Of a stretch of 64,000 nt of DNA, positions 1 to 64,000 are shown in pieces. The notes beneath the pieces were generated by a model that was given only the letters and a program-made list of their open reading frames with translations, was not told the origin of the DNA and did no database searches. Each line of letters starts with the position of its first letter. The first letter of the stretch is position 1. This DNA comes from Alphaproteobacteria bacterium. GTDB taxonomy: Bacteria; Pseudomonadota; Alphaproteobacteria; Elsterales; Elsteraceae. Position numbers and translations under genes: made by a program. The stretch lies in the NCBI GenBank assembly GCA_004292755.1, contig RDXE01000024.1, positions 124,001 through 188,000 on the forward strand, given 5' to 3'.

Positions 1-1001
1 TGGCGGCTGTGATCGCCCGCCATGGCACCACGGCGGCGGAGAAATTCATCCAGGAAGTGTGCTGGCGCACCTATTGGAAGGGCTGGCTGGAGCTGCGCCC
101 CGCGATCTGGCAGCGCTATCGCGCCAGCCTTGCGGAGTTGGAGCGCGGGGCCGGTTGGCGCCGCGCCGTCGAAGGCCGCACCGGCATCGACTGCTTTGAT
201 GCCTGGGCGCAGGAGCTGGTGGAGACCGGCTATCTGCACAATCACGCCCGCATGTGGATGGCCTCGCTGTGGACCCACACCCTCCGCCTGCCCTGGCAGT
301 TGGGAGCGGAGTGGTTTCTCACCCACTTGATCGATGGCGACCCTGCCTCCAACACACTGTCGTGGCGCTGGGTGGTGGGATTGCAAACCCAGGGCAAAAC
401 CTACCTGGCACGTGCCGACAACATCGCCCAATACACCGGTGGTCGCTTCCAGCCCACGGGCCTGGCACCCGTGGCAGAGGCGCTGCCGCCTGAACCTTTG
501 CCCAGCCCACGGCGTCTCGCGTCAGCCGATTCCCTGCCGGTCGGTCCTTTCGCTCTGTTGGTGACGGAGGAGGATTCGACGCCGGACCAAGTGCTGGGGG
601 ACCGCCATCCCGCCGCCATCGCCGTCCAGGCTGCTCCGATGGCGCGCGATCAGGCTGCCCTGCCGCCGCCAGTCGCCAGCTTTGTGCAGGGGGCGTTGGA
701 CGATACCGCCCAGCGGTTGAGCGCCTGGGCCGGGGTGACGGTGGAGCGGATCGCGTTGCACGACGCGGCCTCCTGGGCGGGCCCTTTGCCGCTGGTGATG
801 CTGGCCCCGCCGGTCGGACCCGTCGCGGAGGCGGTGGGCGATCTTGCCTGTCATCGCCTGCGCCGTGCGTGGGACGACGCGGCCTGGCCGCACGCCACCC
901 GTGGCTTTTTTCCCTTTCGCGAGCGCATTCCAGAGCTGCTGGTGCGCGCCGGGTTGGACCAGTCCGACCTACCGCTGTTTCAGGATCGGAGAGCATCATG
1001 A
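1..1001 (+). CDS. FAD-binding photolyase/cryptochrome-superfamily protein (5' end outside window)
   Basis: The reading frame is open to the left edge, so the antenna-binding N-terminal domain is missing and only the helical FAD-binding part and a tail are visible. EVCWRTYWKGWLELRP, the run YLHNHARMWMASLWTH and GDPASNTLSWRWVVGLQT are typical of the FAD pocket and DNA-facing helices of this superfamily. After about residue 150 a Pro/Ala-rich stretch leads to a C-terminal extension of about 150 residues that I do not recognise. The GTG at position 9 is probably internal rather than the true start. The stop overlaps the ATG of the next SDR gene (ATGA), so the two are likely translationally coupled. 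A light-dependent repair or photoreceptor role is inferred from family; the substrate cannot be told from this fragment. Confidence 0.85.
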   Translation, partial: AAVIARHGTTAAEKFIQEVCWRTYWKGWLELRPAIWQRYRASLAELERGAGWRRAVEGRTGIDCFDAWAQELVETGYLHNHARMWMASLWTHTLRLPWQLGAEWFLTHLIDGDPASNTLSWRWVVGLQTQGKTYLARADNIAQYTGGRFQPTGLAPVAEALPPEPLPSPRRLASADSLPVGPFALLVTEEDSTPDQVLGDRHPAAIAVQAAPMARDQAALPPPVASFVQGALDDTAQRLSAWAGVTVERIALHDAASWAGPLPLVMLAPPVGPVAEAVGDLACHRLRRAWDDAAWPHATRGFFPFRERIPELLVRAGLDQSDLPLFQDRRAS

Positions 1002-1729
1002 GCACCAGCCTTGGCTTCGACCGTCCGATCCGCGCCGTGGTCATTGGTGCTGGCGGCGGCATTGGTGCGGCCCTGGTCCAGCGCCTGATGGCCGACCCCG
1101 GCGTTGCACACGTCAGCGCCTGCGCGCGCCAGCCGCTGGCCTCTGGCATCGGTCATGCCCAGCACGCCCTGGACATCACCGATGAGCCATCGATTGCTGC
1201 TGTCGCCAGCACCGTCGGCGCGGTCGATCTGGTGCTGGTGGCAACGGGCTTGCTGCATGGCCCCGGCATCCAGCCAGAGAAGACCTGGCGCAGCATCGAT
1301 CCCACGGCACTGATGGAGCTGTATCGCGTCAACGCTGTGGGTCCGATGCTGGTGGCCAAGCACTTCCTGCCGCTGCTGCCGCGCCAGGGGCGCAGCCTGT
1401 TCGCGGCCATCTCAGCCAAGGTTGGCAGCATTGAGGACAACCGGCTGGGTGGTTGGTATGGCTATCGCGCCGCCAAGGCCGCCTTGAACCAGTTGCTGAA
1501 AACCGCAGCGATTGAGCTGGTGCGCACCCGGCCCGACGCCGTAGTGGCCGCCCTCCACCCCGGCACAGTCACCACCCGCTTGTCCGAGCCGTTTCGCGGC
1601 GGTGTGTCAGCCGAAAGCTTGGTGACGCCGGACATTTCGGCCAACAACCTGTTGACGGTGCTGGGGCAGCTGGGTCCCGCGGACAGCGGCGGCCTGTTCG
1701 CTTGGTCCGGCCAGCGCTTGCCCTACTGA
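998..1729 (+). CDS. Short-chain dehydrogenase/reductase in the photolyase cluster
   Basis: This is a 243-residue classical SDR. The dinucleotide-binding motif is GAGGGIG near residue 18, and YRAAKAALN carries the catalytic Tyr-x3-Lys. The start is the ATG at 998, which overlaps the previous stop (ATGA) and has GGA-rich sequence upstream; the longer frame back to 869 runs inside the upstream gene. It resembles CsgA/carbonyl-reductase-like SDRs, which from memory are often found beside FeS-type photolyases in bacteria. The substrate is unknown. It lies 9 bp before the FeS-BCP photolyase, in an apparent three-gene operon. A role linked to a photolyase cofactor or to stress is inference only. Confidence 0.85.
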   Translation: MSTSLGFDRPIRAVVIGAGGGIGAALVQRLMADPGVAHVSACARQPLASGIGHAQHALDITDEPSIAAVASTVGAVDLVLVATGLLHGPGIQPEKTWRSIDPTALMELYRVNAVGPMLVAKHFLPLLPRQGRSLFAAISAKVGSIEDNRLGGWYGYRAAKAALNQLLKTAAIELVRTRPDAVVAALHPGTVTTRLSEPFRGGVSAESLVTPDISANNLLTVLGQLGPADSGGLFAWSGQRLPY

Positions 1730-1738
1730 GGCGCTGGC

Positions 1739-3277
1739 ATGACCCTGTTGCTGCCGGTGCTGGGCGACCAGCTCAGCCTGTCGCTCGCCTCGCTTCGTGG
1801 GGTCAACCCCAGCGACGCCGTGGTGCTGATGGTGGAAGTGGTGGAGGAGGCCACCTACGTCCGCCATCACGTCCAGAAGATCGCGCTGGTGCTGTCCGCC
1901 ATGCGCCACCACGCCGTTGCCCTCACCCAGGCGGGCTGGCGGGTTGACTATGTCCGCCTCACGGATTCTGGCAACACTGGCAGCTTTACGGGCGAGGTGA
2001 CGCGCGCCATCGCCCGCCATCACGCGACGGCACTGCGGTGCACCCACCCCGGTGAGTGGCGGGTGCTGGCGATGATGCGGGGCTGGGCCGACCAGTGCGG
2101 CATCCCCGTTGAGATTCTGGAGGATGACCGCTTTGTCTGCCCGCTACCGGTGTTCAACACCTGGGCGGCCGGGCGCAAGCAACTGCGCATGGAGTATTTC
2201 TACCGGGAGATGCGCCGCCGCACGGGCCTGTTGATGGCGGGCGATCAACCGGTCGGCGGTCAGTGGAACTTCGACGCGGACAACCGCAAGCCCGCCTCCG
2301 GGGATTTGCTGATGCCGCCACTGCGGCGCGTCCCGCCGGATGCCATCACGCGCGAGGTGCTGGCCCTGGTGGCGGAGCGTTTTGCCGACCATCCCGGCAC
2401 CCTCGATCACTTCGCCTTTCCTGTCACGGCAGCCGAGGCTGAGAGCGCGATGGAGCGGTTCATCGCCGATGCTCTGCCACGCTTTGGCGATCATCAGGAT
2501 GCCATGCTGCAGGGACAGCCGGTGCTGTGGCATTCGCTGCTCTCCCCAGCGTTGAACCTTGGGCTGCTCGACCCGCTAGCGCTGTGTCGGCGGGTCGAGG
2601 CGGCGTATCACCAGGGTCATGCGCCCTTAAACGCAGTCGAAGGCTTCATCCGTCAAGTGATCGGCTGGCGCGAATATGTCCGCGGCATTTATTGGCGCCA
2701 GATGCCGGGCTATGAGCGTTTGAATGCTCTGTCCGCCACGCGCGCGCTGCCGTCCTTCTACTGGACGGCCAACACCAAGATGGCCTGCGTGCGCGATGCT
2801 GTGGATCAGACGCTGAAGCACGCCTATGCCCATCACATCCAGCGCTTGATGGTAACCGGCACCTTTGCATTGCTGGCCGGGATCAACCCGCACGAAGTGC
2901 ATGAATGGTACCTCGCGGTGTATGCCGACGCGTTTGAATGGGTTGAGTTGCCGAATACTTTGGGCATGAGCCAATTCGCCGATGGCGGCTTGCTTGCCTC
3001 CAAACCCTATGCAGCCTCGGGTGCCTATATCGACCGGATGTCGGACTATTGCCGCGGCTGCCACTATCGCGTGGCGGAGAAAACCGGCCCGCGCGCCTGC
3101 CCGTTCAACCCGCTGTACTGGGATTTCCTGGTCCGCCACCGCGACCAGCTTGGCAAAAACCCCCGCCTCGGCCCGGTGTTCCGCACCTGGGACCGCATGG
3201 CACCAGAAACCCAAGCCGCCTATCGCACCAGCGCGGCCGCCGTTCTCATGGCATTGGATCGGGGGGAGGGGGTGTGA
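1739..3277 (+). CDS. FeS-BCP family cryptochrome/photolyase ((6-4)-photolyase type)
   Basis: This 512-residue protein matches the iron-sulfur bacterial cryptochrome/photolyase family, whose characterised member PhrB of Agrobacterium repairs (6-4) photoproducts using FAD, a lumazine antenna and a [4Fe-4S] cluster. Four cysteines fall at residues 350, 438, 441 and 454 (MAC, then YCRGC, then RACPFN). As I remember, these are the same positions as the cluster ligands in PhrB. The N-terminus (LLPVLGDQLS) begins the antenna domain, and RQVIGWREYVRGIYWRQMPG and EWVELPNTLGMSQFADGG belong to the FAD domain. It starts 9 bp after the SDR stop. Its 3' end overlaps the convergent fic gene by 32 bp. Function is inferred from family, with high confidence in the family call. 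Confidence 0.93.
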   Translation: MTLLLPVLGDQLSLSLASLRGVNPSDAVVLMVEVVEEATYVRHHVQKIALVLSAMRHHAVALTQAGWRVDYVRLTDSGNTGSFTGEVTRAIARHHATALRCTHPGEWRVLAMMRGWADQCGIPVEILEDDRFVCPLPVFNTWAAGRKQLRMEYFYREMRRRTGLLMAGDQPVGGQWNFDADNRKPASGDLLMPPLRRVPPDAITREVLALVAERFADHPGTLDHFAFPVTAAEAESAMERFIADALPRFGDHQDAMLQGQPVLWHSLLSPALNLGLLDPLALCRRVEAAYHQGHAPLNAVEGFIRQVIGWREYVRGIYWRQMPGYERLNALSATRALPSFYWTANTKMACVRDAVDQTLKHAYAHHIQRLMVTGTFALLAGINPHEVHEWYLAVYADAFEWVELPNTLGMSQFADGGLLASKPYAASGAYIDRMSDYCRGCHYRVAEKTGPRACPFNPLYWDFLVRHRDQLGKNPRLGPVFRTWDRMAPETQAAYRTSAAAVLMALDRGEGV

Positions 3278-4391
3278 GGCCAGTGTCAACCACGGGCAGC
3301 ACCAGGGAATAGCTGGTGCTCCGCCCACCAGCAGTGTCCTTTGCGAGGATGCCAAGGGCAATCAGCCCCTCAATGTCTCGCAACGCGGTGTCTTGGGAGC
3401 ATTTGCAGATCAGGGCCCATTTTGATGTGGTCAGTTTTCCCCGGAAGCCGCCCAATAGCCGCGTGATCATGTCGCGCTGGCGCTGGGTCAACGGTGCGTC
3501 GCGATGGGCCTGCCAGAACTGGGCGGCTTGCAGCACCGTCGCCAGCACGGTTTCCGCCTGATCGATTGCGCGACCAAGGCTGGCAAGAAACCACAGCAAC
3601 CACTGGGTGACATCCAAGCTGCCGCGCTGCGCGCGCTCAAGCTGGGTATAGTAATCGGTACGGTCGGCCTGGATTTGGGCAGACAGGCTATAGAAGCGCT
3701 TTGGTGAGCCTTCGGCGCGCGCCAGCGCCATGTCGGCCAGGGCGCGGGCGATGCGGCCATTGCCATCCTCAAACGGGTGAATGGTGATGAACCACAGGTG
3801 GGCGAGGGCTGCGTGGATCACGGGATCGGTTGTCGGCGGTGCGTCAAACCAGACAAGAAACCGTTCCATCTCGGCGTCCAGCCGTTCGGCATCGGGCGCT
3901 TGGAAATGAACCCGCTCGCGCCCGATGGGGCCGGAGACCACTTGCATCGGGCCAGCGCTGCCATCACGCCATGCGCCCACGCGGATGCGGGTGATGCCGC
4001 TGCGTCCAGTGGGGAACAGTCCGGCGTGCCAGTCGTACAAGCGCTCAGCCGTCAATGGCTGATCAAAGCGCTGGGTCGCGTCCAGCATCATTGCCACAAC
4101 CCCGTCCACAGCCCGATCCGATGGCACCAGCGCCCCGATATCGAGCCCAAGGTGCCGCGCTATCGAGGAGCGAACCTGGGCGCGGTCCAATTGCTCCCCC
4201 TCGATCTGGCTGGTGGTGACCACGTCACGGGTGAGGGTTTCCAACACGGCGGCTGATTGCAGATCAAAGCCAATTGCCGCCATCCGGCCCAACAACCAGC
4301 CCTGGCGATGACGGACCAGCGCAAGCGGGTCGCGCACCACCCGATCATCCCACTGCAACCGCGGCCAGTCCGGTCGCTCATGGATAAACAT
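3246..4391 (-). CDS. Fic family protein with N-terminal inhibitory motif and C-terminal winged helix
   Basis: Fic proteins transfer AMP or another nucleotide moiety from NTPs to target proteins. The active-site motif HPFEDGNGRIAR is intact, with the catalytic His at residue 205. TSQIEG at residues 60-65 fits the self-inhibition motif [S/T]xxxE[G/N], which makes this a class II (self-inhibited) Fic. The N-terminus MFIHERPDWPRLQWD matches DUF4172. The last 70 residues look like a winged-helix DNA-binding domain (TTSKWALICKCSQDTALRDI). I chose the ATG at 4391 because GGAG lies 7 nt upstream and the family normally begins there; an ATG at 4406 is also in frame. The gene is convergent with the FeS photolyase. 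An inverted repeat covers its ribosome binding site. Confidence 0.9.
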   Translation of the reverse strand: MFIHERPDWPRLQWDDRVVRDPLALVRHRQGWLLGRMAAIGFDLQSAAVLETLTRDVVTTSQIEGEQLDRAQVRSSIARHLGLDIGALVPSDRAVDGVVAMMLDATQRFDQPLTAERLYDWHAGLFPTGRSGITRIRVGAWRDGSAGPMQVVSGPIGRERVHFQAPDAERLDAEMERFLVWFDAPPTTDPVIHAALAHLWFITIHPFEDGNGRIARALADMALARAEGSPKRFYSLSAQIQADRTDYYTQLERAQRGSLDVTQWLLWFLASLGRAIDQAETVLATVLQAAQFWQAHRDAPLTQRQRDMITRLLGGFRGKLTTSKWALICKCSQDTALRDIEGLIALGILAKDTAGGRSTSYSLVLPVVDTGLTPPPPDPMP

Positions 4392-4395
4392 CACC

Positions 4396-4420
4396 AATCT
4401 CCGCATTGGATGCGGAGATT
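4396..4420 (-). promoter_or_regulatory. Perfect 11-bp inverted repeat over the fic ribosome binding site
   Basis: AATCTCCGCAT, a 3-nt spacer TGG and ATGCGGAGATT form a perfect inverted repeat with 11-bp arms. The fic-proximal arm contains the GGAG Shine-Dalgarno sequence, 7 nt before the ATG at 4391. It could be a dimeric operator for a DNA-binding protein, possibly the Fic protein's own winged helix, or an mRNA hairpin that hides the ribosome binding site. The repeat is seen directly; the role is inferred. Confidence 0.7.
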
Positions 4421-4431
4421 ATAGCCGTCAT

Positions 4432-4619
<188 letters not shown>

Positions 4620-4620
<1 letters not shown>

Positions 4621-6182
4621 CACGGCTCCTCCAGGCCCAGGGACAGTTGGGCGGCACTGGTGCTGCTCCGCCGCGGCTGGGGCGTGCGGGTGGTGGGAGG
4701 CAGGCCAGACCGGCGGCTGCCGTGGCGATGCTGGATGGCGTCGGCATCCTCGGCAAAACCAGCCGCACGGCGGATCGCCCAGATGCAGTCGCGGGCGGTG
4801 CGGGCGGCCTCCAGATGGTCGACCAAGGGGGGCGGGTAGGCGAGGCGGTGCGCCTCAGACCAGCGCCAGGGCTCGTGCACCAAGGCGTCGGGCACGGGAG
4901 CCAACTCCGGCAGCCAGCGCCGCACGAAGCGCCCGTCGGGGTCTTGATCCAGGCCCTGCTTGACAGGGTTGTAGATGCGGATGGTGTTGATGCCGGTCAC
5001 GCCAGACTGCATCTGCGCCTGCGGCCAGTGGATGCCGGGTTCGTAGTCGCTGAACCAGCGTGCGAGGATCAAGCCGCTGTCCCGCCAGGGAAGCCAGAGG
5101 TGATAGCTTGCCACGGCCATCAGCATCGCGCGGGCGCGGAAGTTCAACCAGCCCGTCGCCGCCAGACTGCGCAGCGCGGCATCGACAAACGGCCAACCCG
5201 TCCGGCCCGCCTGGAAGGCCGCGAGGCGCCCGGCATCAGCCACACGATCCAGGCTGCGATAGGCTGGATGAAGAGCGCGATGCTCCAGGGTCGGCTCATC
5301 CTCCAGTTTCTGCATGAAGTGGCAGTGCCAAGCCAGCCGTCCCTCGAAGGACGAGAGCGCGCCCCGCCAGCCGCGCGCGGCTTCCTCGTCGCCAAGGTTC
5401 GCGCGGCGCTGGGCCAGCGCGACCACCACTTCGCGCAGCGACAGCGTGCCGACGGCCAGATGGGTGGACAGTCGGGAGCAGCCTGTCGCGGCGGTGACCG
5501 GGCTTGCCATCGCGCGGCGGTAATCTCGCCCGCGGGTGGTGAGGAACCCGGTGAGACACGCGAGCGCAGCCGCCCGCCCGCCGGGCTGGCGGCCAGGGCA
5601 GGGGTCTGGCGCCAGCCCCAGTTCCTGTGCGGTGGGGATTGCGCCCGGCTCGATCTGAGGGATTGGGGGCAAGGCCGATGGCGGGGGCGTGAGCGGTTCC
5701 GCCATAAAGCTCCGCCAGCGCGAGGCCCAGCCGTCACGATCGCGCAGGCGACGGATCACACCGGTTTGGCGCTCTTCCAGCCACGGCACGCCAGCGTCCC
5801 GACACCAGCGGGCCACGGCCCGGTCGCGGGCATAGGTCCACAGGGTGCCGGTTTCCTCGTGACTGTGCAGGCTGGCGATGCCATGGCGGGCATGCAGCCG
5901 GGTGAGGAGCGGCACCACGCTGCCGACGCGGACCACCAGCGGTTGCCCCAGGCGGGCGAGGGCTGCGCGCAACTCCACCAGCGCTTCGGCAAGGGTGTCC
6001 CACTGGCGGGCGGAGGCGTCTGGCTGCTGCCACAGCTCCGGCTCGGCGATGTACAACGGCAACACCGGGCCCCGCGCTGCGGCAGCTGCCAGCGCGCGAT
6101 GGTCCGCGATCCTCAAATCCCGTTTGAACCAGACGACAGATAACACGAAGGTGGGTACGCGCCGATGGGTCTGGCGGATCAT
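4620..6182 (-). CDS. Cryptochrome/deoxyribodipyrimidine photolyase family protein
   Basis: About 520 residues. The N-terminal antenna domain opens with [16 protein letters not shown]. The FAD-binding domain shows [39 protein letters not shown], the flavin-pocket run [19 protein letters not shown] and [11 protein letters not shown]. This is the architecture of class I/plant-like photolyases and cryptochromes, so DNA repair or blue-light sensing are both possible. I chose the ATG at 6182, the last Met before the conserved strand, because the longer frame to 6380 runs into the divergent SDR and is Pro/Arg-rich noise. About 60 bp separate it from the divergent SDR start, so a shared promoter region is likely. 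It is coupled to the DUF2256 gene. Confidence 0.9.
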
Positions 6183-6241
6183 CACGCCTGCTTGTCGCCC
6201 GCCACCACCCGCCCCCATCATGCCGGGCGGGGAGGTGGGGC

Positions 6242-7003
6242 ATGGATCTTGGACTAACGGGCACACGTGCACTGGTGTGGGGTGGCTCCAAGGGGTTGGG
6301 GCGCGCGTGTGCGGCCGCCTTGGCGGCCGAAGGCGTGGCGGTGACCATCGCCGCGCGGACGCGGGCGACGCTGGAGGCAACGGCCGCTGACCTCAACCTC
6401 GCCTGGGTCGAGGCCGACCTCACCACCGTCGAAGGCCGTGCTGCTGCCCTTGCCGCCTGCCCAGCACCGGACATCCTGGTTAACAACGCCGAGGGGCCGA
6501 AACCCGGTGACTTCCGCACTTGGCAGCGCGCCGACTGGCATCACGCCTTGGACGCCATGATGCTGGGTCCGATCGAGATGATCCGCCTCGTGCTGGACGG
6601 CATGATGGAGCGACGGTTTGGGCGGATCATCAACATTGTGTCCCGCTCCGTGAAGGCACCGCAGGCGGAGCTTGGGTTGTCCAATGGCAGCCGGGCAGGG
6701 TTGGTTGGGTTCGTCGCCGGGCTGGCGCGCCAGACCGTCAGCCGGGGCGTGACCATCAACAACCTGCTGCCCGGTCCCTTCGCGACAGACGCGCAACGCG
6801 ACCATGTCGAGGGGCTGGCGGCCCGTACCGGACGCCCCGCAGCCGAGATTTGGGCGGAGCGCACCGCAGCCAATCCCGCGGGTCGCTTTGGTGAGCCAGC
6901 CGAGTTGGGTGCTTGGTGCGCCTTTTTGTGCGCACGCCAGTCGGGGTTTGTGACCGGCCAGAACATCCTGATCGACGGGGGTGACTATCGCGGCACGTTC
7001 TAG
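6242..7003 (+). CDS. SDR-family protein with altered catalytic residues
   Basis: This 253-residue protein has SDR form: GGSKGLGRA replaces the usual TGxxxGIG, NNAEG replaces NNAG, and VTGQNILIDGG is the usual C-terminus. At the site of the Tyr-x3-Lys catalytic pair it has SNGSRAGLVGF, so Tyr is Ser and Lys is Arg. A group of SDRs with this sequence style exists from memory, so the change is probably ancestral and not a recent defect, but canonical proton relay chemistry looks unlikely. The start ATG at 6242 lies 60 bp from the divergent photolyase start and follows GGGGAGGTGGGGC, a strong ribosome binding site. It may act on an unusual substrate or be a binding protein. Confidence 0.82.
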   Translation: MDLGLTGTRALVWGGSKGLGRACAAALAAEGVAVTIAARTRATLEATAADLNLAWVEADLTTVEGRAAALAACPAPDILVNNAEGPKPGDFRTWQRADWHHALDAMMLGPIEMIRLVLDGMMERRFGRIINIVSRSVKAPQAELGLSNGSRAGLVGFVAGLARQTVSRGVTINNLLPGPFATDAQRDHVEGLAARTGRPAAEIWAERTAANPAGRFGEPAELGAWCAFLCARQSGFVTGQNILIDGGDYRGTF

Positions 7004-7071
7004 TCGCGTGACCCATCCGGCGCCGTTGGCTGCGGCGCACACGGCAGGACTCGATTTTTGAGACAGATATT

Positions 7072-7080
7072 TGGTACAAT
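7072..7080 (+). promoter_or_regulatory. Possible extended -10 promoter for the CHASE2 gene
   Basis: TGGTACAAT is an extended -10 (TGn then TACAAT), 39 bp before the chosen start of the CHASE2 gene and just where base composition turns AT-rich. No good -35 is present at normal spacing, which extended -10 promoters can tolerate. Motif match only. Confidence 0.35.
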
Positions 7081-7118
7081 TATCGTGCGAGCAGTGCCAG
7101 AGTGTAGGTTTCAGTGCC

Positions 7119-8813
7119 ATGAATAGAAAAACCAAAGAGGCAAACAGACAGAAATCCTATCAGGTTCCTTGGTTCTGCAATCAGATTGTATTGATTTTGG
7201 CGTCAGTCCTGCTTGTTTCCATTGTCAGCGAATTGTATTCGGACATCGACCCATTGAGTGTTCGAACGCGAACCAAGCTATTGTTCAATGAATGGATCGA
7301 TCGTACCCGGACGCTGATCGCCAAGCCGCCGCCGGTTGTCCCGAAAGATCAGCAAGTTCCGATTATCATGGTCGACCTACGCCAGGAATTCGTCGATGAA
7401 GCAAACATCTCCTGGCCACCGCCGCTTTGTGTTCACGCTGATATCTTGCAGAGGCTTCTAGATCGCAAACCCCGCGCAATCTTTGTGGATTTTGTGTTCC
7501 CGTATATTCGTCTGATAGACCTGGTGAAAGCCTCTGACACAGGCCTCAGCTGCCTGGATGAGATGGAAACAGCCTTTCGGCGAGCAGAGTCCTTGGAAGT
7601 TCTCGTCATCATTGGCGAGCGGGCCGGCCGTGAGCTTCGGCGGTCATCGCGCGGAGCACCCTCGCCCGGACCGGAGGGAGTCAGTAGTCAGGTACTGGCG
7701 ACGCCAATGCTGGCAAACTTTACCAACTCGCGCTTCGTTAAAACTGCCTTTATCAATAGTAACACGGAGTCTGTAACGATTTATCAATTGCACCAAATTA
7801 AGTTGGCAGGCCCGAATCTAGCGCCAGCGTCGTTACTGTTCAACCACTTGTATTGTGGGCAACACCGCCATGCCAAGATCGATCAGCTTTGTCGTGAGTT
7901 GAGAGGTGGGATTGAAGATTATCCACTTCGGCTCTGGGCCGATCCACTGGACTTGCAAGATCAAGGCCTGCAGCCACTAGAAGAGCGCACCTTATCGCGG
8001 CGTGCTTTGGAATTGGGGCTGGTCATGTGTCGGTATTTCAACCGAGACATTCAAGATTGGATTGACAATTTTATTGATTTCTATGACAAAAATTTTGGGA
8101 ATCGTCAAGACAATGACCTGCCTCTACGATGTCAAGTACTGTTGGCAGGACCGGATTTGCAGGACGCGATCGTTAGCTCGTGCGGAGGGATGCAGGCCTA
8201 TTCCGGTCAAGACACTATTGTCAGAAGTCATTTGGCACCTTGTGTTCAGATGAAAATGCCTGGATTTGAGGAGCATCCAGCTGATCCAACCACGCAGCCT
8301 GTGTTTATTGTAGGTGCTGACTACGAACGAATTGATGAACATGATACGGCTGTCTATGGCAACATCAGTGGAAGCCAGATACATGCGATGGTGTTACAGA
8401 ATTTGGCGCATCTTGGCTCGGATTATATCGGATCGAAGAATTGGAAAATCTACTGGATCAAACAGGCATACGAAAGACAGTTTGAAGTGGCATTTTTGCT
8501 GTCACTCTTGTTTTATCTCGCCTATCGAAAGTTATGGCCCATTCTCTGGTGGCTCCAAGATAGGATTATTGGAAAATGCAAAGACGGTCGCGCCCTCCTG
8601 TCCGGGATTGACTTTTTCTCGAAGAAGAGAGTACAAGGCTCTGCTTTGTTAATTTATTTTTGCATTGTTTACTTTCTATTTGTTCATTGGCCTGGAGTCG
8701 AGCTACCAAATCTTTTTTTCTCGTCGCTATCATTTCCGGTTTTCTTTTCGGTCATTGTCGCTGGACTGAGGTGGGTGCAGCCCAGACTATCCAGAAATAA
8801 CGTCGACGCCTAG
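7119..8813 (+). CDS. CHASE2-domain membrane protein without an effector domain
   Basis: CHASE2 is an extracytoplasmic sensory domain normally attached to a kinase, cyclase or GGDEF output. This 564-residue protein has one N-terminal membrane segment (about residues 19-40, IVLILASVLLVSIVSEL). A long periplasmic part follows, with VPIIMVDL, WPPPLCVHADILQRLL and AIFVDFVF near its start and VYGNISGSQIHAMVLQNL near its end, which are CHASE2 landmarks. About three membrane segments close the protein at the C-terminus. No kinase, cyclase or GGDEF output follows. I chose the ATG at 7119; a TTG at 7071 is in frame but lies inside the possible promoter. The DNA is clearly AT-richer than its neighbours and uses codons such as ATT, TTT and AAT freely, suggesting transfer. 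The ligand is unknown. Confidence 0.8.
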   Translation: MNRKTKEANRQKSYQVPWFCNQIVLILASVLLVSIVSELYSDIDPLSVRTRTKLLFNEWIDRTRTLIAKPPPVVPKDQQVPIIMVDLRQEFVDEANISWPPPLCVHADILQRLLDRKPRAIFVDFVFPYIRLIDLVKASDTGLSCLDEMETAFRRAESLEVLVIIGERAGRELRRSSRGAPSPGPEGVSSQVLATPMLANFTNSRFVKTAFINSNTESVTIYQLHQIKLAGPNLAPASLLFNHLYCGQHRHAKIDQLCRELRGGIEDYPLRLWADPLDLQDQGLQPLEERTLSRRALELGLVMCRYFNRDIQDWIDNFIDFYDKNFGNRQDNDLPLRCQVLLAGPDLQDAIVSSCGGMQAYSGQDTIVRSHLAPCVQMKMPGFEEHPADPTTQPVFIVGADYERIDEHDTAVYGNISGSQIHAMVLQNLAHLGSDYIGSKNWKIYWIKQAYERQFEVAFLLSLLFYLAYRKLWPILWWLQDRIIGKCKDGRALLSGIDFFSKKRVQGSALLIYFCIVYFLFVHWPGVELPNLFFSSLSFPVFFSVIVAGLRWVQPRLSRNNVDA

Positions 8814-9047
8814 TTATATCACGGCGGGTAGGCACCAAAACCTCTGGCAGCACTCAGCGGATCAACACAGAAAAAGCATCCTGAGAGTATTGCATCTTCT
8901 ACTTTATCCACTGCGACCAATCATCTCAGTCGGTGTGATCAAGCTCTACAGGCTTCTTCTAGTGCGTCTTTAGAAAAAATTCTCTTGTATCTACAAAGGA
9001 GAGTCGCACTCTACCCGTGTCCGTTGGTGAGGGGGGAGGGGAGTGCG

Positions 9048-9485
9048 ATGCGGATTCTCGCTTTCATTGGCATTTACCTGTTTCTGGGCGTCTCCAGTGT
9101 TCTTGCTCAGGGCACACCGAACTACATCACCGGGTTTCGCGCCCAAGACGTGCGGGTGACCGACACTCCTGGGACAGCGATGCGACGGGAGCCGGGGCGG
9201 GCGGTTTGCGACGCGGCGCAGGTGAGTAACCCAACAGTCGCCACAGCACCCGGTGCTACGATTGCCTGTATTATACCAATTGTGCTGCGAACAAATGAAG
9301 GTTTGTTTTTGATTAAGGCCAGGGGTCGCGATGTTTATATCGCCGAGACGTCTGTCTTCCACAATATTCCACCTGCAGCGCAATTGCCACAGTGTCCTCC
9401 TGGTGTGGCACCGGGAAATAGCGGAGGCCGCAATCTTGGCTCTATGGGTGCCGGATCTGGCGCCACCTGCAGAGTTGTCCGCTGA
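9048..9485 (+). CDS. Small secreted protein, function unknown
   Basis: This 145-residue protein has a clear signal peptide (MRILAFIGIYLFLGVSSVLAQ, cleavage probably after VLA). The mature part has four cysteines, which could form two disulfides, and ends in a Gly/Ser-rich tail. The ATG at 9048 was chosen because GGGGAG lies just upstream and the signal peptide begins there; the frame extends to 8985 without a plausible ribosome site. It sits between the CHASE2 gene and the M48 lipoprotein protease, same strand, so all three may act in the periplasm. I recognise no family. Confidence 0.65.
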   Translation: MRILAFIGIYLFLGVSSVLAQGTPNYITGFRAQDVRVTDTPGTAMRREPGRAVCDAAQVSNPTVATAPGATIACIIPIVLRTNEGLFLIKARGRDVYIAETSVFHNIPPAAQLPQCPPGVAPGNSGGRNLGSMGAGSGATCRVVR

Positions 9486-9610
9486 GCGTGCAAACGAGGC
9501 TGAAAGTCTGGGTGGCTTGAGAAACAGCCATCACCGCGCGTATTCGACCAAGTAACTTGGCTCATTACAACGACCCGCTGTGGTTCGTTCAAAGTGTGAG
9601 GAGGGAGACC

Positions 9611-11263
9611 ATGATACACCGTCGTCATGTGTTGGCTGGTTTGGGTGCTGGCAGTTTGGCGGCCTGTGAAGGCACGACGGGGCGTGTGTTGCTCGACCGC
9701 GCCCGCGGTGCGTTGCCCTATACCGGCTTTCAGGATCAGTACATCCGCACGGAACGTGTGGCGAATGCGATTGGAGCGGCGCCTCGGGTTCGCCCTGGCG
9801 TGACCTCACGCCCTGTTCCAGACGCCATGGACGCCAACCTCGAGCAGCATTGGGTGGTACAAGATAGTCGACTGAATGCCTACGTCCGGAGGATTGCAGA
9901 CCGGATTCTGGACCAATGGCCAGGTCCCCGGCCCAGCGTTCAAGTCTGGATCCTGCAAACCGAAACGGCGCGGATTGACATCTCTCAATCCCATGACGTG
10001 TTTCTTTCTCTTTACTGGCTAAACGCCGTCACAACAGAAGATGCGCTCGCGTTCCTGATCGCTCACGAAATCAGCCACGTGCTGCTGAACCATTTTGATC
10101 GCGACAGCTTCTTCAAGGGATACGAGGCTGTTATCGACCTCAGCATGCAGGTCGCGCTGCTGGGGATCTCCCTGGCATCTGGTCGTGGCAGTGGACAAGG
10201 CGCCGTCACGGCTGCAGCAGAGCAAGCAGCTGGGCAGGCGTTGTTGACATCTATGGGAACTGGCGTTGCTTTGACCGAGCTTGCGGAAACGTTCATGAAT
10301 CCAATATGGACGCGGCAACAGGAGTTTGAAGCGGATATGCTTGCGGTTGATTTGGTGGCCAAAGCTGGCTATGCCGCTGCCGGGGTCAACGAAGCATTCA
10401 CGCTCCTGAATAACTGGGCGAAGGAGTCGGATGAAAGCGCAGTCAACAAAGCTGCGGAGATGAAAGCCAAGATCGACGCAGAGGTTGCCGAGGCAACAGC
10501 GAAGCGGGGGCCGTCTGGCGCGTTTGAGATGGCCCTTCAAGGCCTGGTGCCATTGGCGGGTGCAGTCTTGGGAGAATTGCGGACCCAACTTCAGGCAAAG
10601 CACCCCGATATCGAAGCTCGTCAGGCCAACGCGTTCGGCTATCGTGACAATCGATACGAGAACACACCGTTTGACTTGATGGCGTCTCAACCACCAGCTG
10701 CCTATACCTCGGCGATGAAGAATCCATTGGTCACGCCGCTGCTCAGGGTTGACCGTGAATTGGTCCTCCTCAAACAGGCTTCGACTGCGGGCACTTCGCC
10801 CAGCCAGGCTGAGCGTTTGATCACGCAGGCGGAGCGCACGTTAAGCCGCAATCATGCCCCAGTCTTGGCTGCAACTGCATCGTTCCGCGTTCGGCAGCCG
10901 AATCGCCGCCGCGAAGCGCGGCGACAGTTGAACGACCTTCTCCGCAATGAGCTTGCTCCGGCGCAGATCTACGATCTGGCGACGCGTGCGGCCCTGGCTG
11001 ATCGTGATTTCAACGATGCACAGCGGGTGGTAGACCTTGGGCAGACGCGCTTCGGAAGTGATCGATGGTTCCTGGCGCCTGCCATTATGATTGCCCAGGA
11101 GCGAGGCGACACCCAGGCGGCACAACGCCTGTATGCGGCGTGTGGCAACAAGAATTCACGGCCAGCCTTAGAGAGCTGCAACAATGTATACCGATCCGGC
11201 CCCAAACGGCAGCAGCCGGGCAGGTCAATCCTGGACGATCTTCGCAGTGTGTTTGGGACTTAG
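9611..11263 (+). CDS. M48 family metalloprotease, predicted Tat/lipoprotein, with TPR-like C-terminus
   Basis: This 550-residue protein starts MIHRRHVLAGLGAG and continues to a lipobox LAAC, so it is probably a lipoprotein; the RR pair suggests Tat export. The zinc motif HEISH lies in AFLIAHEISHVLLNH near residue 156, and the third ligand Glu is probably in QEFEADMLAVDLV near residue 240. The last 150 residues are helical and resemble the TPR part of BepA/YfgC-type periplasmic proteases, which act in outer-membrane protein quality control. The ATG at 9611 follows a strong GGAGGGAG site; the frame to 9557 does not. Role in the CHASE2 patch is inferred from position only. Confidence 0.86.
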   Translation: MIHRRHVLAGLGAGSLAACEGTTGRVLLDRARGALPYTGFQDQYIRTERVANAIGAAPRVRPGVTSRPVPDAMDANLEQHWVVQDSRLNAYVRRIADRILDQWPGPRPSVQVWILQTETARIDISQSHDVFLSLYWLNAVTTEDALAFLIAHEISHVLLNHFDRDSFFKGYEAVIDLSMQVALLGISLASGRGSGQGAVTAAAEQAAGQALLTSMGTGVALTELAETFMNPIWTRQQEFEADMLAVDLVAKAGYAAAGVNEAFTLLNNWAKESDESAVNKAAEMKAKIDAEVAEATAKRGPSGAFEMALQGLVPLAGAVLGELRTQLQAKHPDIEARQANAFGYRDNRYENTPFDLMASQPPAAYTSAMKNPLVTPLLRVDRELVLLKQASTAGTSPSQAERLITQAERTLSRNHAPVLAATASFRVRQPNRRREARRQLNDLLRNELAPAQIYDLATRAALADRDFNDAQRVVDLGQTRFGSDRWFLAPAIMIAQERGDTQAAQRLYAACGNKNSRPALESCNNVYRSGPKRQQPGRSILDDLRSVFGT

Positions 11264-11286
11264 TCGTCCACGCGCCTGCATGATAT

Positions 11287-11312
11287 CCCCAGACGGCGTC
11301 AGCCGTCTGGGG
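11287..11312. terminator. Perfect 11-bp hairpin between convergent genes
   Basis: CCCCAGACGGC, loop GTCA, GCCGTCTGGGG. It lies in the 64-bp gap between the convergent M48 protease and metal-binding protein genes. There is no strong T-run on either side, so it may be a bidirectional but imperfect terminator. Confidence 0.6.
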
Positions 11313-11327
11313 CTGCATTTGGTGCCA

Positions 11328-12248
11328 TCACGTCCGGAACGCAGTGGCAAGCATCCTGGCATTGTGGCGCATCATCTCCAGATAGCTGGCAGCAGCCCCA
11401 CCCGGCTCCGACAGCGCGTCTGAGTAGAGTTTACCGCCTACTTTGACGCCAGCCTCCTGCGCGATGCGCTCAACCAGCCGCGGATCGGTGATGTTCTCCA
11501 GAAAGACAGCGGTGATGCGCTGCTCGCGGATTTGACGCACGAGCCGGGCGATGTCCTGGCTGCTGGGCTCAGTCGTCGGCGTGATGCGGGGCGCGCGGAA
11601 ATCGACGGAAAACCGCTCCCCGAAATAGGTGAAGCTGTTGTGGGAGACCACGGCCCGGCGGCGCTGCACGGGGATCGGGCGCAGTTGTTCGCTGACCCAC
11701 CCCTCCAAGGTTTGAAGCTCAGCCGCGTAGGCGGCGGCGCGGGCGCGATACCCTTCGGCACCGGGAGGGTCGACGGCGACCAGCGCATTGGTCAGCGTCC
11801 GGATCATTTGCTGCACCCGGCGCGGGTCTTGCCAGATATGCGGGTCATTGGCGCCATGGCTGTGGCCAGCATGGCTGTGATCACCGGCTTGCTCCGCTGC
11901 TCGGCGTAGCGTCACACCAGAGCTCAACACGGCCTGCGGACCGCGATAGGCAGCAGCTTGCAAGGTGCGCGGCAACCAGGTTTCCAGCCCAGCCCCATTG
12001 GAGACGACAAGGCGCGCACTGCTCACCTGCCGTACTTGGGCGGGCAGTGGATCAAACCCATGGCTGTCGCGGTTACGCCCGACCAGGGCCGTGACGCTCA
12101 CCCGCTCGCCGCCGACCACCGAGACAAAGTCTTCGATCACCGAGGTGGTGGCGATCACCGACACGGCAGCTTGGGCAGCGGCTTGGTTGGCCCCGGCAAC
12201 CCACGGCAACGTGGCGAGAGCGGAAACGACCGACCGACGTGACAGCAT
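11328..12248 (-). CDS. Metal ABC transporter periplasmic binding protein (ZnuA-like)
   Basis: This 306-residue protein belongs to the zinc/manganese cluster A-I binding proteins. It has a signal peptide (MLSRRSVVSALATLPWVAG to AAAQA), the first His ligand region GRNRDSHGFDPLP, a short His-rich loop GDHSHAGHSHGANDPHIW that supports zinc over manganese, HNSFTYFGERF and the final acidic ligand region GKLYSDALS. It would deliver metal to an ABC importer, but no permease or ATPase gene is adjacent, so it must use partners encoded elsewhere or be an orphan. A Zur-like palindrome lies 13 bp upstream of the start. It converges on the M48 gene. Confidence 0.88.
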   Translation of the reverse strand: MLSRRSVVSALATLPWVAGANQAAAQAAVSVIATTSVIEDFVSVVGGERVSVTALVGRNRDSHGFDPLPAQVRQVSSARLVVSNGAGLETWLPRTLQAAAYRGPQAVLSSGVTLRRAAEQAGDHSHAGHSHGANDPHIWQDPRRVQQMIRTLTNALVAVDPPGAEGYRARAAAYAAELQTLEGWVSEQLRPIPVQRRRAVVSHNSFTYFGERFSVDFRAPRITPTTEPSSQDIARLVRQIREQRITAVFLENITDPRLVERIAQEAGVKVGGKLYSDALSEPGGAAASYLEMMRHNARMLATAFRT

Positions 12249-12260
12249 AGCGAAGCGTCC

Positions 12261-12278
12261 GCATTGTTATAACATTGC
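12261..12278 (-). promoter_or_regulatory. Candidate Zur operator
   Basis: GCATTGTTATAACATTGC is an 18-bp dyad with one mismatched pair and the perfect core TGTTATAACA, 13 bp before the ATG of the ZnuA-like gene. The GTTATAAC core resembles known Zur sites of proteobacteria and also contains a possible -10 (TATAAC), so binding would block transcription. Match to memory, not a scored search. Confidence 0.55.
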
Positions 12279-12344
12279 GTTTATGGACCAGCGGAGCGCC
12301 GGCTGCAAGCACTGGAAACGCGCCCTCACCTAGTCTCCGCGCAA

Positions 12345-12788
12345 TCACACCACTGGCGCAGTGCCACTGAGAAACCGGGTGCGAATGCGCTGTTCCAGCT
12401 GGTCGCGCACGGAGCGATAGGCCGCCAAACGCTCTTCGCGCAACCCATCGGTCACGGTCGGGTCGGGGGTTGGCCAATACTCCACCTCAACGGCGGCTGC
12501 GCGCGTCTCGTCCAGCGCGCGGTGATGCGCCTCTGGCGAGAGGGTGACGATCAGGTCAAACTCCTCCAGCGCGATGTCGGCCATCGGGGTGGGGCTGTGG
12601 CGGGCTAGGTCGATGCCAAGCTCTTGCATCACGGCGATGACAAAACCATCGGATGCCCCGCAGCGTACACCGGCCGAGCGGATATGCACCCGCCGCCCAG
12701 CCAGTGCGCCCAGCAAGGCCGCAGCCATGGGAGAGCGCACCGCGTTCTGCGAGCACAAGAACAGCACCGAGGCAGGCGCGCGCGCCAC
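12345..12788 (-). CDS. Low-molecular-weight protein-tyrosine-phosphatase/arsenate reductase-like protein
   Basis: This 147-residue protein has the phosphatase P-loop C-x5-R in VLFLCSQNAVRSPMAA close to its N-terminus and a late acidic motif in WPTPDPTV that fits the general-acid Asp. In this gene neighbourhood alphaproteobacterial genomes usually carry such a phosphatase; the substrate is unknown. I chose the GTG at 12788, one base after the UPF0262 stop, because the upstream ATG at 12857 lies deep in that gene. It is last in the murA-to-phosphatase run and 96 bp before the metal-binding protein gene. Confidence 0.85.
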   Translation of the reverse strand: MARAPASVLFLCSQNAVRSPMAAALLGALAGRRVHIRSAGVRCGASDGFVIAVMQELGIDLARHSPTPMADIALEEFDLIVTLSPEAHHRALDETRAAAVEVEYWPTPDPTVTDGLREERLAAYRSVRDQLEQRIRTRFLSGTAPVV

Positions 12789-12789
12789 G

Positions 12790-13260
12790 TTAGCCCCGAA
12801 TGTGAAGAACACACAGCAGCGTGAACAGCCGCCGTGCTGTATCGAAATCAATCTCAATGCGTTCGCTCAAGCGTTCGCGCAAGAGATCAGAGCCTTCATT
12901 GTGAAGACCGCGCCGACCCATATCGATGGCTTCAATCTGGGCAGGCGACAGGCGCTTGATCGCGTCGTAGTAGCTTTCACAAATCAAGAAATAGTCGCGA
13001 ACGATGCCGCGAAACGGGCTGAGCGGCAGGATCACCCGGTCAATCGGGTCTTCCGCTTCACTGTTGATTGCAATGGCAAGGCGGTTATCTTCAATGCCCA
13101 GCAAAACAGAATAGGGGCCACCATCATGGCCCTTCAGGTGAAAGCTGTTTTCTTCCAGCAAGTCGAAGATGGCGACTTTGCGCTCATGCTCGACATCGGC
13201 GTTGCGGCGCACGACTGTGCGTTCATCCAGCAACAGTTTGATGATGCGCTTGCGCGACAT
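12790..13260 (-). CDS. UPF0262 family protein
   Basis: This 156-residue conserved alphaproteobacterial protein of unknown function contains the family core [16 protein letters not shown], then [16 protein letters not shown] and [21 protein letters not shown]. It has no membrane segment or known catalytic motif. It begins 3 bp after hisD and is followed at once by the phosphatase, so it is part of one transcript with the histidine genes. Confidence 0.9.
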
Positions 13261-13263
13261 CGC

Positions 13264-14556
13264 CTACCCCTCAAGCCGGACGGCGACCGACAAACGGTGG
13301 GCGTCCAACCCCTCCGCTGTGGCGAGGCGGACGGCCGCCGGGCCAATCGCTGCCAAACTGTCTGGTGTGCAGTGGACCATCGTGGTGCGCTTCAGGAAGT
13401 CCACCGTGCCCAGACCAGAGGTGTGGCGGGCCGTGCGCATCGTCGGCAACACGTGGTTGGGACCGGCGACATAATCACCAATCGCCTCCGGTGTGTAGCG
13501 GCCCAGGAAGATCGCCCCGGCGTTGCGGATGCCTCGGGCCAGCGCCTCCGGCTCGGCAACGGCGAGTTCCAGATGCTCCGGCGCAAGGGCGTCGATCAAA
13601 GGGATAGCCGCGGCAAGGCTGGGCACTGTGATCACCACGCCATGATCGCGCCAGGAGGCGCCGGCAATCGCCGCCCGTGGCAGGGTGGTCAGAATGTCAT
13701 CAACTGCTGCTTCAACAGCCGCGGCGAAGTCTTTGTTATCCGTGATCAAAATGCTTTGTGACGACGGGTCATGTTCCGCCTGGGACAGCAAATCGGCGGC
13801 GATCCAGCGCGGATTGTTGGCTGCATCAGCCACCACTAGAATTTCCGAGGGACCGGCGATCGAATCAATCCCAACGCGGCCAAACACCTGGCGCTTGGCC
13901 GCCGCCACATAGGCATTGCCGGGGCCGACGATCTTGTCCACCGGCTGGATGGTCTCTGTGCCGAAGGCCAGCGCGGCCACGGCCTGGGCGCCACCGATGC
14001 GGTAGATCTCGGTCACCCCCGCACGGCTTGCTGCGGCGAGGACCAGGGGGTTGATCGTCCCGCCCTGCGGAGGGGTGACCATCACGATGCGCGGCACCTC
14101 CGCCACCCGCGCGGGCAGGGCGTTCATCAGCACAGAGGATGGATAGGCCGCGGTGCCACCCGGCACATACAGGCCAACCGCCTCGATTGGGCGCCACACT
14201 TGCGCCAGCTTGGTTCCCGTGCTGTCGGTGTAGCCCAGGTCAGCGGGCCGTTGGCGCTGATGGAACGCTTCAATCCGCTTGGCAGCCAGATCGAGTGCAG
14301 CCAGCAGATCAGCCGGGCAAGCCGCCACCGCCGCCGCCACCTCGTCAGCCGAGACGCGGAACTCAGCTGCTGTGAGTGCGACATGGTCAAACTGCGCCGT
14401 GAAGCGGCTGACTGCCGCATCCCCTTCGGCCCGCACGGCTGCCAGGACCGCGCGCACCGCAGCGTCGACATCCTCAGGCGTATCGCGGGTGGCATCGAGC
14501 ACTGCCGCGAAGGCGGCAGCAAAGTCAGGTGCGCTTGCGTCAAGCCTGCGTGGCAC
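13264..14556 (-). CDS. hisD: Histidinol dehydrogenase
   Basis: HisD catalyses the last two oxidations of histidine synthesis, from histidinol to histidine, using NAD and zinc. The 430-residue protein shows [40 protein letters not shown] and the catalytic LAPEHLELA, plus the late GPNHVLPT. I chose the GTG at 14556 ([12 protein letters not shown]), which overlaps the end of hisG by 17 bp and has GGGCGAG upstream; an ATG at 14598 is in frame but would overlap hisG by 59 bp. Other histidine genes are not in the window. Confidence 0.96.
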
Positions 14557-15211
14557 GGCTCGCCCTTTCAAAGCGGTCAATCCAGTCGCGGATCTCATCC
14601 GGTCGCGTCTTCATCGCGGTGCGATTCACCGCCAAGCGAGAGGAGACTTCCGCAATCCGCTCCACCTCGACAAGTCCATTCGCGCGCAGCGTCGCACCGG
14701 ACGAAACCAGATCAACAATCCGCTGGCACAAGCCCAGCTGGGGGGCGAGTTCCAGGGCGCCGTTCAGCTTGATGCACTCCGCCTGCACCCCGCGCGCGGC
14801 GAAGTGGCGACGGGTGACTTCTGGATACTTGGTGGCGACGCGGACATGGCTCCATCGACCGGGAGCGTCGGTCGACGCGGTCTCTTTCGGCTCCGCAACG
14901 GCCAGATGGCAGCGGCCAACGCGCAAATCCAGTGGCGCGTAAATCTCCGGATACTCGAACTCCATCAGGACGTCCGAGCCTGCGATGCCCAGATGGGCCG
15001 CACCGAAAGCGACGAAGGTGGCAACGTCAAAACTGCGCACCCGGATGATCGAAACATGGGGCAGGGAGGTTGCAAAGGTCAGCTTGCGGCTGTCCTCGTT
15101 TGCGAACTCCGGCTCCGGCTCAACGCCGCAGGCCGCCATCAGCGGCATGACTTCCTTCAGGATGCGGCCTTTGGGGATGGCGATCACCAGCGGTTCGACC
15201 TCGACGGTCAT
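14540..15211 (-). CDS. hisG: ATP phosphoribosyltransferase, short form
   Basis: HisG catalyses the first, committed step of histidine synthesis from ATP and PRPP. This is the short form of 223 residues, which lacks the C-terminal regulatory domain and, in known systems, needs the HisZ partner for activity and feedback control. No hisZ is in the window. Visible motifs are [22 protein letters not shown] and [14 protein letters not shown]. The ATG at 15211 overlaps the DUF2948 stop (ATGA); a longer frame to 15274 runs inside that gene. Confidence 0.95.
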
Positions 15212-15687
15212 CGCCCGTCTCCTTGCTCCGAGTCTCGCACCACGCTGTGGGTCGGGCGGCTGGCTGCGGGCCACGGCTCGCCAAAGTCCTCTAGGGTGAC
15301 CAGCAATCGCTCGACTTGAAAGCGCAAGGAGCGGTCGGCCGCACCGATCAAAGTCAGCGTGCCAGTGCCATCGGCAGCTTGGCTGTCCGGGGCCCAGTCT
15401 AGCGCCAACAGGCTCAGCAACAAATCGCGCTGGCGCCGATCAAACCCCTTGGACTGAATGCTGCGCACGCTTGCGATGCGCAGACCCGCATGGATGCGAC
15501 TGGGGGCGGCGTCGCGCGGCGCTTCCCACCGGAAGCGATTGATCGCCATCACGAACGACCGCTCCTCCGCCAGCCATTCGGCGTCAGCGACAGGGAGGAT
15601 GGCGTCTTGAAGACAGGCGGAGATCACCGCCACATCCTCGATGTCGGCGGCTTTCAGGCGCAGAGGTGGCAAGACGGGCAGGGTCAA
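15208..15687 (-). CDS. DUF2948 family protein
   Basis: This 159-residue conserved protein of unknown function is found in alphaproteobacteria between murA and hisG/hisD. Segments such as [28 protein letters not shown] and [13 protein letters not shown] are characteristic. It has no signal peptide. Its ATG overlaps the murA stop and its stop overlaps hisG, so the three are translationally coupled. Confidence 0.88.
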
Positions 15688-16961
15688 GAGAGTCTCATCC
15701 GTTCAATGTCAGCGCCGCAGCGGGACAGTTTTTCAGTCAACCGCTCATAGCCGCGGTCCAGATGGTCTGCGCCATGGATGATGGTTTCTCCGCTTGCCGC
15801 AAGCCCTGCGACAACAAGCCCCGCAGAGGCGCGCAAGTCTGTTGCCATCACCGGTGCACCACTGAGCCCCATCACGCCACGAACATGAGCGGACGCGTTG
15901 TGAACCGTTATATTGGCACCGAGGCGGCACAATTCAGGCACATGCATGAAGCGATTTTCAAAAATCGTCTCGGTGATCATGGAGGCGCCATCGGCCACCG
16001 CCATCAACGCCATCATCTGCGCTTGTAGATCCGTCGGGAAGCCGGGGAATGGCTCCGTCATCAAATCCACTCCTGTCAGGCGACGGTTGCTGGCACCCAC
16101 CAGAATACCATCGCTGTCTTCCCCGACTTCGACGCCAACGTCCTCCAGCACTTGCAAGAAGGCGGGCAGGTCATCGCGCCGCGCACCGGTCAGATGCAGG
16201 CGTCCGCCGGTGATGGCAGCCGCGATGGCATAGGTACCAGCCTCTACCCGGTCGACGATGACACGGTGACGGGCGGCGCCCAGCCGCGGTTTGCCCGTGA
16301 TCACCAGCGTGTCAGTGCCAATTCCACTGATCTCCGCGCCCATCGCGACCAGACAGCGGGCGAGGTCTTGCACCTCTGGTTCGCGTGCGGCGTTGATCAG
16401 CAGGGTTTGCCCACGGGCCAGACTGGCCGCCATCATCAGGGTTTCCGTGGCACCGACTGACACAATCGGCAGCACAATCCGGGCACCGGTCAGGCCATGT
16501 GGGGCGCTGGCGTCAATGAAGCCATCGCGCAGTTCCACTGTGGCGCCCAATTGGCGCAAACCCTTCAAATGCAGGTCAATGGGGCGTGCGCCGATGGTGC
16601 AGCCGCCGGGCATGGCAACTTTCGCGCTGCCTGTGCGTGCCAGCAGTGGCCCCAGCACCAAGATCGAGGCGCGCATCCGCCGAACCAGATCGTAGGATGC
16701 CACGGTTGAGCGCACGCGGGCGGCAGTGAGGGTCAAGTGGCTGGCGCCGCCTTCCTGCGCCAATTCCAACTCGACACCATGCTCGGCCAACAGCGTTGCC
16801 ATGGTCGCGACATCGGACAGGTGCGGCAGGTTGAGGAGGGTGAGCGGTTTGTCGCTCAACAGCGCGGCAGCCATTTGCGGCAGGGCTGCATTCTTCGCGC
16901 CGCTAATCGGCAACGTGCCCTGCAGCGGGCGACCGCCGCGGATCACAAGGGCGTCGCTCAT
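15684..16961 (-). CDS. murA: UDP-N-acetylglucosamine 1-carboxyvinyltransferase
   Basis: MurA makes the first committed step of peptidoglycan synthesis by adding enolpyruvate to UDP-GlcNAc; it is the target of fosfomycin. The 425-residue protein has [14 protein letters not shown] near the start, the active-site Cys loop in [12 protein letters not shown] (Cys present, so classically fosfomycin-sensitive type), and [16 protein letters not shown] chose the ATG at 16961, giving [10 protein letters not shown]; another ATG at 16976 is equally in frame, and neither has a clear ribosome site. It opens the murA-DUF2948-hisG-hisD run. Confidence 0.96.
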
Positions 16962-17010
16962 GGCTGGCGCGGTCATACGGGGGCCGTCATCGGAGTGTGT
17001 CTGCCATCGG

Positions 17011-17601
17011 CTAAACCAACCGGTCGCCGCTGATCCGGGACGGTGTCGGGCCGGACTGGCCGCGATACTTCGCGTCGCTGCGCGCGGAGTACGGGCGCAG
17101 GCACGGGCTGGACAGCACCTCAAAGCTGATCGCACAGATGGTCATACCAGTGCGCAGGGCCAACGGCAGTTTCCCGCTGTTGAAAAACTCCAGCACAATC
17201 GCGCCAGACCAACCTGGATCGACTCGGTGTGCCGTGACGTGGACCATCAATCCCAGCCGCGCGAGGGAGGAGCGACCATCAATCCACCCCACTAGGTCAT
17301 CGGGCAGGGTTAGGCTTTCCAAAGTCACACCCAACGCCAACTCACCGGGGTGCAAATAGAATGCGTCGCCCTCACCCAGCACGATTTCATCACCCATCAC
17401 CCGGTCAATGGCGTCCTGCAGCTGGTCGCGCGGCCCAGACAAATCAATGAACGGGGCTGAGTGGTAGTGGAACGGGCGGAACCGGTTCGCGAGGCGAAGG
17501 TCAACCGAGACCCCACTGATCCGGTTGGAGTCTGGTTCTGGCGTGATGACGATCGCCCCGGCGGCCAGATGCGCCTCGATATCGCGGTCCGATAACCTCA
17601 T
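17011..17601 (-). CDS. dcd: dCTP deaminase
   Basis: Dcd converts dCTP to dUTP, the main source of dTMP in many bacteria. The 196-residue protein has [12 protein letters not shown], the catalytic region [23 protein letters not shown] split across its conserved core, and the trimer C-terminus with [12 protein letters not shown]. Length matches the E. coli type of monofunctional deaminase. It is coupled by an ATGA overlap to the small basic gene upstream, and 49 bp separate it from the murA start. Confidence 0.95.
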
Positions 17602-17822
17602 GACGGCTCACTCTTGCCTGCAGCGACACCGCGCGCCCAGGCCTTCCGGCGCTTGAGATTCTCCCGGAGCGCGGCTGCCCGACGGGCCTCGCGCTCCAAC
17701 GCGGTGACGCGCCCGTTCTCCGACAGCCGGGGTGCGGACGGTGCGCTGGATGGATTGGCAGGCGTACCGGAGCGGATCGGCGCATCCGCGGGCGCGTCTG
17801 GGAGGGAGTCGTGGTCAGCCAT
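17598..17822 (-). CDS. Small basic protein upstream of dcd, function unknown
   Basis: This 74-residue protein has a Pro/Ala-rich, probably disordered N-terminal half and a basic helical C-terminus ([20 protein letters not shown]). The ATG at 17822 was chosen because the extension to 17891 is Arg/Trp noise. Its stop overlaps the dcd start, so it is co-translated with dcd. Short basic proteins of this kind occur at this spot in related genomes, from memory. No function can be given. Confidence 0.55.
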
Positions 17823-17899
17823 GGCGGGGCGGACCATAGCAGCAGCCCTCCGCCGTCGCCATGGGAGAGAAGACCAGTCGGCCTGAGCCATCCCGCCTC

Positions 17900-18754
17900 C
17901 TATCGCCCGCCCAACAGCGTGGGCGCAAGATTGCCAGGACCAATCACCCGGGCCGAGGCGTCCAGGGTTTGGTTGCGCACGGGGTCGACATAGCCGCGCA
18001 ACCGCCCGGTGAGGTCGCGCACCTCCAGCATGCCATCGGCACGACGCCCAAGGGTGCCAAGCAGCCGACCGCTGGCGTCCATCACCGGCTCGGTGCCACT
18101 CGGATTGGGTGCGGTGGGTGCAGCTGCGCGAACCACTGGGATTGGCCCCAGCAAGCTCGACACGCGTTGCATCTCCTGGCGAAAGGCAGGGGTTGGTTGA
18201 CGCACCAGTGGGCGGGCAGGGCCATCGACAAGGACGAATTGGCCGGCACTCGCCTGCAGCACCTGGCCTGCGGCGGTGATCGTGACGGTCCCCTCGGTCA
18301 CCTCCACTTCCGTGCTGGCAGCTGTCACCCGCACGGAGAGGATGGTGCCGCGAATCCCGATTGAGGCCGATGGGGTTTCGATGTCGATGCGCTTTGGCAC
18401 GGGCGTGCCCGCAAAGCGCAGGGCGCCGCGGGTCATGCGCACCACACCGGTCACACCGGATCGAGAGTCCACGACAAACCGATCAAGGGTCACCTCCGCC
18501 TGCGGGCCAAGCTCGAGGAAGGAGCCATCACCCAGCGCGATCGAGGTGGCACTGGCCTCTGCCGTGCTGATGCGCTCGTTGAACACCACGGGCTGGCCGG
18601 TTTGCAGCCGATACAGCAAGCCACCACCATAAACCGTATTGACCACCCGCTGCGCACGGCCAACTTCCTGTGCCAGGGCTGCTGGCGCTATAAGGGGCAG
18701 GACCGTGGCGACCACAGCAGCCAACGCTGCCAAAACCAAGGGGCGGCGGATCAT
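17900..18754 (-). CDS. Secreted FecR-domain protein with a C-terminal GRLxGY module
   Basis: This 284-residue protein has a signal peptide (MIRRPLVLAALAAVVATVLP, cleavage after ALA). The FecR-type beta domain follows, seen in TSIALGDGSFLELGPQAEVTLD and in IDIETPSASIGIRGT, where the repeat is anchored. No sigma factor or TonB receptor is nearby and there is no membrane anchor, so it is not a classical FecR anti-sigma protein; it is a free periplasmic FecR domain. The last 60 residues (VRDLTGRLRGY and onwards) resemble the small secreted protein at 52326-52661. GGAG 8 nt before the ATG at 18754 decides the start. It is divergent from infA. Confidence 0.82.
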   Translation of the reverse strand: MIRRPLVLAALAAVVATVLPLIAPAALAQEVGRAQRVVNTVYGGGLLYRLQTGQPVVFNERISTAEASATSIALGDGSFLELGPQAEVTLDRFVVDSRSGVTGVVRMTRGALRFAGTPVPKRIDIETPSASIGIRGTILSVRVTAASTEVEVTEGTVTITAAGQVLQASAGQFVLVDGPARPLVRQPTPAFRQEMQRVSSLLGPIPVVRAAAPTAPNPSGTEPVMDASGRLLGTLGRRADGMLEVRDLTGRLRGYVDPVRNQTLDASARVIGPGNLAPTLLGGR

Positions 18755-18804
18755 CTCTGGCTCTCCTATCCTGGCCGCGCACGGCTGATCGCCGAACGCA
18801 AGGC

Positions 18805-18834
18805 TTGACCTCGGCGCTTCGGCATAAGACATAT
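18805..18834 (+). promoter_or_regulatory. Possible infA promoter
   Basis: TTGACC, a good -35, stands 17-18 bp before GACATAT, a weak -10, and ends 26 bp before infA. The AAGGAG ribosome site follows. Motif match only. Confidence 0.4.
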
Positions 18835-18860
18835 CCGCCGCTGTCGGGCAAGGAGCCGAA

Positions 18861-19079
18861 ATGGCCAAAGAAGATGTGATCACCTTTGACGGAACGGTAT
18901 CGGAGTTGCTGCCGAATGCCATGTTCCGGGTGAAACTGGATAACAACCACGAGGTGCTGGCGCACACCTCCGGGAAGATGCGCAAGAACCGGATCCGCGT
19001 GCTGGCTGGCGACCGCGTCCAGGTTGAGATGACGCCGTACGACCTCACCAAGGGCCGGATCACCTTTCGGTTCAAGTAA
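18861..19079 (+). CDS. infA: Translation initiation factor IF-1
   Basis: This 72-residue protein is almost a textbook IF-1: [35 protein letters not shown] and [11 protein letters not shown] form the OB-fold that sits in the ribosomal A site during initiation. AAGGAG lies 8 nt upstream of the ATG. It heads the infA-maf-rng-yacG run. In many related genomes infA directly follows the hisD-UPF0262-phosphatase run, but here that run lies on the opposite strand and in reverse order. Confidence 0.98.
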
Positions 19080-19111
19080 GTGCAGCCGGTGCTTACCGGC
19101 GGGCGGCACGG

Positions 19112-19705
19112 GTGACGTTCCCGTCTCGGCCCCGGTTGGTGCTCGCCTCGGCCAGCCCGCGGCGGCTCGACCTATTGCGGCAGATCGGGCTCACCCCCGA
19201 TCACGTCGACCCTGCCGACATCGACGAAACCCCGTTACCGCGCGAATTGCCGGGTCCACACGCACGCCGCCTTGCCCTCGCCAAGGCTCGGGTGACGGCT
19301 GCGCGGCACCCCGACGCAGTGGTGCTGGCCGCGGATACTGTCGTCGGCGTCGGACGGCGCATTCTGCCCAAGGCAGAAACAGAGGCTGTGGCAGCCGAAT
19401 GTCTGGACCTGATCTCGGGTCGGCGGCACAGGGTTCATGGCGGCATTGCTGTGGTTGCTGGCAGTCGCGAATGGGTGCGGCTGGTGGTGAGCCATGTGCA
19501 GTTTGCGCGGCTGGACGCGCGCGAGCGGGCTGCCTACCTCGCCTCGGGCGAGTGGCACGGCAAGGCTGGCGGCTACGCCATCCAGGGCCGGGCGGCTGCG
19601 TTGATTCAAGCGCTGAGTGGGTCCTACTCCAATGTGGTTGGCCTGTCGTTGTTTGAGACCGCACGGCTCTTGTCTGCCGCTGGTCTGAGCTGGACCAAGG
19701 CGTGA
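19112..19705 (+). CDS. maf: Maf family nucleotide pyrophosphatase
   Basis: Maf proteins hydrolyse non-canonical or modified NTPs. This 197-residue protein has the start motif LVLASASPRRLDLL, the acidic metal-site DTVV in LAADTVVGVG and the late GKAGGYAIQGRAA. Start is the GTG at 19112, 32 bp after infA; no ATG fits. The stop overlaps the GTG of rng (GTGA), so they are coupled. Whether it acts on dTTP/UTP or 7-methyl-GTP cannot be told with certainty. Confidence 0.93.
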   Translation: MTFPSRPRLVLASASPRRLDLLRQIGLTPDHVDPADIDETPLPRELPGPHARRLALAKARVTAARHPDAVVLAADTVVGVGRRILPKAETEAVAAECLDLISGRRHRVHGGIAVVAGSREWVRLVVSHVQFARLDARERAAYLASGEWHGKAGGYAIQGRAAALIQALSGSYSNVVGLSLFETARLLSAAGLSWTKA

Positions 19706-20949
19706 CGACCCGGCTCCTGGTGGTAGACCAGCCGGGGGAGCGATGGATCGCGCGTGAGGTTGATGGCACGATCACTGACCTGTTGGTGGAGCGCGGCGCC
19801 CCTGATCCGACAGGGGCCGTGGTTCGCGCGCGGGTGACGCGTGTTGATGCCGACCTCGGCGCCAGCTTCGTGAGCCTTGGCCCGCTGGGCGATGGATTTC
19901 TCAACGGCATCAGCCATCCGGAGGGCAGCGCCGTTGTGGTGCAAGTGGTGCGCGGTCGGGCACGCGGGAAAGCCGTGGCCGTCTCTGCCCGACCAGAGCG
20001 GCCAGGGCGGCTTCTGGTTGCCCAGCCTGCCAGCCCCGGCCTTCAAGCCTCGCGCAAACTATCCGAGGCAGAGCGCAAGCGGTTGCGGGCACTGCTTGCC
20101 CCCCATGTGCAAGAGGGGGAGGGGTGGATGCTCCGCTCGGCCGCAGCGGGGGCGGGTGAGGCGGATTTGGTGGCCGACCTCACGCGGCTGCGCGCCGCAA
20201 CGGCGGCGTGGTCGGCCATTGGTCCCGCACCCATGGTGCTGAGCCCACCTCCCGATGCCTTGGATCGTGTCAGCGAGGGCGGGGAGGCTGTGGTGGTCAA
20301 TCACCCGCCCTTGCGGCCCCAGTTGGCCGCGCGCGGCTACAGCGTCACCTTGGATGCCGGGGTGGAACACCAGGTGGAGGGTGCCATTGAGGCTGCGTTG
20401 CAGCCAGTGATCCCGCTGCCAGGCGGTGCGTTGATGCGGCTGGAGCCGACGGCTGCCTTGGTTGCCGTCGATGTGGATCGTGCGGGCGCCAGCGACAGTG
20501 CCGATGCCATCAACGCCAGGGTGATTCCGTGCCTGTTCGCAGCCCTACGCCTGCGCCGCCTTGGTGGCTTGGTGCTGGTCGACCTGATGCGCCAGTCCGA
20601 CCCGCCGTCCTGGTTGACCACAGCGCAATCGCTGGCGCGTGCTGCGGGCGGCCAGTGCCACGGTCTCACCCGGACCGGCCTGCTGGAGCTGACCCTGCCG
20701 CAGCCCGGCGCCAGCTTGGCGGAGGATCTCTCGGGTCTGGAGGCTGTACTCTCAGCTGCAGTGCGCGCGTGGGCGCGGCGGGTCGCCGTTCCACCGCACC
20801 GGGCTACCTTGGTGGTGGCGCAGGTGCTGGTGCCCCTGCTGACCCAGCGCTTGCCGGCCGTGGCAGCGCGCTATGGGATTGCGCCAACGTGGTCCAGTCT
20901 GCCGCCAACGCCAGCCAATGGTGCCCTGTGGCAGGTGGTGGAGGAGTGA
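19702..20949 (+). CDS. rng: Ribonuclease E/G family protein (short, RNase G-like)
   Basis: This 415-residue protein corresponds to the S1 and catalytic parts of the RNase E/G family. The magnesium-binding acidic residues are in AVDVDRAG and LVLVDLMR, as in the DNase I-like subdomain of RNase E. It lacks the CPxC Zn-link and the long RNA-degradosome scaffold, so it is a minimal, divergent member. It follows maf with a GTGA overlap and its stop overlaps yacG (TGATG). Alphaproteobacteria commonly carry this shorter paralogue in addition to a full RNase E. Confidence 0.88.
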   Translation: MTTRLLVVDQPGERWIAREVDGTITDLLVERGAPDPTGAVVRARVTRVDADLGASFVSLGPLGDGFLNGISHPEGSAVVVQVVRGRARGKAVAVSARPERPGRLLVAQPASPGLQASRKLSEAERKRLRALLAPHVQEGEGWMLRSAAAGAGEADLVADLTRLRAATAAWSAIGPAPMVLSPPPDALDRVSEGGEAVVVNHPPLRPQLAARGYSVTLDAGVEHQVEGAIEAALQPVIPLPGGALMRLEPTAALVAVDVDRAGASDSADAINARVIPCLFAALRLRRLGGLVLVDLMRQSDPPSWLTTAQSLARAAGGQCHGLTRTGLLELTLPQPGASLAEDLSGLEAVLSAAVRAWARRVAVPPHRATLVVAQVLVPLLTQRLPAVAARYGIAPTWSSLPPTPANGALWQVVEE

Positions 20950-21152
20950 TGACCAACCAGAGCCTGCCCGATGAAGCGAAACGCCGAGCTTCCTGTCCGA
21001 TTTGCCAAAAGCCAGTTGAGACCCCGGCATTTCGTCCGTTCTGCTCCGCCCGATGCAAGGATGTCGACCTCGGGCGTTGGTTCACTGGCAACTACCGCAT
21101 CCCCGTCACCCCCAGACCGGGGGAGGAACTGGCGGAAGACGTGGATGACTAG
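20949..21152 (+). CDS. yacG: DNA gyrase inhibitor YacG
   Basis: This 67-residue zinc protein has CPIC and CSARC as the four-cysteine site, followed by DVDLGRWFTGNYRIP, the family core. YacG binds and inhibits DNA gyrase in E. coli. The ATG at 20949 overlaps the rng stop by one base, and GGAG precedes it; longer upstream frames are shadows of rng. The acidic tail GEELAEDVDD is typical. Confidence 0.94.
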   Translation: MTNQSLPDEAKRRASCPICQKPVETPAFRPFCSARCKDVDLGRWFTGNYRIPVTPRPGEELAEDVDD

Positions 21153-21328
21153 GCCCTAGGCCGCCGGACCGGTGCAGCAATGGCGTTCGCATCGTGCGTT
21201 TACGTCACAAAAATGTCATGCTTTGGTCATGGGGCTGACCTTGAGTGATCAGAGGGTGCGACACCGTTGCCCGACCTTGCCCCCACATCGGGGGCGAGGC
21301 GGGCTGGTTTGTTAAAGGGGTAAGCACG

Positions 21329-22318
21329 ATGCGGACGTTGTGGACTGTGATCGCTGCGGCTGCCATGGGGGTGGCATTCGCCTCCGGTGCGCATGCACAA
21401 GCCCTGTCGGGCACTCTGACGCTTTACACCTCTCAGCCGGAGGCCGATGCCCGGCGCACGATTGAAGGGTTCAACCGGCTGCATCCAGGGGTGCGGGTGG
21501 AAACCTTCCGCTCCGGCACGACAGAAGTGATGAACCGCCTGCAGGCTGAATTCTCGGCCCGCGCGCCGCAGCCGGACGTGCTGTTGATCGCCGATGCGAT
21601 GACCATGGCCCAGTTGAAGCAGGACAATCGCTTGGCGGCGTATCGCGAGGCTGATGTGTCGCTGCTGCCACCGGGCAGCTATGACGCTGACCGCACTTGG
21701 TTCGGTACCAAGCGGATCACCACCGGCATTCTGGTTCATGCCAATGCGCCGTTCCAGCCGGAAAGCTGGGCCGATCTGGCGCGGCCTGAGGCCCAGGGGC
21801 AAGTCGTGATGCCAAGCCCGCTCTATTCCGGTGCCGCAGCGATCCATTTCGGCACCCTCGGCGCCGACCCAGCGCTGGGTTGGCCGTGGATCGAGCGTCT
21901 GGCCCGCCAGCGCGCGATTGCGGTGCGTGGCAATGGTCAGGTGCTGCGGTCGGTTGCGACGGGTGAGCGGATGTTCGGCGTGATCGTCGACTTCATGGGC
22001 TTGAACGAGCAGGCCAAGGGCGCACCCGTGCGCTTCATCTTCCCGCGCGAAGGGGTGACCGGCATCACTGAGCCAGTGGCGATGCTGTCCACTGCGCGCA
22101 ACCCAGCTGCCGCGCGCGCCTTCATTGACTTTCTGCTGAGCCGCGCGGGCCAAGACCTCTCTGTCGCCATGGGCTACATGCCAATTGGGCGCGGTGTTCC
22201 GGCACCGGCGACCTTCCCGGCACTGGAGACTGTGAAGCTGCTGGAATCTGACATCCAGATGCTGCTGCGCACGGATGAGCAAACCAAGGAGCGGTTTGCC
22301 AACCTGTTCGGCGGCTAA
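21329..22318 (+). CDS. Iron(III)-type ABC transporter periplasmic binding protein
   Basis: This 329-residue protein has a signal peptide (MRTLWTVIAAAAMGVAFASG, cleavage after AHA). It resembles the FbpA/AfuA family: LTLYTSQPEADARRTIEGF at the mature start, then a conserved core with FRSGTTEVMNRL and a late KGAPVRFIFPREGV. These proteins bind ferric iron or related anions and phosphonates, so the ligand is not certain. GGGGTAAG lies upstream of the ATG at 21329. It precedes the permease gene by 7 bp. Confidence 0.82.
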   Translation: MRTLWTVIAAAAMGVAFASGAHAQALSGTLTLYTSQPEADARRTIEGFNRLHPGVRVETFRSGTTEVMNRLQAEFSARAPQPDVLLIADAMTMAQLKQDNRLAAYREADVSLLPPGSYDADRTWFGTKRITTGILVHANAPFQPESWADLARPEAQGQVVMPSPLYSGAAAIHFGTLGADPALGWPWIERLARQRAIAVRGNGQVLRSVATGERMFGVIVDFMGLNEQAKGAPVRFIFPREGVTGITEPVAMLSTARNPAAARAFIDFLLSRAGQDLSVAMGYMPIGRGVPAPATFPALETVKLLESDIQMLLRTDEQTKERFANLFGG

Positions 22319-22325
22319 GTCCTTG

Positions 22326-24056
22326 GTGAGCAATCAAACCCGCAGCATACGGCCAATGTTGGCCGGAGTGAGTCAACGCTGGCACAGGGTCAGCGTTGGC
22401 GAGCGGTTGTGGCTTGCGGGTTTGGTGCTTGCCATCCTGGCGATCAGCCTCTGGCCGCTCGCGCGGCTGGCGATGGAGCTGGTGGGTCCGGGTTTGGCTG
22501 TGGCGGAGCGGGTTCTCGCCCGCCCCCAAACCTGGACTGCCACGCTCAACACCCTCACCCTGTCGGGCTCTGCAACCCTGGTGGCCCTGCTGCTGGGCGG
22601 CGGCATGGCGCTCCTGTTGGGCACAACTGATTTGCCCCGCCGCGACTTGATCGCGTTCGCGTTTCTGATTCCCTTGGTGATTCCGCCGCAGATCACGGCA
22701 GTTGCGTGGATGCAGGTCTTAGGGCCGGGCAGTGTGGTGTTGGCGCCGCTTGGCTTGGCGCCAGCCTCCGGCACTGCCAACCCGCTCTACAGTGCGACCG
22801 GGATTGCCATCCTGTTGGGGGTGGAGCAGGCGCCGCTGGTGTTCTTGACCGTGCGCGCAGGCTTGGCCGGTATTCCGCGCGATCTGGTCGAGGCCGCGCG
22901 GTCGGCTGGTGCCAGCCCGACGGTGGTTCTTCGTACGATCCTGGTGCCGCTGCTGCTGCCGTTCTTTGCCGCTGGTTCGGCCCTCGCCTTTGCGGCCGCG
23001 GCGGGCAATTTTGGCATTCCCGCAGTGTTGGGCATTCCAGCCCGGGTGCCAGTGCTGCCGACGTTGATCTATCAGCGACTGTCTGGCTTCGGGCCGCGGG
23101 TGTTGCCGGAAGTGGCGATGTTGTCGATGGTGTTGGCGGTGGTGGTGGGCAGCGCGCTGGCAGTCCAGGCGCTGTGCCTGCGGGGACGGCGCGTGCCGCT
23201 GCAAGGCGGCGCAGGGCTGGCCCCGATGCCGTTGGGGCGCTGGCGCACGCCGCTGCTGGTGCTGGTGGCTCTGGTCCTGGCGAGTTTATTGGTGGCGCCG
23301 ATGGTGGCCTTGATTGGTGGCTCGCTCGCCCCCGCCCTTGGCGTCGCCCCGACGTGGGAGACGGTGAGCCTCGCTGGCTATCGCTTCATCCTGTTTGAGC
23401 ACGATGCCAGTCACCGGGCGCTGCAAACCTCTCTCCTGCTGTCGGGCATGGCGGCGGTTCTGTTGGCAATGGCGGCTGTGCCGTTGGCCCACATGCTGGC
23501 AGCGCAGCGGTCCTGGACCCTGCGGGCGATGGTTGGCGTGGCAGAGTTGCCCTATGCCTTGCCGGGAACCGTGCTGGCTGTGGGCTGTATCCTGGCTTTC
23601 TTGCCGCCGCTGCCGGGGTTGGGCGTGAGTTTGTATGCCACCTTTTGGCTGCTGCTGATTGCCTATCTGGCGCGCTTTCTGCCCCTGGCCCTACGCCCCG
23701 TGGTCAGCGCTGCAGCCCGGCTGGATCGTGGATTGGACGAGGCAGCGCGGCTGGCGCAGGCGGGATTCACCCGAAGGTTGTGGACCATCACCTTGCCCGC
23801 GGTGGCGCCTGCTGCCGCTGCCGGGGCGATCCTGGTGTTCCTGATTGCGATGAATGAATTGACGGTGTCTGCACTGCTCTGGTCAGCGGGGTGGGAGACG
23901 CTGGGGGTGGTGGTGTTCTCCCTGGAGCAGGGGGGAGCGATCCAGGCAGCCTCCGCCCTGGCCGTGTTGATCATCGCGATGACAGTGCTGGGCATGCTGG
24001 CGGCTGATCGCCTGCGTCACCGCCTGCCATCGGGTGTGCTGCCCTGGCGGGGCTAA
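22326..24056 (+). CDS. Two-domain ABC transporter permease (FbpB-like)
   Basis: About 576 residues with roughly twelve membrane segments arranged as two related halves, the fused form of iron(III)-type permeases. The EAA-like cytoplasmic loops are RDLVEAARSAGASPTVVLRTI in the first half and DRGLDEAARLAQAGFTRRLWTI in the second. The start is uncertain: GTG 22326 just after the upstream stop, ATG 22356, or an ATG at 22275 overlapping it; none has a strong ribosome site. No ATP-binding subunit follows; the next gene is a convergent SDR. The ATPase must be elsewhere, or the importer is incomplete. Confidence 0.85.
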   Translation: MSNQTRSIRPMLAGVSQRWHRVSVGERLWLAGLVLAILAISLWPLARLAMELVGPGLAVAERVLARPQTWTATLNTLTLSGSATLVALLLGGGMALLLGTTDLPRRDLIAFAFLIPLVIPPQITAVAWMQVLGPGSVVLAPLGLAPASGTANPLYSATGIAILLGVEQAPLVFLTVRAGLAGIPRDLVEAARSAGASPTVVLRTILVPLLLPFFAAGSALAFAAAAGNFGIPAVLGIPARVPVLPTLIYQRLSGFGPRVLPEVAMLSMVLAVVVGSALAVQALCLRGRRVPLQGGAGLAPMPLGRWRTPLLVLVALVLASLLVAPMVALIGGSLAPALGVAPTWETVSLAGYRFILFEHDASHRALQTSLLLSGMAAVLLAMAAVPLAHMLAAQRSWTLRAMVGVAELPYALPGTVLAVGCILAFLPPLPGLGVSLYATFWLLLIAYLARFLPLALRPVVSAAARLDRGLDEAARLAQAGFTRRLWTITLPAVAPAAAAGAILVFLIAMNELTVSALLWSAGWETLGVVVFSLEQGGAIQAASALAVLIIAMTVLGMLAADRLRHRLPSGVLPWRG

Positions 24057-24080
24057 GCCGCCACACGTGCTGAGATGGGC

Positions 24081-24743
24081 TTAGCCGAGGGGGGCGAGGA
24101 GGGCTGCAGCGGCTTGGTCGGCTGATTGCAGCGATGCCGGATCCTCGCCCGGATAGGCGTCGGCGCGCAGACGCGTCGCCGTTGGTCCTGGATCGGGGGT
24201 CAACACCCGCAGCCCGTGGCTTTGCTGCTCGACAGCCCAGCTATCGGCCAAGCTCGCCAGCGCTGCCTGCGCGGCGCCGTACATGCCCCAGAATGGCGCG
24301 CCTATCGCCTCCCGATTGATCGGAAACAGCGCCCAGCCGCCAGCGGCCGCCAGGGGCGGAGTCAAGTGACTCATCAATCGCCAGTTTGCCTGCACCGACA
24401 ACTGCCAGAGCCGCTCCGCCAGTTTTGGGTCCTGGTGCCCGATGGGGGAGAGTGTGCCCAACTGGGCTGCACAGCCAGCAAAGCCATCAACCCGTCCGAA
24501 CCGGTCGGCCAGCGCGTTGGCAAGGCTGTCAATCTCCTCCGTTTTGGTCAGGTCGATGCGCACCAGGGTCGCACTGCCCCCAGCGGCACGGATGGCATCG
24601 TCGGTCGCCTCCAGCCCGCCCGTCGTTCGTGCGGCGAGGACGACGTGCCACCCCTCCTGACCCAACCGGCGGGCAATGGCGGCGCCAATCCCGCGCGAGG
24701 CACCGGTGACCAAGGCAACGCGGCGATCCATGGGAGCAGCCAT
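24081..24743 (-). CDS. SDR-family protein coupled to purF, catalytic Lys replaced
   Basis: This 220-residue SDR has the cofactor motif TGASRGIGAAIARRL. At the active site it reads MYGAAQAALASLADSW, so the Tyr is kept but the Lys of Tyr-x3-Lys is Gln. The usual catalytic Ser region reads FPINREAIG, also unusual. An SDR in this position after purF is common in Rhodospirillales from memory. Its ATG overlaps the purF stop, so it is coupled to purine synthesis. Activity is doubtful; a binding or degenerate role is possible. Confidence 0.8.
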   Translation of the reverse strand: MAAPMDRRVALVTGASRGIGAAIARRLGQEGWHVVLAARTTGGLEATDDAIRAAGGSATLVRIDLTKTEEIDSLANALADRFGRVDGFAGCAAQLGTLSPIGHQDPKLAERLWQLSVQANWRLMSHLTPPLAAAGGWALFPINREAIGAPFWGMYGAAQAALASLADSWAVEQQSHGLRVLTPDPGPTATRLRADAYPGEDPASLQSADQAAAALLAPLG

Positions 24744-26194
24744 TACTGGGATTCCGCCAACAGCAATTGTGGTTGAGACTGCCCGGCATTCACGTCCGTC
24801 AGCTCAATGGGATAGTCTCCGGTGAAGCAGGCATCGCAATACTTCGGCGATTGACTGCGTCCTGCCTCGCCCATGGCGCGGTACAAGCCATCAATCGACA
24901 GGAAGGCAAGGCTATCGGCTCCGATATACTCCGCCATGCCCTGAACTGAATATTGGTGCGCCAGCAGCTTGGCTTGGTCAGGTGTATCGACACCATAGAA
25001 GCAGGAATGGGTGGTGGGTGGGCTGGCGATGCGGAAATGGACTTCGCGCGCGCCGGCCGCACGCACCATCTCCACGATCTTTTTCGAGGTCGTGCCGCGC
25101 ACAATGCTGTCGTCCACCAACACCACCCGCTTGCCGGCAATCTGGGCGCGGTTGGCGTTGTGCTTCAGCTTCACCCCGAGGTTTCGGATGGTGTCGGTCG
25201 GCTCAATGAAGGTGCGACCAACATAGTGGTTGCGGATGATGCCCAACTCGAATGGCACGCGGGCTTCTGAGGCATAGCCAATGGCTGCGGGCACTCCGCT
25301 GTCGGGCACGGGCACCACGAGGTCGGCATCCACATGGGTCTCGCGCGCCAGTTCTGCACCAATGCGTTTGCGCGCCTCGTAGACCGAGTGCCCCTCCACC
25401 AAACTGTCGGGCCGGGCGAAGTAAATGTACTCGAAGATGCAAAACCGGCTGTTGGCCGCGGGGAAGGGGCGGCGGCTGTGCACGCCGTCGCCATCGATCA
25501 CCACCATCTCGCCTGGTTCGATGTCGCGCTCGAAGGTGGCGCCGATGATGTCGAAGGCGCAGGTTTCCGATGCCAGCACAAAGGCATTGCCCAGCCGCCC
25601 CAGCACCAGCGGCCGCACGCCCATGGGGTCGCGCACACCAATCAAGGCGTTGTCGATCAAGGCTACGAAGCTATAGGCACCGGTGATCTGGCGCAGTGCA
25701 TCGACCATACGATCCACCAGGGTCTCCCCCAGCGAGGTTGCAATCAGGTGCACCACGACTTCGGTGTCGGTGGTTGATTGGAACAACGAGCCGCGTTGCT
25801 GCAAGCGGCGGCGCAGCAGTTGGTTGTTGGTCAAATTGCCATTGTGGGCCAACGCCATGCCGCCGAAGGCAAACTCAGCGAACAACGGCTGGACGTTGCG
25901 CAGCACTGTCTCACCCGTTGTGGAGTAGCGGTTGTGCCCGACAGCTGAATGACCCACCAACCGCTTCATCACGGCTTCTGAGGAGAAGCTGTCGCCGACC
26001 AACCCCATCGCCTTGTAAGCGTTGAACTGTCCCTCATCGAACGCAACGATGCCCGACGCTTCCTGGCCGCGATGCTGTTGGGCATGCAGGCCCAGCACCG
26101 TCAGCTTGGCGGCGTCGGGATGCCCGTAAATGCCGAACAGCGCGCATTCCTCGTGCAGATGATCGTCGTCGAACGGATGGGTGGTTAGGATCAT
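24743..26194 (-). CDS. purF: Amidophosphoribosyltransferase
   Basis: PurF makes phosphoribosylamine from PRPP and glutamine, the first step of purine synthesis. The 483-residue protein has the N-terminal nucleophile Cys at residue 17 (EECALFGIYG), so a 16-residue propeptide would be removed. Glutaminase motifs include HAQQHRGQEASGI and GHNRYSTTG. The PRPP loop is VVLVDDSIVRGTT, and late cysteines (THSCFYGVD, KYCDACFTGDY) fit the Bacillus-type enzyme with an iron-sulfur cluster. It is followed by the overlapping SDR and preceded by cvpA, a usual pairing. Confidence 0.97.
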   Translation of the reverse strand: MILTTHPFDDDHLHEECALFGIYGHPDAAKLTVLGLHAQQHRGQEASGIVAFDEGQFNAYKAMGLVGDSFSSEAVMKRLVGHSAVGHNRYSTTGETVLRNVQPLFAEFAFGGMALAHNGNLTNNQLLRRRLQQRGSLFQSTTDTEVVVHLIATSLGETLVDRMVDALRQITGAYSFVALIDNALIGVRDPMGVRPLVLGRLGNAFVLASETCAFDIIGATFERDIEPGEMVVIDGDGVHSRRPFPAANSRFCIFEYIYFARPDSLVEGHSVYEARKRIGAELARETHVDADLVVPVPDSGVPAAIGYASEARVPFELGIIRNHYVGRTFIEPTDTIRNLGVKLKHNANRAQIAGKRVVLVDDSIVRGTTSKKIVEMVRAAGAREVHFRIASPPTTHSCFYGVDTPDQAKLLAHQYSVQGMAEYIGADSLAFLSIDGLYRAMGEAGRSQSPKYCDACFTGDYPIELTDVNAGQSQPQLLLAESQ

Positions 26195-26306
26195 CGACGA
26201 ACACTCCCCCAGGGCCGCAGGTCAGCGGCCAATGGACATCGAACGAGAACGGATTGGACGCGAACCGCACGAGCGGCGTGCAGGCGCCACCAGCGACGAC
26301 CAACAG

Positions 26307-26990
26307 CTATGGACGTTGCGGTTGGAACAACTGATCCAACTGCCGACGTTCGGCGTCGTTATAGACGGCTCCTTGCCCCTGCGCACCCCCTCTCGGTGAC
26401 GTCGGTGGCGCCATGAGGTCACGGGCTTGTAACCCACCGCTGCTGTCTGTCCCTGCGGCACCAGACCGCGATGGGGTGGGGGGCGCGTCCGGGCGAATGC
26501 GATCGGTCCAGCTGTCAATGGGCAACACACTGGTCAGCCAGTCCGCACCCCGTTGCAGGATCGGCAGGGTGCGTGCTTCGGCAATCCAGAATGGCAGCGG
26601 GCTGGGGCGCACCGAGTAGCTGATTACCACCAGCGCCACACAGGCGACCAACGCACCGCGCCCCAGGCCGAACAGAAAACCCAGCGTGCGGTCCAGCGCA
26701 CCCAAAGAACTGCTGCGGACCTGCTGGGCAATGGTGCCCGCAATCAAGGAGAACACCACCAACGCAATCAGAAAGATCACCAGGCCAGCCGCGCCATCGG
26801 CGATCGCCTCAATCGCGATCAGGTCGCGCGCGATGGGGCGGACATGGGGGAACAGGAACCAGGTCGCGGCGATAGCACCGATCCAACCCGCGATTCCCAA
26901 CACTTCACGCACGAAGCCGCGCATGAAGCCCCAGACGCCAGACAGCGCCAACAGGCTGAGAACGATCAAATCAGCGGTCGCGAACCCCAT
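26307..26990 (-). CDS. cvpA: CvpA family membrane protein
   Basis: This 227-residue protein has about four membrane segments (from LIVLSLLALSGVWGF to LVACVALVVISY) and the family pattern GFMRGFVREVLGIAGWI. CvpA is needed for colicin V production in E. coli and is linked to envelope homeostasis; it normally sits next to purF. The C-terminal 80 residues are cytoplasmic, Pro/Gly-rich and probably disordered. The ATG at 26990 follows GAGGAGG 11 nt upstream; the longer frame to 27083 overlaps radA and is Arg-rich noise. Confidence 0.88.
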   Translation of the reverse strand: MGFATADLIVLSLLALSGVWGFMRGFVREVLGIAGWIGAIAATWFLFPHVRPIARDLIAIEAIADGAAGLVIFLIALVVFSLIAGTIAQQVRSSSLGALDRTLGFLFGLGRGALVACVALVVISYSVRPSPLPFWIAEARTLPILQRGADWLTSVLPIDSWTDRIRPDAPPTPSRSGAAGTDSSGGLQARDLMAPPTSPRGGAQGQGAVYNDAERRQLDQLFQPQRP

Positions 26991-27036
26991 GAACCCATCA
27001 TCCTCCTCAACGCGCGTCCGGCACGGACGGCTGGCG

Positions 27037-28422
27037 TCATCTCTCGCCCGGCGCTGTCGCGGCCAGCCGCGCGACCAAGTCAATCAGCCGGTCAAACCCT
27101 TGGACGTCCACTGCCGCCATGCGCCCCGGACTGCGGGACACTGGTGCCCAGGCCACGCCAAAGCCAAGCCGCGCTGCTTCTTTCAGCCGGGCCTCACTCT
27201 GACCGACAGGGCGCACCTCACCGCCAAGGCCGATTTCTCCAAACACCACAGCATCGGCGGGCACCGGCTCTCCCGTTAGCGCAGAAACCAGTGCCGCCGC
27301 CACCGCCAAATCGGCAGCAGGCTCGGCCACCCGCAGTCCCCCAGCCACGTTGAGGTAGACATCATGCCCCCCGATGGCGAGGCCGCAGCGCGCATCCAGG
27401 ACAGCCATCACCATCGCCAGCCGACCACTGTCCCAGCCGACCACAGCGCGGCGCGGCGTACCATAGGCGCAGGGTGCCACCAACGCCTGGATTTCCACCA
27501 GCACGGGGCGCGTGCCCTCCATACCAGCGAACACCGCCGCTCCCGAGACATCGCTTCGACGATCTGCCAGAAACAGGGCAGAGGGGTTTGCCACCTCGCT
27601 TAAGCCGCGATCGGTCATCTCAAACACACCGATCTCATCGGTGGCGCCGAAGCGATTTTTCACCGCGCGCAGGATGCGGAACTGGTGTCCGCGCTCGCCC
27701 TCGAAATAGAGGACGGTGTCGACCATATGTTCCAACACGCGAGGGCCTGCGATGGTGCCTTCCTTGGTCACATGACCAACCAGGATCAGGCAGAATCCAC
27801 GCTGCTTGGCGGCGCGGATGAGGTCTGCGGCACTGGCACGCACCTGGGCAACGGTGCCGGGAGCACTGTCCAGCGTGTCGAGGTACATGGTCTGGATCGA
27901 ATCGATCACGACAAGATCGGGTGCCCGCCCGTCGCCGAGGGCCGCGGTGATGTCGCGCACACTGGTGGCGGCTGCAAGCTCGACAGGTGCGCCAGCGATG
28001 CCGAGCCGGGCGGCACGCAGGCGGACCTGATCCACGGCTTCTTCGCCAGAGATGTAAAGGGCGCGCAATCCCCCCTCGGCCAGCCGTGCCGTGGCTTGGA
28101 TCAACAGAGTTGATTTGCCGATGCCGGGGTCACCGCCGACCAGAATGGCTGAACCCGGCACCAATCCACCGCCGACGACGCGGTCTAGCTCCGCAAGGCC
28201 GGTGGTGCGGCGCGGGCGCGGCTCTTCTGCACCAGCGAGGGGTACCACCTCCAGCCGGGCGGCGCGGCCCCGGCGCTGCGTGGTGGCGCCCCCCGGTCCT
28301 GGGGGGGCTGCCGCCTCTTCCACCAGCGTGTTCCATGCACCGCAGCCTTCGCACCGGCCCACCCATTTCGGATGCACCGTGCCGCAGGACTGGCAGACAT
28401 AGTGGCTGCGGTCGCGCGCCAC
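27037..28422 (-). CDS. radA: DNA repair protein RadA
   Basis: RadA/Sms is a RecA-like ATPase that drives branch migration in recombination. The 461-residue protein has the N-terminal four-cysteine zinc finger (CQSCG and CEGCG), Walker A GGDPGIGKST, the RadA-specific KNRFG motif and a C-terminal Lon-like domain (VFGEIGLGGEVRPVGQ). Length is typical. It sits between mlaF and cvpA in the conserved alr-radA-cvpA-purF neighbourhood. Confidence 0.97.
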   Translation of the reverse strand: MARDRSHYVCQSCGTVHPKWVGRCEGCGAWNTLVEEAAAPPGPGGATTQRRGRAARLEVVPLAGAEEPRPRRTTGLAELDRVVGGGLVPGSAILVGGDPGIGKSTLLIQATARLAEGGLRALYISGEEAVDQVRLRAARLGIAGAPVELAAATSVRDITAALGDGRAPDLVVIDSIQTMYLDTLDSAPGTVAQVRASAADLIRAAKQRGFCLILVGHVTKEGTIAGPRVLEHMVDTVLYFEGERGHQFRILRAVKNRFGATDEIGVFEMTDRGLSEVANPSALFLADRRSDVSGAAVFAGMEGTRPVLVEIQALVAPCAYGTPRRAVVGWDSGRLAMVMAVLDARCGLAIGGHDVYLNVAGGLRVAEPAADLAVAAALVSALTGEPVPADAVVFGEIGLGGEVRPVGQSEARLKEAARLGFGVAWAPVSRSPGRMAAVDVQGFDRLIDLVARLAATAPGER

Positions 28423-28424
28423 GC

Positions 28425-29195
28425 TCAGCCAGCGCGCACAGCCATGCGGATTGGCCCATCCGCCCGGCCATGGATGAACTGATCAACGAAGGCGTTGCCG
28501 CTGTGGTCGATCTCCTCCACGGGGCCGCACCAGATGATCCGCCCCTGATAGAGCATTGCCACTTTGGTCGCAATTTTGCGCACGCTCGCCATGTCGTGGG
28601 TGATCGAGATCGCCGTGGCGCCGAGGTCATCCACCCGGTCGCGAATCAGGGAATTGATGACGTCGGCCATGATGGGATCAAGGCCCGTGGTCGGCTCGTC
28701 GAAGAACAGGATTTCGGGGTCAGTGGCAATCGCGCGGGCAAGGCTGACGCGTTTTTGCATGCCGCCTGACAGTTCCGACGGGAACAAGGCCGCTACCTCT
28801 GGCCCCAACCCAACGGCTGCAAGCTTGGTCAGCGCCACGTCCTTCGCCTCCAGAGCCGCCATGCCGCGCCCTTGGATCAAGCCGAAGGCCACATTTTGCC
28901 AGACCGGCAAGCTGTCAAACAGCGCAGCCCCCTGGAACAACATGCCAATGCGGCTGAGGAACGCTGCCCGCTCCGCTCCCCGGGCGTGGGTGATCTCCCG
29001 CCCATCGCAGTGGATGCTGCCGCCATCGGCCTCCAGCAGGCCCAGGATGCATTTCAGCGTGACCGACTTGCCCGTGCCGGAGCCGCCGATGATCACCAGC
29101 GACTCCCCTGGCTGGACGTCAACGGTCACCCCGGCCAGCACAGTCTTGCTGCCAAAGCTTTTGGTGACGTCCCTCAATGATAGTTTCGCGGTCAT
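28425..29195 (-). CDS. mlaF: Phospholipid-transport ABC ATP-binding protein MlaF
   Basis: MlaF is the ATPase of the Mla system, which moves phospholipids between inner and outer membranes. The 256-residue protein has Walker A GGSGTGKSV, the signature LSGGMQKRVSLARA and Walker B EILFFDEPTTGLDP, all in the MlaF/Ttg2A style. The ATG at 29195 overlaps the mlaE stop (ATGA); the long frame to 29462 is inside mlaE. The substrate-binding mlaD gene does not follow here, since radA is next. Confidence 0.93.
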   Translation of the reverse strand: MTAKLSLRDVTKSFGSKTVLAGVTVDVQPGESLVIIGGSGTGKSVTLKCILGLLEADGGSIHCDGREITHARGAERAAFLSRIGMLFQGAALFDSLPVWQNVAFGLIQGRGMAALEAKDVALTKLAAVGLGPEVAALFPSELSGGMQKRVSLARAIATDPEILFFDEPTTGLDPIMADVINSLIRDRVDDLGATAISITHDMASVRKIATKVAMLYQGRIIWCGPVEEIDHSGNAFVDQFIHGRADGPIRMAVRAG

Positions 29196-29965
29196 GCGCC
29201 GAAGAACATTGCGGTGAGAACATAATCCAGCAACAGGATCAGGATTGAAGCGCTGACCACCGCATTGGTCGTCGCCGTTCCCACTCCGCGCGCGCCACCA
29301 CGGCTGTTGAAGCCGTGATAGCAACCCATCAACGAGACCACAAACCCGAACACAGCCGCCTTCACAAGACCGGACACCACATCCATCGTCTGGACAAACG
29401 TCAATGTGTTCAACAAGTAAGTGGAGGAGTTGAAGTTCAGCTTGGTGACCGACACCAGCCACCCACCCATCACACCAACAATGTCGGCCACCAGCACCAG
29501 CGGCACCATCACAAGGGTGGCCGCGACGATGCGCGGCGCGACCAGATACTTCATCGGATTGGTCGACAGGGTGGTCAAAGCGTCAATCTGCTCGGTCACC
29601 CGCATGGTGCCGATCTCAGCTGCCATCGCCGCCCCAACTCGGCCCGCCACCATCAGCCCCGCCAGCACCGGCCCAAGCTCGCGCGTCATCGACAGCACGA
29701 CGACGTTGGCAACGGCACCCTCGGCATTGAAGCGGGCGAAGCCGGTGTAGCTTTGCAGCGCCAACACCATGCCAGTGAACAGCGCGGTCAATCCAACCAC
29801 TGGCAGCGAGTAAAAGCCGATATCGACCATCTGGCGCAAGATCGCGCGCCAATAGATGGGCGGGCTGACGCAATGGCCGACGGCAGGGCCAGTGAACAGC
29901 GCGACCCGGCCAGTCGCTGCCAGCAACGCTAGGACGGCTCGACCGATCGGCTGAAGAAGCACCAT
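29192..29965 (-). CDS. mlaE: Phospholipid-transport ABC permease MlaE
   Basis: This permease of about 257 residues has five or so membrane segments and the family core SMTRELGPVLAGLMVAGRVGAAMAAEIGTM, broken here as RELGPVLAGLMVAGR then GAAMAAEIGTMRVTEQIDA. It is the membrane partner of MlaF. I chose the ATG at 29965; a GTG at 29977 is also possible and neither has a clear ribosome site. A 137-bp gap separates it from alr. Confidence 0.92.
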   Translation of the reverse strand: MVLLQPIGRAVLALLAATGRVALFTGPAVGHCVSPPIYWRAILRQMVDIGFYSLPVVGLTALFTGMVLALQSYTGFARFNAEGAVANVVVLSMTRELGPVLAGLMVAGRVGAAMAAEIGTMRVTEQIDALTTLSTNPMKYLVAPRIVAATLVMVPLVLVADIVGVMGGWLVSVTKLNFNSSTYLLNTLTFVQTMDVVSGLVKAAVFGFVVSLMGCYHGFNSRGGARGVGTATTNAVVSASILILLLDYVLTAMFFGA

Positions 29966-30102
29966 GCTGGGGAACACTCACAGAAGAGGGCACAGCCCCA
30001 GTCACACCGCCGGAGCCAAACTGGCACCAGACCGGGACCAGCCAGTGCGTGGCGTTATCTGCCCGCGCCTGGGGATGGAATGCAAGGGGCGCCTCGCTGC
30101 TG

Positions 30103-31155
30103 CTAGCTGTGATAGCGCCGCTGAAACCGCTGCCCCAAGTTGGTCAACACTTCATACCCGATGGTGCCAAGGTCGGCTGCGACAGTGTCGACCGGGCGAT
30201 GGGGGCCGATCACCTCGGCCCAGTCACCGGGTACCGGTGGGTCGGCCAAATCAGTGGTGTCGATGGTGATCAAATCCATGGACACGCGGCCAACCAGCGG
30301 GGCTGCCTGATCGCCAAACCACACCCGTCCCCGATTGGAGCCGTGGCGCAGATAGCCATCGGCGTAGCCGAGGGCCAGGGTTGCGATCCGGCTGCGGCGC
30401 GGGGCCACCCAGCTGGCGCCATAGCCAACGCTGGTGCCTGCCTCCACCCAGCGGACGGCTATCACGGGTGCCTGCAGCCGCACCACGGCGGCCAGCGGGT
30501 TCGGCTGGCCCGGCAACGGGGCGATGCCAAACAGCGCCGCCCCTGGACGCAGGCGGTCAAAACCAAACTCCCGCCCCAGGAAACAGCCTGAGGATGCAGC
30601 GAGGCTCGCCTCCACCCCCGGCAGTGCCGCTGCGATCTCGCGCATACGGGCCAGTTGGACGGCGTTCAGCGGATGGTTTGGCTCGTCGGCGACGGCAAGG
30701 TGGGACAGCACACCCACCAAGGATGCCCGCCCAATGGCCGGGCTGGCGAGCACCGCAGGCGCGTCTGCCCAGGCGACGCCCAGGCGCTCCATGCCGGTGT
30801 CTATATGCAGGAGGGCAGGGCCGCCGCCGCTCTCGGTCCAGCGGTGCAGCTGGTCGCCATCGTTCAGCACCGGCAGCAGCCGATGCGCGCGCATCGCCGA
30901 CTCTGACCCTGCGGTCAAGCCATTCAGAACCGCGATTTCGGGTGCGGGCAACGCCGCCCGGAGCACCACGGCTTCGCTCAGATGGGCGACAAACAGGCGG
31001 CTACAGCCAGCCGCCACCAAGGCACGCCCGACCTCCAGCGCGCCGAGCCCATACCCATCGGCCTTGATCACAGCATCGGCCCGCCGCCCCGCGGCTGCGG
31101 TTCGCCAGTTGCGCACAATGGCCGTGAGGTCAATGTCCAAGCGTGCAGCGGTCAT
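30103..31155 (-). CDS. alr: Alanine racemase
   Basis: Alr interconverts L- and D-alanine for cell-wall synthesis using PLP. The 350-residue protein has the PLP lysine at residue 31 (AVIKADGYGLGA), the catalytic Tyr in SVGYGASW, the Arg/His region HIDTGMERLG and HLAVAD, and the late GRVSMDLITID. Its ATG overlaps the dnaB stop, a usual arrangement in this order. Confidence 0.96.
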   Translation of the reverse strand: MTAARLDIDLTAIVRNWRTAAAGRRADAVIKADGYGLGALEVGRALVAAGCSRLFVAHLSEAVVLRAALPAPEIAVLNGLTAGSESAMRAHRLLPVLNDGDQLHRWTESGGGPALLHIDTGMERLGVAWADAPAVLASPAIGRASLVGVLSHLAVADEPNHPLNAVQLARMREIAAALPGVEASLAASSGCFLGREFGFDRLRPGAALFGIAPLPGQPNPLAAVVRLQAPVIAVRWVEAGTSVGYGASWVAPRRSRIATLALGYADGYLRHGSNRGRVWFGDQAAPLVGRVSMDLITIDTTDLADPPVPGDWAEVIGPHRPVDTVAADLGTIGYEVLTNLGQRFQRRYHS

Positions 31156-32651
31156 TCGTAACTAGCCGGAAGGTGATCGTCGGACACATAGTTGGAGAAG
31201 CGCGTGGTATCGCCATCAAACCGCAGCGTCACCCGGCCAATCGGGCCGTGGCGTTGCTTGGCCACAATCACCTCTGCCAGAGCATAGGCCGCCTCGCAGC
31301 GCTGCTTCCAGGCATTGTGGCGCTCCTGGTACTTCTGAATGTCTTCTTCCGGGCGCTGCATGGGCTCCGCGCGGGCCAAGTAGTATTCTTCACGGAACAC
31401 AAACATCACGATGTCGGCGTCCTGCTCGATGGAACCGGACTCGCGCAGATCAGCCAGTTGTGGGCGCTTGTCCTCCCGCTGCTCAACTGCGCGCGACAAC
31501 TGGGACAGTGCCACCACCGGCACCTCCAGCTCCTTCGCGATGGCTTTTAAGCCGCGGGTGATTTCAGAGATTTCCTGAACCCGGTTCTCATTCTGCGCCC
31601 GGCTGGACCCACGCAGCAGTTGCAGATAGTCGACCACCACCAGGGTCAGGCCATCTTGCTGGCGCTTCAGCCGCCGCGCCCGGGTGCGCACCGCCTGGAC
31701 AGTCAGAGCCGGGGTGTCATCGATGAACAGTCCCAGCCGCTCCAGCCGCTGGCTGGCCTCGACCATGCGGTCGAAATCATCATTCGACAACTCGCCCCGC
31801 CGCAACCGCTCGGAGGGAATCTCTGTTTGCTCGGCCAGGATACGCGTCGCCAGTTGCTCTGCACTCATTTCCAGGCTGAAGAACCCAACCACAGGGCGGC
31901 GACCCGTGTGCGGATCGGCATCGGAGGCGGCAATGTTGAACGCGATGTTCGTCGCCAGCGCGGTCTTGCCCATCGAGGGGCGCCCGGCCAGGATAATCAG
32001 GTCCGACTGGTGCAAGCCGCCCAGCAGGTGGTCCAGCGAATCAAGCCCGGTCGCGGCACCCGACAAGCCACCATCCCGGCGGTACGCCGCCTCAGCGGTT
32101 TGCAGCGACCCCTTCAGCGCGATCTTGAATGCCTTGAATCCCCCCTCGGTCTCCCCCGTCTCGGCAAGGGAGAACAAGCGGGCCTCCGCCTCTTCGATCT
32201 GCCGTTTCGCGTCGCGTTCCAGATCGTCGACAAAGGCGTCGTTCACCACCGTCTCGCCGAGGTCGATCAGCTGGCGGCGCAAGTACAGATCAAAGATCGC
32301 CCGCGCATAGTCCGGCGCGTTGATCACCGAGGTGACTGAGGCTGCCAACTGCATCAAGTAGCTGGTGCCAACCCCGCCATCAAGGTCCGGGTCTTGGGAG
32401 AAGGCGTGCTTCAGGGTGATCGGATCGGCGATTTGCCCACGCTCGATCAACCGACCGATGGCATCGTATAGGCGCCCATGCAGGCGGTTGGCGAAATGCA
32501 TCGGCTTCAGAAATTCGGAGACCTTTTCATAGGTCGCATTGTTGTGCAGCAAGGCACCCAGCAGCGCCATCTCCGCCTCGTCGCTGTGGGGCGGGGTGCG
32601 CACCTGGGTCTGGGGGAGGCCTAGGGATCCAATCGGCAGCGGTGTATCCAT
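31152..32651 (-). CDS. dnaB: Replicative DNA helicase DnaB
   Basis: DnaB is the hexameric helicase that unwinds DNA at the fork. The 499-residue protein has the N-terminal helical domain (SDEAEMALLGALL), Walker A AGRPSMGKTALATN, and the core VVVDYLQLL and ALSQLSRAVEQRED. Length is typical and no intein is present. Its ATG at 32651 is preceded by a 231-bp gap after rplI. It is coupled to alr. Confidence 0.97.
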   Translation of the reverse strand: MDTPLPIGSLGLPQTQVRTPPHSDEAEMALLGALLHNNATYEKVSEFLKPMHFANRLHGRLYDAIGRLIERGQIADPITLKHAFSQDPDLDGGVGTSYLMQLAASVTSVINAPDYARAIFDLYLRRQLIDLGETVVNDAFVDDLERDAKRQIEEAEARLFSLAETGETEGGFKAFKIALKGSLQTAEAAYRRDGGLSGAATGLDSLDHLLGGLHQSDLIILAGRPSMGKTALATNIAFNIAASDADPHTGRRPVVGFFSLEMSAEQLATRILAEQTEIPSERLRRGELSNDDFDRMVEASQRLERLGLFIDDTPALTVQAVRTRARRLKRQQDGLTLVVVDYLQLLRGSSRAQNENRVQEISEITRGLKAIAKELEVPVVALSQLSRAVEQREDKRPQLADLRESGSIEQDADIVMFVFREEYYLARAEPMQRPEEDIQKYQERHNAWKQRCEAAYALAEVIVAKQRHGPIGRVTLRFDGDTTRFSNYVSDDHLPASYE

Positions 32652-32811
32652 GGCACCACTCTACCCTCAGCCTCGGCTGGAGACAGCCTGTGGACAATAA
32701 GGGGATTGGGGATAAGTGCGACCAGCGATCCGGTCCAGGTCGAATTTGCCGGGGTGCTGCGAATCGGCCACAAGAGGCGGCGGTGATCGTCGCCATCCCC
32801 CCACATGCAGA

Positions 32812-32844
32812 ACGCCCCCCGCCAGGGTTCCCGGCGAGGGGCGT
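32812..32844 (-). terminator. Hairpin terminator after the rpsF-rplI operon
   Basis: On the minus strand ACGCCCCTCGCC pairs with GGCGGGGGGCGT (12-bp stem with one mismatch) around a 9-nt loop, 39 bp past the rplI stop, followed by a short T pair. It would separate ribosomal protein genes from dnaB. Confidence 0.6.
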
Positions 32845-32882
32845 GCATAACCGCGAGGCTGACGATGTCAGAGGTCCGGCGC

Positions 32883-33401
32883 TTAGGCGGCGTCGGCCTC
32901 AGCCTCTGGCGCCGGGGCTGGCTCGCTGGTCTTCAGGCGGGCTTCGGCTTCGTCACGGGTCTGGGCGACCGACAGCACCACCGTCACCGGCACTTCCGGG
33001 TGCAGCTGGATGCGCACGTCATGCAGACCAGTGGTCTTGATCGGGCGATCGAACTGAACCTGGGCGCGGTTGATGGTGAAACCGGCTTCGGTGACAGCCT
33101 CCGACACGTCGCGCGCGGCGACCGAGCCGAACAGCTGTCCGCTCTCACCGGCGGCGCGCACCATGGCGAGCTTCAGGCCGGTCATGCGCTTGGCGACGGC
33201 TTCCGCCTCTTCCTTGCGCTTCAAGTTGTCGGCAATCAGTTGGGCCTTGCGGGCCTCAAACTGTTGCTTGTTGGCAGTGGTGGCGCGCAGCGCCTTCTTC
33301 TGGGGCAGCAGGAAGTTACGGGCAAAGCCAGGACGCACCGACACGATGTCGCCCATCTGGCCCAGCCGCTCAACCCGCTCAAGCAGGATGACTTCGATCA
33401 T
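32883..33401 (-). CDS. rplI: 50S ribosomal protein L9
   Basis: This 172-residue L9 has MIEVILLERVERLGQMGD, then VRPGFARNFLLPQKKA, the rRNA-binding N-domain, followed by the long helix and a C-domain with SVAARDVSEAV. The last 15 residues are a low-complexity Pro/Ala/Glu tail, common in alphaproteobacterial L9. GAGGAGAG precedes the ATG at 33401; the longer frame to 33452 overlaps the DUF2232 gene. Confidence 0.97.
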   Translation of the reverse strand: MIEVILLERVERLGQMGDIVSVRPGFARNFLLPQKKALRATTANKQQFEARKAQLIADNLKRKEEAEAVAKRMTGLKLAMVRAAGESGQLFGSVAARDVSEAVTEAGFTINRAQVQFDRPIKTTGLHDVRIQLHPEVPVTVVLSVAQTRDEAEARLKTSEPAPAPEAEADAA

Positions 33402-33417
33402 GGTTCTCTCCTCAGCC

Positions 33418-34389
33418 TCAATCCGGTGGCGCCAGCAGGCGGCGCCGGACATGCACTACTTGATCAACCAGCCCAATCACCGCGACCAGCGCGAGGGGCA
33501 ACACGAACACCACAATCCCGAGATAGGTTGGCACCAAGACCAACATCCGACGGCCCAACCGCCGCGCCAGCGCGTGAACAACAGCTAGTCCGCTGAACAC
33601 CAGCGCCATTGTCATCACCAGCGAGAGGTTGCGACCAAAGAAGGCCAGCAGGCCGTCGCCCAGCACGGCCGCCGCGAGTGCGACAGCCATCACCGGCAAC
33701 AACCAGCGCGGTGCTTCCAACTCCGACAGGTTGATGGCAGGCCGACGCAACCAGCCGAGGCTGCGCGCCCCCGCCATTGCGATCAGGCCGTTCACCGTGA
33801 GCATGCCGAGCCAAGACAGGCAGAGCACGGCGGGCAGCCCGACGATAAAGCGAATGCTGCCTTCAACCTGCGGGTTAGACGCCTCCTCACCAAGCAGTCT
33901 GGCGAACTCGGCTCCCACCTCGCGCACCATCTGATCGGCAAACCCTTCGGAGCCGAACCCGAACAGGGCCAGCCCAACCACACTGGCACTGCCAAGCGCC
34001 AAGAGCACCACAAGCAGGCGCCCCGCCTGCGGCCATGTCTGCCGTCCGTCGCCATCAACCGTGGGCCGCATAGCGGCACCACAGAGCAGGGCAAGGGGGG
34101 ATAACACGACCACGCTGTAGACCAGCGCCAACACCCAGCTGCCAACCGGGATTAGGACCAGGAGTGCCGTGGCGCCAGCGATGCCCGCATAGCCAATCGG
34201 CAAGGCCAAAGCCGCCAAGGCGAACGGCACGCCCGCCAGGTAAATCAGCAGCAATGCGATCGGCGCGCCGCTGGCAAAGGCGCTGAACAGGGCGGCGGAC
34301 AGCCCGCCCAACGCAAACGCAAGCATCAGCGCCCGCATCCCGTCAGGGGCGGAGGCCGGGCCTAGTTGGCTGGGCGGGTGGTCAGTCAT
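33418..34389 (-). CDS. DUF2232 multi-pass membrane protein
   Basis: This 323-residue inner-membrane protein has about eight hydrophobic segments, beginning MRALMLAFALGGLSAALFSAF. It matches the position and form of the DUF2232/YybS proteins found between rpsR and rplI in alphaproteobacteria. From gram-positive relatives a role in the envelope is guessed, but function is unknown. It lies 29 bp after rpsR and 16 bp before the rplI start, so it is in the ribosomal protein transcript. Confidence 0.82.
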   Translation of the reverse strand: MTDHPPSQLGPASAPDGMRALMLAFALGGLSAALFSAFASGAPIALLLIYLAGVPFALAALALPIGYAGIAGATALLVLIPVGSWVLALVYSVVVLSPLALLCGAAMRPTVDGDGRQTWPQAGRLLVVLLALGSASVVGLALFGFGSEGFADQMVREVGAEFARLLGEEASNPQVEGSIRFIVGLPAVLCLSWLGMLTVNGLIAMAGARSLGWLRRPAINLSELEAPRWLLPVMAVALAAAVLGDGLLAFFGRNLSLVMTMALVFSGLAVVHALARRLGRRMLVLVPTYLGIVVFVLPLALVAVIGLVDQVVHVRRRLLAPPD

Positions 34390-34418
34390 GTCGGGATGAT
34401 ATCTCGGGACTGATCGGC

Positions 34419-34727
34419 CTAGCGCACCAGGTACGGCAGCAGAGCCAGGAAGCGGGCGCGCTTGATCGCCTGGGCGAGTTCACGCTGCTTCTTGGCCGAC
34501 ACGGCCGTGATGCGCGACGGCACGATTTTGCCGCGCTCGGACAGGAAGCGCTGCAGCAGCTTCACGTCCTTGTAGTCGATCTTCGGCGCATTCGGACCGG
34601 AGAACGGGCAGGACTTGCGACGACGGAAGAACGGGCGACGCCCGCCACCGCTGAAGCCACGCCCGCCGCCACGACCTTCGCCGCCACGACCCTCGCCAGC
34701 ACCGCCAGCTTGTGCTTCGTTGCTCAT
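34419..34727 (-). CDS. rpsR: 30S ribosomal protein S18 with Gly/Arg-rich N-terminal extension
   Basis: The last 70 residues are standard S18 ([22 protein letters not shown], split around the conserved Lys-rich start, to LPYLVR). Ahead of this is an unusual run of about 30 residues rich in Gly, Arg and Glu ([19 protein letters not shown]), making the protein 102 residues against the usual 75-90. The ATG at 34727 overlaps the rpsF stop by one base. S18 pairs with S6 on the platform of the small subunit, matching the gene order. Confidence 0.95.
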
Positions 34728-35110
34728 CACTCAACTCCCTCACCGCGACCGTCACCGTCGCCATCCCGGCGCCGACGCTCCCGGTCACCCTTGTTTTGCA
34801 TCATCGCCGAGGGGCCTTCTTCCAACTCGTCGACGCGAACCGACATGAAGCGCAGCACATCTTCATTGATGCGCATGGTGCGTTCCATCTCCAGCACCGC
34901 CGCCGGCGGCCCGTCGATGTTGAACAGCACATAGTGCCCCTTGCGGTTCTTCTTGATGCGGTAGGCGAGGGACTTCAGGCCCCAATACTCGGTCTTGGTG
35001 ACCGCGCCGCCTTGTTCGGTCAGCACCCCGGTGAATTGTTCGGTCAGGGCTTCGACCTGCGCTGCGCTGATGTCCTGGCGCGCGATCAGGATGGTTTCGT
35101 ACAATGCCAC
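34727..35110 (-). CDS. rpsF: 30S ribosomal protein S6
   Basis: This 127-residue S6 starts at a GTG ([13 protein letters not shown]) with AAGGAG 9 nt upstream; the frame extends to 35239 but that part is leader. Core motifs are [20 protein letters not shown] and [16 protein letters not shown]. The C-terminal tail is very rich in Arg, Asp and Gly. It leads the rpsF-rpsR-DUF2232-rplI operon, with a promoter and a structured leader upstream. Confidence 0.95.
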
Positions 35111-35136
35111 AGACTTGCACTCCTTATGGCTGATGC

Positions 35137-35177
35137 GGCCCGGCGTTGCTTCGCAGCGAAGACAAACGGATCGGGCC
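35137..35177 (-). promoter_or_regulatory. Structured rpsF leader, candidate S6:S18 autoregulatory RNA
   Basis: On the minus strand GGCCCG pairs with CGGGCC, enclosing an inner CTTCG-CTG-CGAAG hairpin with unequal single-stranded sides between the stems. It ends 13 nt before the Shine-Dalgarno of rpsF. S6:S18-binding leaders known upstream of rpsF have two stems with an asymmetric internal loop containing CCG near the lower stem; GCCGGG is present here. The fold is drawn by eye. Confidence 0.4.
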
Positions 35178-35211
35178 AAGCCGGCGCCGCCGGCAAGGAG
35201 CAAGGGCGCGG

Positions 35212-35239
35212 ACAATACGGATCGCGGCGCGGGATGCAA
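35212..35239 (-). promoter_or_regulatory. Predicted rpsF operon promoter
   Basis: TTGCAT, a 16-bp spacer and TATTGT on the minus strand, about 100 bp before rpsF. This fits the housekeeping sigma consensus and leaves a leader long enough to hold the hairpin at 35137-35177. Confidence 0.5.
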
Positions 35240-35301
35240 GGGTTTGGTGTGGATTTTCCGCCAAATGATCCGATCTTGAGGGGGCAGTCACGGGCTTTTG
35301 C

Positions 35302-35328
35302 TTGACAGCGGCGTCAAGGCGGGACAAT
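35302..35328 (+). promoter_or_regulatory. Possible fabD operon promoter
   Basis: A perfect TTGACA -35 at 35302-35307, followed after 15-17 bp by GACAAT/CAATCG as a weak -10, 38-64 bp before fabD. It is divergent from the rpsF promoter. Confidence 0.45.
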
Positions 35329-35365
35329 CGCTTGCCGCCCGTCGGGCTTGCGGAAAGGTGCAGTC

Positions 35366-36310
35366 GTGAGCGTATTTGCTTTCATGTTTCCCGGCCAAGG
35401 CAGCCAAGCCATCGGCATGGGGCAGGAGTTGGCGGCGGCGTTTCCCGTGGCCCGGCATTTGTTTCAAGAAGTCGATGATGCGCTGGACCAGCACCTCTTC
35501 CGCCTGATGGCGGAGGGGCCCGAGAGCGACCTCACGCTGACCCGCAACACCCAACCGGCGCTGATGGCGGTCAGCGTCGCGGCGACCCGCGTGCTGGAGC
35601 ATCTGACGGGCAAGCCGGTGCACCACCTGGCCCGCGCTGTGCTGGGTCATTCGTTGGGCGAGTGGTCGGCCCTGGTTGCGGTCGGCGCACTGTCGGTCAG
35701 CGATGGGGCGCGACTGTTGCGCCGCCGTGGCGAGGCGATGCAGGCAGCCGTGCCCGTGGGCGAGGGGGCGATGGCTGCAATCCTGGGTTTGGAGATGCCC
35801 GCGGTGGCTGCACTCTGCGAGGCGGCCGCACAGGGCGACGTGGTGGACCCCGCCAATGACAATGGCGGCGGGCAGGTGGTGATCTCTGGCACTGCTGCCG
35901 CTGTTGCGCGGGCGATTGCACTGGCGCCACAGCATGGGGCGAAGCGCGCGATTGCGCTGAATGTTTCGGCACCGTTCCATTGCCGCTTGATGCAGCCAGC
36001 CGCAGACGCGATGGCTGAGGCGCTGGCAACCACAGAGATTCGCGTGCCCAGCGTGCCGCTGGTGGCCAATGTCACTGCCGTCGCAACCAGCGACCCCGAT
36101 GCGATCCGCCGCCAGTTGGTGGAGCAGGTGACCGGCGTGGTGCGCTGGCGCGACTGTGTCGCAGCGCTGCCGGCCCTTGGGGTGGACGCGCTGGCGGAGG
36201 TTGGATCGGGGAAAGTGCTGGCGGGCCTTGCCCGGCGCATCGTCAAAGACCTTGAAGCCGTGGGCGTTGCCACCCCGGCAGAGGCTGAGGCACTGGCAGC
36301 ACGGCTGTAA
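35366..36310 (+). CDS. fabD: Malonyl-CoA:ACP transacylase
   Basis: FabD loads malonate onto acyl carrier protein for fatty-acid synthesis. The 314-residue protein has FMFPGQGSQAIGMG near the start, the catalytic Ser in GHSLGEWSALVA, and the His region SAPFHCRLMQPA. I chose the GTG at 35366 because GGAAAGG lies 7-8 nt upstream; a TTG at 35348 is in frame. It heads fabD-fabG-acpP-fabF-mltG. Confidence 0.96.
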   Translation: MSVFAFMFPGQGSQAIGMGQELAAAFPVARHLFQEVDDALDQHLFRLMAEGPESDLTLTRNTQPALMAVSVAATRVLEHLTGKPVHHLARAVLGHSLGEWSALVAVGALSVSDGARLLRRRGEAMQAAVPVGEGAMAAILGLEMPAVAALCEAAAQGDVVDPANDNGGGQVVISGTAAAVARAIALAPQHGAKRAIALNVSAPFHCRLMQPAADAMAEALATTEIRVPSVPLVANVTAVATSDPDAIRRQLVEQVTGVVRWRDCVAALPALGVDALAEVGSGKVLAGLARRIVKDLEAVGVATPAEAEALAARL

Positions 36311-36350
36311 GCCTGCGGGTTGGGCGTTTGGTTGGGTGAGGAGACCTCCC

Positions 36351-37088
36351 ATGTTTGATTTGACCGGTCGTGGCGCTCTGGTGACAGGAGCCTCCGGTGG
36401 TATTGGTGCCGCGATTGCCACGCACCTGCACGGGTGTGGGGCGACCGTGATGTTGACCGGCACGCGCGTTGACGCGCTTGAGGCACTGGCTGCCCGCTTG
36501 GGTGAGCGCGCCCTGGTGCGGGCGGCCGACCTGTCGGACCCGACCGCTGCCGACGGGTTGATCGCCGACGCCGAAGCCCAACTGCCCAGCTACGACATCC
36601 TGGTCAACAATGCAGGCCTGACCCGGGACACCCTGCTGATGCGCATGAAGGATGTGGATTGGGACCTAGTGTTGCAGGTGAACCTCACGGCTGGCATGCG
36701 TCTGGCGCGCGCCTCCCTGAAGGGAATGATGAAGCGGCGGGCTGGGCGGATCGTCGGCATCGCCTCCATCGTTGGGGTCACGGGGAATGCCGGGCAGACC
36801 AACTATGCTGCGTCCAAAGCGGGCATGATTGGCTTCACCAAGGCCCTGGCGCAGGAGGTTGCGTCGCGCGGGATTACCGTCAATTGCGTCGCCCCCGGCT
36901 TCATTGTGACGCCGATGACCGATGCCCTTAGTGCCGATCAGAAAACCGCCTTGACCAGCCGGATCCCGCTGGGTCGGCTTGGCACGCCGGAGGATGTGGC
37001 CGCTGCGGTGACCTTCCTGGCCAGTGCCGAGGCTGGCTGGATCACCGGCCAGACCCTCAACGTCAATGGCGGCATGGCGATGCCCTAG
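36351..37088 (+). CDS. fabG: 3-oxoacyl-ACP reductase
   Basis: FabG performs the NADPH-dependent reduction of 3-oxoacyl-ACP. This 245-residue SDR has every canonical element: TGASGGIGAAIA, NNAGLTRDTLLMRM (a FabG hallmark), catalytic Ser in IASIVG, NYAASKAGMIGF, and the end ITGQTLNVNGGMAMP. GAGGAG precedes the ATG at 36351. It stands 40 bp after fabD. Confidence 0.97.
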   Translation: MFDLTGRGALVTGASGGIGAAIATHLHGCGATVMLTGTRVDALEALAARLGERALVRAADLSDPTAADGLIADAEAQLPSYDILVNNAGLTRDTLLMRMKDVDWDLVLQVNLTAGMRLARASLKGMMKRRAGRIVGIASIVGVTGNAGQTNYAASKAGMIGFTKALAQEVASRGITVNCVAPGFIVTPMTDALSADQKTALTSRIPLGRLGTPEDVAAAVTFLASAEAGWITGQTLNVNGGMAMP

Positions 37089-37170
37089 ACGGCGACATCG
37101 TGCCTGTTTGGCGGCGCTGGCATTGCGGTGCCACCCGTGCTAGACGACGGCGCTTTCCAACTGGGCGCGG

Positions 37171-37210
37171 GTGACGCCCAGGCTTAAGAAGGCTGCCCAG
37201 TGCGGCAGCC
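37171..37210 (+). promoter_or_regulatory. Two tandem hairpins between fabG and acpP
   Basis: CTGGGCG, 7-nt loop, CGCCCAG (37171-37191) is followed directly by GGCTGCC, 6-nt loop, GGCAGCC (37191-37210). Both stems are perfect 7-bp repeats and share one G, so they may be alternatives. They lie 53 bp before acpP. They could protect or separate the abundant acpP message from fabG, or attenuate it. Seen directly; role inferred. Confidence 0.45.
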
Positions 37211-37262
37211 CCACCCCAACCACTGGTTTGTTCTCCGTTACCATCTCAAGGGAATCCGTCAG

Positions 37263-37502
37263 ATGAGCGATGTCGCCGAGCGCGTGAAGAAGATCGTGAT
37301 CGAGCACCTGGGCGTCGAAGACGCGAAGGTCGTTGAGAATGCGAGCTTCATCGATGACCTGGGCGCCGACAGCCTCGACACCGTCGAGCTGGTGATGGCG
37401 TTTGAAGAAGAATTCGGCTGCGAGATCCCGGACGACGCGGCGGAAAAGATCCTGACCGTGAAGGACGCGATCGACTTCATCCAGAAGTCTCAGGCCGCGT
37501 AA
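37263..37502 (+). CDS. acpP: Acyl carrier protein
   Basis: This 79-residue acidic protein carries the phosphopantetheine-attachment Ser in [18 protein letters not shown]. It begins [23 protein letters not shown] lies upstream of the ATG at 37263; the longer frame to 37200 has no support. It is the carrier for the enzymes around it and likely is the most highly expressed gene of the group, behind a 174-bp gap with two hairpins. Confidence 0.98.
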
Positions 37503-37522
37503 GCGAGACGGCGGGGCCTGGC

Positions 37523-38812
37523 GTGAAGGCGAATCCCCTCGACCGGCGGGTGGTGGTAACCGGGCTGGGCCTGGTCACCCCCTTGGGGGCCGGTGTCGAC
37601 GTAACCTGGAAGCGCCTGATCGCGGGCCGGTCCGGCCTTGGGGCGATCCAGTCCTTCGATGTCTCGGACCTTCCCTGCAAAGTGGCGGGGCAGGTTCCCT
37701 TGGCGCCATCGGCAGATGGTGAAGAGGGGGTGTTCGACCCGGACAAGGTTGCCCCGGCCCACGAACGGCGCAAGATCGGTGACTTCATTGTGTTCGCCCT
37801 GGCGGCCGCACAGGAAGCCATCGCCGACGCAGGTTGGCAGCCCGAGGACGCCCTGGCGAAGGAGCGCACCGGTGTCATCATCGGCTCCGGCATCGGTGGC
37901 CTGATCGGCATCACCGAGGGCGGCGTTGTGCTGCACGAGAAGGGACCGCGTCGGCTGTCGCCGTTCTACATCCCGTCCAGCCTGATCAATCTGGCGTCTG
38001 GCCATGTTCAGATGCGCTATGGCTTCTGCGGCCCAAACCATTCTGTGGTGACGGCCTGTGCCACTGGCGCCCATGCCATCGGCGACGCCATGCGCTTGAT
38101 CCAGTATGGCGATGCCGATGTGATGGTGGCGGGCGGGGCCGAGGCTGCCGTCAGTCGGATCGGCATCGGTGGGTTTGCTGCGGCTCGTGCCCTGTCAACC
38201 AACTTCAATGATCGTCCAACCGCTGCGTCTCGTCCGTGGGACAAGGACCGCGATGGTTTTGTGATGGGCGAGGGCGCCGGCATCGTCGTGCTGGAAGAGT
38301 ACGAACATGCCAAGCGGCGCGGTGCTAAGATTTATGCCGAGATCGTTGGCTACGGCCTGTCGGGCGACGCCTACCACATCACCGCTCCGCACCCGGAGGG
38401 CGATGGTGCGCTGCGCGCGATGACGGCCGCACTCAACCGCGCGGGCCTCACCCCGGCCGATGTTGACTATATCAACGCCCATGGCACGTCGACGCCGCTG
38501 GGTGATGAGATCGAAGTGAAGGCGGTAAAGCGTCTGTTTGGCGCCGCGGCGGAGCGGGTCTCGATGTCGTCCACAAAGTCGGCCATTGGCCATTTGCTGG
38601 GGGCAGCTGGGTCGGTGGAGGCGATCTTCTCGATCCTGGCGCTGCGCGACCAGATTTGTCCGCCCACTCTCAACCTCGACAATCCGTCCGAGGGGTGTGA
38701 CCTCGACCTCGTGCCGAAGGTTGCCAAGCAGCGGACGATTCGGGCTGCGCTGTCCAATGCCTTTGGCTTTGGTGGCACGAACTCCAGCCTGCTGTTTGTT
38801 CCGGCGTCGTAA
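37523..38812 (+). CDS. fabF: 3-oxoacyl-ACP synthase II
   Basis: FabF condenses malonyl-ACP with acyl-ACP to elongate fatty acids. The 429-residue protein has the nucleophile Cys in VTACATGAHAIGDAMR and the two catalytic His in NAHGTSTPLGD and KSAIGHLLGAAG. The end FGFGGTNSSLLF is typical. The start is the GTG at 37523, 20 bp after acpP; no better start exists. Confidence 0.97.
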   Translation: MKANPLDRRVVVTGLGLVTPLGAGVDVTWKRLIAGRSGLGAIQSFDVSDLPCKVAGQVPLAPSADGEEGVFDPDKVAPAHERRKIGDFIVFALAAAQEAIADAGWQPEDALAKERTGVIIGSGIGGLIGITEGGVVLHEKGPRRLSPFYIPSSLINLASGHVQMRYGFCGPNHSVVTACATGAHAIGDAMRLIQYGDADVMVAGGAEAAVSRIGIGGFAAARALSTNFNDRPTAASRPWDKDRDGFVMGEGAGIVVLEEYEHAKRRGAKIYAEIVGYGLSGDAYHITAPHPEGDGALRAMTAALNRAGLTPADVDYINAHGTSTPLGDEIEVKAVKRLFGAAAERVSMSSTKSAIGHLLGAAGSVEAIFSILALRDQICPPTLNLDNPSEGCDLDLVPKVAKQRTIRAALSNAFGFGGTNSSLLFVPAS

Positions 38813-38833
38813 CGACAGGGGATAGGGCTGGTC

Positions 38834-39823
38834 ATGCGCATCCTGGCCAGCCTGTTCTGTCTGATCCTGGCGCTGGTTGGCTTCGCCGTTGGCGGGGTGG
38901 GGTACGGCTGGCTGCTGTTCACGGGTCCTGGCCCCTCCCCCCGCGAGGTGCAGCTTGTGATCCCACGCGGCGCCAGCACCACCAGCGTGATCCGCCAGTT
39001 GGGCGAGGCTGGGGTGATCGCTGACCCTGAGCTTGTGCGCCAGCTGGCGACCCACCTGCGCCAGCGCCGCGCCTTGCGCGCGGGCGAGTATCGGTTTCCC
39101 GCTGGGGTGTCTGCCCTGGCGGCCCTGCGGCAGGTGCAGGAAGGCCGGACCGTGGTTCGCCGTCTCACGGTGCCGGAGGGGTTGACCGTCGCCCAGGTGA
39201 TGGCCCTGATCGATGCCGCCGAAGGGCTGGAGGGGCCGCTGCCGATTGGGCTGCGCGAAGGCAGTCTGCTACCCGAGACATATCACTATTCCTGGGGCGA
39301 CACGCGCCAGGAGATGGTTTCGCGCATGCAACGGTCCATGAACGCAGCCGTCGCCGATGCGTGGGGCCGCCGCGTGACCGGTCTGCCGCTGTCAGACCCG
39401 CAATCGCTGGTCACGCTTGCCTCGCTGATCGAGAAGGAAACCAGCGTTGAGGCAGAGCGGACCCGCATTGCTGGGGTGTTCGTCAACCGCCTGCGCCGCA
39501 ACATGCGTCTGCAATCGGACCCGACGGTGGTGTTTGCCGTCACTGGCGGTCGCGGCGTGCTGAACCGCCCGATCACTCGCGCGGACCTGGACCTCCGCCA
39601 CCCCTACAACACCTATCAAGTAAACGGCCTGCCCCCCGGCGCCATCGCCAACCCCGGTCGCGCCTCCCTCTTGGCAGCCGCCCAGCCAGCCGTTCACGAC
39701 GAGTTATACTTCGTCGCCGACGGCACCGGCGGCCACGCCTTCGCCCGCACCCTCGCCGACCACAACCGTAACGTCGAACGCTGGCGCCAAATCGAACGCG
39801 AGCGGGGGTTGCGGCGGGATTAG
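38834..39823 (+). CDS. mltG: Endolytic transglycosylase MltG (YceG-like)
   Basis: MltG cuts glycan strands in the inner-membrane-proximal peptidoglycan. The 329-residue protein has an N-terminal membrane anchor (LASLFCLILALVGFAVGGVG), then LysM-like beta parts, and the catalytic Glu in ASLIEKETSVEAER, followed by VFVNRLRRNMRLQSDPTV and the late PYNTYQVNGLPPGAIANPG. It is 21 bp after fabF. Its 3' end overlaps the convergent AraC gene by 4 bp. Normally yicC follows; here an accessory block intervenes. Confidence 0.96.
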   Translation: MRILASLFCLILALVGFAVGGVGYGWLLFTGPGPSPREVQLVIPRGASTTSVIRQLGEAGVIADPELVRQLATHLRQRRALRAGEYRFPAGVSALAALRQVQEGRTVVRRLTVPEGLTVAQVMALIDAAEGLEGPLPIGLREGSLLPETYHYSWGDTRQEMVSRMQRSMNAAVADAWGRRVTGLPLSDPQSLVTLASLIEKETSVEAERTRIAGVFVNRLRRNMRLQSDPTVVFAVTGGRGVLNRPITRADLDLRHPYNTYQVNGLPPGAIANPGRASLLAAAQPAVHDELYFVADGTGGHAFARTLADHNRNVERWRQIERERGLRRD

Positions 39824-40773
39824 GGCGACGCCACTGACTCCTCAACTCCGCGCATCTGACGCGGCGTCAGGCCGGTGCTGGATTTGAAGGTGCGGTGGAA
39901 ATGGGCGGAGTCGGCGAAGCCGCAGAGGAAGCCGATGTCGGCAAGCGGCGTAGTCGTGGTCAGCACCTGGGCCGTTGCGGCCTCCAGGCGGCATTGGTGG
40001 CGCAAGCTCGTGAGGCTGGTGTTGGCTTGTGCGAGGTGGCGCTGCAAGCTGCGCGGGCTGAGGCCCACTTGGTGGGCTAGGGTGGCGACGGTCCACGGGC
40101 GCAGCAGGTCACGGCTGATCACTTGGCGGATGCGCTCAACCAGGGCCGGACCGCGCGATGGGCGCAGTGCTGGTGGCTGAGACGGGGTGGGCTGCCAGTC
40201 CAACTGCCATACATTGGTCTCAAGACAGGGCGGCAACTGCGTGAGCACCACGCGATCATGGTCGAGTGCCGGTGTCGCCTCTGGACCGAAGGCAAGGCGC
40301 ACCTGGGCTTGCCCTTGCCACCGCAGCAACCCGGCCATGGCACCGGCTAACAGCAAGTTGAGGGCTGGTCCCGGCGGGTCATTGGGTGCGCCGGGGTGTG
40401 CGATGCGGGCGTGGCCGGGGCCAAGCGCCACCACCTGCGCCGGGTAGCGGAGGTGGAAATAGCGCGCGAGTCGGGTCCACCGGGTGAGCACGCCCGCACC
40501 ATCCTCTGCTGCGACCAAGGCCATGACCAGAGGTGCATGGGCGAGGGCGGGCAGCGCCTCCCCCACCCGCAACAGGGGAGCAGGGCCAGCCTGGGCTAAA
40601 GCCTGCTCGGCCAGACGCCGCTTGTTCTGCAACGCTGTGGTCGCACCGGTGTCGTCCCAGGGCCTCGGCGCTAGACCGTGCAGGGTCATGGAGTGATGCA
40701 GCAACCTCACCAGCACGGCGCTGGTGCGATCCTCGGGCGCCAACGCCGTGCTCATCCCCGGGCTACCCCTCAT
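39820..40773 (-). CDS. AraC family transcriptional regulator
   Basis: This 317-residue protein has a C-terminal AraC-type double helix-turn-helix: PWTVATLAHQVGLSPRSLQRHL and then PLADIGFLCGFADSAHFHRTFKSSTG, with the end LTPRQMR. The N-terminal 200 residues fit the arabinose-binding-like sensing domain of the OruR/ArgR-type group. Start is either the ATG at 40773, overlapping the stop of the molybdenum hydroxylase (ATGA), or the ATG at 40755. The overlap suggests it regulates, and is co-expressed with, that hydroxylase. Confidence 0.9.
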   Translation of the reverse strand: MRGSPGMSTALAPEDRTSAVLVRLLHHSMTLHGLAPRPWDDTGATTALQNKRRLAEQALAQAGPAPLLRVGEALPALAHAPLVMALVAAEDGAGVLTRWTRLARYFHLRYPAQVVALGPGHARIAHPGAPNDPPGPALNLLLAGAMAGLLRWQGQAQVRLAFGPEATPALDHDRVVLTQLPPCLETNVWQLDWQPTPSQPPALRPSRGPALVERIRQVISRDLLRPWTVATLAHQVGLSPRSLQRHLAQANTSLTSLRHQCRLEAATAQVLTTTTPLADIGFLCGFADSAHFHRTFKSSTGLTPRQMRGVEESVASP

Positions 40774-42761
40774 GGCCTGCTGGTCGGACGCCAGGGCAGG
40801 CGCGTGACAGTGTCACCGGTCAGCCGCGCAATGGCGTTGGTGATCGCGGCAGTGCCGGCCACCATCGCAGGCTCGCCCGCACCACCGGGTTGATCGGTGC
40901 TGTCGATCAGGCTGACCGCCATCACTGGCAAGTCTGACAGGCGGGGAATCGGATAATCGGCAAAGCTGGTGGCGCTCAAGCTGCCATTGGCGATAGACAG
41001 GTTCTCCACCAACGCCATGCCCACGCACCAAGCCAAGCACCCCTCCACCTGAGCGCGCACCTGGTCCGGGTTGAACACCCGGCCACAATCCTGGGCGGCC
41101 CACAGGCGGGTCACATGTACTGAGGCGCCCGTGCGCTCCACCTCCGCCACCACAGCCACATAGGTCATGGCTTTGTAGATGCCGCAGGCAAGGCCAAGGG
41201 CACGGGTCGGAGTGGCCTGATACGCCTGCCAGTCCGCCTGTGCCGCTGCCGCCTCCAGTACCCGCAGCAGGCGCGGCTGCTGCTGGCCCAGGAGGGTGCG
41301 GCGTAAGGCCAGCGGGTCGAGCCGGTGATGGCGGGCTAGGGCGTCGATGGCGGTTTCCATCGCCCAGCCATTTGGCGCAGCACCCAGGCCCCGCCAAGGG
41401 CCAGTGACGACGGGCAGACGTACCGAACGGGCTTCCATCCGCGCCGCGGTGCTGCGATAGGGCAGTTCGAGCCCGCGTGAGACGCCGCCATCGGCGAGAA
41501 AGCTGGTGGCGAAGCGCAACAACGGCGTCAATGCCGCGTCAGTGAAAATCACCGGACCAGAGACCACGGCATGGTGCCAGCCCGCTATGCCGTCCGCGCC
41601 AAGGCGGGCGCGGATGCGGTGGCTGGAGGGCGGGCGGTGGAAGGCATCGGCAAACTCCTCCGCGCGACCAGGCTGCAGCAGTACCGGGCGCCCCAGTGCG
41701 CGGGCGGCCAGAGCGGCATCACGCTCGATCGTGCCGACGGTTTTCAAGCCAAATCCGCCACCGATCCGGCAGGCTTGCACCCGCACCTGTGCGGAGCGCA
41801 GGCCCAGAGCATCGGCGACCATTGCCTGCACAAAGCCGATATCCTGACTGCCGGTCCACACTTCGGCCCGGCCATCGTGTACCTGGGCGACGGCCGTGCG
41901 CGGCTCTAGACTGGCATGGGCTGCCATCGGCACGTCCAGCCGCAGGTCAATGTCCCACGGGCCTGAGACCGGGTCGGCCCGCAGCGTGTGGTCCAGCGGT
42001 CCCATGCCGAGGTGCCGGTCAATGTCGACGGCGTCTGCAACCGCAGTCTCCGGGATCGGCGTCCCCGTCCAGGTGATATGAAGGCGACTGCGTGCCGCGT
42101 CCAACTGGCCGCGGCGCTCGGCTGCCAGCACGAGACGATGGCCCAGACGTACCACGCCCAAGACACCGGGCAGGCGACGGGCATCATCATCTTGGACGCG
42201 CTCTGGCTTGAGGCCCAGCTGCGGCGGCGGCAAGATGGTTGCATGCACCATGCCCGGCAGATGTACGTCGCCTGCAAAGGGCGTGGCGCGTCCCGTTACC
42301 AGATCGCGCACCAAGTCTGGTGCTGTCGCGCCAGCAATCGGGCCGGTCTCCGGCAGTGGCCCGCCGACGCGGAAGCCCTGGTTGGCCATCTGACGGCGCA
42401 GATCGGTTGCGGCCTGGATCAAGAGCGGTGCGAAATCGCGGATCGAGTCCGACCCGACCGTCGCACGGGTGGGCGGCAGCCGGGTGGTGTTCGGCAGGTC
42501 AACCACCACACGCTCCAGCGGCCAGCCGATTTCTCCGGCCACCAGGGCGCGGGCAGTGGCGAGGATGCCCTGACCCATCTCTGCACGCGGCAGCAGCAAG
42601 CGGATGGTGCCATCGCTCTCCAGTGTGAGCCAAAGAGCCGCGTCCTGGGCCGTGGGTGCGCGGCGATAGGGCAGTGGTGGCAACAATGCGCAGCCCGCCG
42701 CGGCGGTGAGGCCGAGGCCACTGACCGAGGCCATGGCCCTCAGAAGGGTACGGCGCTGCAT
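40770..42761 (-). CDS. Molybdenum hydroxylase large subunit (IorB/xanthine dehydrogenase family)
   Basis: This 663-residue protein binds molybdopterin and oxidises N-heterocycles or aldehydes. It has an N-terminal Tat-like signal (MQRRTLLRAMASVSGLGL), typical for the periplasmic isoquinoline 1-oxidoreductase group, and a possible lipobox AAAGC. Family motifs are EMGQGILATARALVAGEIG, GSQDIGFVQAMVADAL, CRIGGGFGLK, and the catalytic Glu in GGAGEPAMVAGTAAI. It is somewhat shorter than the usual 700-750 residues. The FeS subunit gene is immediately upstream (1-bp gap). The substrate is not identifiable; isoquinoline is one option. Confidence 0.9.
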   Translation of the reverse strand: MQRRTLLRAMASVSGLGLTAAAGCALLPPLPYRRAPTAQDAALWLTLESDGTIRLLLPRAEMGQGILATARALVAGEIGWPLERVVVDLPNTTRLPPTRATVGSDSIRDFAPLLIQAATDLRRQMANQGFRVGGPLPETGPIAGATAPDLVRDLVTGRATPFAGDVHLPGMVHATILPPPQLGLKPERVQDDDARRLPGVLGVVRLGHRLVLAAERRGQLDAARSRLHITWTGTPIPETAVADAVDIDRHLGMGPLDHTLRADPVSGPWDIDLRLDVPMAAHASLEPRTAVAQVHDGRAEVWTGSQDIGFVQAMVADALGLRSAQVRVQACRIGGGFGLKTVGTIERDAALAARALGRPVLLQPGRAEEFADAFHRPPSSHRIRARLGADGIAGWHHAVVSGPVIFTDAALTPLLRFATSFLADGGVSRGLELPYRSTAARMEARSVRLPVVTGPWRGLGAAPNGWAMETAIDALARHHRLDPLALRRTLLGQQQPRLLRVLEAAAAQADWQAYQATPTRALGLACGIYKAMTYVAVVAEVERTGASVHVTRLWAAQDCGRVFNPDQVRAQVEGCLAWCVGMALVENLSIANGSLSATSFADYPIPRLSDLPVMAVSLIDSTDQPGGAGEPAMVAGTAAITNAIARLTGDTVTRLPWRPTSRP

Positions 42762-42762
42762 C

Positions 42763-43218
42763 TCACCCCTCCCCCAGCAAGCGGGCGAGGGCTCTGGCGA
42801 TGCGCGGTTGTGTGCCGCACCGGCACATCACTTGGTCCATCGCAGCGCGCACACCGGCGGGCGGCTGGCCCTGGATGAGGGCTGCTGCGGCGGTCATGAT
42901 CTGCCCACTCTGGCAATAACCACATTGGGGCACCGCTGCCTCGATCCAGGCGCGCTGCACCGGGTGCAGCCCGTCAGGCTGACCCGCCGCCAATCCTTCG
43001 AGGGTGACCACATGGCGGCCCAGGACGTCGCGCACTGGCACCTGACAGGAGCGCATCGCAGTGCGATCAACATGCACCACACACGCCCCGCAGACGCCAA
43101 CCCCGCAGCCAAAGCGGGTTGCCCGCAGCCCGGCATGATCGCGCAGGAACCACAGCAAGGGTTCCTCCAGCCAGTCCTGCGGCACAGCGATGTTAGTTTG
43201 GTTCAATCGCACGGTCAT
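42763..43218 (-). CDS. [2Fe-2S] small subunit of molybdenum hydroxylase
   Basis: This 151-residue protein transfers electrons from the molybdenum site. The plant-type cluster is CGVGVCGAC plus a later Cys, and the second cluster is in CGYCQSGQIM and CRCGTQPRIARAL. The ATG at 43218 follows GGAGG 5 nt upstream, and the frame to 43290 does not have a ribosome site. It is the first gene of a small-large-AraC operon. No maturation gene (XdhC/CoxI type) or cytochrome partner is adjacent. Confidence 0.93.
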   Translation of the reverse strand: MTVRLNQTNIAVPQDWLEEPLLWFLRDHAGLRATRFGCGVGVCGACVVHVDRTAMRSCQVPVRDVLGRHVVTLEGLAAGQPDGLHPVQRAWIEAAVPQCGYCQSGQIMTAAAALIQGQPPAGVRAAMDQVMCRCGTQPRIARALARLLGEG

Positions 43219-43277
43219 CGTCACCTCCTGGCCCGAAGGTGGGGGATGCCGCGGCACCTCGATTGAACATCCGCGCC

Positions 43278-43308
43278 AAAAAAAACTCACGCGCGCCGCG
43301 AAGCGCGG
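43278..43308 (-). terminator. Terminator after the hybrid kinase
   Basis: On the minus strand CCGCG-CTT-CGCGG is followed 10 nt later by eight T. It lies 30 bp past the kinase stop and before the FeS-subunit gene, so it likely isolates the two units. The stem is short. Confidence 0.45.
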
Positions 43309-43337
43309 TCCGGCTTGTCCCGGGGCAGCCTCCCCCG

Positions 43338-46082
43338 TTACGCGAACAGTGCGTCGATGGCGGCTTGGGGATCGTCGGCTGCGGGGATGCTGCTGTTGGG
43401 GGTAGGGGTGGTTGGCTTGTCCATGGTGCGGACGATGCCGTCCAGACGCTCTTCCATCTGGGCCAGCTTGGCGATGGCGCGGCGCAGGCGTTGGGAGGTG
43501 AGGTCCTGGAAGCTGCAGGCCTCGAAAATCGCGGTCAGCTGATCCTGGATGACGCGTGCTTCCTCGCTGTCGCCAACAGCTTCGATGCGGCCGGCGATCA
43601 CCTCGGCCGCTTCCAGAATCCGGCTGGCAGCCTGTTCGGTCATGCCCACCACGCTGGCCAGCATGCCGCTGCTTTCCTTGTCGCCTGCTTGCGCCATGGT
43701 CGAGATTTCGGCGCGCATGTGCACCAGTTCTTGCTCGAACAGCACAGCTTCAATCGCGCGCGCGACACCATCCAGGGCTGGCTTCAAAGCGCGGGCCAAG
43801 CCCTTGGCGTCGGCGATGCGGTTCTCGCGGAACGATTGCTCGATGGCAGCCGCAATGCTCGACAGCTGCGCCGCCCCAACATAGGCAGCGGCCGACTTCA
43901 GGCCGTGGGCGGCGTCTTGTGGCCCCTTCACCGGACCATCGGTGTAGGTCACCACCTCTTCCACCAGCGGTGTGGCGGCCTCCAGGAAGCCTGTCAGAAT
44001 ATCGCGCCGCGCATCCACATCATTGCCGACCAGTTCAACAATGGGTGTCAGGTCCAACACCTGCGCGTCGACCGACACCAGTTGCGTCGTGCTGGCGGCC
44101 GACACCTCTTCCTCCAGCGGCGTGCGCAACTCCGCCAGATCGGGCAGGGCTGCGAGCACCGCCGCCTCCAGGGCATCCAGGTTCAGCGGCTTGGTCAGGT
44201 AGCCATCCATCCCGGCGGCTTCGCATTGGTCGGCCGTGCCTTTGACGGCATCGGCCGTCAACGCCAACACGGGTAGGCGCGGCGAGCCGCCAGCCGCTTC
44301 AATGGCGCGGATGGTGTGGGTTAACTCCCAGCCATCCAGACCGGGCATGTGACAGTCGGTAATCAGCAGCCCGTAATCATCGCGCCGAGCCTGCAGCGCC
44401 TCCAACGCCTTGACGCCGTCAACCACCAGCTCGTGGGCAAAGCCCAGCCGATCCAGCACGCGGTGGAGCACCGTGCGGTTGGTGGGATTGTCCTCAGCAC
44501 ACAGGATCATCACGCCTGCAGCGCGGGCATCGCTGTCAACCGGTGGCCGCCAGCGGTGGGCACCACCCTCGCTCTCGCCGCCTTCGGCGGAGCGTTGTGG
44601 GGCAGGGCAGGGCACCGCGGGAAGATCGACGATGAAGCGAGAGCCGCCGCCCAGGCGGCTGTCCACCTCGATGCGGCCACCCATCGCCTCCACCAACCCT
44701 TTGGAGATGGAGAGCCCAAGGCCGGAGCCGCCGAAGCGCCGCGCCGTCGATGCCTCCGCCTGACTGAAGGCGGAAAACAGACGGGACAGTTGATCGGGCG
44801 CCATCCCGATGCCTGTGTCACACACCGTGAACCGCACGCCCAGCGGGCCGGGCTCCAGTTTCAACTCAATGTGGCCATGGTGCGTGAACTTGATGGCGTT
44901 GCCGATCAGGTTCAGCAGCACCTGGCGAACCCGCACTCCATCGCTCAACACGTGCTGGGGTACACCCTCCGCGATCATCGTGCGGAACTGCAGGCCCTTC
45001 TCATGGGCCTTCGGCGCCATCAGTGCCGCTGACCCTTCGATCACATTGATCAAGTCGGTCGGCAGCACCTCCACCTCAATGCGCCCGGCCTCAATTTTGG
45101 AGAAGTCCAGGATGTCATTGATGATGGTCAGCAGCGAGCGCCCGCTGTCGCGGATGGTGTTGACCATCTGGCGCTGATCGGTCGACAAACCGGTATCGGC
45201 CAGCAGGTCAGCCATGGTCACAACGCCATTCATCGGCGTACGGATTTCGTGGGACACGGTTGCCAGGAAGGCGGATTTGGCGCGAGCCGCCGCCTCCGCC
45301 GAAACCTGTGCGCGCCGCAGGTCGGAGACGTCGTAAATCCAAGTCAGCACGCCGTTTTGACGCTCGAACACCACCCGTTCCATGCTGACCAGCGCATTGA
45401 TCGGCGTGCCGTCGCCGCGCCGCAAGGTAACGCTGGCATCGCGCACCTGACCCGTGTCGTCCAGTTGGTGCAGCAAGCCGTCGCGCAAGGTGGCATCGCC
45501 GTCCAGCACCAGACCAGCCGCATCGGAGAAATCGGCCCCCTGAACGCCTAGGATGTCCAGCAAGCGGCTGTTCCAGAACAACACGCGCCCGTTGCGATCC
45601 AGAATGGTCGCCCCGATCGGGGAGGCCTCGAGCACGGACAACAGCGCGTCCTCCGAAGCCTCCAGATCTTTTTCAACAGCGATGCGGTCAGACAGGTCAT
45701 AGAACCAGACCAGAGCCGCGCGCCTGCCCTCAAACGTGATGCGCTGCATGGTGACCGAGGCCCAGGCGTCGCGGCCATCGGCGGTGATCAGCTCAATCTC
45801 CAGCCCGCGCACCACACCGGTGGCATCAAATTCAGCCAGGGCCCGGCGGCGCACCAGCCAATCTTTGAAAAACATTTGGCCCGCGGCTTCGGCAAACGCT
45901 TCGCCCTGCAATCCACCCAGCATGTCAATCAGACGGCTGTTCCAAAACATCACCCGCCCGTTGCTGTCCAGAATGACCACACCGGAGGGAGAGGTTTCCA
46001 GCACCTCAATCAAGGATTGCTCAGCGCTGCCAAGGTCTTGGCATACGTCCAGGGACAACCGGGCCAAGGGCTCGGCGCTCAT
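43338..46082 (-). CDS. Hybrid histidine kinase with PAS-PAS-HK-REC-HPt and C-terminal CheZ-like module
   Basis: Soluble 914-residue protein, no membrane segment. Two closely similar PAS domains (about 20-135 and 140-255) share ILDxNGRVxFWNSRL. The kinase has H-box SHEIRTPMNG (His278), N-box LLNLIGNAIKFT, and G boxes DTGIGM and GSGLGLSISKG. The receiver is ILCAEDNPTNR with phospho-Asp576 (ITDCHMPGLDG). An HPt follows with His726 (AHGLKSAAAYVGA). Residues about 790-885 resemble the CheZ phosphatase: FEACSFQDLTSQR puts Asp860 and Gln864 at the catalytic spacing of CheZ (D143/Q147 in E. coli). The extreme C-terminus DDPQAAIDALFA resembles CheY-docking peptides. I chose ATG 46082; a GTG at 46136 is in frame. 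No chemotaxis genes are nearby. Confidence 0.88.
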   Translation of the reverse strand: MSAEPLARLSLDVCQDLGSAEQSLIEVLETSPSGVVILDSNGRVMFWNSRLIDMLGGLQGEAFAEAAGQMFFKDWLVRRRALAEFDATGVVRGLEIELITADGRDAWASVTMQRITFEGRRAALVWFYDLSDRIAVEKDLEASEDALLSVLEASPIGATILDRNGRVLFWNSRLLDILGVQGADFSDAAGLVLDGDATLRDGLLHQLDDTGQVRDASVTLRRGDGTPINALVSMERVVFERQNGVLTWIYDVSDLRRAQVSAEAAARAKSAFLATVSHEIRTPMNGVVTMADLLADTGLSTDQRQMVNTIRDSGRSLLTIINDILDFSKIEAGRIEVEVLPTDLINVIEGSAALMAPKAHEKGLQFRTMIAEGVPQHVLSDGVRVRQVLLNLIGNAIKFTHHGHIELKLEPGPLGVRFTVCDTGIGMAPDQLSRLFSAFSQAEASTARRFGGSGLGLSISKGLVEAMGGRIEVDSRLGGGSRFIVDLPAVPCPAPQRSAEGGESEGGAHRWRPPVDSDARAAGVMILCAEDNPTNRTVLHRVLDRLGFAHELVVDGVKALEALQARRDDYGLLITDCHMPGLDGWELTHTIRAIEAAGGSPRLPVLALTADAVKGTADQCEAAGMDGYLTKPLNLDALEAAVLAALPDLAELRTPLEEEVSAASTTQLVSVDAQVLDLTPIVELVGNDVDARRDILTGFLEAATPLVEEVVTYTDGPVKGPQDAAHGLKSAAAYVGAAQLSSIAAAIEQSFRENRIADAKGLARALKPALDGVARAIEAVLFEQELVHMRAEISTMAQAGDKESSGMLASVVGMTEQAASRILEAAEVIAGRIEAVGDSEEARVIQDQLTAIFEACSFQDLTSQRLRRAIAKLAQMEERLDGIVRTMDKPTTPTPNSSIPAADDPQAAIDALFA

Positions 46083-46248
46083 CGAATGGCCACCATCGGC
46101 GGCCCGCAGCGGGAACGCGACATCACCACCACCCACTCCCCACGCTAGTGCGCTTAGACCCCGTCGGATCGTGCCCTGCCGACAGTCTCGATAGCATACC
46201 GCGCGTGATTGCCAAACCTCGAAACACAGATATTGACGCGATTGAAGG

Positions 46249-47034
46249 TCACATAGGTTGTGATGGTTTTGAAGGGAGTAGATGCAACCAACGGTCTGTT
46301 ATCCAGGGTGGTAAAATCATCATGACCCATGCCGCCAATGCCATGGGCCAGGGAAACGAAACTCTTGCGCAATTTCTTGCAATTCCAGTCGCGATCCGGC
46401 GGGCGGCTGCGTCGGCCGACATCAACAGCGGCATTCGAAACGGGTTGCGGGCGGTGATGCGGCTTTCCACAAATCCTGGGCACACAACCACCACGCCGAC
46501 CCCCGTTGGAGCGAGCGTGCCGCGCAACCCCTCCCCATACACCCGGACCCAGGCCTTGGAGGCACAATAGGCTGGCGCACCCGGCAGACCGCGATAGCCT
46601 GCGAGGGAGGCGATCAGCACCAGGCGTCCAGACCGGCGGGCACTCATCGCATCCTGCACCGGGCCAAGCGTGTTCAGCACGCCAGCGACATTCACGGCAG
46701 TGATATCGCGCACTTGCTCTTCACTCTCGCCCCCAAGGCCACTGCCCGCAGAAATGCCTGCATTCGCAATCACCACGTCGAAGGGATGGTGCTGGTCCCA
46801 GGAGCTTATGCAGGTGCGCATGGCATTCCGGTCGGTCACGTCCAGCACGGCGGTGAACACGCTGGCACCGGCTGTGGCGCACGCCTCGGCAACCGCGGCT
46901 AAGCGGGCCGGATCGCGTCCGGTGAGGCACAGCGTGATGCCAGGGGCGGCGTAGTGCCGGGCCAATGCCGCGCCGATCCCGCTGGACGCCCCTGTGATCA
47001 GCACTGAGCGGGGTGTGAAGTTTGCAGAAGACAT
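46249..47034 (-). CDS. Short-chain dehydrogenase/reductase
   Basis: This 261-residue SDR has the canonical ITGASSGIGAALARHY, ANAGIS, catalytic Ser in LIASLAG and YCASKAW. The C-terminus has a hydrophobic stretch (PWPMALAAWVMMILPPW) that could attach it to a membrane, as in some DltE/YqjQ-type SDRs. The ATG at 47034 lies 53 bp from the divergent VOC gene. The substrate is unknown. Confidence 0.88.
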   Translation of the reverse strand: MSSANFTPRSVLITGASSGIGAALARHYAAPGITLCLTGRDPARLAAVAEACATAGASVFTAVLDVTDRNAMRTCISSWDQHHPFDVVIANAGISAGSGLGGESEEQVRDITAVNVAGVLNTLGPVQDAMSARRSGRLVLIASLAGYRGLPGAPAYCASKAWVRVYGEGLRGTLAPTGVGVVVVCPGFVESRITARNPFRMPLLMSADAAARRIATGIARNCARVSFPWPMALAAWVMMILPPWITDRWLHLLPSKPSQPM

Positions 47035-47087
47035 CGCGGCGTGACCCCGCTAACCCTGGGTGTGGGAGCTTGTTTCAGGGGGAAGCG

Positions 47088-47480
47088 ATGGCAGCACCGC
47101 CGCCAATCGATCAATGTGTCACCTTCATCTACACCCATGACTTGGCCGCGACCACCCAGTGGTATGAGGACATGTTGGGGTTGGAGTTGGTGCTGACGCA
47201 AACCTGCTGCCGGATCTACCGCACGGGTGGCAGCGGGTTCCTCGGCATCTGTTCGCGCCCCAACCGCACGGTGGAGCCGCGCGGTGTGGTGTTCACGATG
47301 GTCACCTCGGATGTCGATGGCTGGTATGCCCGCCTGACAGCGAAGGGGGTCAGCCTGGAGGGCCCGCCCGAGCTGTCAGCCGAGTTCAATGTCTATGCGT
47401 TTTTTGCCAATGACCCGAATGGCTATAAGCTGGAATTCCAGGAATTCCGCGACCCAGCTTGGCCACGGGTGACGCGTTGA
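47088..47480 (+). CDS. VOC (glyoxalase/dioxygenase-fold) family protein
   Basis: This 130-residue protein has one VOC fold of two beta-alpha-beta3 units: TFIYTHDLAATTQWYEDMLGLELV at its start and a late FFANDPNGYKLEFQEF that carries the usual metal Glu. The reaction cannot be named; members include glyoxalases, dioxygenases and resistance proteins. GGGGGGAAG precedes the ATG at 47088. It lies just before the aminotransferase gene, 13 bp apart. Confidence 0.85.
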   Translation: MAAPPPIDQCVTFIYTHDLAATTQWYEDMLGLELVLTQTCCRIYRTGGSGFLGICSRPNRTVEPRGVVFTMVTSDVDGWYARLTAKGVSLEGPPELSAEFNVYAFFANDPNGYKLEFQEFRDPAWPRVTR

Positions 47481-47493
47481 GAAGGGGATGGTG

Positions 47494-48351
47494 ATGCCGC
47501 AGCCGATCTGTTGGACCTTTGTGGATGGTACTTGGCACGAGGGCAGCCCCGCGGTGATGGGGCCGTTGACCCACGCCATGTGGCAGGCCTCGGTGATCTT
47601 TGACGGCGCCCGCGCCTATGATGGGCTGGTGCCCGATCTTGCCCGCCATTGCGCACGGTCCATCGACAGTGCGCGCAAGATGGGGTTGGCACCGCGGGAG
47701 ACTGCTGAGGAGATTGAGGCGCTGGCCCGCGAGGGTGTGCGCCGTCATGCACCGGGTGCTGCCCTGTATATCCGCCCGATGTTCTGGGCGGAGTCTGGCA
47801 TTGGCGCGCTGCAGCCGGACCCGGACTCGACGCGGTTTTTGATCGCCGTTTATGAGGCGCCGATGCCACCGGGTACGGGCATGACGGCTGTGTTAAGCCG
47901 CTTTCGGCGCCCGGCCCCAGACATGGCGCCCACCGACGCCAAGGCAGCCTGCCTCTATCCAAACTCCGCCCGCGCCATTGCAGAAGCGCGCGAAAAGGGG
48001 GCGGACAATGCAGTGGTGCTGGATCACACCGGCGCCGTCGCTGAGTTTGCGACGGCCAATCTGTTCTTCGTGAAGAACGGCGTGGTGATCACCCCGGCCA
48101 CCAATGGCAGCTTCTTGAACGGCATCACCCGCCAGCGGGTGATCGATCTGCTGCGCGCAGGCGGCCACACCGTGGAAGAGCGGCGCGTGGAGTACGCAGA
48201 ACTCCTGGACGCGGACGAGCTGTTCTCCACCGGCAATTACGGCAAGGTGCAGCCCTTCCTGGCCCTGGATGACCGGCGCTTCCAGGCCGGGCCGGTGTGT
48301 CTGGCCGCGCGCGATGCCTATCGCGCCTTTGCCGAAACCCAGCCGCTGTAA
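47494..48351 (+). CDS. Class IV aminotransferase, branched-chain amino acid type
   Basis: This 285-residue PLP enzyme fits the branched-chain/D-amino acid aminotransferase fold. HAMWQASVIFDGARAYDG is the N-terminal core, the PLP Lys is in TDAKAACLYPNS, the family run is EFATANLFFVKNG, and GSFLNGITRQRVI follows. Role would be the last step in Leu/Ile/Val synthesis or their breakdown; IlvE is the closest label, but the class also includes other specificities. The ATG at 47494 has AAGGGG 6 nt upstream; an ATG at 47488 is in frame. Confidence 0.87.
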   Translation: MPQPICWTFVDGTWHEGSPAVMGPLTHAMWQASVIFDGARAYDGLVPDLARHCARSIDSARKMGLAPRETAEEIEALAREGVRRHAPGAALYIRPMFWAESGIGALQPDPDSTRFLIAVYEAPMPPGTGMTAVLSRFRRPAPDMAPTDAKAACLYPNSARAIAEAREKGADNAVVLDHTGAVAEFATANLFFVKNGVVITPATNGSFLNGITRQRVIDLLRAGGHTVEERRVEYAELLDADELFSTGNYGKVQPFLALDDRRFQAGPVCLAARDAYRAFAETQPL

Positions 48352-48388
48352 CGCTAAGGCCGGGGTCCACGCGGAATCGCCCCTGCCA

Positions 48389-49639
48389 TCAGGCGGGGGC
48401 GAACACCTGGATCGGACGCCCGACGCCACGCAAGTCCTGCGGGCCAAGGGCTTCCCACTCCCGCGGGATCAGCGCGGCGACGGCACCCGAAACCAGGATC
48501 GGGCGCTTCAACTGCTTGGTCAGGGATTCCAGGCGGGAGGCTTCATTGACGGCTGGACCAATCAAGCCAAAGTTCAGTCGCGCTGGCGTGCCGACATTGC
48601 CATAGACCAGTTCGCCCCAGTGGATGCCAATGCCGAATTCAATGTCGCGGGTGTAGACGCACTCGGCCTTCTCCCGCAGGCGGGCGAGGCGCGCGCGGGC
48701 ATCCAGCGCGGCAGTCAGCGCGCGTTGGGCGGCATCGGTGTCGCTGTTGCTGCCCCGCACCGGAAAGATGCCCAGCACGGCATCGCCAATGATCTCCAGC
48801 ACATCGCCGCCCGCCGCGAGTACGGCACCGGCGGTACAATCGGCATAGGCGTTCACCACCGACAGGTAGCGGTCCACGGGCAATTGGTCCGCCAAGCCGG
48901 TGGAGTTGCGCAGATCGCTCATCCAAATGACCGTGCGCAGCCACTCCCCATCGCCGCGGCGGATGCGCCCGGACAGAATGCGCTGACCAGCGTCGCGTCC
49001 GTGATAGGTTTCCATCACGGTTTCGGCCAGATGCCGCTCGTTCGCCAGCTTGAACGCAATCGCCATGGGCGTGCGCAGTTGCTCGATCAGCACCAGATGC
49101 TCCGGCTGAAACCCGTCGCGATCCGCTGAGAGCGACACCACGATGCCGGATTGCTGAGCGGGATCGTCGGTGCCATCAAAGCCAATGCGCAGGGCCAGAT
49201 AATCGGTCAGCCCCAGGTCCCCGAAGTCGCGAAACACCGGGAAGGCAGCCACGACTGCAGGGTCCGTTGGGTCAAGGCGCAGGCTCAACAGGCCCTCAAC
49301 CTCCATTTTGTAGAACGGGCTCCGCTCCCACGAACCCGTGTCGACGCGATCATGGCGCCAGGTTTCCACTTCCACTGTCTTGCCGCGGCGCCAGATCACA
49401 CCCTGGCCTTCAATCAAGGGGTGGATCAATTCATAGCCGACCATGGCGCGCGCCAGCGGCACACCGGCCTGAACCAGGATGGCGGCCAGCGCATCCATGA
49501 TTGCCACAGCCGATGGCTGAAACAGGGCTTGGCGCAAGAGGCGGTCAGCCGCCTCGGTAGCGGAGGGGACAACATCGAAGGGGCGCAGCGTTGCCGCAGC
49601 CCGCTCAGTCGGAGCGATGGTGGTTGTGAGAAGGCTCAT
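48389..49639 (-). CDS. Class III nucleotide cyclase with guanylate-type specificity residues
   Basis: This 416-residue protein has an N-terminal sensory region of about 200 residues (unrecognised, GAF-like in feel) and a C-terminal class III cyclase domain. Metal-binding Asp are at 242 (MSDLRNS) and 286 (IIGDAVLG); the transition-state Asn365 and Arg369 are in AVNEASRLE. The purine-choosing Lys of adenylate cyclases is Glu282 (VLEIIGD), and the second position, Thr or Asp in adenylate cyclases, is Gly358 (NFGLIG). A Glu/Gly pair is, from memory, that of the cyanobacterial guanylate cyclase Cya2, so cGMP may be the product. No membrane segment. The ATG at 49639 was preferred over 49669. Confidence 0.86.
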   Translation of the reverse strand: MSLLTTTIAPTERAAATLRPFDVVPSATEAADRLLRQALFQPSAVAIMDALAAILVQAGVPLARAMVGYELIHPLIEGQGVIWRRGKTVEVETWRHDRVDTGSWERSPFYKMEVEGLLSLRLDPTDPAVVAAFPVFRDFGDLGLTDYLALRIGFDGTDDPAQQSGIVVSLSADRDGFQPEHLVLIEQLRTPMAIAFKLANERHLAETVMETYHGRDAGQRILSGRIRRGDGEWLRTVIWMSDLRNSTGLADQLPVDRYLSVVNAYADCTAGAVLAAGGDVLEIIGDAVLGIFPVRGSNSDTDAAQRALTAALDARARLARLREKAECVYTRDIEFGIGIHWGELVYGNVGTPARLNFGLIGPAVNEASRLESLTKQLKRPILVSGAVAALIPREWEALGPQDLRGVGRPIQVFAPA

Positions 49640-49697
49640 ACTCGTCAGCAGATGGCCCCAACCACCCAATGGTCAAGGGGTGAGGCGTCTCCATATC

Positions 49698-49727
49698 AAA
49701 AGGGCGGGGCCTCATCGGCACCCGCCC
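49698..49727 (-). terminator. Terminator after the dienelactone hydrolase gene
   Basis: On the minus strand GGGCGGG pairs with CCCGCCC around a 12-nt loop and is followed by TTTT, 28 bp past the stop. Confidence 0.65.
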
Positions 49728-49754
49728 CGTGTCAATCCCTACCGAGCGGCAGGA

Positions 49755-50615
49755 TCAGGCAACGCCGCCATTGCGACCGAACCAAGCCAGCAGACGACGC
49801 CAACCATCCTCAGCCGCCTCCTTGCGGTAGGACGGGCGGTAGTCCGCATGGAAGGCATGGGGCATGTCCGGGTAGATCACGATTTCCGAGCGGGTGCCGC
49901 TGCCCAGCGCGGTGCGCAATTGTTCCACGGTCGGCACTGGGATGCCGGTGTCCGCAGCGCCGTACAGGCCGAGGATCGGCGCGCGGATGCGCGTGGCGAC
50001 ATCGACCGGGTTGGTTGGCTGGTTGGCGGTTGGTTCGCCGACGGTGCGGCCATACCAAGCCACGCCTGCCGACAGCGCTTGGTTGTGCGCGCCGTACAGC
50101 CAAGTGATGCGGCCACCCCAGCAGAAGCCCGTGATCCCAAGCCAATCGGCCCGGCCCCGACTCTCGGCCCGCGCCCAGGCAGCGGTTGCGTCCAGATCGG
50201 TCATCACTTGGCTGTCGGGGACGGCGGCGACAATCGGGCGGATTGCATTGAAATCCGTCAGGCGGGAGACGTCGCCCTGGCGGGCAAACAACTCCGTCGC
50301 CACGGCGCAATAACCCTGACGGGCCAACCGGCGGCAGACATCCTTGATGTGCTCATGCACGCCGAAGATTTCCTGGACCACCAGCACCACGGGGAACGGC
50401 CCTGCACCCGACGGCATCGCCCGGTAGGCTGGGATGCGGTCGCTGCCAATGGGAATAGTCACTTCACCCGCGACCAAGCCATCCGTCGGCGTGGTGATCA
50501 TGGTCTGCGCCTGCACCGGGTGGGTGCTGAGGGCAAAGCCCGTCGCGAGCGAGGTCATGATCGCGCCGCGCCGGGTCAAGATTGGGTCTGGCAGGATCAG
50601 GCGTACGTCGTCCAT
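49755..50615 (-). CDS. Dienelactone hydrolase family protein, probably exported
   Basis: This 286-residue alpha/beta hydrolase has the DLH catalytic Cys in GFCWGGRITW, the Asp in AADTGIPVP and the His in MPHAFHADYRP. Dienelactone hydrolases open lactones in aromatic degradation, but many family members have other roles. The N-terminus LTRRGAIMTSLATGFALS looks like a Tat signal, with mature protein after VQAQ. GGGGGAAT precedes the ATG at 50615. It faces yicC divergently across 154 bp. Confidence 0.88.
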   Translation of the reverse strand: MDDVRLILPDPILTRRGAIMTSLATGFALSTHPVQAQTMITTPTDGLVAGEVTIPIGSDRIPAYRAMPSGAGPFPVVLVVQEIFGVHEHIKDVCRRLARQGYCAVATELFARQGDVSRLTDFNAIRPIVAAVPDSQVMTDLDATAAWARAESRGRADWLGITGFCWGGRITWLYGAHNQALSAGVAWYGRTVGEPTANQPTNPVDVATRIRAPILGLYGAADTGIPVPTVEQLRTALGSGTRSEIVIYPDMPHAFHADYRPSYRKEAAEDGWRRLLAWFGRNGGVA

Positions 50616-50769
50616 CGGTGATTCCCCCTAGATTGGCCACCGACTGTCACCTGATCGGCCTACAATCGGTCCACAAAACCTAGGCTTATACGTCCGTTGG
50701 TCCAGGGCTGGATGCGGGAATGCTGTTCGGCTGTTGCCGGAGGCGCCTGCAACCGAGTAGGACGGGGCA

Positions 50770-51687
50770 ATGATCAAGCCCGCTGCCCCCCTTCTGAGCA
50801 TGACCGCCTTCGCCCAGGCGGCTGGCACCGAGCCAAGCTTCGCGTGGCGGTGGGAGGTGCGCAGCGTCAATGCCCGTGGCCTCGACCTGCGGGTGCGCCT
50901 ACCCCAGGGTTGTGAGCGCTTGGAGCCCACGGTGCGCGACCGCCTGTCCAAGGTCTGCGTTCGCGGTGCCGTCAGTGCAACGCTGGAGGTTCGGCGTCTG
51001 GCCGGGGCGCGACCGCTGCAAATCAATGCCGAAGCGATTGCCCGGGTCTTGGCCTTGCATCAGGCCCTGGTGCCGCGGGTGGACCCATCGCCGCCGCGAC
51101 TGGAAGCCCTGTTGCAGGTCAAAGGCGTGCTGGATGCCAGCGAGGATGCACCGGACTCAGAGGAGGAGGTGGCCCAGCGCGATGCCCTCCTGATCCAGGG
51201 TCTGGATGCGGCCGGTGCCGCTCTGCATCAGGCGCGGGCAGAGGAAGGTGCGCGTCTTGCTGCCGTGCTGCTGGCGCAGATAGACCGGATTGACGCGCTG
51301 GTTGGCGAGGCGGCAAGCCTCGCCGTGACGCAGCCAACGGCATTGCGCAATCGGCTGGTGGCGATGCTGGCCGATGTGCTGGCCGAACCACAGCCCGGCC
51401 AGCGCAGCATCGATCCCCAGCGGCTGGAGCAAGAGGTAGCGCTCTTGGCTGTCAAGGCTGATGTGCGGGAGGAGTTGGACCGGCTGATCGCTCACAGCGC
51501 CCAAGCCCGTGATCTGGTGGCGGCAGGTGGTGCCGTTGGCCGTCGGCTTGACTTTCTGGCGCAGGAGTTTAACCGCGAAGCCAACACCCTTACCTCCAAG
51601 TCCACCGACACCGCGCTGACCCGGCTTGGGATCGAGTTGAAGACGGTGATCGATCAGTTCCGTGAGCAGGTGCAGAACATCGAATGA
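50770..51687 (+). CDS. YicC family endoribonuclease
   Basis: This 305-residue protein has the YicC pattern: LLSMTAFAQA at the start, EVRSVNARGLDLRVRLP, and the C-terminus GRRLDFLAQEFNREANTLTSK. YicC proteins act as endoribonucleases in E. coli. GGACGGGG precedes the ATG at 50770. Its stop overlaps the gmk start (ATGA). The usual partner mltG is about 11 kb upstream. Confidence 0.92.
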   Translation: MIKPAAPLLSMTAFAQAAGTEPSFAWRWEVRSVNARGLDLRVRLPQGCERLEPTVRDRLSKVCVRGAVSATLEVRRLAGARPLQINAEAIARVLALHQALVPRVDPSPPRLEALLQVKGVLDASEDAPDSEEEVAQRDALLIQGLDAAGAALHQARAEEGARLAAVLLAQIDRIDALVGEAASLAVTQPTALRNRLVAMLADVLAEPQPGQRSIDPQRLEQEVALLAVKADVREELDRLIAHSAQARDLVAAGGAVGRRLDFLAQEFNREANTLTSKSTDTALTRLGIELKTVIDQFREQVQNIE

Positions 51688-52322
51688 CAACGCCGCCCCC
51701 GATCCGCCGCCGTGGCTTGATGCTCGTGTTGTCGTCGCCGTCGGGCGCTGGCAAGACCACTCTGTCCCGCTTGTTGCTGGAGGAGGAGCGGGGACGACTC
51801 GAGATGTCGGTCTCGGTCACCACCCGGCCCCGGCGCCCGTCGGAGGTGGACGGGCGCGACTACCATTTTATCGACCTGCCGCGCTTTGAGCACATGGTGC
51901 AGCGCGGCGAGTTGCTGGAGTGGGCCGAAGTGTTCAACAACCGCTACGGAACGCCGCGCGATGCCGTGGAGTCTGCACTGTCAGCCGGACGCGACGTGCT
52001 GTTCGACATCGATTGGCAAGGTACCCAGCAGATTGCGCGCGCGGCCCGGCGGGACCTTGTGTCGGTGTTCATCCTGCCGCCGTCCTACGAAGAGCTGCGC
52101 CGCCGCCTCACCACCCGTGCTCAAGATAGCGCCGATGTGATCGCCGGTCGCATGGCCAAGGCGGCTGACGAAATGTCCCACTATGATGAGTATGATTACA
52201 TCGTGGTGAACGAGGACGTGCAGGAAAGCTTGGCCCAAGTCCACGCCATTCTGAAGGCCGAACGCCAGAAGCGCGAACGCTTGGTCACGATTGCCGATTT
52301 TGTGTCGGCTTTACGCGGATAA
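51684..52322 (+). CDS. gmk: Guanylate kinase
   Basis: Gmk phosphorylates GMP to GDP. The 212-residue protein has the P-loop SSPSGAGKTTLSR, the GMP-binding SVSVTTRPRRPSEVDGRDYHF and DIDWQGTQQI. It is coupled to yicC. The 3' end lies 3 bp from the convergent small secreted protein gene. Confidence 0.97.
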   Translation: MTTPPPIRRRGLMLVLSSPSGAGKTTLSRLLLEEERGRLEMSVSVTTRPRRPSEVDGRDYHFIDLPRFEHMVQRGELLEWAEVFNNRYGTPRDAVESALSAGRDVLFDIDWQGTQQIARAARRDLVSVFILPPSYEELRRRLTTRAQDSADVIAGRMAKAADEMSHYDEYDYIVVNEDVQESLAQVHAILKAERQKRERLVTIADFVSALRG

Positions 52323-52325
52323 CCG

Positions 52326-52661
52326 CTACTCTTGCGGCAACAGACCGCTGCGACGGGCGTTGTCGACCACCACTTTCAGCGTCCAATTGCCGAAGCCGAG
52401 CGAGCGGCCCGCGGGGTCGGTGGTATGCAGTTGCGCCAGGGTCCAATAGCCCAGCAGACGGCCCTCCCGATCTCGGGCCTCGTACCGGCCATGGCGCGCG
52501 ACCACGTACCCGACGATGCCACCGTTCGGGGCTTTCACCTCAATCCACTGCTCATGCGCCGCCCCAATGGCTCTGGCTGCGGCTGGCCCTCCAGCCAGTG
52601 CGCAAGCCACCACCATCGCCGCACCAGCCACGGATGCGACGCACCACCGTTTTTTCGCCAC
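52326..52661 (-). CDS. Small secreted protein related to the FecR C-terminal module
   Basis: This 111-residue protein has a signal peptide (cleavage after AAARA) and a mature domain of about 75 residues. The run YEARDREGRLLGYW, then TTDPAGRSLGFGNW, aligns with the C-terminus of the FecR protein at 17900-18754 (LEVRDLTGRLRGYV, then TLDASARVIGPGN). So both share an otherwise undescribed beta module. The GTG at 52661 follows GGGAGG 12 nt upstream. Function unknown. Confidence 0.65.
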   Translation of the reverse strand: MAKKRWCVASVAGAAMVVACALAGGPAAARAIGAAHEQWIEVKAPNGGIVGYVVARHGRYEARDREGRLLGYWTLAQLHTTDPAGRSLGFGNWTLKVVVDNARRSGLLPQE

Positions 52662-52735
52662 ACCACATCTGTACCTCCCGTCTTCAACCTTGCCAAGGGG
52701 ACTCTTATCACTTTGGCAGGTCCGCGGAGGCAGTG

Positions 52736-53413
52736 ATGGGGATGATCCTGCGTCGGGTGTTGGTGTGGTCGGCTTGGCTGGTGGGTCTCCCCCTCACGGC
52801 GGCGGTCGTCGCCTTGGGGCTGGGCGCCCTGCTGCCCCGCGGTCTCAGTGCGCCAGAGGGCCTGGACGAGGATGGGCCGGTGGTGATCTATGCCGCGGCC
52901 AGTGCTGTCCACATCGACTTGATCTTGCCGACCGATGCAGCGGGTGTGAGCTGGCGCGGGATCTTTGCCCATCTGGGGGAGGCGCCGCTGGTCGCCTTCG
53001 GCTGGGGGGACCGGGCATTCTACCTCGCCACCCCCTCCTGGGCTGACCTTGATCCTGCCCTGGCGCTCACGGCTGCGTTTGGGTCGGGCCAGACCGTGGT
53101 GCGGGCGACACCGCGCGCGCATGCGCTGGGCGCCCAGCCAATCCTGCTGAGTCCCTTCCAGTACCGGCAGCTGGTGGCCGGCATTCAGCGCCAGATTCGC
53201 ACTGGTCCCGATGGGGCCGCAGTGCTGGTCAATCATCCTGGCTACGGGGTGGGGGATCGCTTTGCCGAGGCGCATGGCCGCTACTCGGCGTTGGTGACCT
53301 GCAATGAATGGGTGGCGGCGCGGTTGGCCGAGGCGGGACTGGCGATGCCACGCTGGTCGCCGCTGCCCCAAGCGATCCTGTGGTGGCTGCAGCACCAGCC
53401 GGTTCGTGAATGA
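52736..53413 (+). CDS. DUF2459/TIGR02117 family membrane-anchored protein
   Basis: This 225-residue protein has an N-terminal membrane anchor (LVWSAWLVGLPLTAAVVALG) and a periplasmic domain with SAVHIDLILP, FGWGDRAFYLATPSW and LVTCNEWVAARLAEAGL. This matches the TIGR02117/DUF2459 family, whose Cys-Asn/His layout suggests an NlpC/P60-like hydrolase, though function is not settled. GGAGG lies just upstream of the ATG at 52736. Confidence 0.83.
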   Translation: MGMILRRVLVWSAWLVGLPLTAAVVALGLGALLPRGLSAPEGLDEDGPVVIYAAASAVHIDLILPTDAAGVSWRGIFAHLGEAPLVAFGWGDRAFYLATPSWADLDPALALTAAFGSGQTVVRATPRAHALGAQPILLSPFQYRQLVAGIQRQIRTGPDGAAVLVNHPGYGVGDRFAEAHGRYSALVTCNEWVAARLAEAGLAMPRWSPLPQAILWWLQHQPVRE

Positions 53414-53487
53414 CCCCTTTTGTCCGAGCCTCGGACTGCCTACATAAGATGAGACAGGAAACACGAAATACGACTGCAGGAGGGATC

Positions 53488-54480
53488 ATGAGGTCCGGTG
53501 CGACACGCAATCGGTGGGTGATGATGGGCTTGGTCGCGGTGCTGGCGCTGGCGCCAGCCCTGGCGGAGGCGAAGGCTCGAGCAGGGTCTGGCGGCAGCGC
53601 TGGCAGCCGTGGCGCCAGAACCACGGAAAGCGCTCCGGCTACCTCGGTGGCGCCAACGGCAGCGCCGGTGCAACGCTCTGCCACACCCGCCACGGCGTCC
53701 CCTGCGACGGCCGCGCGTCCTGGTGCCGCCGCCGCTCAGCCGTCTTGGGCGCAGCGCAACCCGTTTATGGCGGGAATGCTGGGCGGGCTGGTCGGTGCTG
53801 GGTTGATTGGCATGTTCATGGGCGCAGGCTTGTTTAGTGGCCTTGGCTCGCTGGCTGGGATCTTGGGCTTCCTGCTGCAAGCGGCGTTGATCGCGGGCTT
53901 GGTATTCCTGGTGATCCGGCTGTTCCGTCGGCGCTCGCCAGCCCAGCAACCCGCGATGGCCGCTGCCTACGCGGGTATGCCTCAGGGTCGTTCCGGGGCG
54001 ACCGGTCCGCTCGCAGGTGTCCAGTTCCCAGGCGGGTTGGGCGGCGGTTCAGCTGCGCCAGCTGGTGGACGGGACGAGTTGGGCCTGCAGCCCGCCGACT
54101 TCGATGCGTTCGAAGAAGTGCTGGGCCGGGTGCAGATGGCCTGGAGCGCTGGCGACCGGGCGGCTTTGGCTCGGGTCACCACGCCAGAAATGGCAAGCTA
54201 CTTCGGCGAGGAACTGGATCGCATGGCCGCTCTCGGTCACGTCAACCACATCGCCGACGGCAAGCTGATCAATGGCGACGTTGCGGAAGCATGGCGCGAG
54301 GGTGCGCGCGAGTATGCGACGGTCGCGATGCGGTGGTCAGCCCGCGACTGGACCGAGGATCGCATGGGTCGCGTGATCGAAGGCAATCGCGAGCAGGCAA
54401 CCGAAACACTTGAGGTGTGGACCTTCCTGCGGGTGACCGGCGGCGCCTGGGTGCTGTCGGCTGTCCAACAAGTTGACTGA
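53488..54480 (+). CDS. Tim44-like domain membrane protein
   Basis: This 330-residue protein has a signal/anchor (MGLVAVLALAPALAEA), a Thr/Ala/Pro-rich linker, two adjacent Gly-rich membrane segments (about 100-150, GMLGGLVGAGLIGMFMGAG), and a C-terminal Tim44/TimA-like domain (about 205-330, DFDAFEEVLGRVQMAWSAGD to VLSAVQQVD). Bacterial Tim44-like proteins are of uncertain envelope function. GGAGG precedes the ATG at 53488. A strong hairpin follows the stop. Confidence 0.85.
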   Translation: MRSGATRNRWVMMGLVAVLALAPALAEAKARAGSGGSAGSRGARTTESAPATSVAPTAAPVQRSATPATASPATAARPGAAAAQPSWAQRNPFMAGMLGGLVGAGLIGMFMGAGLFSGLGSLAGILGFLLQAALIAGLVFLVIRLFRRRSPAQQPAMAAAYAGMPQGRSGATGPLAGVQFPGGLGGGSAAPAGGRDELGLQPADFDAFEEVLGRVQMAWSAGDRAALARVTTPEMASYFGEELDRMAALGHVNHIADGKLINGDVAEAWREGAREYATVAMRWSARDWTEDRMGRVIEGNREQATETLEVWTFLRVTGGAWVLSAVQQVD

Positions 54481-54491
54481 GTGATCCGCTG

Positions 54492-54522
54492 GCGCGGTGG
54501 AGGGGCTTGCCCTCCACCGCGC
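54492..54522. terminator. Perfect 13-bp hairpin between convergent genes
   Basis: GCGCGGTGGAGGG, loop GCTTG, CCCTCCACCGCGC in the 55-bp gap between the Tim44-like gene and plsC. GC-rich and perfect; probably terminates both directions, though no long T-run follows. Confidence 0.7.
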
Positions 54523-54535
54523 TTGAGGTGGGTTG

Positions 54536-55249
54536 TCAGGGCTGGCGGACGCTTGCTTCCAGTTCAGTTGTTGCGGTCTCAATCCGCTGTTCCAATTCGC
54601 CCATGAAGCGACGGCGGTCCAGTCCTGGCTCCAGCGCTGGCAGCACGGCGACGGTGATCGTGCCAGCGGTTTTGAGAAACGCGCGCCGTCCCCAAAACAC
54701 GCCTGAATTCAACGCAATCGGCACAACGCGTGCGCCGGTTTCTTTCGCCAGGGCATAGATACCTGGGTGGTAGGGCGCTGTGCCGCCCGGCACGACACGC
54801 GTGCCTTGTGGGAAAATGACCACTGGTCTTCCCGCGTCCAAATGCGCCTTCGCAGCGCTGACCATGGCTTTCAACGCACTGGCCCCACCCGCACGGTCAA
54901 CGGCGATATGTTCTGCCAGACGCGCATAACGGCCATAGAGAGGGATGCGAATCAACTCCTGCTTCAGCACGTAAACCGGCTCTTTCAGGCAGGCCAGGAA
55001 AACAATCGTGTCCCAGGCGGATTGGTGTTTGACCGCGAAGATCACGCCGCCGTCCGGCATCTCACCGGTGATCCGGTAATCCAGACCCACCACCCAGCGC
55101 GCCAGCCACAGCACGCCACGCGCCCATAGAGCCGTCAACCGGCGCACTGTCGTCGGTGGTGCTACCATCGCAGGCAGACAAACCAGCAGCATGGTGATGG
55201 TCCAGCCGAAGAAACCAACATTGAACAACGCGGCACGCACAACGATCAC
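54536..55249 (-). CDS. plsC: 1-acyl-sn-glycerol-3-phosphate acyltransferase
   Basis: This 237-residue enzyme makes phosphatidic acid. It has a hydrophobic N-terminus, the catalytic Hx4D in VKHQSAWDTIVF, the GxxFIxR-equivalent HIAVDRAGG and the substrate motif FPQGTRVVPG. The GTG at 55249 overlaps the ydcF stop (GTGA) with AGGAG upstream; the longer frame is within ydcF. It is the last gene of ftsE-ftsX-ydcF-plsC. Confidence 0.92.
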   Translation of the reverse strand: MIVVRAALFNVGFFGWTITMLLVCLPAMVAPPTTVRRLTALWARGVLWLARWVVGLDYRITGEMPDGGVIFAVKHQSAWDTIVFLACLKEPVYVLKQELIRIPLYGRYARLAEHIAVDRAGGASALKAMVSAAKAHLDAGRPVVIFPQGTRVVPGGTAPYHPGIYALAKETGARVVPIALNSGVFWGRRAFLKTAGTITVAVLPALEPGLDRRRFMGELEQRIETATTELEASVRQP

Positions 55250-55884
55250 TTCGGCTCTCCTGTCACAAGATCGGCGATGGCGTGGCGGGTGCTCACCACC
55301 AGGCCCTTGGAGTATTCGACGGCAATCAGCGCCAAAGTGCCGGGCCAGCGCCACCAGTCACCGCGACGAAATCCTTCGGGAAACACGGGATGCGGCAGCA
55401 CGTGCACGTCGGGTACCGCCCGGCGGACCTCCGCCATTGCGCGCGGCATGTGATAGTCGGCTGTGACCAGCCGCAGGGTGCGATAGCCGCCCGCCGCCAT
55501 GTAGCCTGCAATCTCCGCGGCGTTGCCGATGGTATCCTCGGCCGCATGACCAAGAGTGATGCAGCACTCCACCAGAGTGGGGGCGAGCGGTTGGCCCAAG
55601 GTCAGGTCAGCCACGCGCACGCCACGCGGGACGCCAGAGATGAACAGGCGCGGCGCAGCCCCGGCCATCAGCAGCGCCACGCCTTCCGCGACACGGCGGG
55701 AGCCACCGGTCAGCACCACGATCACCTCAGCTGGTTGGGACAGGTCTGCGGCCTCGCGCGGCAGGGTTTGCGCAAAGCGCCAGAGGCCGGTCGTCCAGGC
55801 GATCAACACCACAAGCACCAAGGCCAGGCGTCCCAATCCTGGGAACAGCCGGGCGCGTGGCCTGCTGCGCCGGGTCTGCCTCAC
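55246..55884 (-). CDS. YdcF/DUF218 family membrane protein
   Basis: This 212-residue protein has one N-terminal membrane segment (LGRLALVLVVLIAWTTGLW) and a DUF218 domain: AEVIVVLTGGSRRVAEGVALL, HAAEDTIGNAAEIAGY and LVTADYHMPRAMAEVRRAV. The family is linked to envelope barrier function (SanA, YdcF). It is coupled at both ends, to ftsX and plsC. Confidence 0.9.
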   Translation of the reverse strand: MRQTRRSRPRARLFPGLGRLALVLVVLIAWTTGLWRFAQTLPREAADLSQPAEVIVVLTGGSRRVAEGVALLMAGAAPRLFISGVPRGVRVADLTLGQPLAPTLVECCITLGHAAEDTIGNAAEIAGYMAAGGYRTLRLVTADYHMPRAMAEVRRAVPDVHVLPHPVFPEGFRRGDWWRWPGTLALIAVEYSKGLVVSTRHAIADLVTGEPK

Positions 55885-56762
55885 GGCAGCTGGCGGAGAT
55901 AGGCGAGTGCGGCCAAGCGCGCGGCAGCAAAGCTAAGCACCGCGGCAATCGCCGGAACACTCGTCAACAACACCCAATCCACCCCGTCCATGTGCAGCAT
56001 GGCAGGAAGGCCCGCCGACCCATCGGGCATCTGGGCCCCAATCGCCCACAGTGCTGCAGCAGCCAATCCCCAGCCACCCACGCCGCCGATGCCGGCCGCC
56101 AGAAGGGCATGGCGGGCGAACGCGTTGGCAATCGTGCCGTCGCGCGCACCAATCAGGTGCAGCACCTCGATCGCATCGCGATGGGCCGACATGCCGGAGC
56201 GGACCGCAAAGGCAACCGAGGCCACTGCAACAGCGCCGACCAGCGCCAGGATCGTGAGCGCCATCACCTCCAGCAGGCTTGCCGTCCGGCTGACACCATC
56301 GATCCACTGGCGGTGGTCATCGACCAGTGCACCAGGGGCGAGCGGGGTAAGGGCAGTCTGCAACGCCGACGCATCGAAGCGGCTGCGGTCAACGCCCAAG
56401 TCCACCAGACTTGGCAGGGCAAGCCCGGCTGCAGCCTCGCCCAGCCACGGGGCCAGCAGACGCTGGCTGTCCGCTGCAGCAAGTGCCTCGGCCCGCTGCA
56501 CGCCTGGGTGGCGGGTGGCGAGAGCGACGACATCGGCAACCAGCCCAGGCTGCCGGGCAGGATCGGGGCTGGCCGGAATCTGGATCGTGGCGCTGCCGGT
56601 CAAACCGCCGCGCCACTGGGCGGCGGCTGAGCCCAAGACCAAAGCCGCCGCGAGTGCCAAGGTCGCCAGCAGCACCATCACCCCAACCACCCACGGCAGA
56701 TAGCGGGCACTGGCGTCGCGGTCGAGCGGCAGGTCGACCCGCCGGGCTGGCCACCAGCGCAT
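55881..56762 (-). CDS. ftsX: Cell division ABC transporter subunit FtsX
   Basis: FtsX with FtsE controls peptidoglycan hydrolases at the septum. The 293-residue protein has four membrane segments with a large periplasmic loop between the first two, and the family pattern LLEVMALTILALVGAVAVASVAF, then EVLHLIGARDGTIANAF. The start is the ATG at 56762, overlapping the ftsE stop by one base; a TTG at 56765 is also in frame. Confidence 0.92.
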   Translation of the reverse strand: MRWWPARRVDLPLDRDASARYLPWVVGVMVLLATLALAAALVLGSAAAQWRGGLTGSATIQIPASPDPARQPGLVADVVALATRHPGVQRAEALAAADSQRLLAPWLGEAAAGLALPSLVDLGVDRSRFDASALQTALTPLAPGALVDDHRQWIDGVSRTASLLEVMALTILALVGAVAVASVAFAVRSGMSAHRDAIEVLHLIGARDGTIANAFARHALLAAGIGGVGGWGLAAAALWAIGAQMPDGSAGLPAMLHMDGVDWVLLTSVPAIAAVLSFAAARLAALAYLRQLP

Positions 56763-57427
56763 CAAGGCGCACTCCGGCTGAACAGCCGCCCCTCGGCGAG
56801 ATGCAACACGGGGTGGCCCAAGCGTTCGATCATTTGCTCGTTGTGACTGGCGATCACGACCGTGGTGCCCAGACGGTGCAGCTCCTCAAACAAATGCAAC
56901 AGGCGCAGGGCGGATGCGTCATCCAGATTGCCGGTTGGCTCATCAGCAACCAGCAGGTCCGGGCGGCCCACCACCGCGCGGGCAATCGCGACCCGCTGCT
57001 TCTGGCCGCCAGACAGCACAGCCGGGCGCGCCTCTAGATGGTCGCCAAGGCCCACCCAGGCCAGCAACTCACTGACATGGCTGCGGATATCGTCTTCCGG
57101 CATGCCCGCGATTCGCAAAGGCAGGGCGACGTTGTCGAGTGCGCTTAAGTGATCGAGCAGCCGGAAGTCCTGAAACACCACGCCAATCCTGCGGCGCAGG
57201 TCGGGCAAATCATCCCGTGGGCAGGTTGCGAGATCGCGATCAAACAGAGTGATCAAGCCGCGTGTCGGCTGTGCTGCGAGGTACAACAGCTTCAACAGCG
57301 TAGACTTACCCGCACCACTGGCACCGGTGAGGAAGTGGAAGGACCCAGCGGTGAGGCTGAAGCTGATGTCTCGCAAGACCTCAGGCCCGGAGCCATAGCG
57401 CATGCCGACATTGTCGAACCGGACCAT
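56762..57427 (-). CDS. ftsE: Cell division ABC transporter ATP-binding protein FtsE
   Basis: This 221-residue ATPase has Walker [16 protein letters not shown], signature [14 protein letters not shown] and Walker [14 protein letters not shown], with FtsE-style [18 protein letters not shown] at the start. The ATG at 57427 is chosen for this; the frame upstream to 57940 runs across the divergent zinc-ribbon gene. It heads ftsE-ftsX-ydcF-plsC. Confidence 0.94.
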
Positions 57428-57631
57428 CGGCGCGTCTTTTCGTTGATCCTCAAGGCGCGGTTGCGCAGGTGCTGTCTGCGCAATATGGCACGCAATCCGC
57501 TCTGGCGTCCAGCCGTTGTCGGCTCCAGATGGCCAATCGCGATATTTCTTTGTCTGGTAGCAAGGGTTTACTTGCCGGGGCGCTGATCCGACCGGTATAA
57601 GCGAATTCGGCACTGCGCTACTTGATTGGCT

Positions 57632-58294
57632 ATGATCGTCACCTGTCCGAACTGCGCCTCGCGCTATCTGGTCGACCCGCAGGTGCTTGGCGCTGACGGA
57701 CGTAAGGTCCGTTGTGCCAACTGCGGGCATGTCTGGCACCAGACGCCGCCTCCCGATATGGCGAAGCCAGTGGACCTGGCGCCGCCGGTGACGGAGCCAC
57801 GGCCCTTGCCCGAAGGCTCCAACTTGCCCGCCATGCCGGAGGAGGACGCACCGCGTCGCCGCGGCACCATGATCGGCTGGCTGGTGTTCCTGGTGGTGGT
57901 GTTTGGCACTGCAGCCGGTCTGATCGTCGGGCGCCAGCAAGTTGTCGCCGCTTGGCCGCCTGCGGCGCGGCTCTACGGCTTGATCGGTCTGGATGATGTC
58001 AGTGTCGCCGGTGCCGGGCTGGAAATTCGTGATCCCGAATCACAACGGGTCGATGGCGTCGACTCGTCGGTGCTGGTGGTGCAGGCCACCATCGCCAACA
58101 TCTCCAGTCGGCCGAGAGCAGTTCCGGAGATCCGTGTTGTAGCGCGCAACGCGCAACGGCAGGACTTGAAGGTGTGGACGTTCTCTTCCGGTATCCCGGC
58201 GCTGCTTCCCTCGGATCGTGCGTCCTTCCGGCGTGAGCTGGCCGACCCGCCAGAAGGTGCAGCCGAATTGGCCATCACCTTTGCCACCGAGTAA
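57632..58294 (+). CDS. MJ0042-type zinc-ribbon and DUF3426 membrane protein
   Basis: This 220-residue protein starts MIVTCPNCASRYLVD with a second CANCGHVW, the MJ0042 zinc ribbon. One membrane segment follows (about 80-100, GWLVFLVVVFGTAAGLIVG), then a periplasmic DUF3426 beta domain (VVQATIANISSRPRAVPEIRV). It is divergent from ftsE across about 200 bp, a usual arrangement in alphaproteobacteria. Function unknown. Confidence 0.88.
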   Translation: MIVTCPNCASRYLVDPQVLGADGRKVRCANCGHVWHQTPPPDMAKPVDLAPPVTEPRPLPEGSNLPAMPEEDAPRRRGTMIGWLVFLVVVFGTAAGLIVGRQQVVAAWPPAARLYGLIGLDDVSVAGAGLEIRDPESQRVDGVDSSVLVVQATIANISSRPRAVPEIRVVARNAQRQDLKVWTFSSGIPALLPSDRASFRRELADPPEGAAELAITFATE

Positions 58295-58475
58295 CTGACC
58301 GCAGCGCTTGCGATCCCGAGGGTTCTGGTCGCGGCAAACTGCGACACGCTGTCGCTAGCGCGTCGTGTTTCTGCTGTCTTCGGTCGCCTAAGGCGTTTCG
58401 CCGCGGATGTGCGACTTTGCATCTCTATGACGCGCGTTCCAATGTGCCGCCGGGGCGGGAGCCAAGGGTGTCGAC

Positions 58476-59237
58476 ATGCCAGTCGAAAACGAGCGGAAGT
58501 ACCTTCTGAAAGTTGAACACGGTCCCGTGACCGCTGCAGCGGAACGGTGTCGCAGCGTGCTTGGGGCTGGCACGCGGGTGGAGCAGTTGCAGCAAGGCTG
58601 GCTGGATGGCACCCGCGCTCGTGTGCGGCGGGTGGAGGCTGATCAAGCCTCGGTCCGTCATGTGTTCACTTGGAAGCGCATGACCGGTGGTCGCCCGATT
58701 GAAATTGAGCAGTCCATTGACCCTGAAGATTTCTCAGACCTCTTCGCCGAGGCGGAGGAGCGCCTGTCCAAGTGGCGGCTGACGCCGCTGCGGGGTGGCG
58801 ACGAGGCTTGGTGTCTGGATTTGCTGCCGAACAGCGACGGCAGCGCTTGCCTCGCCATCGCTGAGGTGGAGATGCCGGAAGGACGGGACCACCCGCGCGT
58901 GCTGCCAAGCTGGCTGCGCTTTCGGTTGGTGCATAGCGTGCCGCGTGTCGGCGGCTGGACCAACCAGAACCTTGCGGCACCCGGTGCGATTGACCGCGCG
59001 ATTGTGGCGACGCGCGGGTTGGAGCGGGTGTTTGAGCGCTTTCCGCAACTGCCCCATCCGTTGATGGCAGCCCTGTTCACCCGCCTGGGTGGACCGGCGA
59101 CTGGCACGGATGACCAAGACCATGCTCTGGTGGATGCGTTGGTCGCCTGGATCACAGCCGACAGCAGCAACGCCGCCCGGGTTCGGGCCGCGGCAGTCGA
59201 TGCTCTGCTGGGGGATCGACTGCAGGCAGCCAGCTAA
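58476..59237 (+). CDS. CYTH-domain protein with long C-terminal extension
   Basis: The N-terminus NERKYLL gives the ExExK-like signature of the CYTH superfamily (triphosphatase/adenylate cyclase class IV fold); further conserved acidic and basic residues appear in RARVRRVEA and PIEIEQSI. The domain spans about residues 1-150; the remaining 100 residues are not recognised. Members hydrolyse inorganic triphosphate or thiamine triphosphate. The ATG at 58476 has GGGAGCC upstream. A 181-bp gap before it holds nothing clear. Confidence 0.75.
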   Translation: MPVENERKYLLKVEHGPVTAAAERCRSVLGAGTRVEQLQQGWLDGTRARVRRVEADQASVRHVFTWKRMTGGRPIEIEQSIDPEDFSDLFAEAEERLSKWRLTPLRGGDEAWCLDLLPNSDGSACLAIAEVEMPEGRDHPRVLPSWLRFRLVHSVPRVGGWTNQNLAAPGAIDRAIVATRGLERVFERFPQLPHPLMAALFTRLGGPATGTDDQDHALVDALVAWITADSSNAARVRAAAVDALLGDRLQAAS

Positions 59238-59356
59238 TCCGGGCGGTTACAACTTTAGCCGGTTGATCCCGGCGCGGTGATCATGGTCAGGTAACAGTGT
59301 TCCGTCGTCGGGGGCAAGATCACCGGGGTTGATGGGGCAGGAGAGGGCAGGCAAGC

Positions 59357-59671
59357 ATGTTGGAAGACGCCGCTGGCGGCATGGAACGGCTGGAGGCTCA
59401 AGCATCTGAAGCCGCACGGCTGTTAAAGCTGCTAGCGAACGAGCGGCGCCTGCTGGTGCTGTGCTTCCTTGCGGGCGATGGCGAAATCTCCGTCGGCCCG
59501 CTGGCAGAACGGGTTGGCTTAAGCCAATCCGCCCTGTCCCAGCATCTGGCTCGGCTGCGTGCCGATGGCTTGGTGGCCACCCGCAAAACCGCTCAGACAG
59601 TGTTTTACCGGATCGCCGATCCCCGGGTTGGAGAGTTGCTGCGTGTCCTGAAGGACATTTACTGCAGCTAG
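59357..59671 (+). CDS. ArsR family regulator with two cysteines, persulfide-sensor-like
   Basis: This 104-residue winged-helix repressor has GLSQSALSQHLARLRADGLV as recognition region. Its only two cysteines are Cys36 (LVLCFLAG, helix alpha-2) and Cys103 (IYCS, last helix). In BigR and SqrR, two cysteines 66 apart at these structural sites form a persulfide/tetrasulfide bridge; here they are 67 apart. No metal-binding ArsR motif (CVC) is seen. GGAGAGG precedes the ATG. No sulfur-oxidation gene is adjacent. Confidence 0.82.
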   Translation: MLEDAAGGMERLEAQASEAARLLKLLANERRLLVLCFLAGDGEISVGPLAERVGLSQSALSQHLARLRADGLVATRKTAQTVFYRIADPRVGELLRVLKDIYCS

Positions 59672-59685
59672 GTCAGCCGGTCTGG

Positions 59686-60171
59686 TCAGTTGGACGGCGC
59701 CGACGGGGCAGTCGCCAACGCTTCCAACTCAGCCACGAGCTTACGCAAAGGGCTTTCTGGTGCGGCCCGTGCGGCCCCGCGTTTGGCGAGAGTGAGCGCG
59801 GTTTTGAGATCGCCCTGCTCGCGCAGCATTGAGACAAGGTTAATGATCGGCGGCTCGAACCCGACGCGCAGCCGTGCCGCATTCTCAAAGCAAGTCCGTG
59901 CCTCCTTGAAGTTGCCTCGGGCGCGTTCGACATTGCCCAGGTTGAAGTGGATTTCGGGCACGGAGTCGCTGATGGTCAGGGCTTGGCGATAGCGGGCCGC
60001 AGCCAAATCCAGGTTGCCGCCGATCTCTGCCACAATGCCCATCGCGAACTGCCCGAAGGGCACGGTTGGATTTGCCTTGGCGTACTGACCAAAGGCACGC
60101 TCCGCCGCCAGCAGGTCGCCCCGCTGCAGTGCTGCGTCGCCCTCTACGAGCAGCGGATCAAGGGTGTTCAT
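59686..60171 (-). CDS. Tetratricopeptide repeat protein
   Basis: This 161-residue protein is built of about four TPR-like repeats; GDLLAAERAFGQYAKANP, GNLDLAAARYRQALTIS and GNFKEARTCFENAARL show the pattern. No signal peptide. It probably mediates protein contacts. Its stop is 15 bp from the ArsR stop, convergent, and it lies 30 bp upstream of the hemW stop side in the same strand order hemW-side. Function unknown. Confidence 0.75.
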   Translation of the reverse strand: MNTLDPLLVEGDAALQRGDLLAAERAFGQYAKANPTVPFGQFAMGIVAEIGGNLDLAAARYRQALTISDSVPEIHFNLGNVERARGNFKEARTCFENAARLRVGFEPPIINLVSMLREQGDLKTALTLAKRGAARAAPESPLRKLVAELEALATAPSAPSN

Positions 60172-60201
60172 GTGCTGTCTCCCTCCACAACGTCTTGGGC
60201 C

Positions 60202-61386
60202 TCAGGCGTCAAACGGAGTGTGCCCGTCGGCAAGCAGCCACTCCAGCACTGCGTTCAAGCGTTGGCGGCCAGCGGGCGTCGCTGTCAGGCGCTCCTGCTC
60301 CAGGGTGATGAATCCGCCCTCAACCAGGGCCGCCAATGTGCGTTCCTGAAACCAGGGCCGCACGGCGGGGCCCAGCTCGCGCTCGAATCGCGTGAATGGT
60401 ATTCCCTCCGCCAAGCGCAACCCCATCATCACCAATTCTTCGCGCCGCGCTGCGCGGTCAATCTCGCTGACCTCGGCCATGCCATCCTGCCCGGCCTCGA
60501 TCGCGGCGAGCCAGGTCTCGGGCGCCTTGTGCTGACGGGTTGCCATCTTCGTGTCGCCCCGGGTGATCCGACCATGTGCACCAGGCCCGACACCCAGAAA
60601 GTCGCCATAGCGCCAATAGACCAGATTATGTCGGCTTTCCTGCCCTGCGCGGGCGTGGTTGGAGATCTCATAGCCGGGCATGCCAGCGGCCATGAGGCGC
60701 TGTTGGGTTGCCTCCCACAACTCTCCGGCTGCATCGTCATCGGGGATGGTCAAGTCACCGCGGGCGGCCTGGGTTTCAAACTTGGTGCCTGCTTCAATGG
60801 TCAGCTGGTAGAGCGAGAGGTGACCGGCGGCCAGCACAAGCGCCTGATCCAACTCCTCCATCCAGGCGGCGACCGATTGACCGGGGCGCGCATAGATCAA
60901 GTCAAAGCTCACCCGTGGCACTGCGCTGTGCGCCAGGGCAATTGCGGCCTCAGCCTCAGCGCGGTCATGCTTGCGCCCAAGGAAGCGCAAAGCTTCTTCA
61001 TCCAAGGCTTGAATACCAAGCGATAACCGATTGACCCCGGCTGCGTGATAGCCTTTGAACCGTTCCGCTTCCGCTGAGGTTGGATTGGCCTCCAGCGTCA
61101 CTTCCAGATCATCGGCACAGTCAAACCAATGGCGCGTGCGGGCGATCAGCGCATCCACAGTCTCGGCAGGCATCAAGGACGGCGTGCCGCCACCGAAGAA
61201 GATGCTGTCCAGCCGCCGCCCGGCGAGCGGGGCTGCGGCTCGGTCCAAGGCGGCCAGCAGGCCCCCGTGCCAGCGCTGATGCTCAATCCGCTCCCGAACA
61301 TGGGAGTTGAAGTCGCAATAGGGGCATTTGGCGGCGCAGAACGGCCAGTGCAGATAGAGGCCGAACGGACGCCGCAGGTCGCTCAT
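60202..61386 (-). CDS. hemW: Radical SAM heme chaperone HemW
   Basis: This 394-residue radical SAM protein has CAAKCPYC (Cx3Cx2C) at the [4Fe-4S] site in [14 protein letters not shown], the family segment [12 protein letters not shown] and [13 protein letters not shown]. It resembles HemN but is the shorter HemW type, which inserts heme into proteins; it is not an oxygen-independent coproporphyrinogen oxidase. The ATG at 61386 overlaps the rdgB stop, a usual pairing. Confidence 0.94.
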
Positions 61387-61982
61387 CGCTGAAACACCGC
61401 GGCGACCAATTGTCGGAACGCGTCCGCCCGATGGCTGATGGCGTGCTTCTCGGCTGGGGGCATTTCTCCACAGGTGCGGGTGTCGCCCAGGGGTTGGACC
61501 ATGGGGTCATAGCCAAAGCCATTCTCGCCCCGCGGTGGCCAGACCAGGGTGCCCGGCATCGAGCCTTCAAACACCACTTCCGTGCCATCGGGCCAAACCA
61601 GTGCCAGGGCGCAGATGAACTTGGCGGAGCGATCAGTCTTGCCCGCCATGCGCGCTTCCACCGCTGCCATGGCGATGGAGAAGTCCTTGGTCGGTCCGGC
61701 CCAGCGGGCTGAGTAAATGCCCGGCTCGCCGCCAAGAGCCGTGACGGCGAGACCGCTGTCATCGGCCAGCGCGGGCAGGCCTGACCCAGCCGTCGCCGCT
61801 CGCGCCTTGAGCAGCGCATTGCCGATGAAGGTGGTCTCGGTCTCCTCTGGCTCCGGCAGGTTGAGACTGCCTGCCGACACGCAGGCAATGCCGAACGGGT
61901 CCAGCAACTCTTGTATTTCGCGCAGCTTGCCGGGGTTGTGGGTGGCAATCACCAAACGCTCGATCGGCGGATAGGCTCCCAT
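61383..61982 (-). CDS. rdgB: Non-canonical purine NTP pyrophosphatase
   Basis: RdgB/HAM1 removes ITP, dITP and XTP. The 199-residue protein has [27 protein letters not shown] and the C-terminal [10 protein letters not shown] motif, together with [11 protein letters not shown]. It is coupled to hemW and 26 bp after rph. Length is typical. Confidence 0.96.
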
Positions 61983-62008
61983 GGCGCGTCCTCTGTTTCC
62001 CGTCGGTG

Positions 62009-62743
62009 TTAGGCGGCTGCGACGGCAGCCCGTTGCAGATCCACCAGCTGGGCAATCCCGGCGCGCGCCAGCGCCAGCAGCTGCAGGAACTGCTGGTCGG
62101 AGAATGGGGCGCCTTCGGCGGTGCCCTGCACCTCCACCAGCCCACCAGCCCCGGTGATGACGAAGTTGGCGTCGGCATCGGCCTTGCTGTCTTCGGCATA
62201 GTCGAGGTCAAGCACGGGCTGGCCTTGCCACAGCCCGCACGAGATTGCGGCCACTTCCGTGATGATCGGCGAGGTCGCAAGCGCACCGGTGCGCACCAAG
62301 TGGTTGCAGGCCAGCGCCAAGGCAACCCACGCGCCGGTGACCGAGGCTGTGCGTGTGCCACCATCGGCCTGGATCACATCGCAATCCAGTTTGATCTGAC
62401 GTTCCCCCAGCGCTGACAAGTCGATTGCTGCGCGCAGTGCCCGACCAATCAGGCGCTGGATTTCCTGGGTGCGCCCGCTCTGCTTGCCCTTGGCCGCCTC
62501 GCGGTCGGTGCGGGTGTGGGTGGAGCGGGGGAGCATGCCGTACTCCGCCGTCACCCAGCCGCGCCCGCTGTTGCGCAGGAACGGCGGCACCCGCTCCTCG
62601 ACAGAGGCGGTGCACAGCACATGGGTGTCGCCAAACATGACGAGGCACGACCCTTCTGCATGGCGGCTCGCGCCAGTCTTCAACGTGACAGCACGCAACT
62701 GATCCTGGTTGCGGCCCGACGGGCGCTGAATGGCGAGGGTCAT
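62009..62743 (-). CDS. rph: Ribonuclease PH
   Basis: RNase PH trims tRNA 3' ends using phosphate. The 244-residue protein has [15 protein letters not shown] at the start, [35 protein letters not shown] (phosphate-binding Arg) and [19 protein letters not shown], all intact. The ATG at 62743 is chosen; the frame to 62800 lacks support. It is divergent from the unknown gene at 62880. Confidence 0.97.
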
Positions 62744-62879
62744 GCGGGGCAATCCTTCAAGGATGACAAGGGGCGGTGAGAGGTAGCCTGCCGCGCCCAC
62801 CAGCGCCAGCCACTTCCGCAGCGCGTTTAGCGCATCTGGCGGAGGTGACGATGGATTGTTGCTCCGCTATGGTACGCCC

Positions 62880-63422
62880 ATGGCAGAGATCAGTGTATCC
62901 GCAACTCCGATGGTTGGCCACATCGTCCAAGTGGGACCGACTCGGCCTGGTGCTGGCGAACTGGGCCGGATCGCAACCGTGCCGGTGGAACTGCCCTTCG
63001 GGCGGGGTCGGGCGCTCTACTACCGCATCCTGGTGGAGAGCGAGACGCCGATTCCTGGCGCGCCGGTCAGCCGGGAGGAATTGGACCCGACGCGCGTCGG
63101 TTTTGACCCAACGGCCCTGCGCGACCCCTCTGACCCGCGCCAGCGGTCGCGCGACCTTCTGCCCGCCCGCGGGGGTGAAGCTGGGACACTGGCGCCTGAG
63201 ACCGCCTCTGAGTTGTTCCGTCTGCGACTGGAAGAGGCGCTGGACCCAGCGCCGTCAACTGATCCAACCGATGCCACCAGTGCCGCCAACGGCACCACGC
63301 CGGTGTCGCAGGTGTTTGACCGTTTGATCGCCAGTGCCCGCAGCTTGTTCGGCTTTGCCCCGGATACCGCCGGGGTTAGCACACCGCCAGCCCGTGGTGC
63401 GCTGGTGGATCAGCGGGTCTAA
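62880..63422 (+). CDS. Protein of unknown function between rph and hrcA
   Basis: This 180-residue protein starts MAEISVSATPMVGHIVQVGP and is mostly beta-like at first (ELPFGRGRALYYRILVES), then low-complexity Pro/Ser/Thr/Ala with a helical stretch at TPVSQVFDRLIASARSLFGF. No signal peptide or known domain. Reading frame is open over its full length, with a GTA-ACG-poor codon pattern like its neighbours. The ATG at 62880 or an in-frame ATG at 62856 could start it. The usual rph-hrcA spacing is shorter, so this is an extra gene. Confidence 0.55.
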   Translation: MAEISVSATPMVGHIVQVGPTRPGAGELGRIATVPVELPFGRGRALYYRILVESETPIPGAPVSREELDPTRVGFDPTALRDPSDPRQRSRDLLPARGGEAGTLAPETASELFRLRLEEALDPAPSTDPTDATSAANGTTPVSQVFDRLIASARSLFGFAPDTAGVSTPPARGALVDQRV

Positions 63423-63732
63423 CCACTGCCTGGATCGGCGATGCAGCCCATGGTGTGCCAATAGCGCACGGATGGTGATTGACGCAGACCGGGTGCCAGC
63501 CTAGTGGTCTTGGGTGATGCGCTGCATGTCGGGTGGATCATTCCAGACGGCTTGCCCCGTCCGGCTTGACCCGCAAGGCATTGGTTTTGTGGACTGTTTG
63601 CCAAAGTGCTGGGGGATCCCGGCGCCTTCTTCAGACCCTGCGGCGCGTCATGACAGCGACCACCCAAAAAAAGCGTTCTGGCGCGATCCTGACGCCTGGA
63701 CGCAATGGGATCGAGCCACTAGGTGACAGAGC
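63423..63732 (+). other. 310-bp gap before hrcA, no CIRCE
   Basis: I see no CIRCE inverted repeat (TTAGCACTC-N9-GAGTGCTAA) upstream of hrcA. A 28-codon frame from ATG 63650 ends at an ATGA overlap with the hrcA start, but its coding character is weak. Nothing else is recognised. Confidence 0.5.
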
Positions 63733-64000
63733 ATGATCCCGGAACTGAACGAGCGTAGCCGCGAAATCTTCCGCCATTTGGTGGAAGCGTTCATGGAGAG
63801 TGGGGAGCCGGTCGGCTCGCGCACGCTCTCGCGCCGCTTGTCGCAGCACCTGTCGCCCGCGACGATCCGCAACGTGATGGCAGACTTGGTCGATGCCGGC
63901 TTGCTGGAGCAGCCGCATACCTCTGCCGGGCGGGTACCAACGGATCGCGGCTTGCGGCTGTTTGTGGACGGCCTGCTGGAAATCGGTGCCTTGAGCGAGG
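63733..64000 (+). CDS. hrcA: Heat-shock repressor HrcA (3' end outside window)
   Basis: HrcA represses chaperone genes through CIRCE. The first 89 residues fit the family: [30 protein letters not shown], split here around SGEPVGSRT, then [30 protein letters not shown], its winged-helix DNA-binding part. The start is the ATG at 63733. The gene runs off the right edge; grpE would normally follow. rph-rdgB-hemW lie on the opposite strand upstream, as is usual. Confidence 0.94.

Follow-up and report, generated by a model that had tools for sequence, protein, structure and literature searches.

A soluble alphaproteobacterial GAF-cyclase with the Glu/Gly base-selecting pair of Cya2: a candidate guanylate cyclase

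Among the genes of the window analysed here, a stretch of 64,000 nucleotides from an alphaproteobacterium of the family Elsteraceae, there is one for a class III nucleotidyl cyclase that is probably a GAF-regulated, GTP-preferring enzyme making cGMP. This product is favoured instead of the usual cAMP because the substrate pocket holds the same two residues, Glu282 and Gly358, as that of Cya2 from Synechocystis PCC 6803. Open reading frame analysis places the gene on the minus strand, which an earlier sequence-only reading of this DNA had left out, from an ATG at 49639 to a stop codon ending at 48389; an alternative TTG start is possible 30 bases upstream, and the ATG was adopted (Table 1).

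Table 1. The cyclase gene, its domains and key residues, and the adjacent upstream gene (window positions).
Feature	Position	Strand	Size or evidence
Class III nucleotidyl cyclase gene, GAF + cyclase catalytic domain	48389..49639	minus	416 aa
GAF sensory domain, residues 24-190, cysteine-free	49070..49570	minus	AF2 model, structural matches
Signalling helix + cyclase transducer-like element, residues 189-222	48974..49075	minus	predicted helices; putative role
Class III catalytic domain, residues 231-416	48392..48949	minus	PF00211, superposition on Cya2 2w01
Asp242, metal site 1	48914..48916	minus	invariant in 56-row alignment
Glu282, first base-selecting site (Lys in ATP enzymes, Glu in Cya2)	48794..48796	minus	alignment
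Asp286, metal site 2	48782..48784	minus	56-row alignment
Gly358, second base-selecting site (Thr/Asp in ATP enzymes, Gly in Cya2)	48566..48568	minus	alignment
Asn365, transition-state residue	48545..48547	minus	alignment
Arg369, transition-state residue	48533..48535	minus	56-row alignment
Dienelactone hydrolase gene, immediately upstream of the cyclase	49755..50615	minus	PF01738; 115 bp gap to ATG

The protein belongs to class III by its domain, its fold and its active site. Residues 240-392 match the Pfam family Guanylate_cyc (PF00211, 33.8 bits against a cut-off of 21.9), and the metal-binding Asp242 and Asp286, the transition-state residues Asn365 and Arg369 and the two base-selecting residues all stand in the translated frame and in the alignment where the sequence-only reading had put them. 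The Cya2 sequence (PDB 2w01) was set against those of the window protein, bPAC and further cyclases encoded in the same genome, and in this alignment the two metal aspartates of Cya2 and its Asn/Arg pair share columns with those of the window protein. Glu282 aligns with the Glu of Cya2 (...GGTIDEFMGDG... in Cya2, ...GGDVLEIIGDA... in the window protein), and no Lys occupies this site, as it does in ATP enzymes; Gly358 aligns with the Gly of Cya2 where ATP enzymes have Thr (...KYGVVGAQVNLTYR... and ...NFGLIGPAVNEASR..., respectively), and bPAC shows a K/T pair in the two columns. The Glu/Gly pair that the sequence-only reading had ascribed to Cya2 is thus borne out by the 2w01 alignment and by the literature (PMC4215837). 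The two proteins share 26-27% identity, and differ in Pro362 for Ala after the second-site motif and in Ser368 for the Tyr that precedes the transition-state Arg in Cya2. Such a Tyr is not known to be a requirement in natural guanylate cyclases. The predicted full-length structure (mean pLDDT 86.4) superposes on Cya2 2w01 with Z 21.0 and an rmsd of 2.4 A over 183 residues, and fits CyaC, CyaB, bPAC and OaPAC about as well, so that the fold alone is silent on the substrate. By sequence and fold, the catalytic domain is best matched by the photoactivated adenylyl cyclases bPAC and OaPAC, which differ from the window protein in their K/T pair, their BLUF light sensor and their cAMP product.

The N-terminal part, previously described as an unrecognised sensory region of 200 residues, can now be assigned. 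Residues 24-222, modelled alone with AF2 (pLDDT 89.8, pTM 0.87), retrieved 3k2n (Z 12.7, 3.2 A over 161 residues) and the GAF domain 3o5y (Z 12.6, 2.9 A over 138 residues) in a structural search, the best matches being GAF, phytochrome GAF, PDE5/PDE6 GAF and the related LuxR-type autoinducer domains. The Pfam model GAF_2 (PF13185) is matched by 6 of 56 family members, with a best value of 1.6e-5, and leaves the window protein itself unmatched. As modelled, the sensory region has the GAF alpha/beta fold. There is no Cys in residues 1-222, and hence none to attach a bilin, which argues against a bilin photoreceptor of the phytochrome or CBCR type. A Pfam search found no CHASE2 domain in the window protein, which has the GAF fold in place of the CHASE2 and transmembrane input of Cya2; Cya2 sits in the membrane (PMC5995499), whereas the window protein is a soluble GAF enzyme. 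Two predicted helices, 189-213 and a short one at 215-222, connect the GAF domain to the catalytic domain in an arrangement like that of other sensor-cyclase proteins.

From these elements we infer a signalling route in which a cytoplasmic ligand would bind the GAF domain and the change that it induces would pass via helix 189-222 to a catalytic homodimer. Each active site would be built with the metals held by D242 and D286 of one subunit and with N365 and R369 of the other; Glu282 would contact guanine where ATP enzymes bind adenine with Lys, Gly358 would leave room for it, and the pair would favour guanine by analogy with Cya2, feeding a putative downstream cGMP signal. Bacterial cGMP synthesis is also predicted for the guanylate cyclase of Rhodospirillum centenum (GcyA) and for XC_0250 of X. 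campestris. Several residues of XC_0250, among them Ala150 at the substrate position and Leu157 at the position of the transition-state Asn, are conserved in the R. centenum enzyme (PMC3770947), whereas the window protein has Gly and Asn at these two places; it therefore resembles Cya2 and not the R. centenum enzyme, and the link to R. centenum drawn by the sequence-only reading is a weak one.

All six key residues (D242, E282, D286, G358, N365 and R369) recur in the same-genus orthologue L012, at 66% identity, and in L017, a homologue of a different genus in the family, at 37-39%. For the window gene and its same-genus orthologue, dN/dS comes to about 0.14 for the catalytic and 0.24 for the GAF part. 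These values, rough because synonymous sites are near saturation, place the gene under purifying selection. Since the six residues are kept in both relatives of a gene so constrained, they are not there by chance.

Of 60 relatives, 38 have a match to the protein at E 1e-3, matches confined to the cyclase domain included, and the full-length architecture occurs in 65 of 385 genomes of the class at E 1e-60; rhizobial plasmid proteins (e.g. from Sinorhizobium and Phyllobacterium) are 32-39% identical over 93-100% of the window protein. Judging by these comparisons, the GAF-cyclase architecture is widespread in Alphaproteobacteria, in proteins annotated as “adenylate/guanylate cyclase domain-containing protein” that share the full-length architecture and GAF fold of the window protein and differ from it in usually carrying the ATP-type Lys/Thr pair. 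Among the 56 aligned members, K/T occurs in 27, R/S in eight, Q/N in five, L/T in four and E/G in three, the rest having S/S, N/T, R/T, D/S, T/S or S/T. Some of these proteins depart from the common plan: three S/T GAF-cyclases (L016, L053, L054) are fused to a long extra region in open frames of 867-913 aa, and two K/T GAF-cyclases of Roseobacteraceae (L077, L083), on very long branches, have Gly at the transition-state Asn and perhaps an altered catalysis.

The three E/G proteins, from the window, from the same genus (G001) and from the same family (G003), cluster in the tree with a support of 99/95, which becomes 86/90 with the two specificity columns removed. Given this lower value and a quick tree that leaves the G003 protein in an unresolved fork, a single origin of the E/G pair is likely, short of proof. 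The three are nested in a clade of 26 sampled proteins, none with Lys at the first site (L013, L014, L041-L046, L047-L053, L056, L059, L071 and L072, besides the window protein). Its support is 100/96 once the two specificity columns are dropped along with four rows of long branch or odd composition, and 98/94 in the fuller tree, where a long-branched K/T pair falls inside. Clade members have R, S, L, N, T, D or E in the place of the Lys, and their catalytic residues are all intact. Among close relatives the pair stays constant (two N/T, two L/T, four R/S, three S/T and two E/G), which argues against drift at the specificity sites. An E/G member is present in only 3 of the 9 genomes of the family, and a DNA pattern for an acidic first site in a GG-x-hydrophobic context, run over the 385 class genomes, found only four cyclases: the window one, the D/S protein of G190 and two E/T proteins of another type.

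Cya2 produces cGMP and converts the other nucleotide only to a minor extent; replacing one residue (E488K) is enough to make it an adenylate cyclase (PMC5995499), and selectivity in this scaffold thus depends mostly on the first residue. In the cya-negative E. coli strain BTH101, Cya2 has served as the guanylate cyclase control (PMC10127613). The Ma1120 double mutant K101E/D157G, however, still preferred ATP, and became impartial between ATP and GTP only after a third change, A167Y (PMC4215837), at a place where the alignment shows Tyr in Cya2 and Ser368 in the window protein. According to these published mutants, E/G by itself gives no guarantee of GTP use. The window enzyme could then still be an adenylate cyclase, or accept ATP about as well as GTP, with adenine read by the backbone or by other residues despite Glu282 and Gly358. 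Most relatives that share its architecture carry the K/T pair of adenylate cyclases, Ser and not Tyr stands at 368, and the many Lys-free sister proteins cannot all be guanylate cyclases; moreover, the residues may not map simply onto the substrate, since the choice of residue in the family (R, S, L, N, T, D, E) is unusually loose here. We nevertheless hold this reading to be rather unlikely, as Cya2, with the same pair, makes cGMP and the pair of the window protein is conserved, not drifting.

The same diversity of the sister group, with E, D, R, L, S, N or T at the first site and all catalytic residues kept, could also mean that Glu282 is one of many solutions in an enzyme that uses another nucleotide (e.g. 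CTP, UTP or dATP) or none in particular. This is very improbable: E/G is exactly a known GTP pair, and a literature search found no tested enzyme of the clade with another substrate. Isolated bacterial guanylate cyclases are often described as poorly active, which would suit a catalytically weak or silent protein with a regulatory role; this too can be given little credit, for neither the metal aspartates nor the Asn/Arg pair are lost, and the slower-evolving of the two domains is the catalytic one. In a more speculative and, in our opinion, doubtful scenario, base recognition would have been re-tuned across a whole clade, with the window enzyme as one of the results: a monophyletic set of GAF-cyclases of Alphaproteobacteria would have lost the Lys that binds adenine and tried out R/S, L/T, S/T, S/S, N/T, T/S, D/S and E/G while catalysis stayed intact, its lineages making cGMP or other cyclic nucleotides on one scaffold.

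The genes around the cyclase include no cGMP effector, phosphodiesterase or other cyclic-nucleotide gene. The dienelactone hydrolase gene might be co-transcribed with the cyclase, on whose other side lies a convergent gene for a class IV aminotransferase, with yicC and gmk on the plus strand beyond these three. Hydrolase, cyclase and aminotransferase keep the same order in a same-genus genome (L064), with a lysozyme/chitinase-like gene inserted beside the cyclase. A functional tie to the guanylate kinase gene (51684-52322, plus strand) was rejected, as it lies on the opposite strand in a housekeeping yicC-gmk pair. A palindrome resembling the CRP/CgrA site TGTGA-N6-TCACA, with one mismatch, overlaps the cyclase ATG (49625-49640). 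Such sites are rarer in the window than expected by chance (9 versus 19.9) and a looser motif has no match in the corresponding upstream stretch of the orthologue, so the palindrome was judged a coincidence and CRP/CgrA control of the cyclase was discarded. Elsewhere in the window (43338-46136, minus strand), a hybrid histidine kinase with two PAS domains, HisKA, HATPase, receiver and Hpt ends in a region that resembles the chemotaxis phosphatase CheZ (PF04344, E 3.4e-6, just under the cut-off), a C-terminus that recurs in the same-genus genome (L064:839-3577).

At the genome scale, there are nine further class III cyclases. A CHASE2 cyclase with an E/S pair and a HAMP cyclase with D/G (L067:8171-10201 and L069:7785-10205) are, by their residues, further guanylate cyclase candidates, and a GAF-cyclase paralogue of the window protein with a Q/N pair (L068:8134-9519) is conserved in the family (L025, L026, L029, L104, L105, L107). 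The genome also encodes 16 cNMP-binding domains, so that receivers for the putative cGMP are possibly present. They belong to two channels of the cyclic-nucleotide-gated type, to cNMP-EAL, cNMP-GGDEF-EAL, cNMP-chemoreceptor and cNMP-ABC proteins, and to four Crp/Fnr regulators. In a comparison with Clr/CgrA, the Crp-type regulator L096 of this genome gives 53.9 bits with Clr, about equal to its scores with several other Crp proteins. The cNMP-EAL, cNMP-GGDEF-EAL and cNMP-chemoreceptor proteins (L089:1147-2691, L100:1393-3246 and L098:1219-2700, respectively) may bridge cyclic mononucleotides to c-di-GMP and taxis; the second of them, considered as a counterpart of XC_0249, gives a weak match to the cNMP domain of a diguanylate cyclase (E 0.013).

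Confirmed bacterial guanylate cyclases are few, and the extent of cGMP use in bacteria is debated. Class III cyclases of the GTP type, proteins that join GAF and cyclase domains, and the E/G pair have each been described before; the window protein would bring them together. More surprising than this combination, as far as the sampled sequences tell, is that members of the neighbouring clade have replaced the Lys by so many different residues and still kept their catalytic ones. If the proposed activity is true, a soluble, cysteine-free GAF enzyme with the pocket of Cya2 would lend itself well to work in vitro. The sister group, in which a single scaffold carries many residue pairs, would allow the code of purine selection to be read from natural variants and not from crippled mutants.
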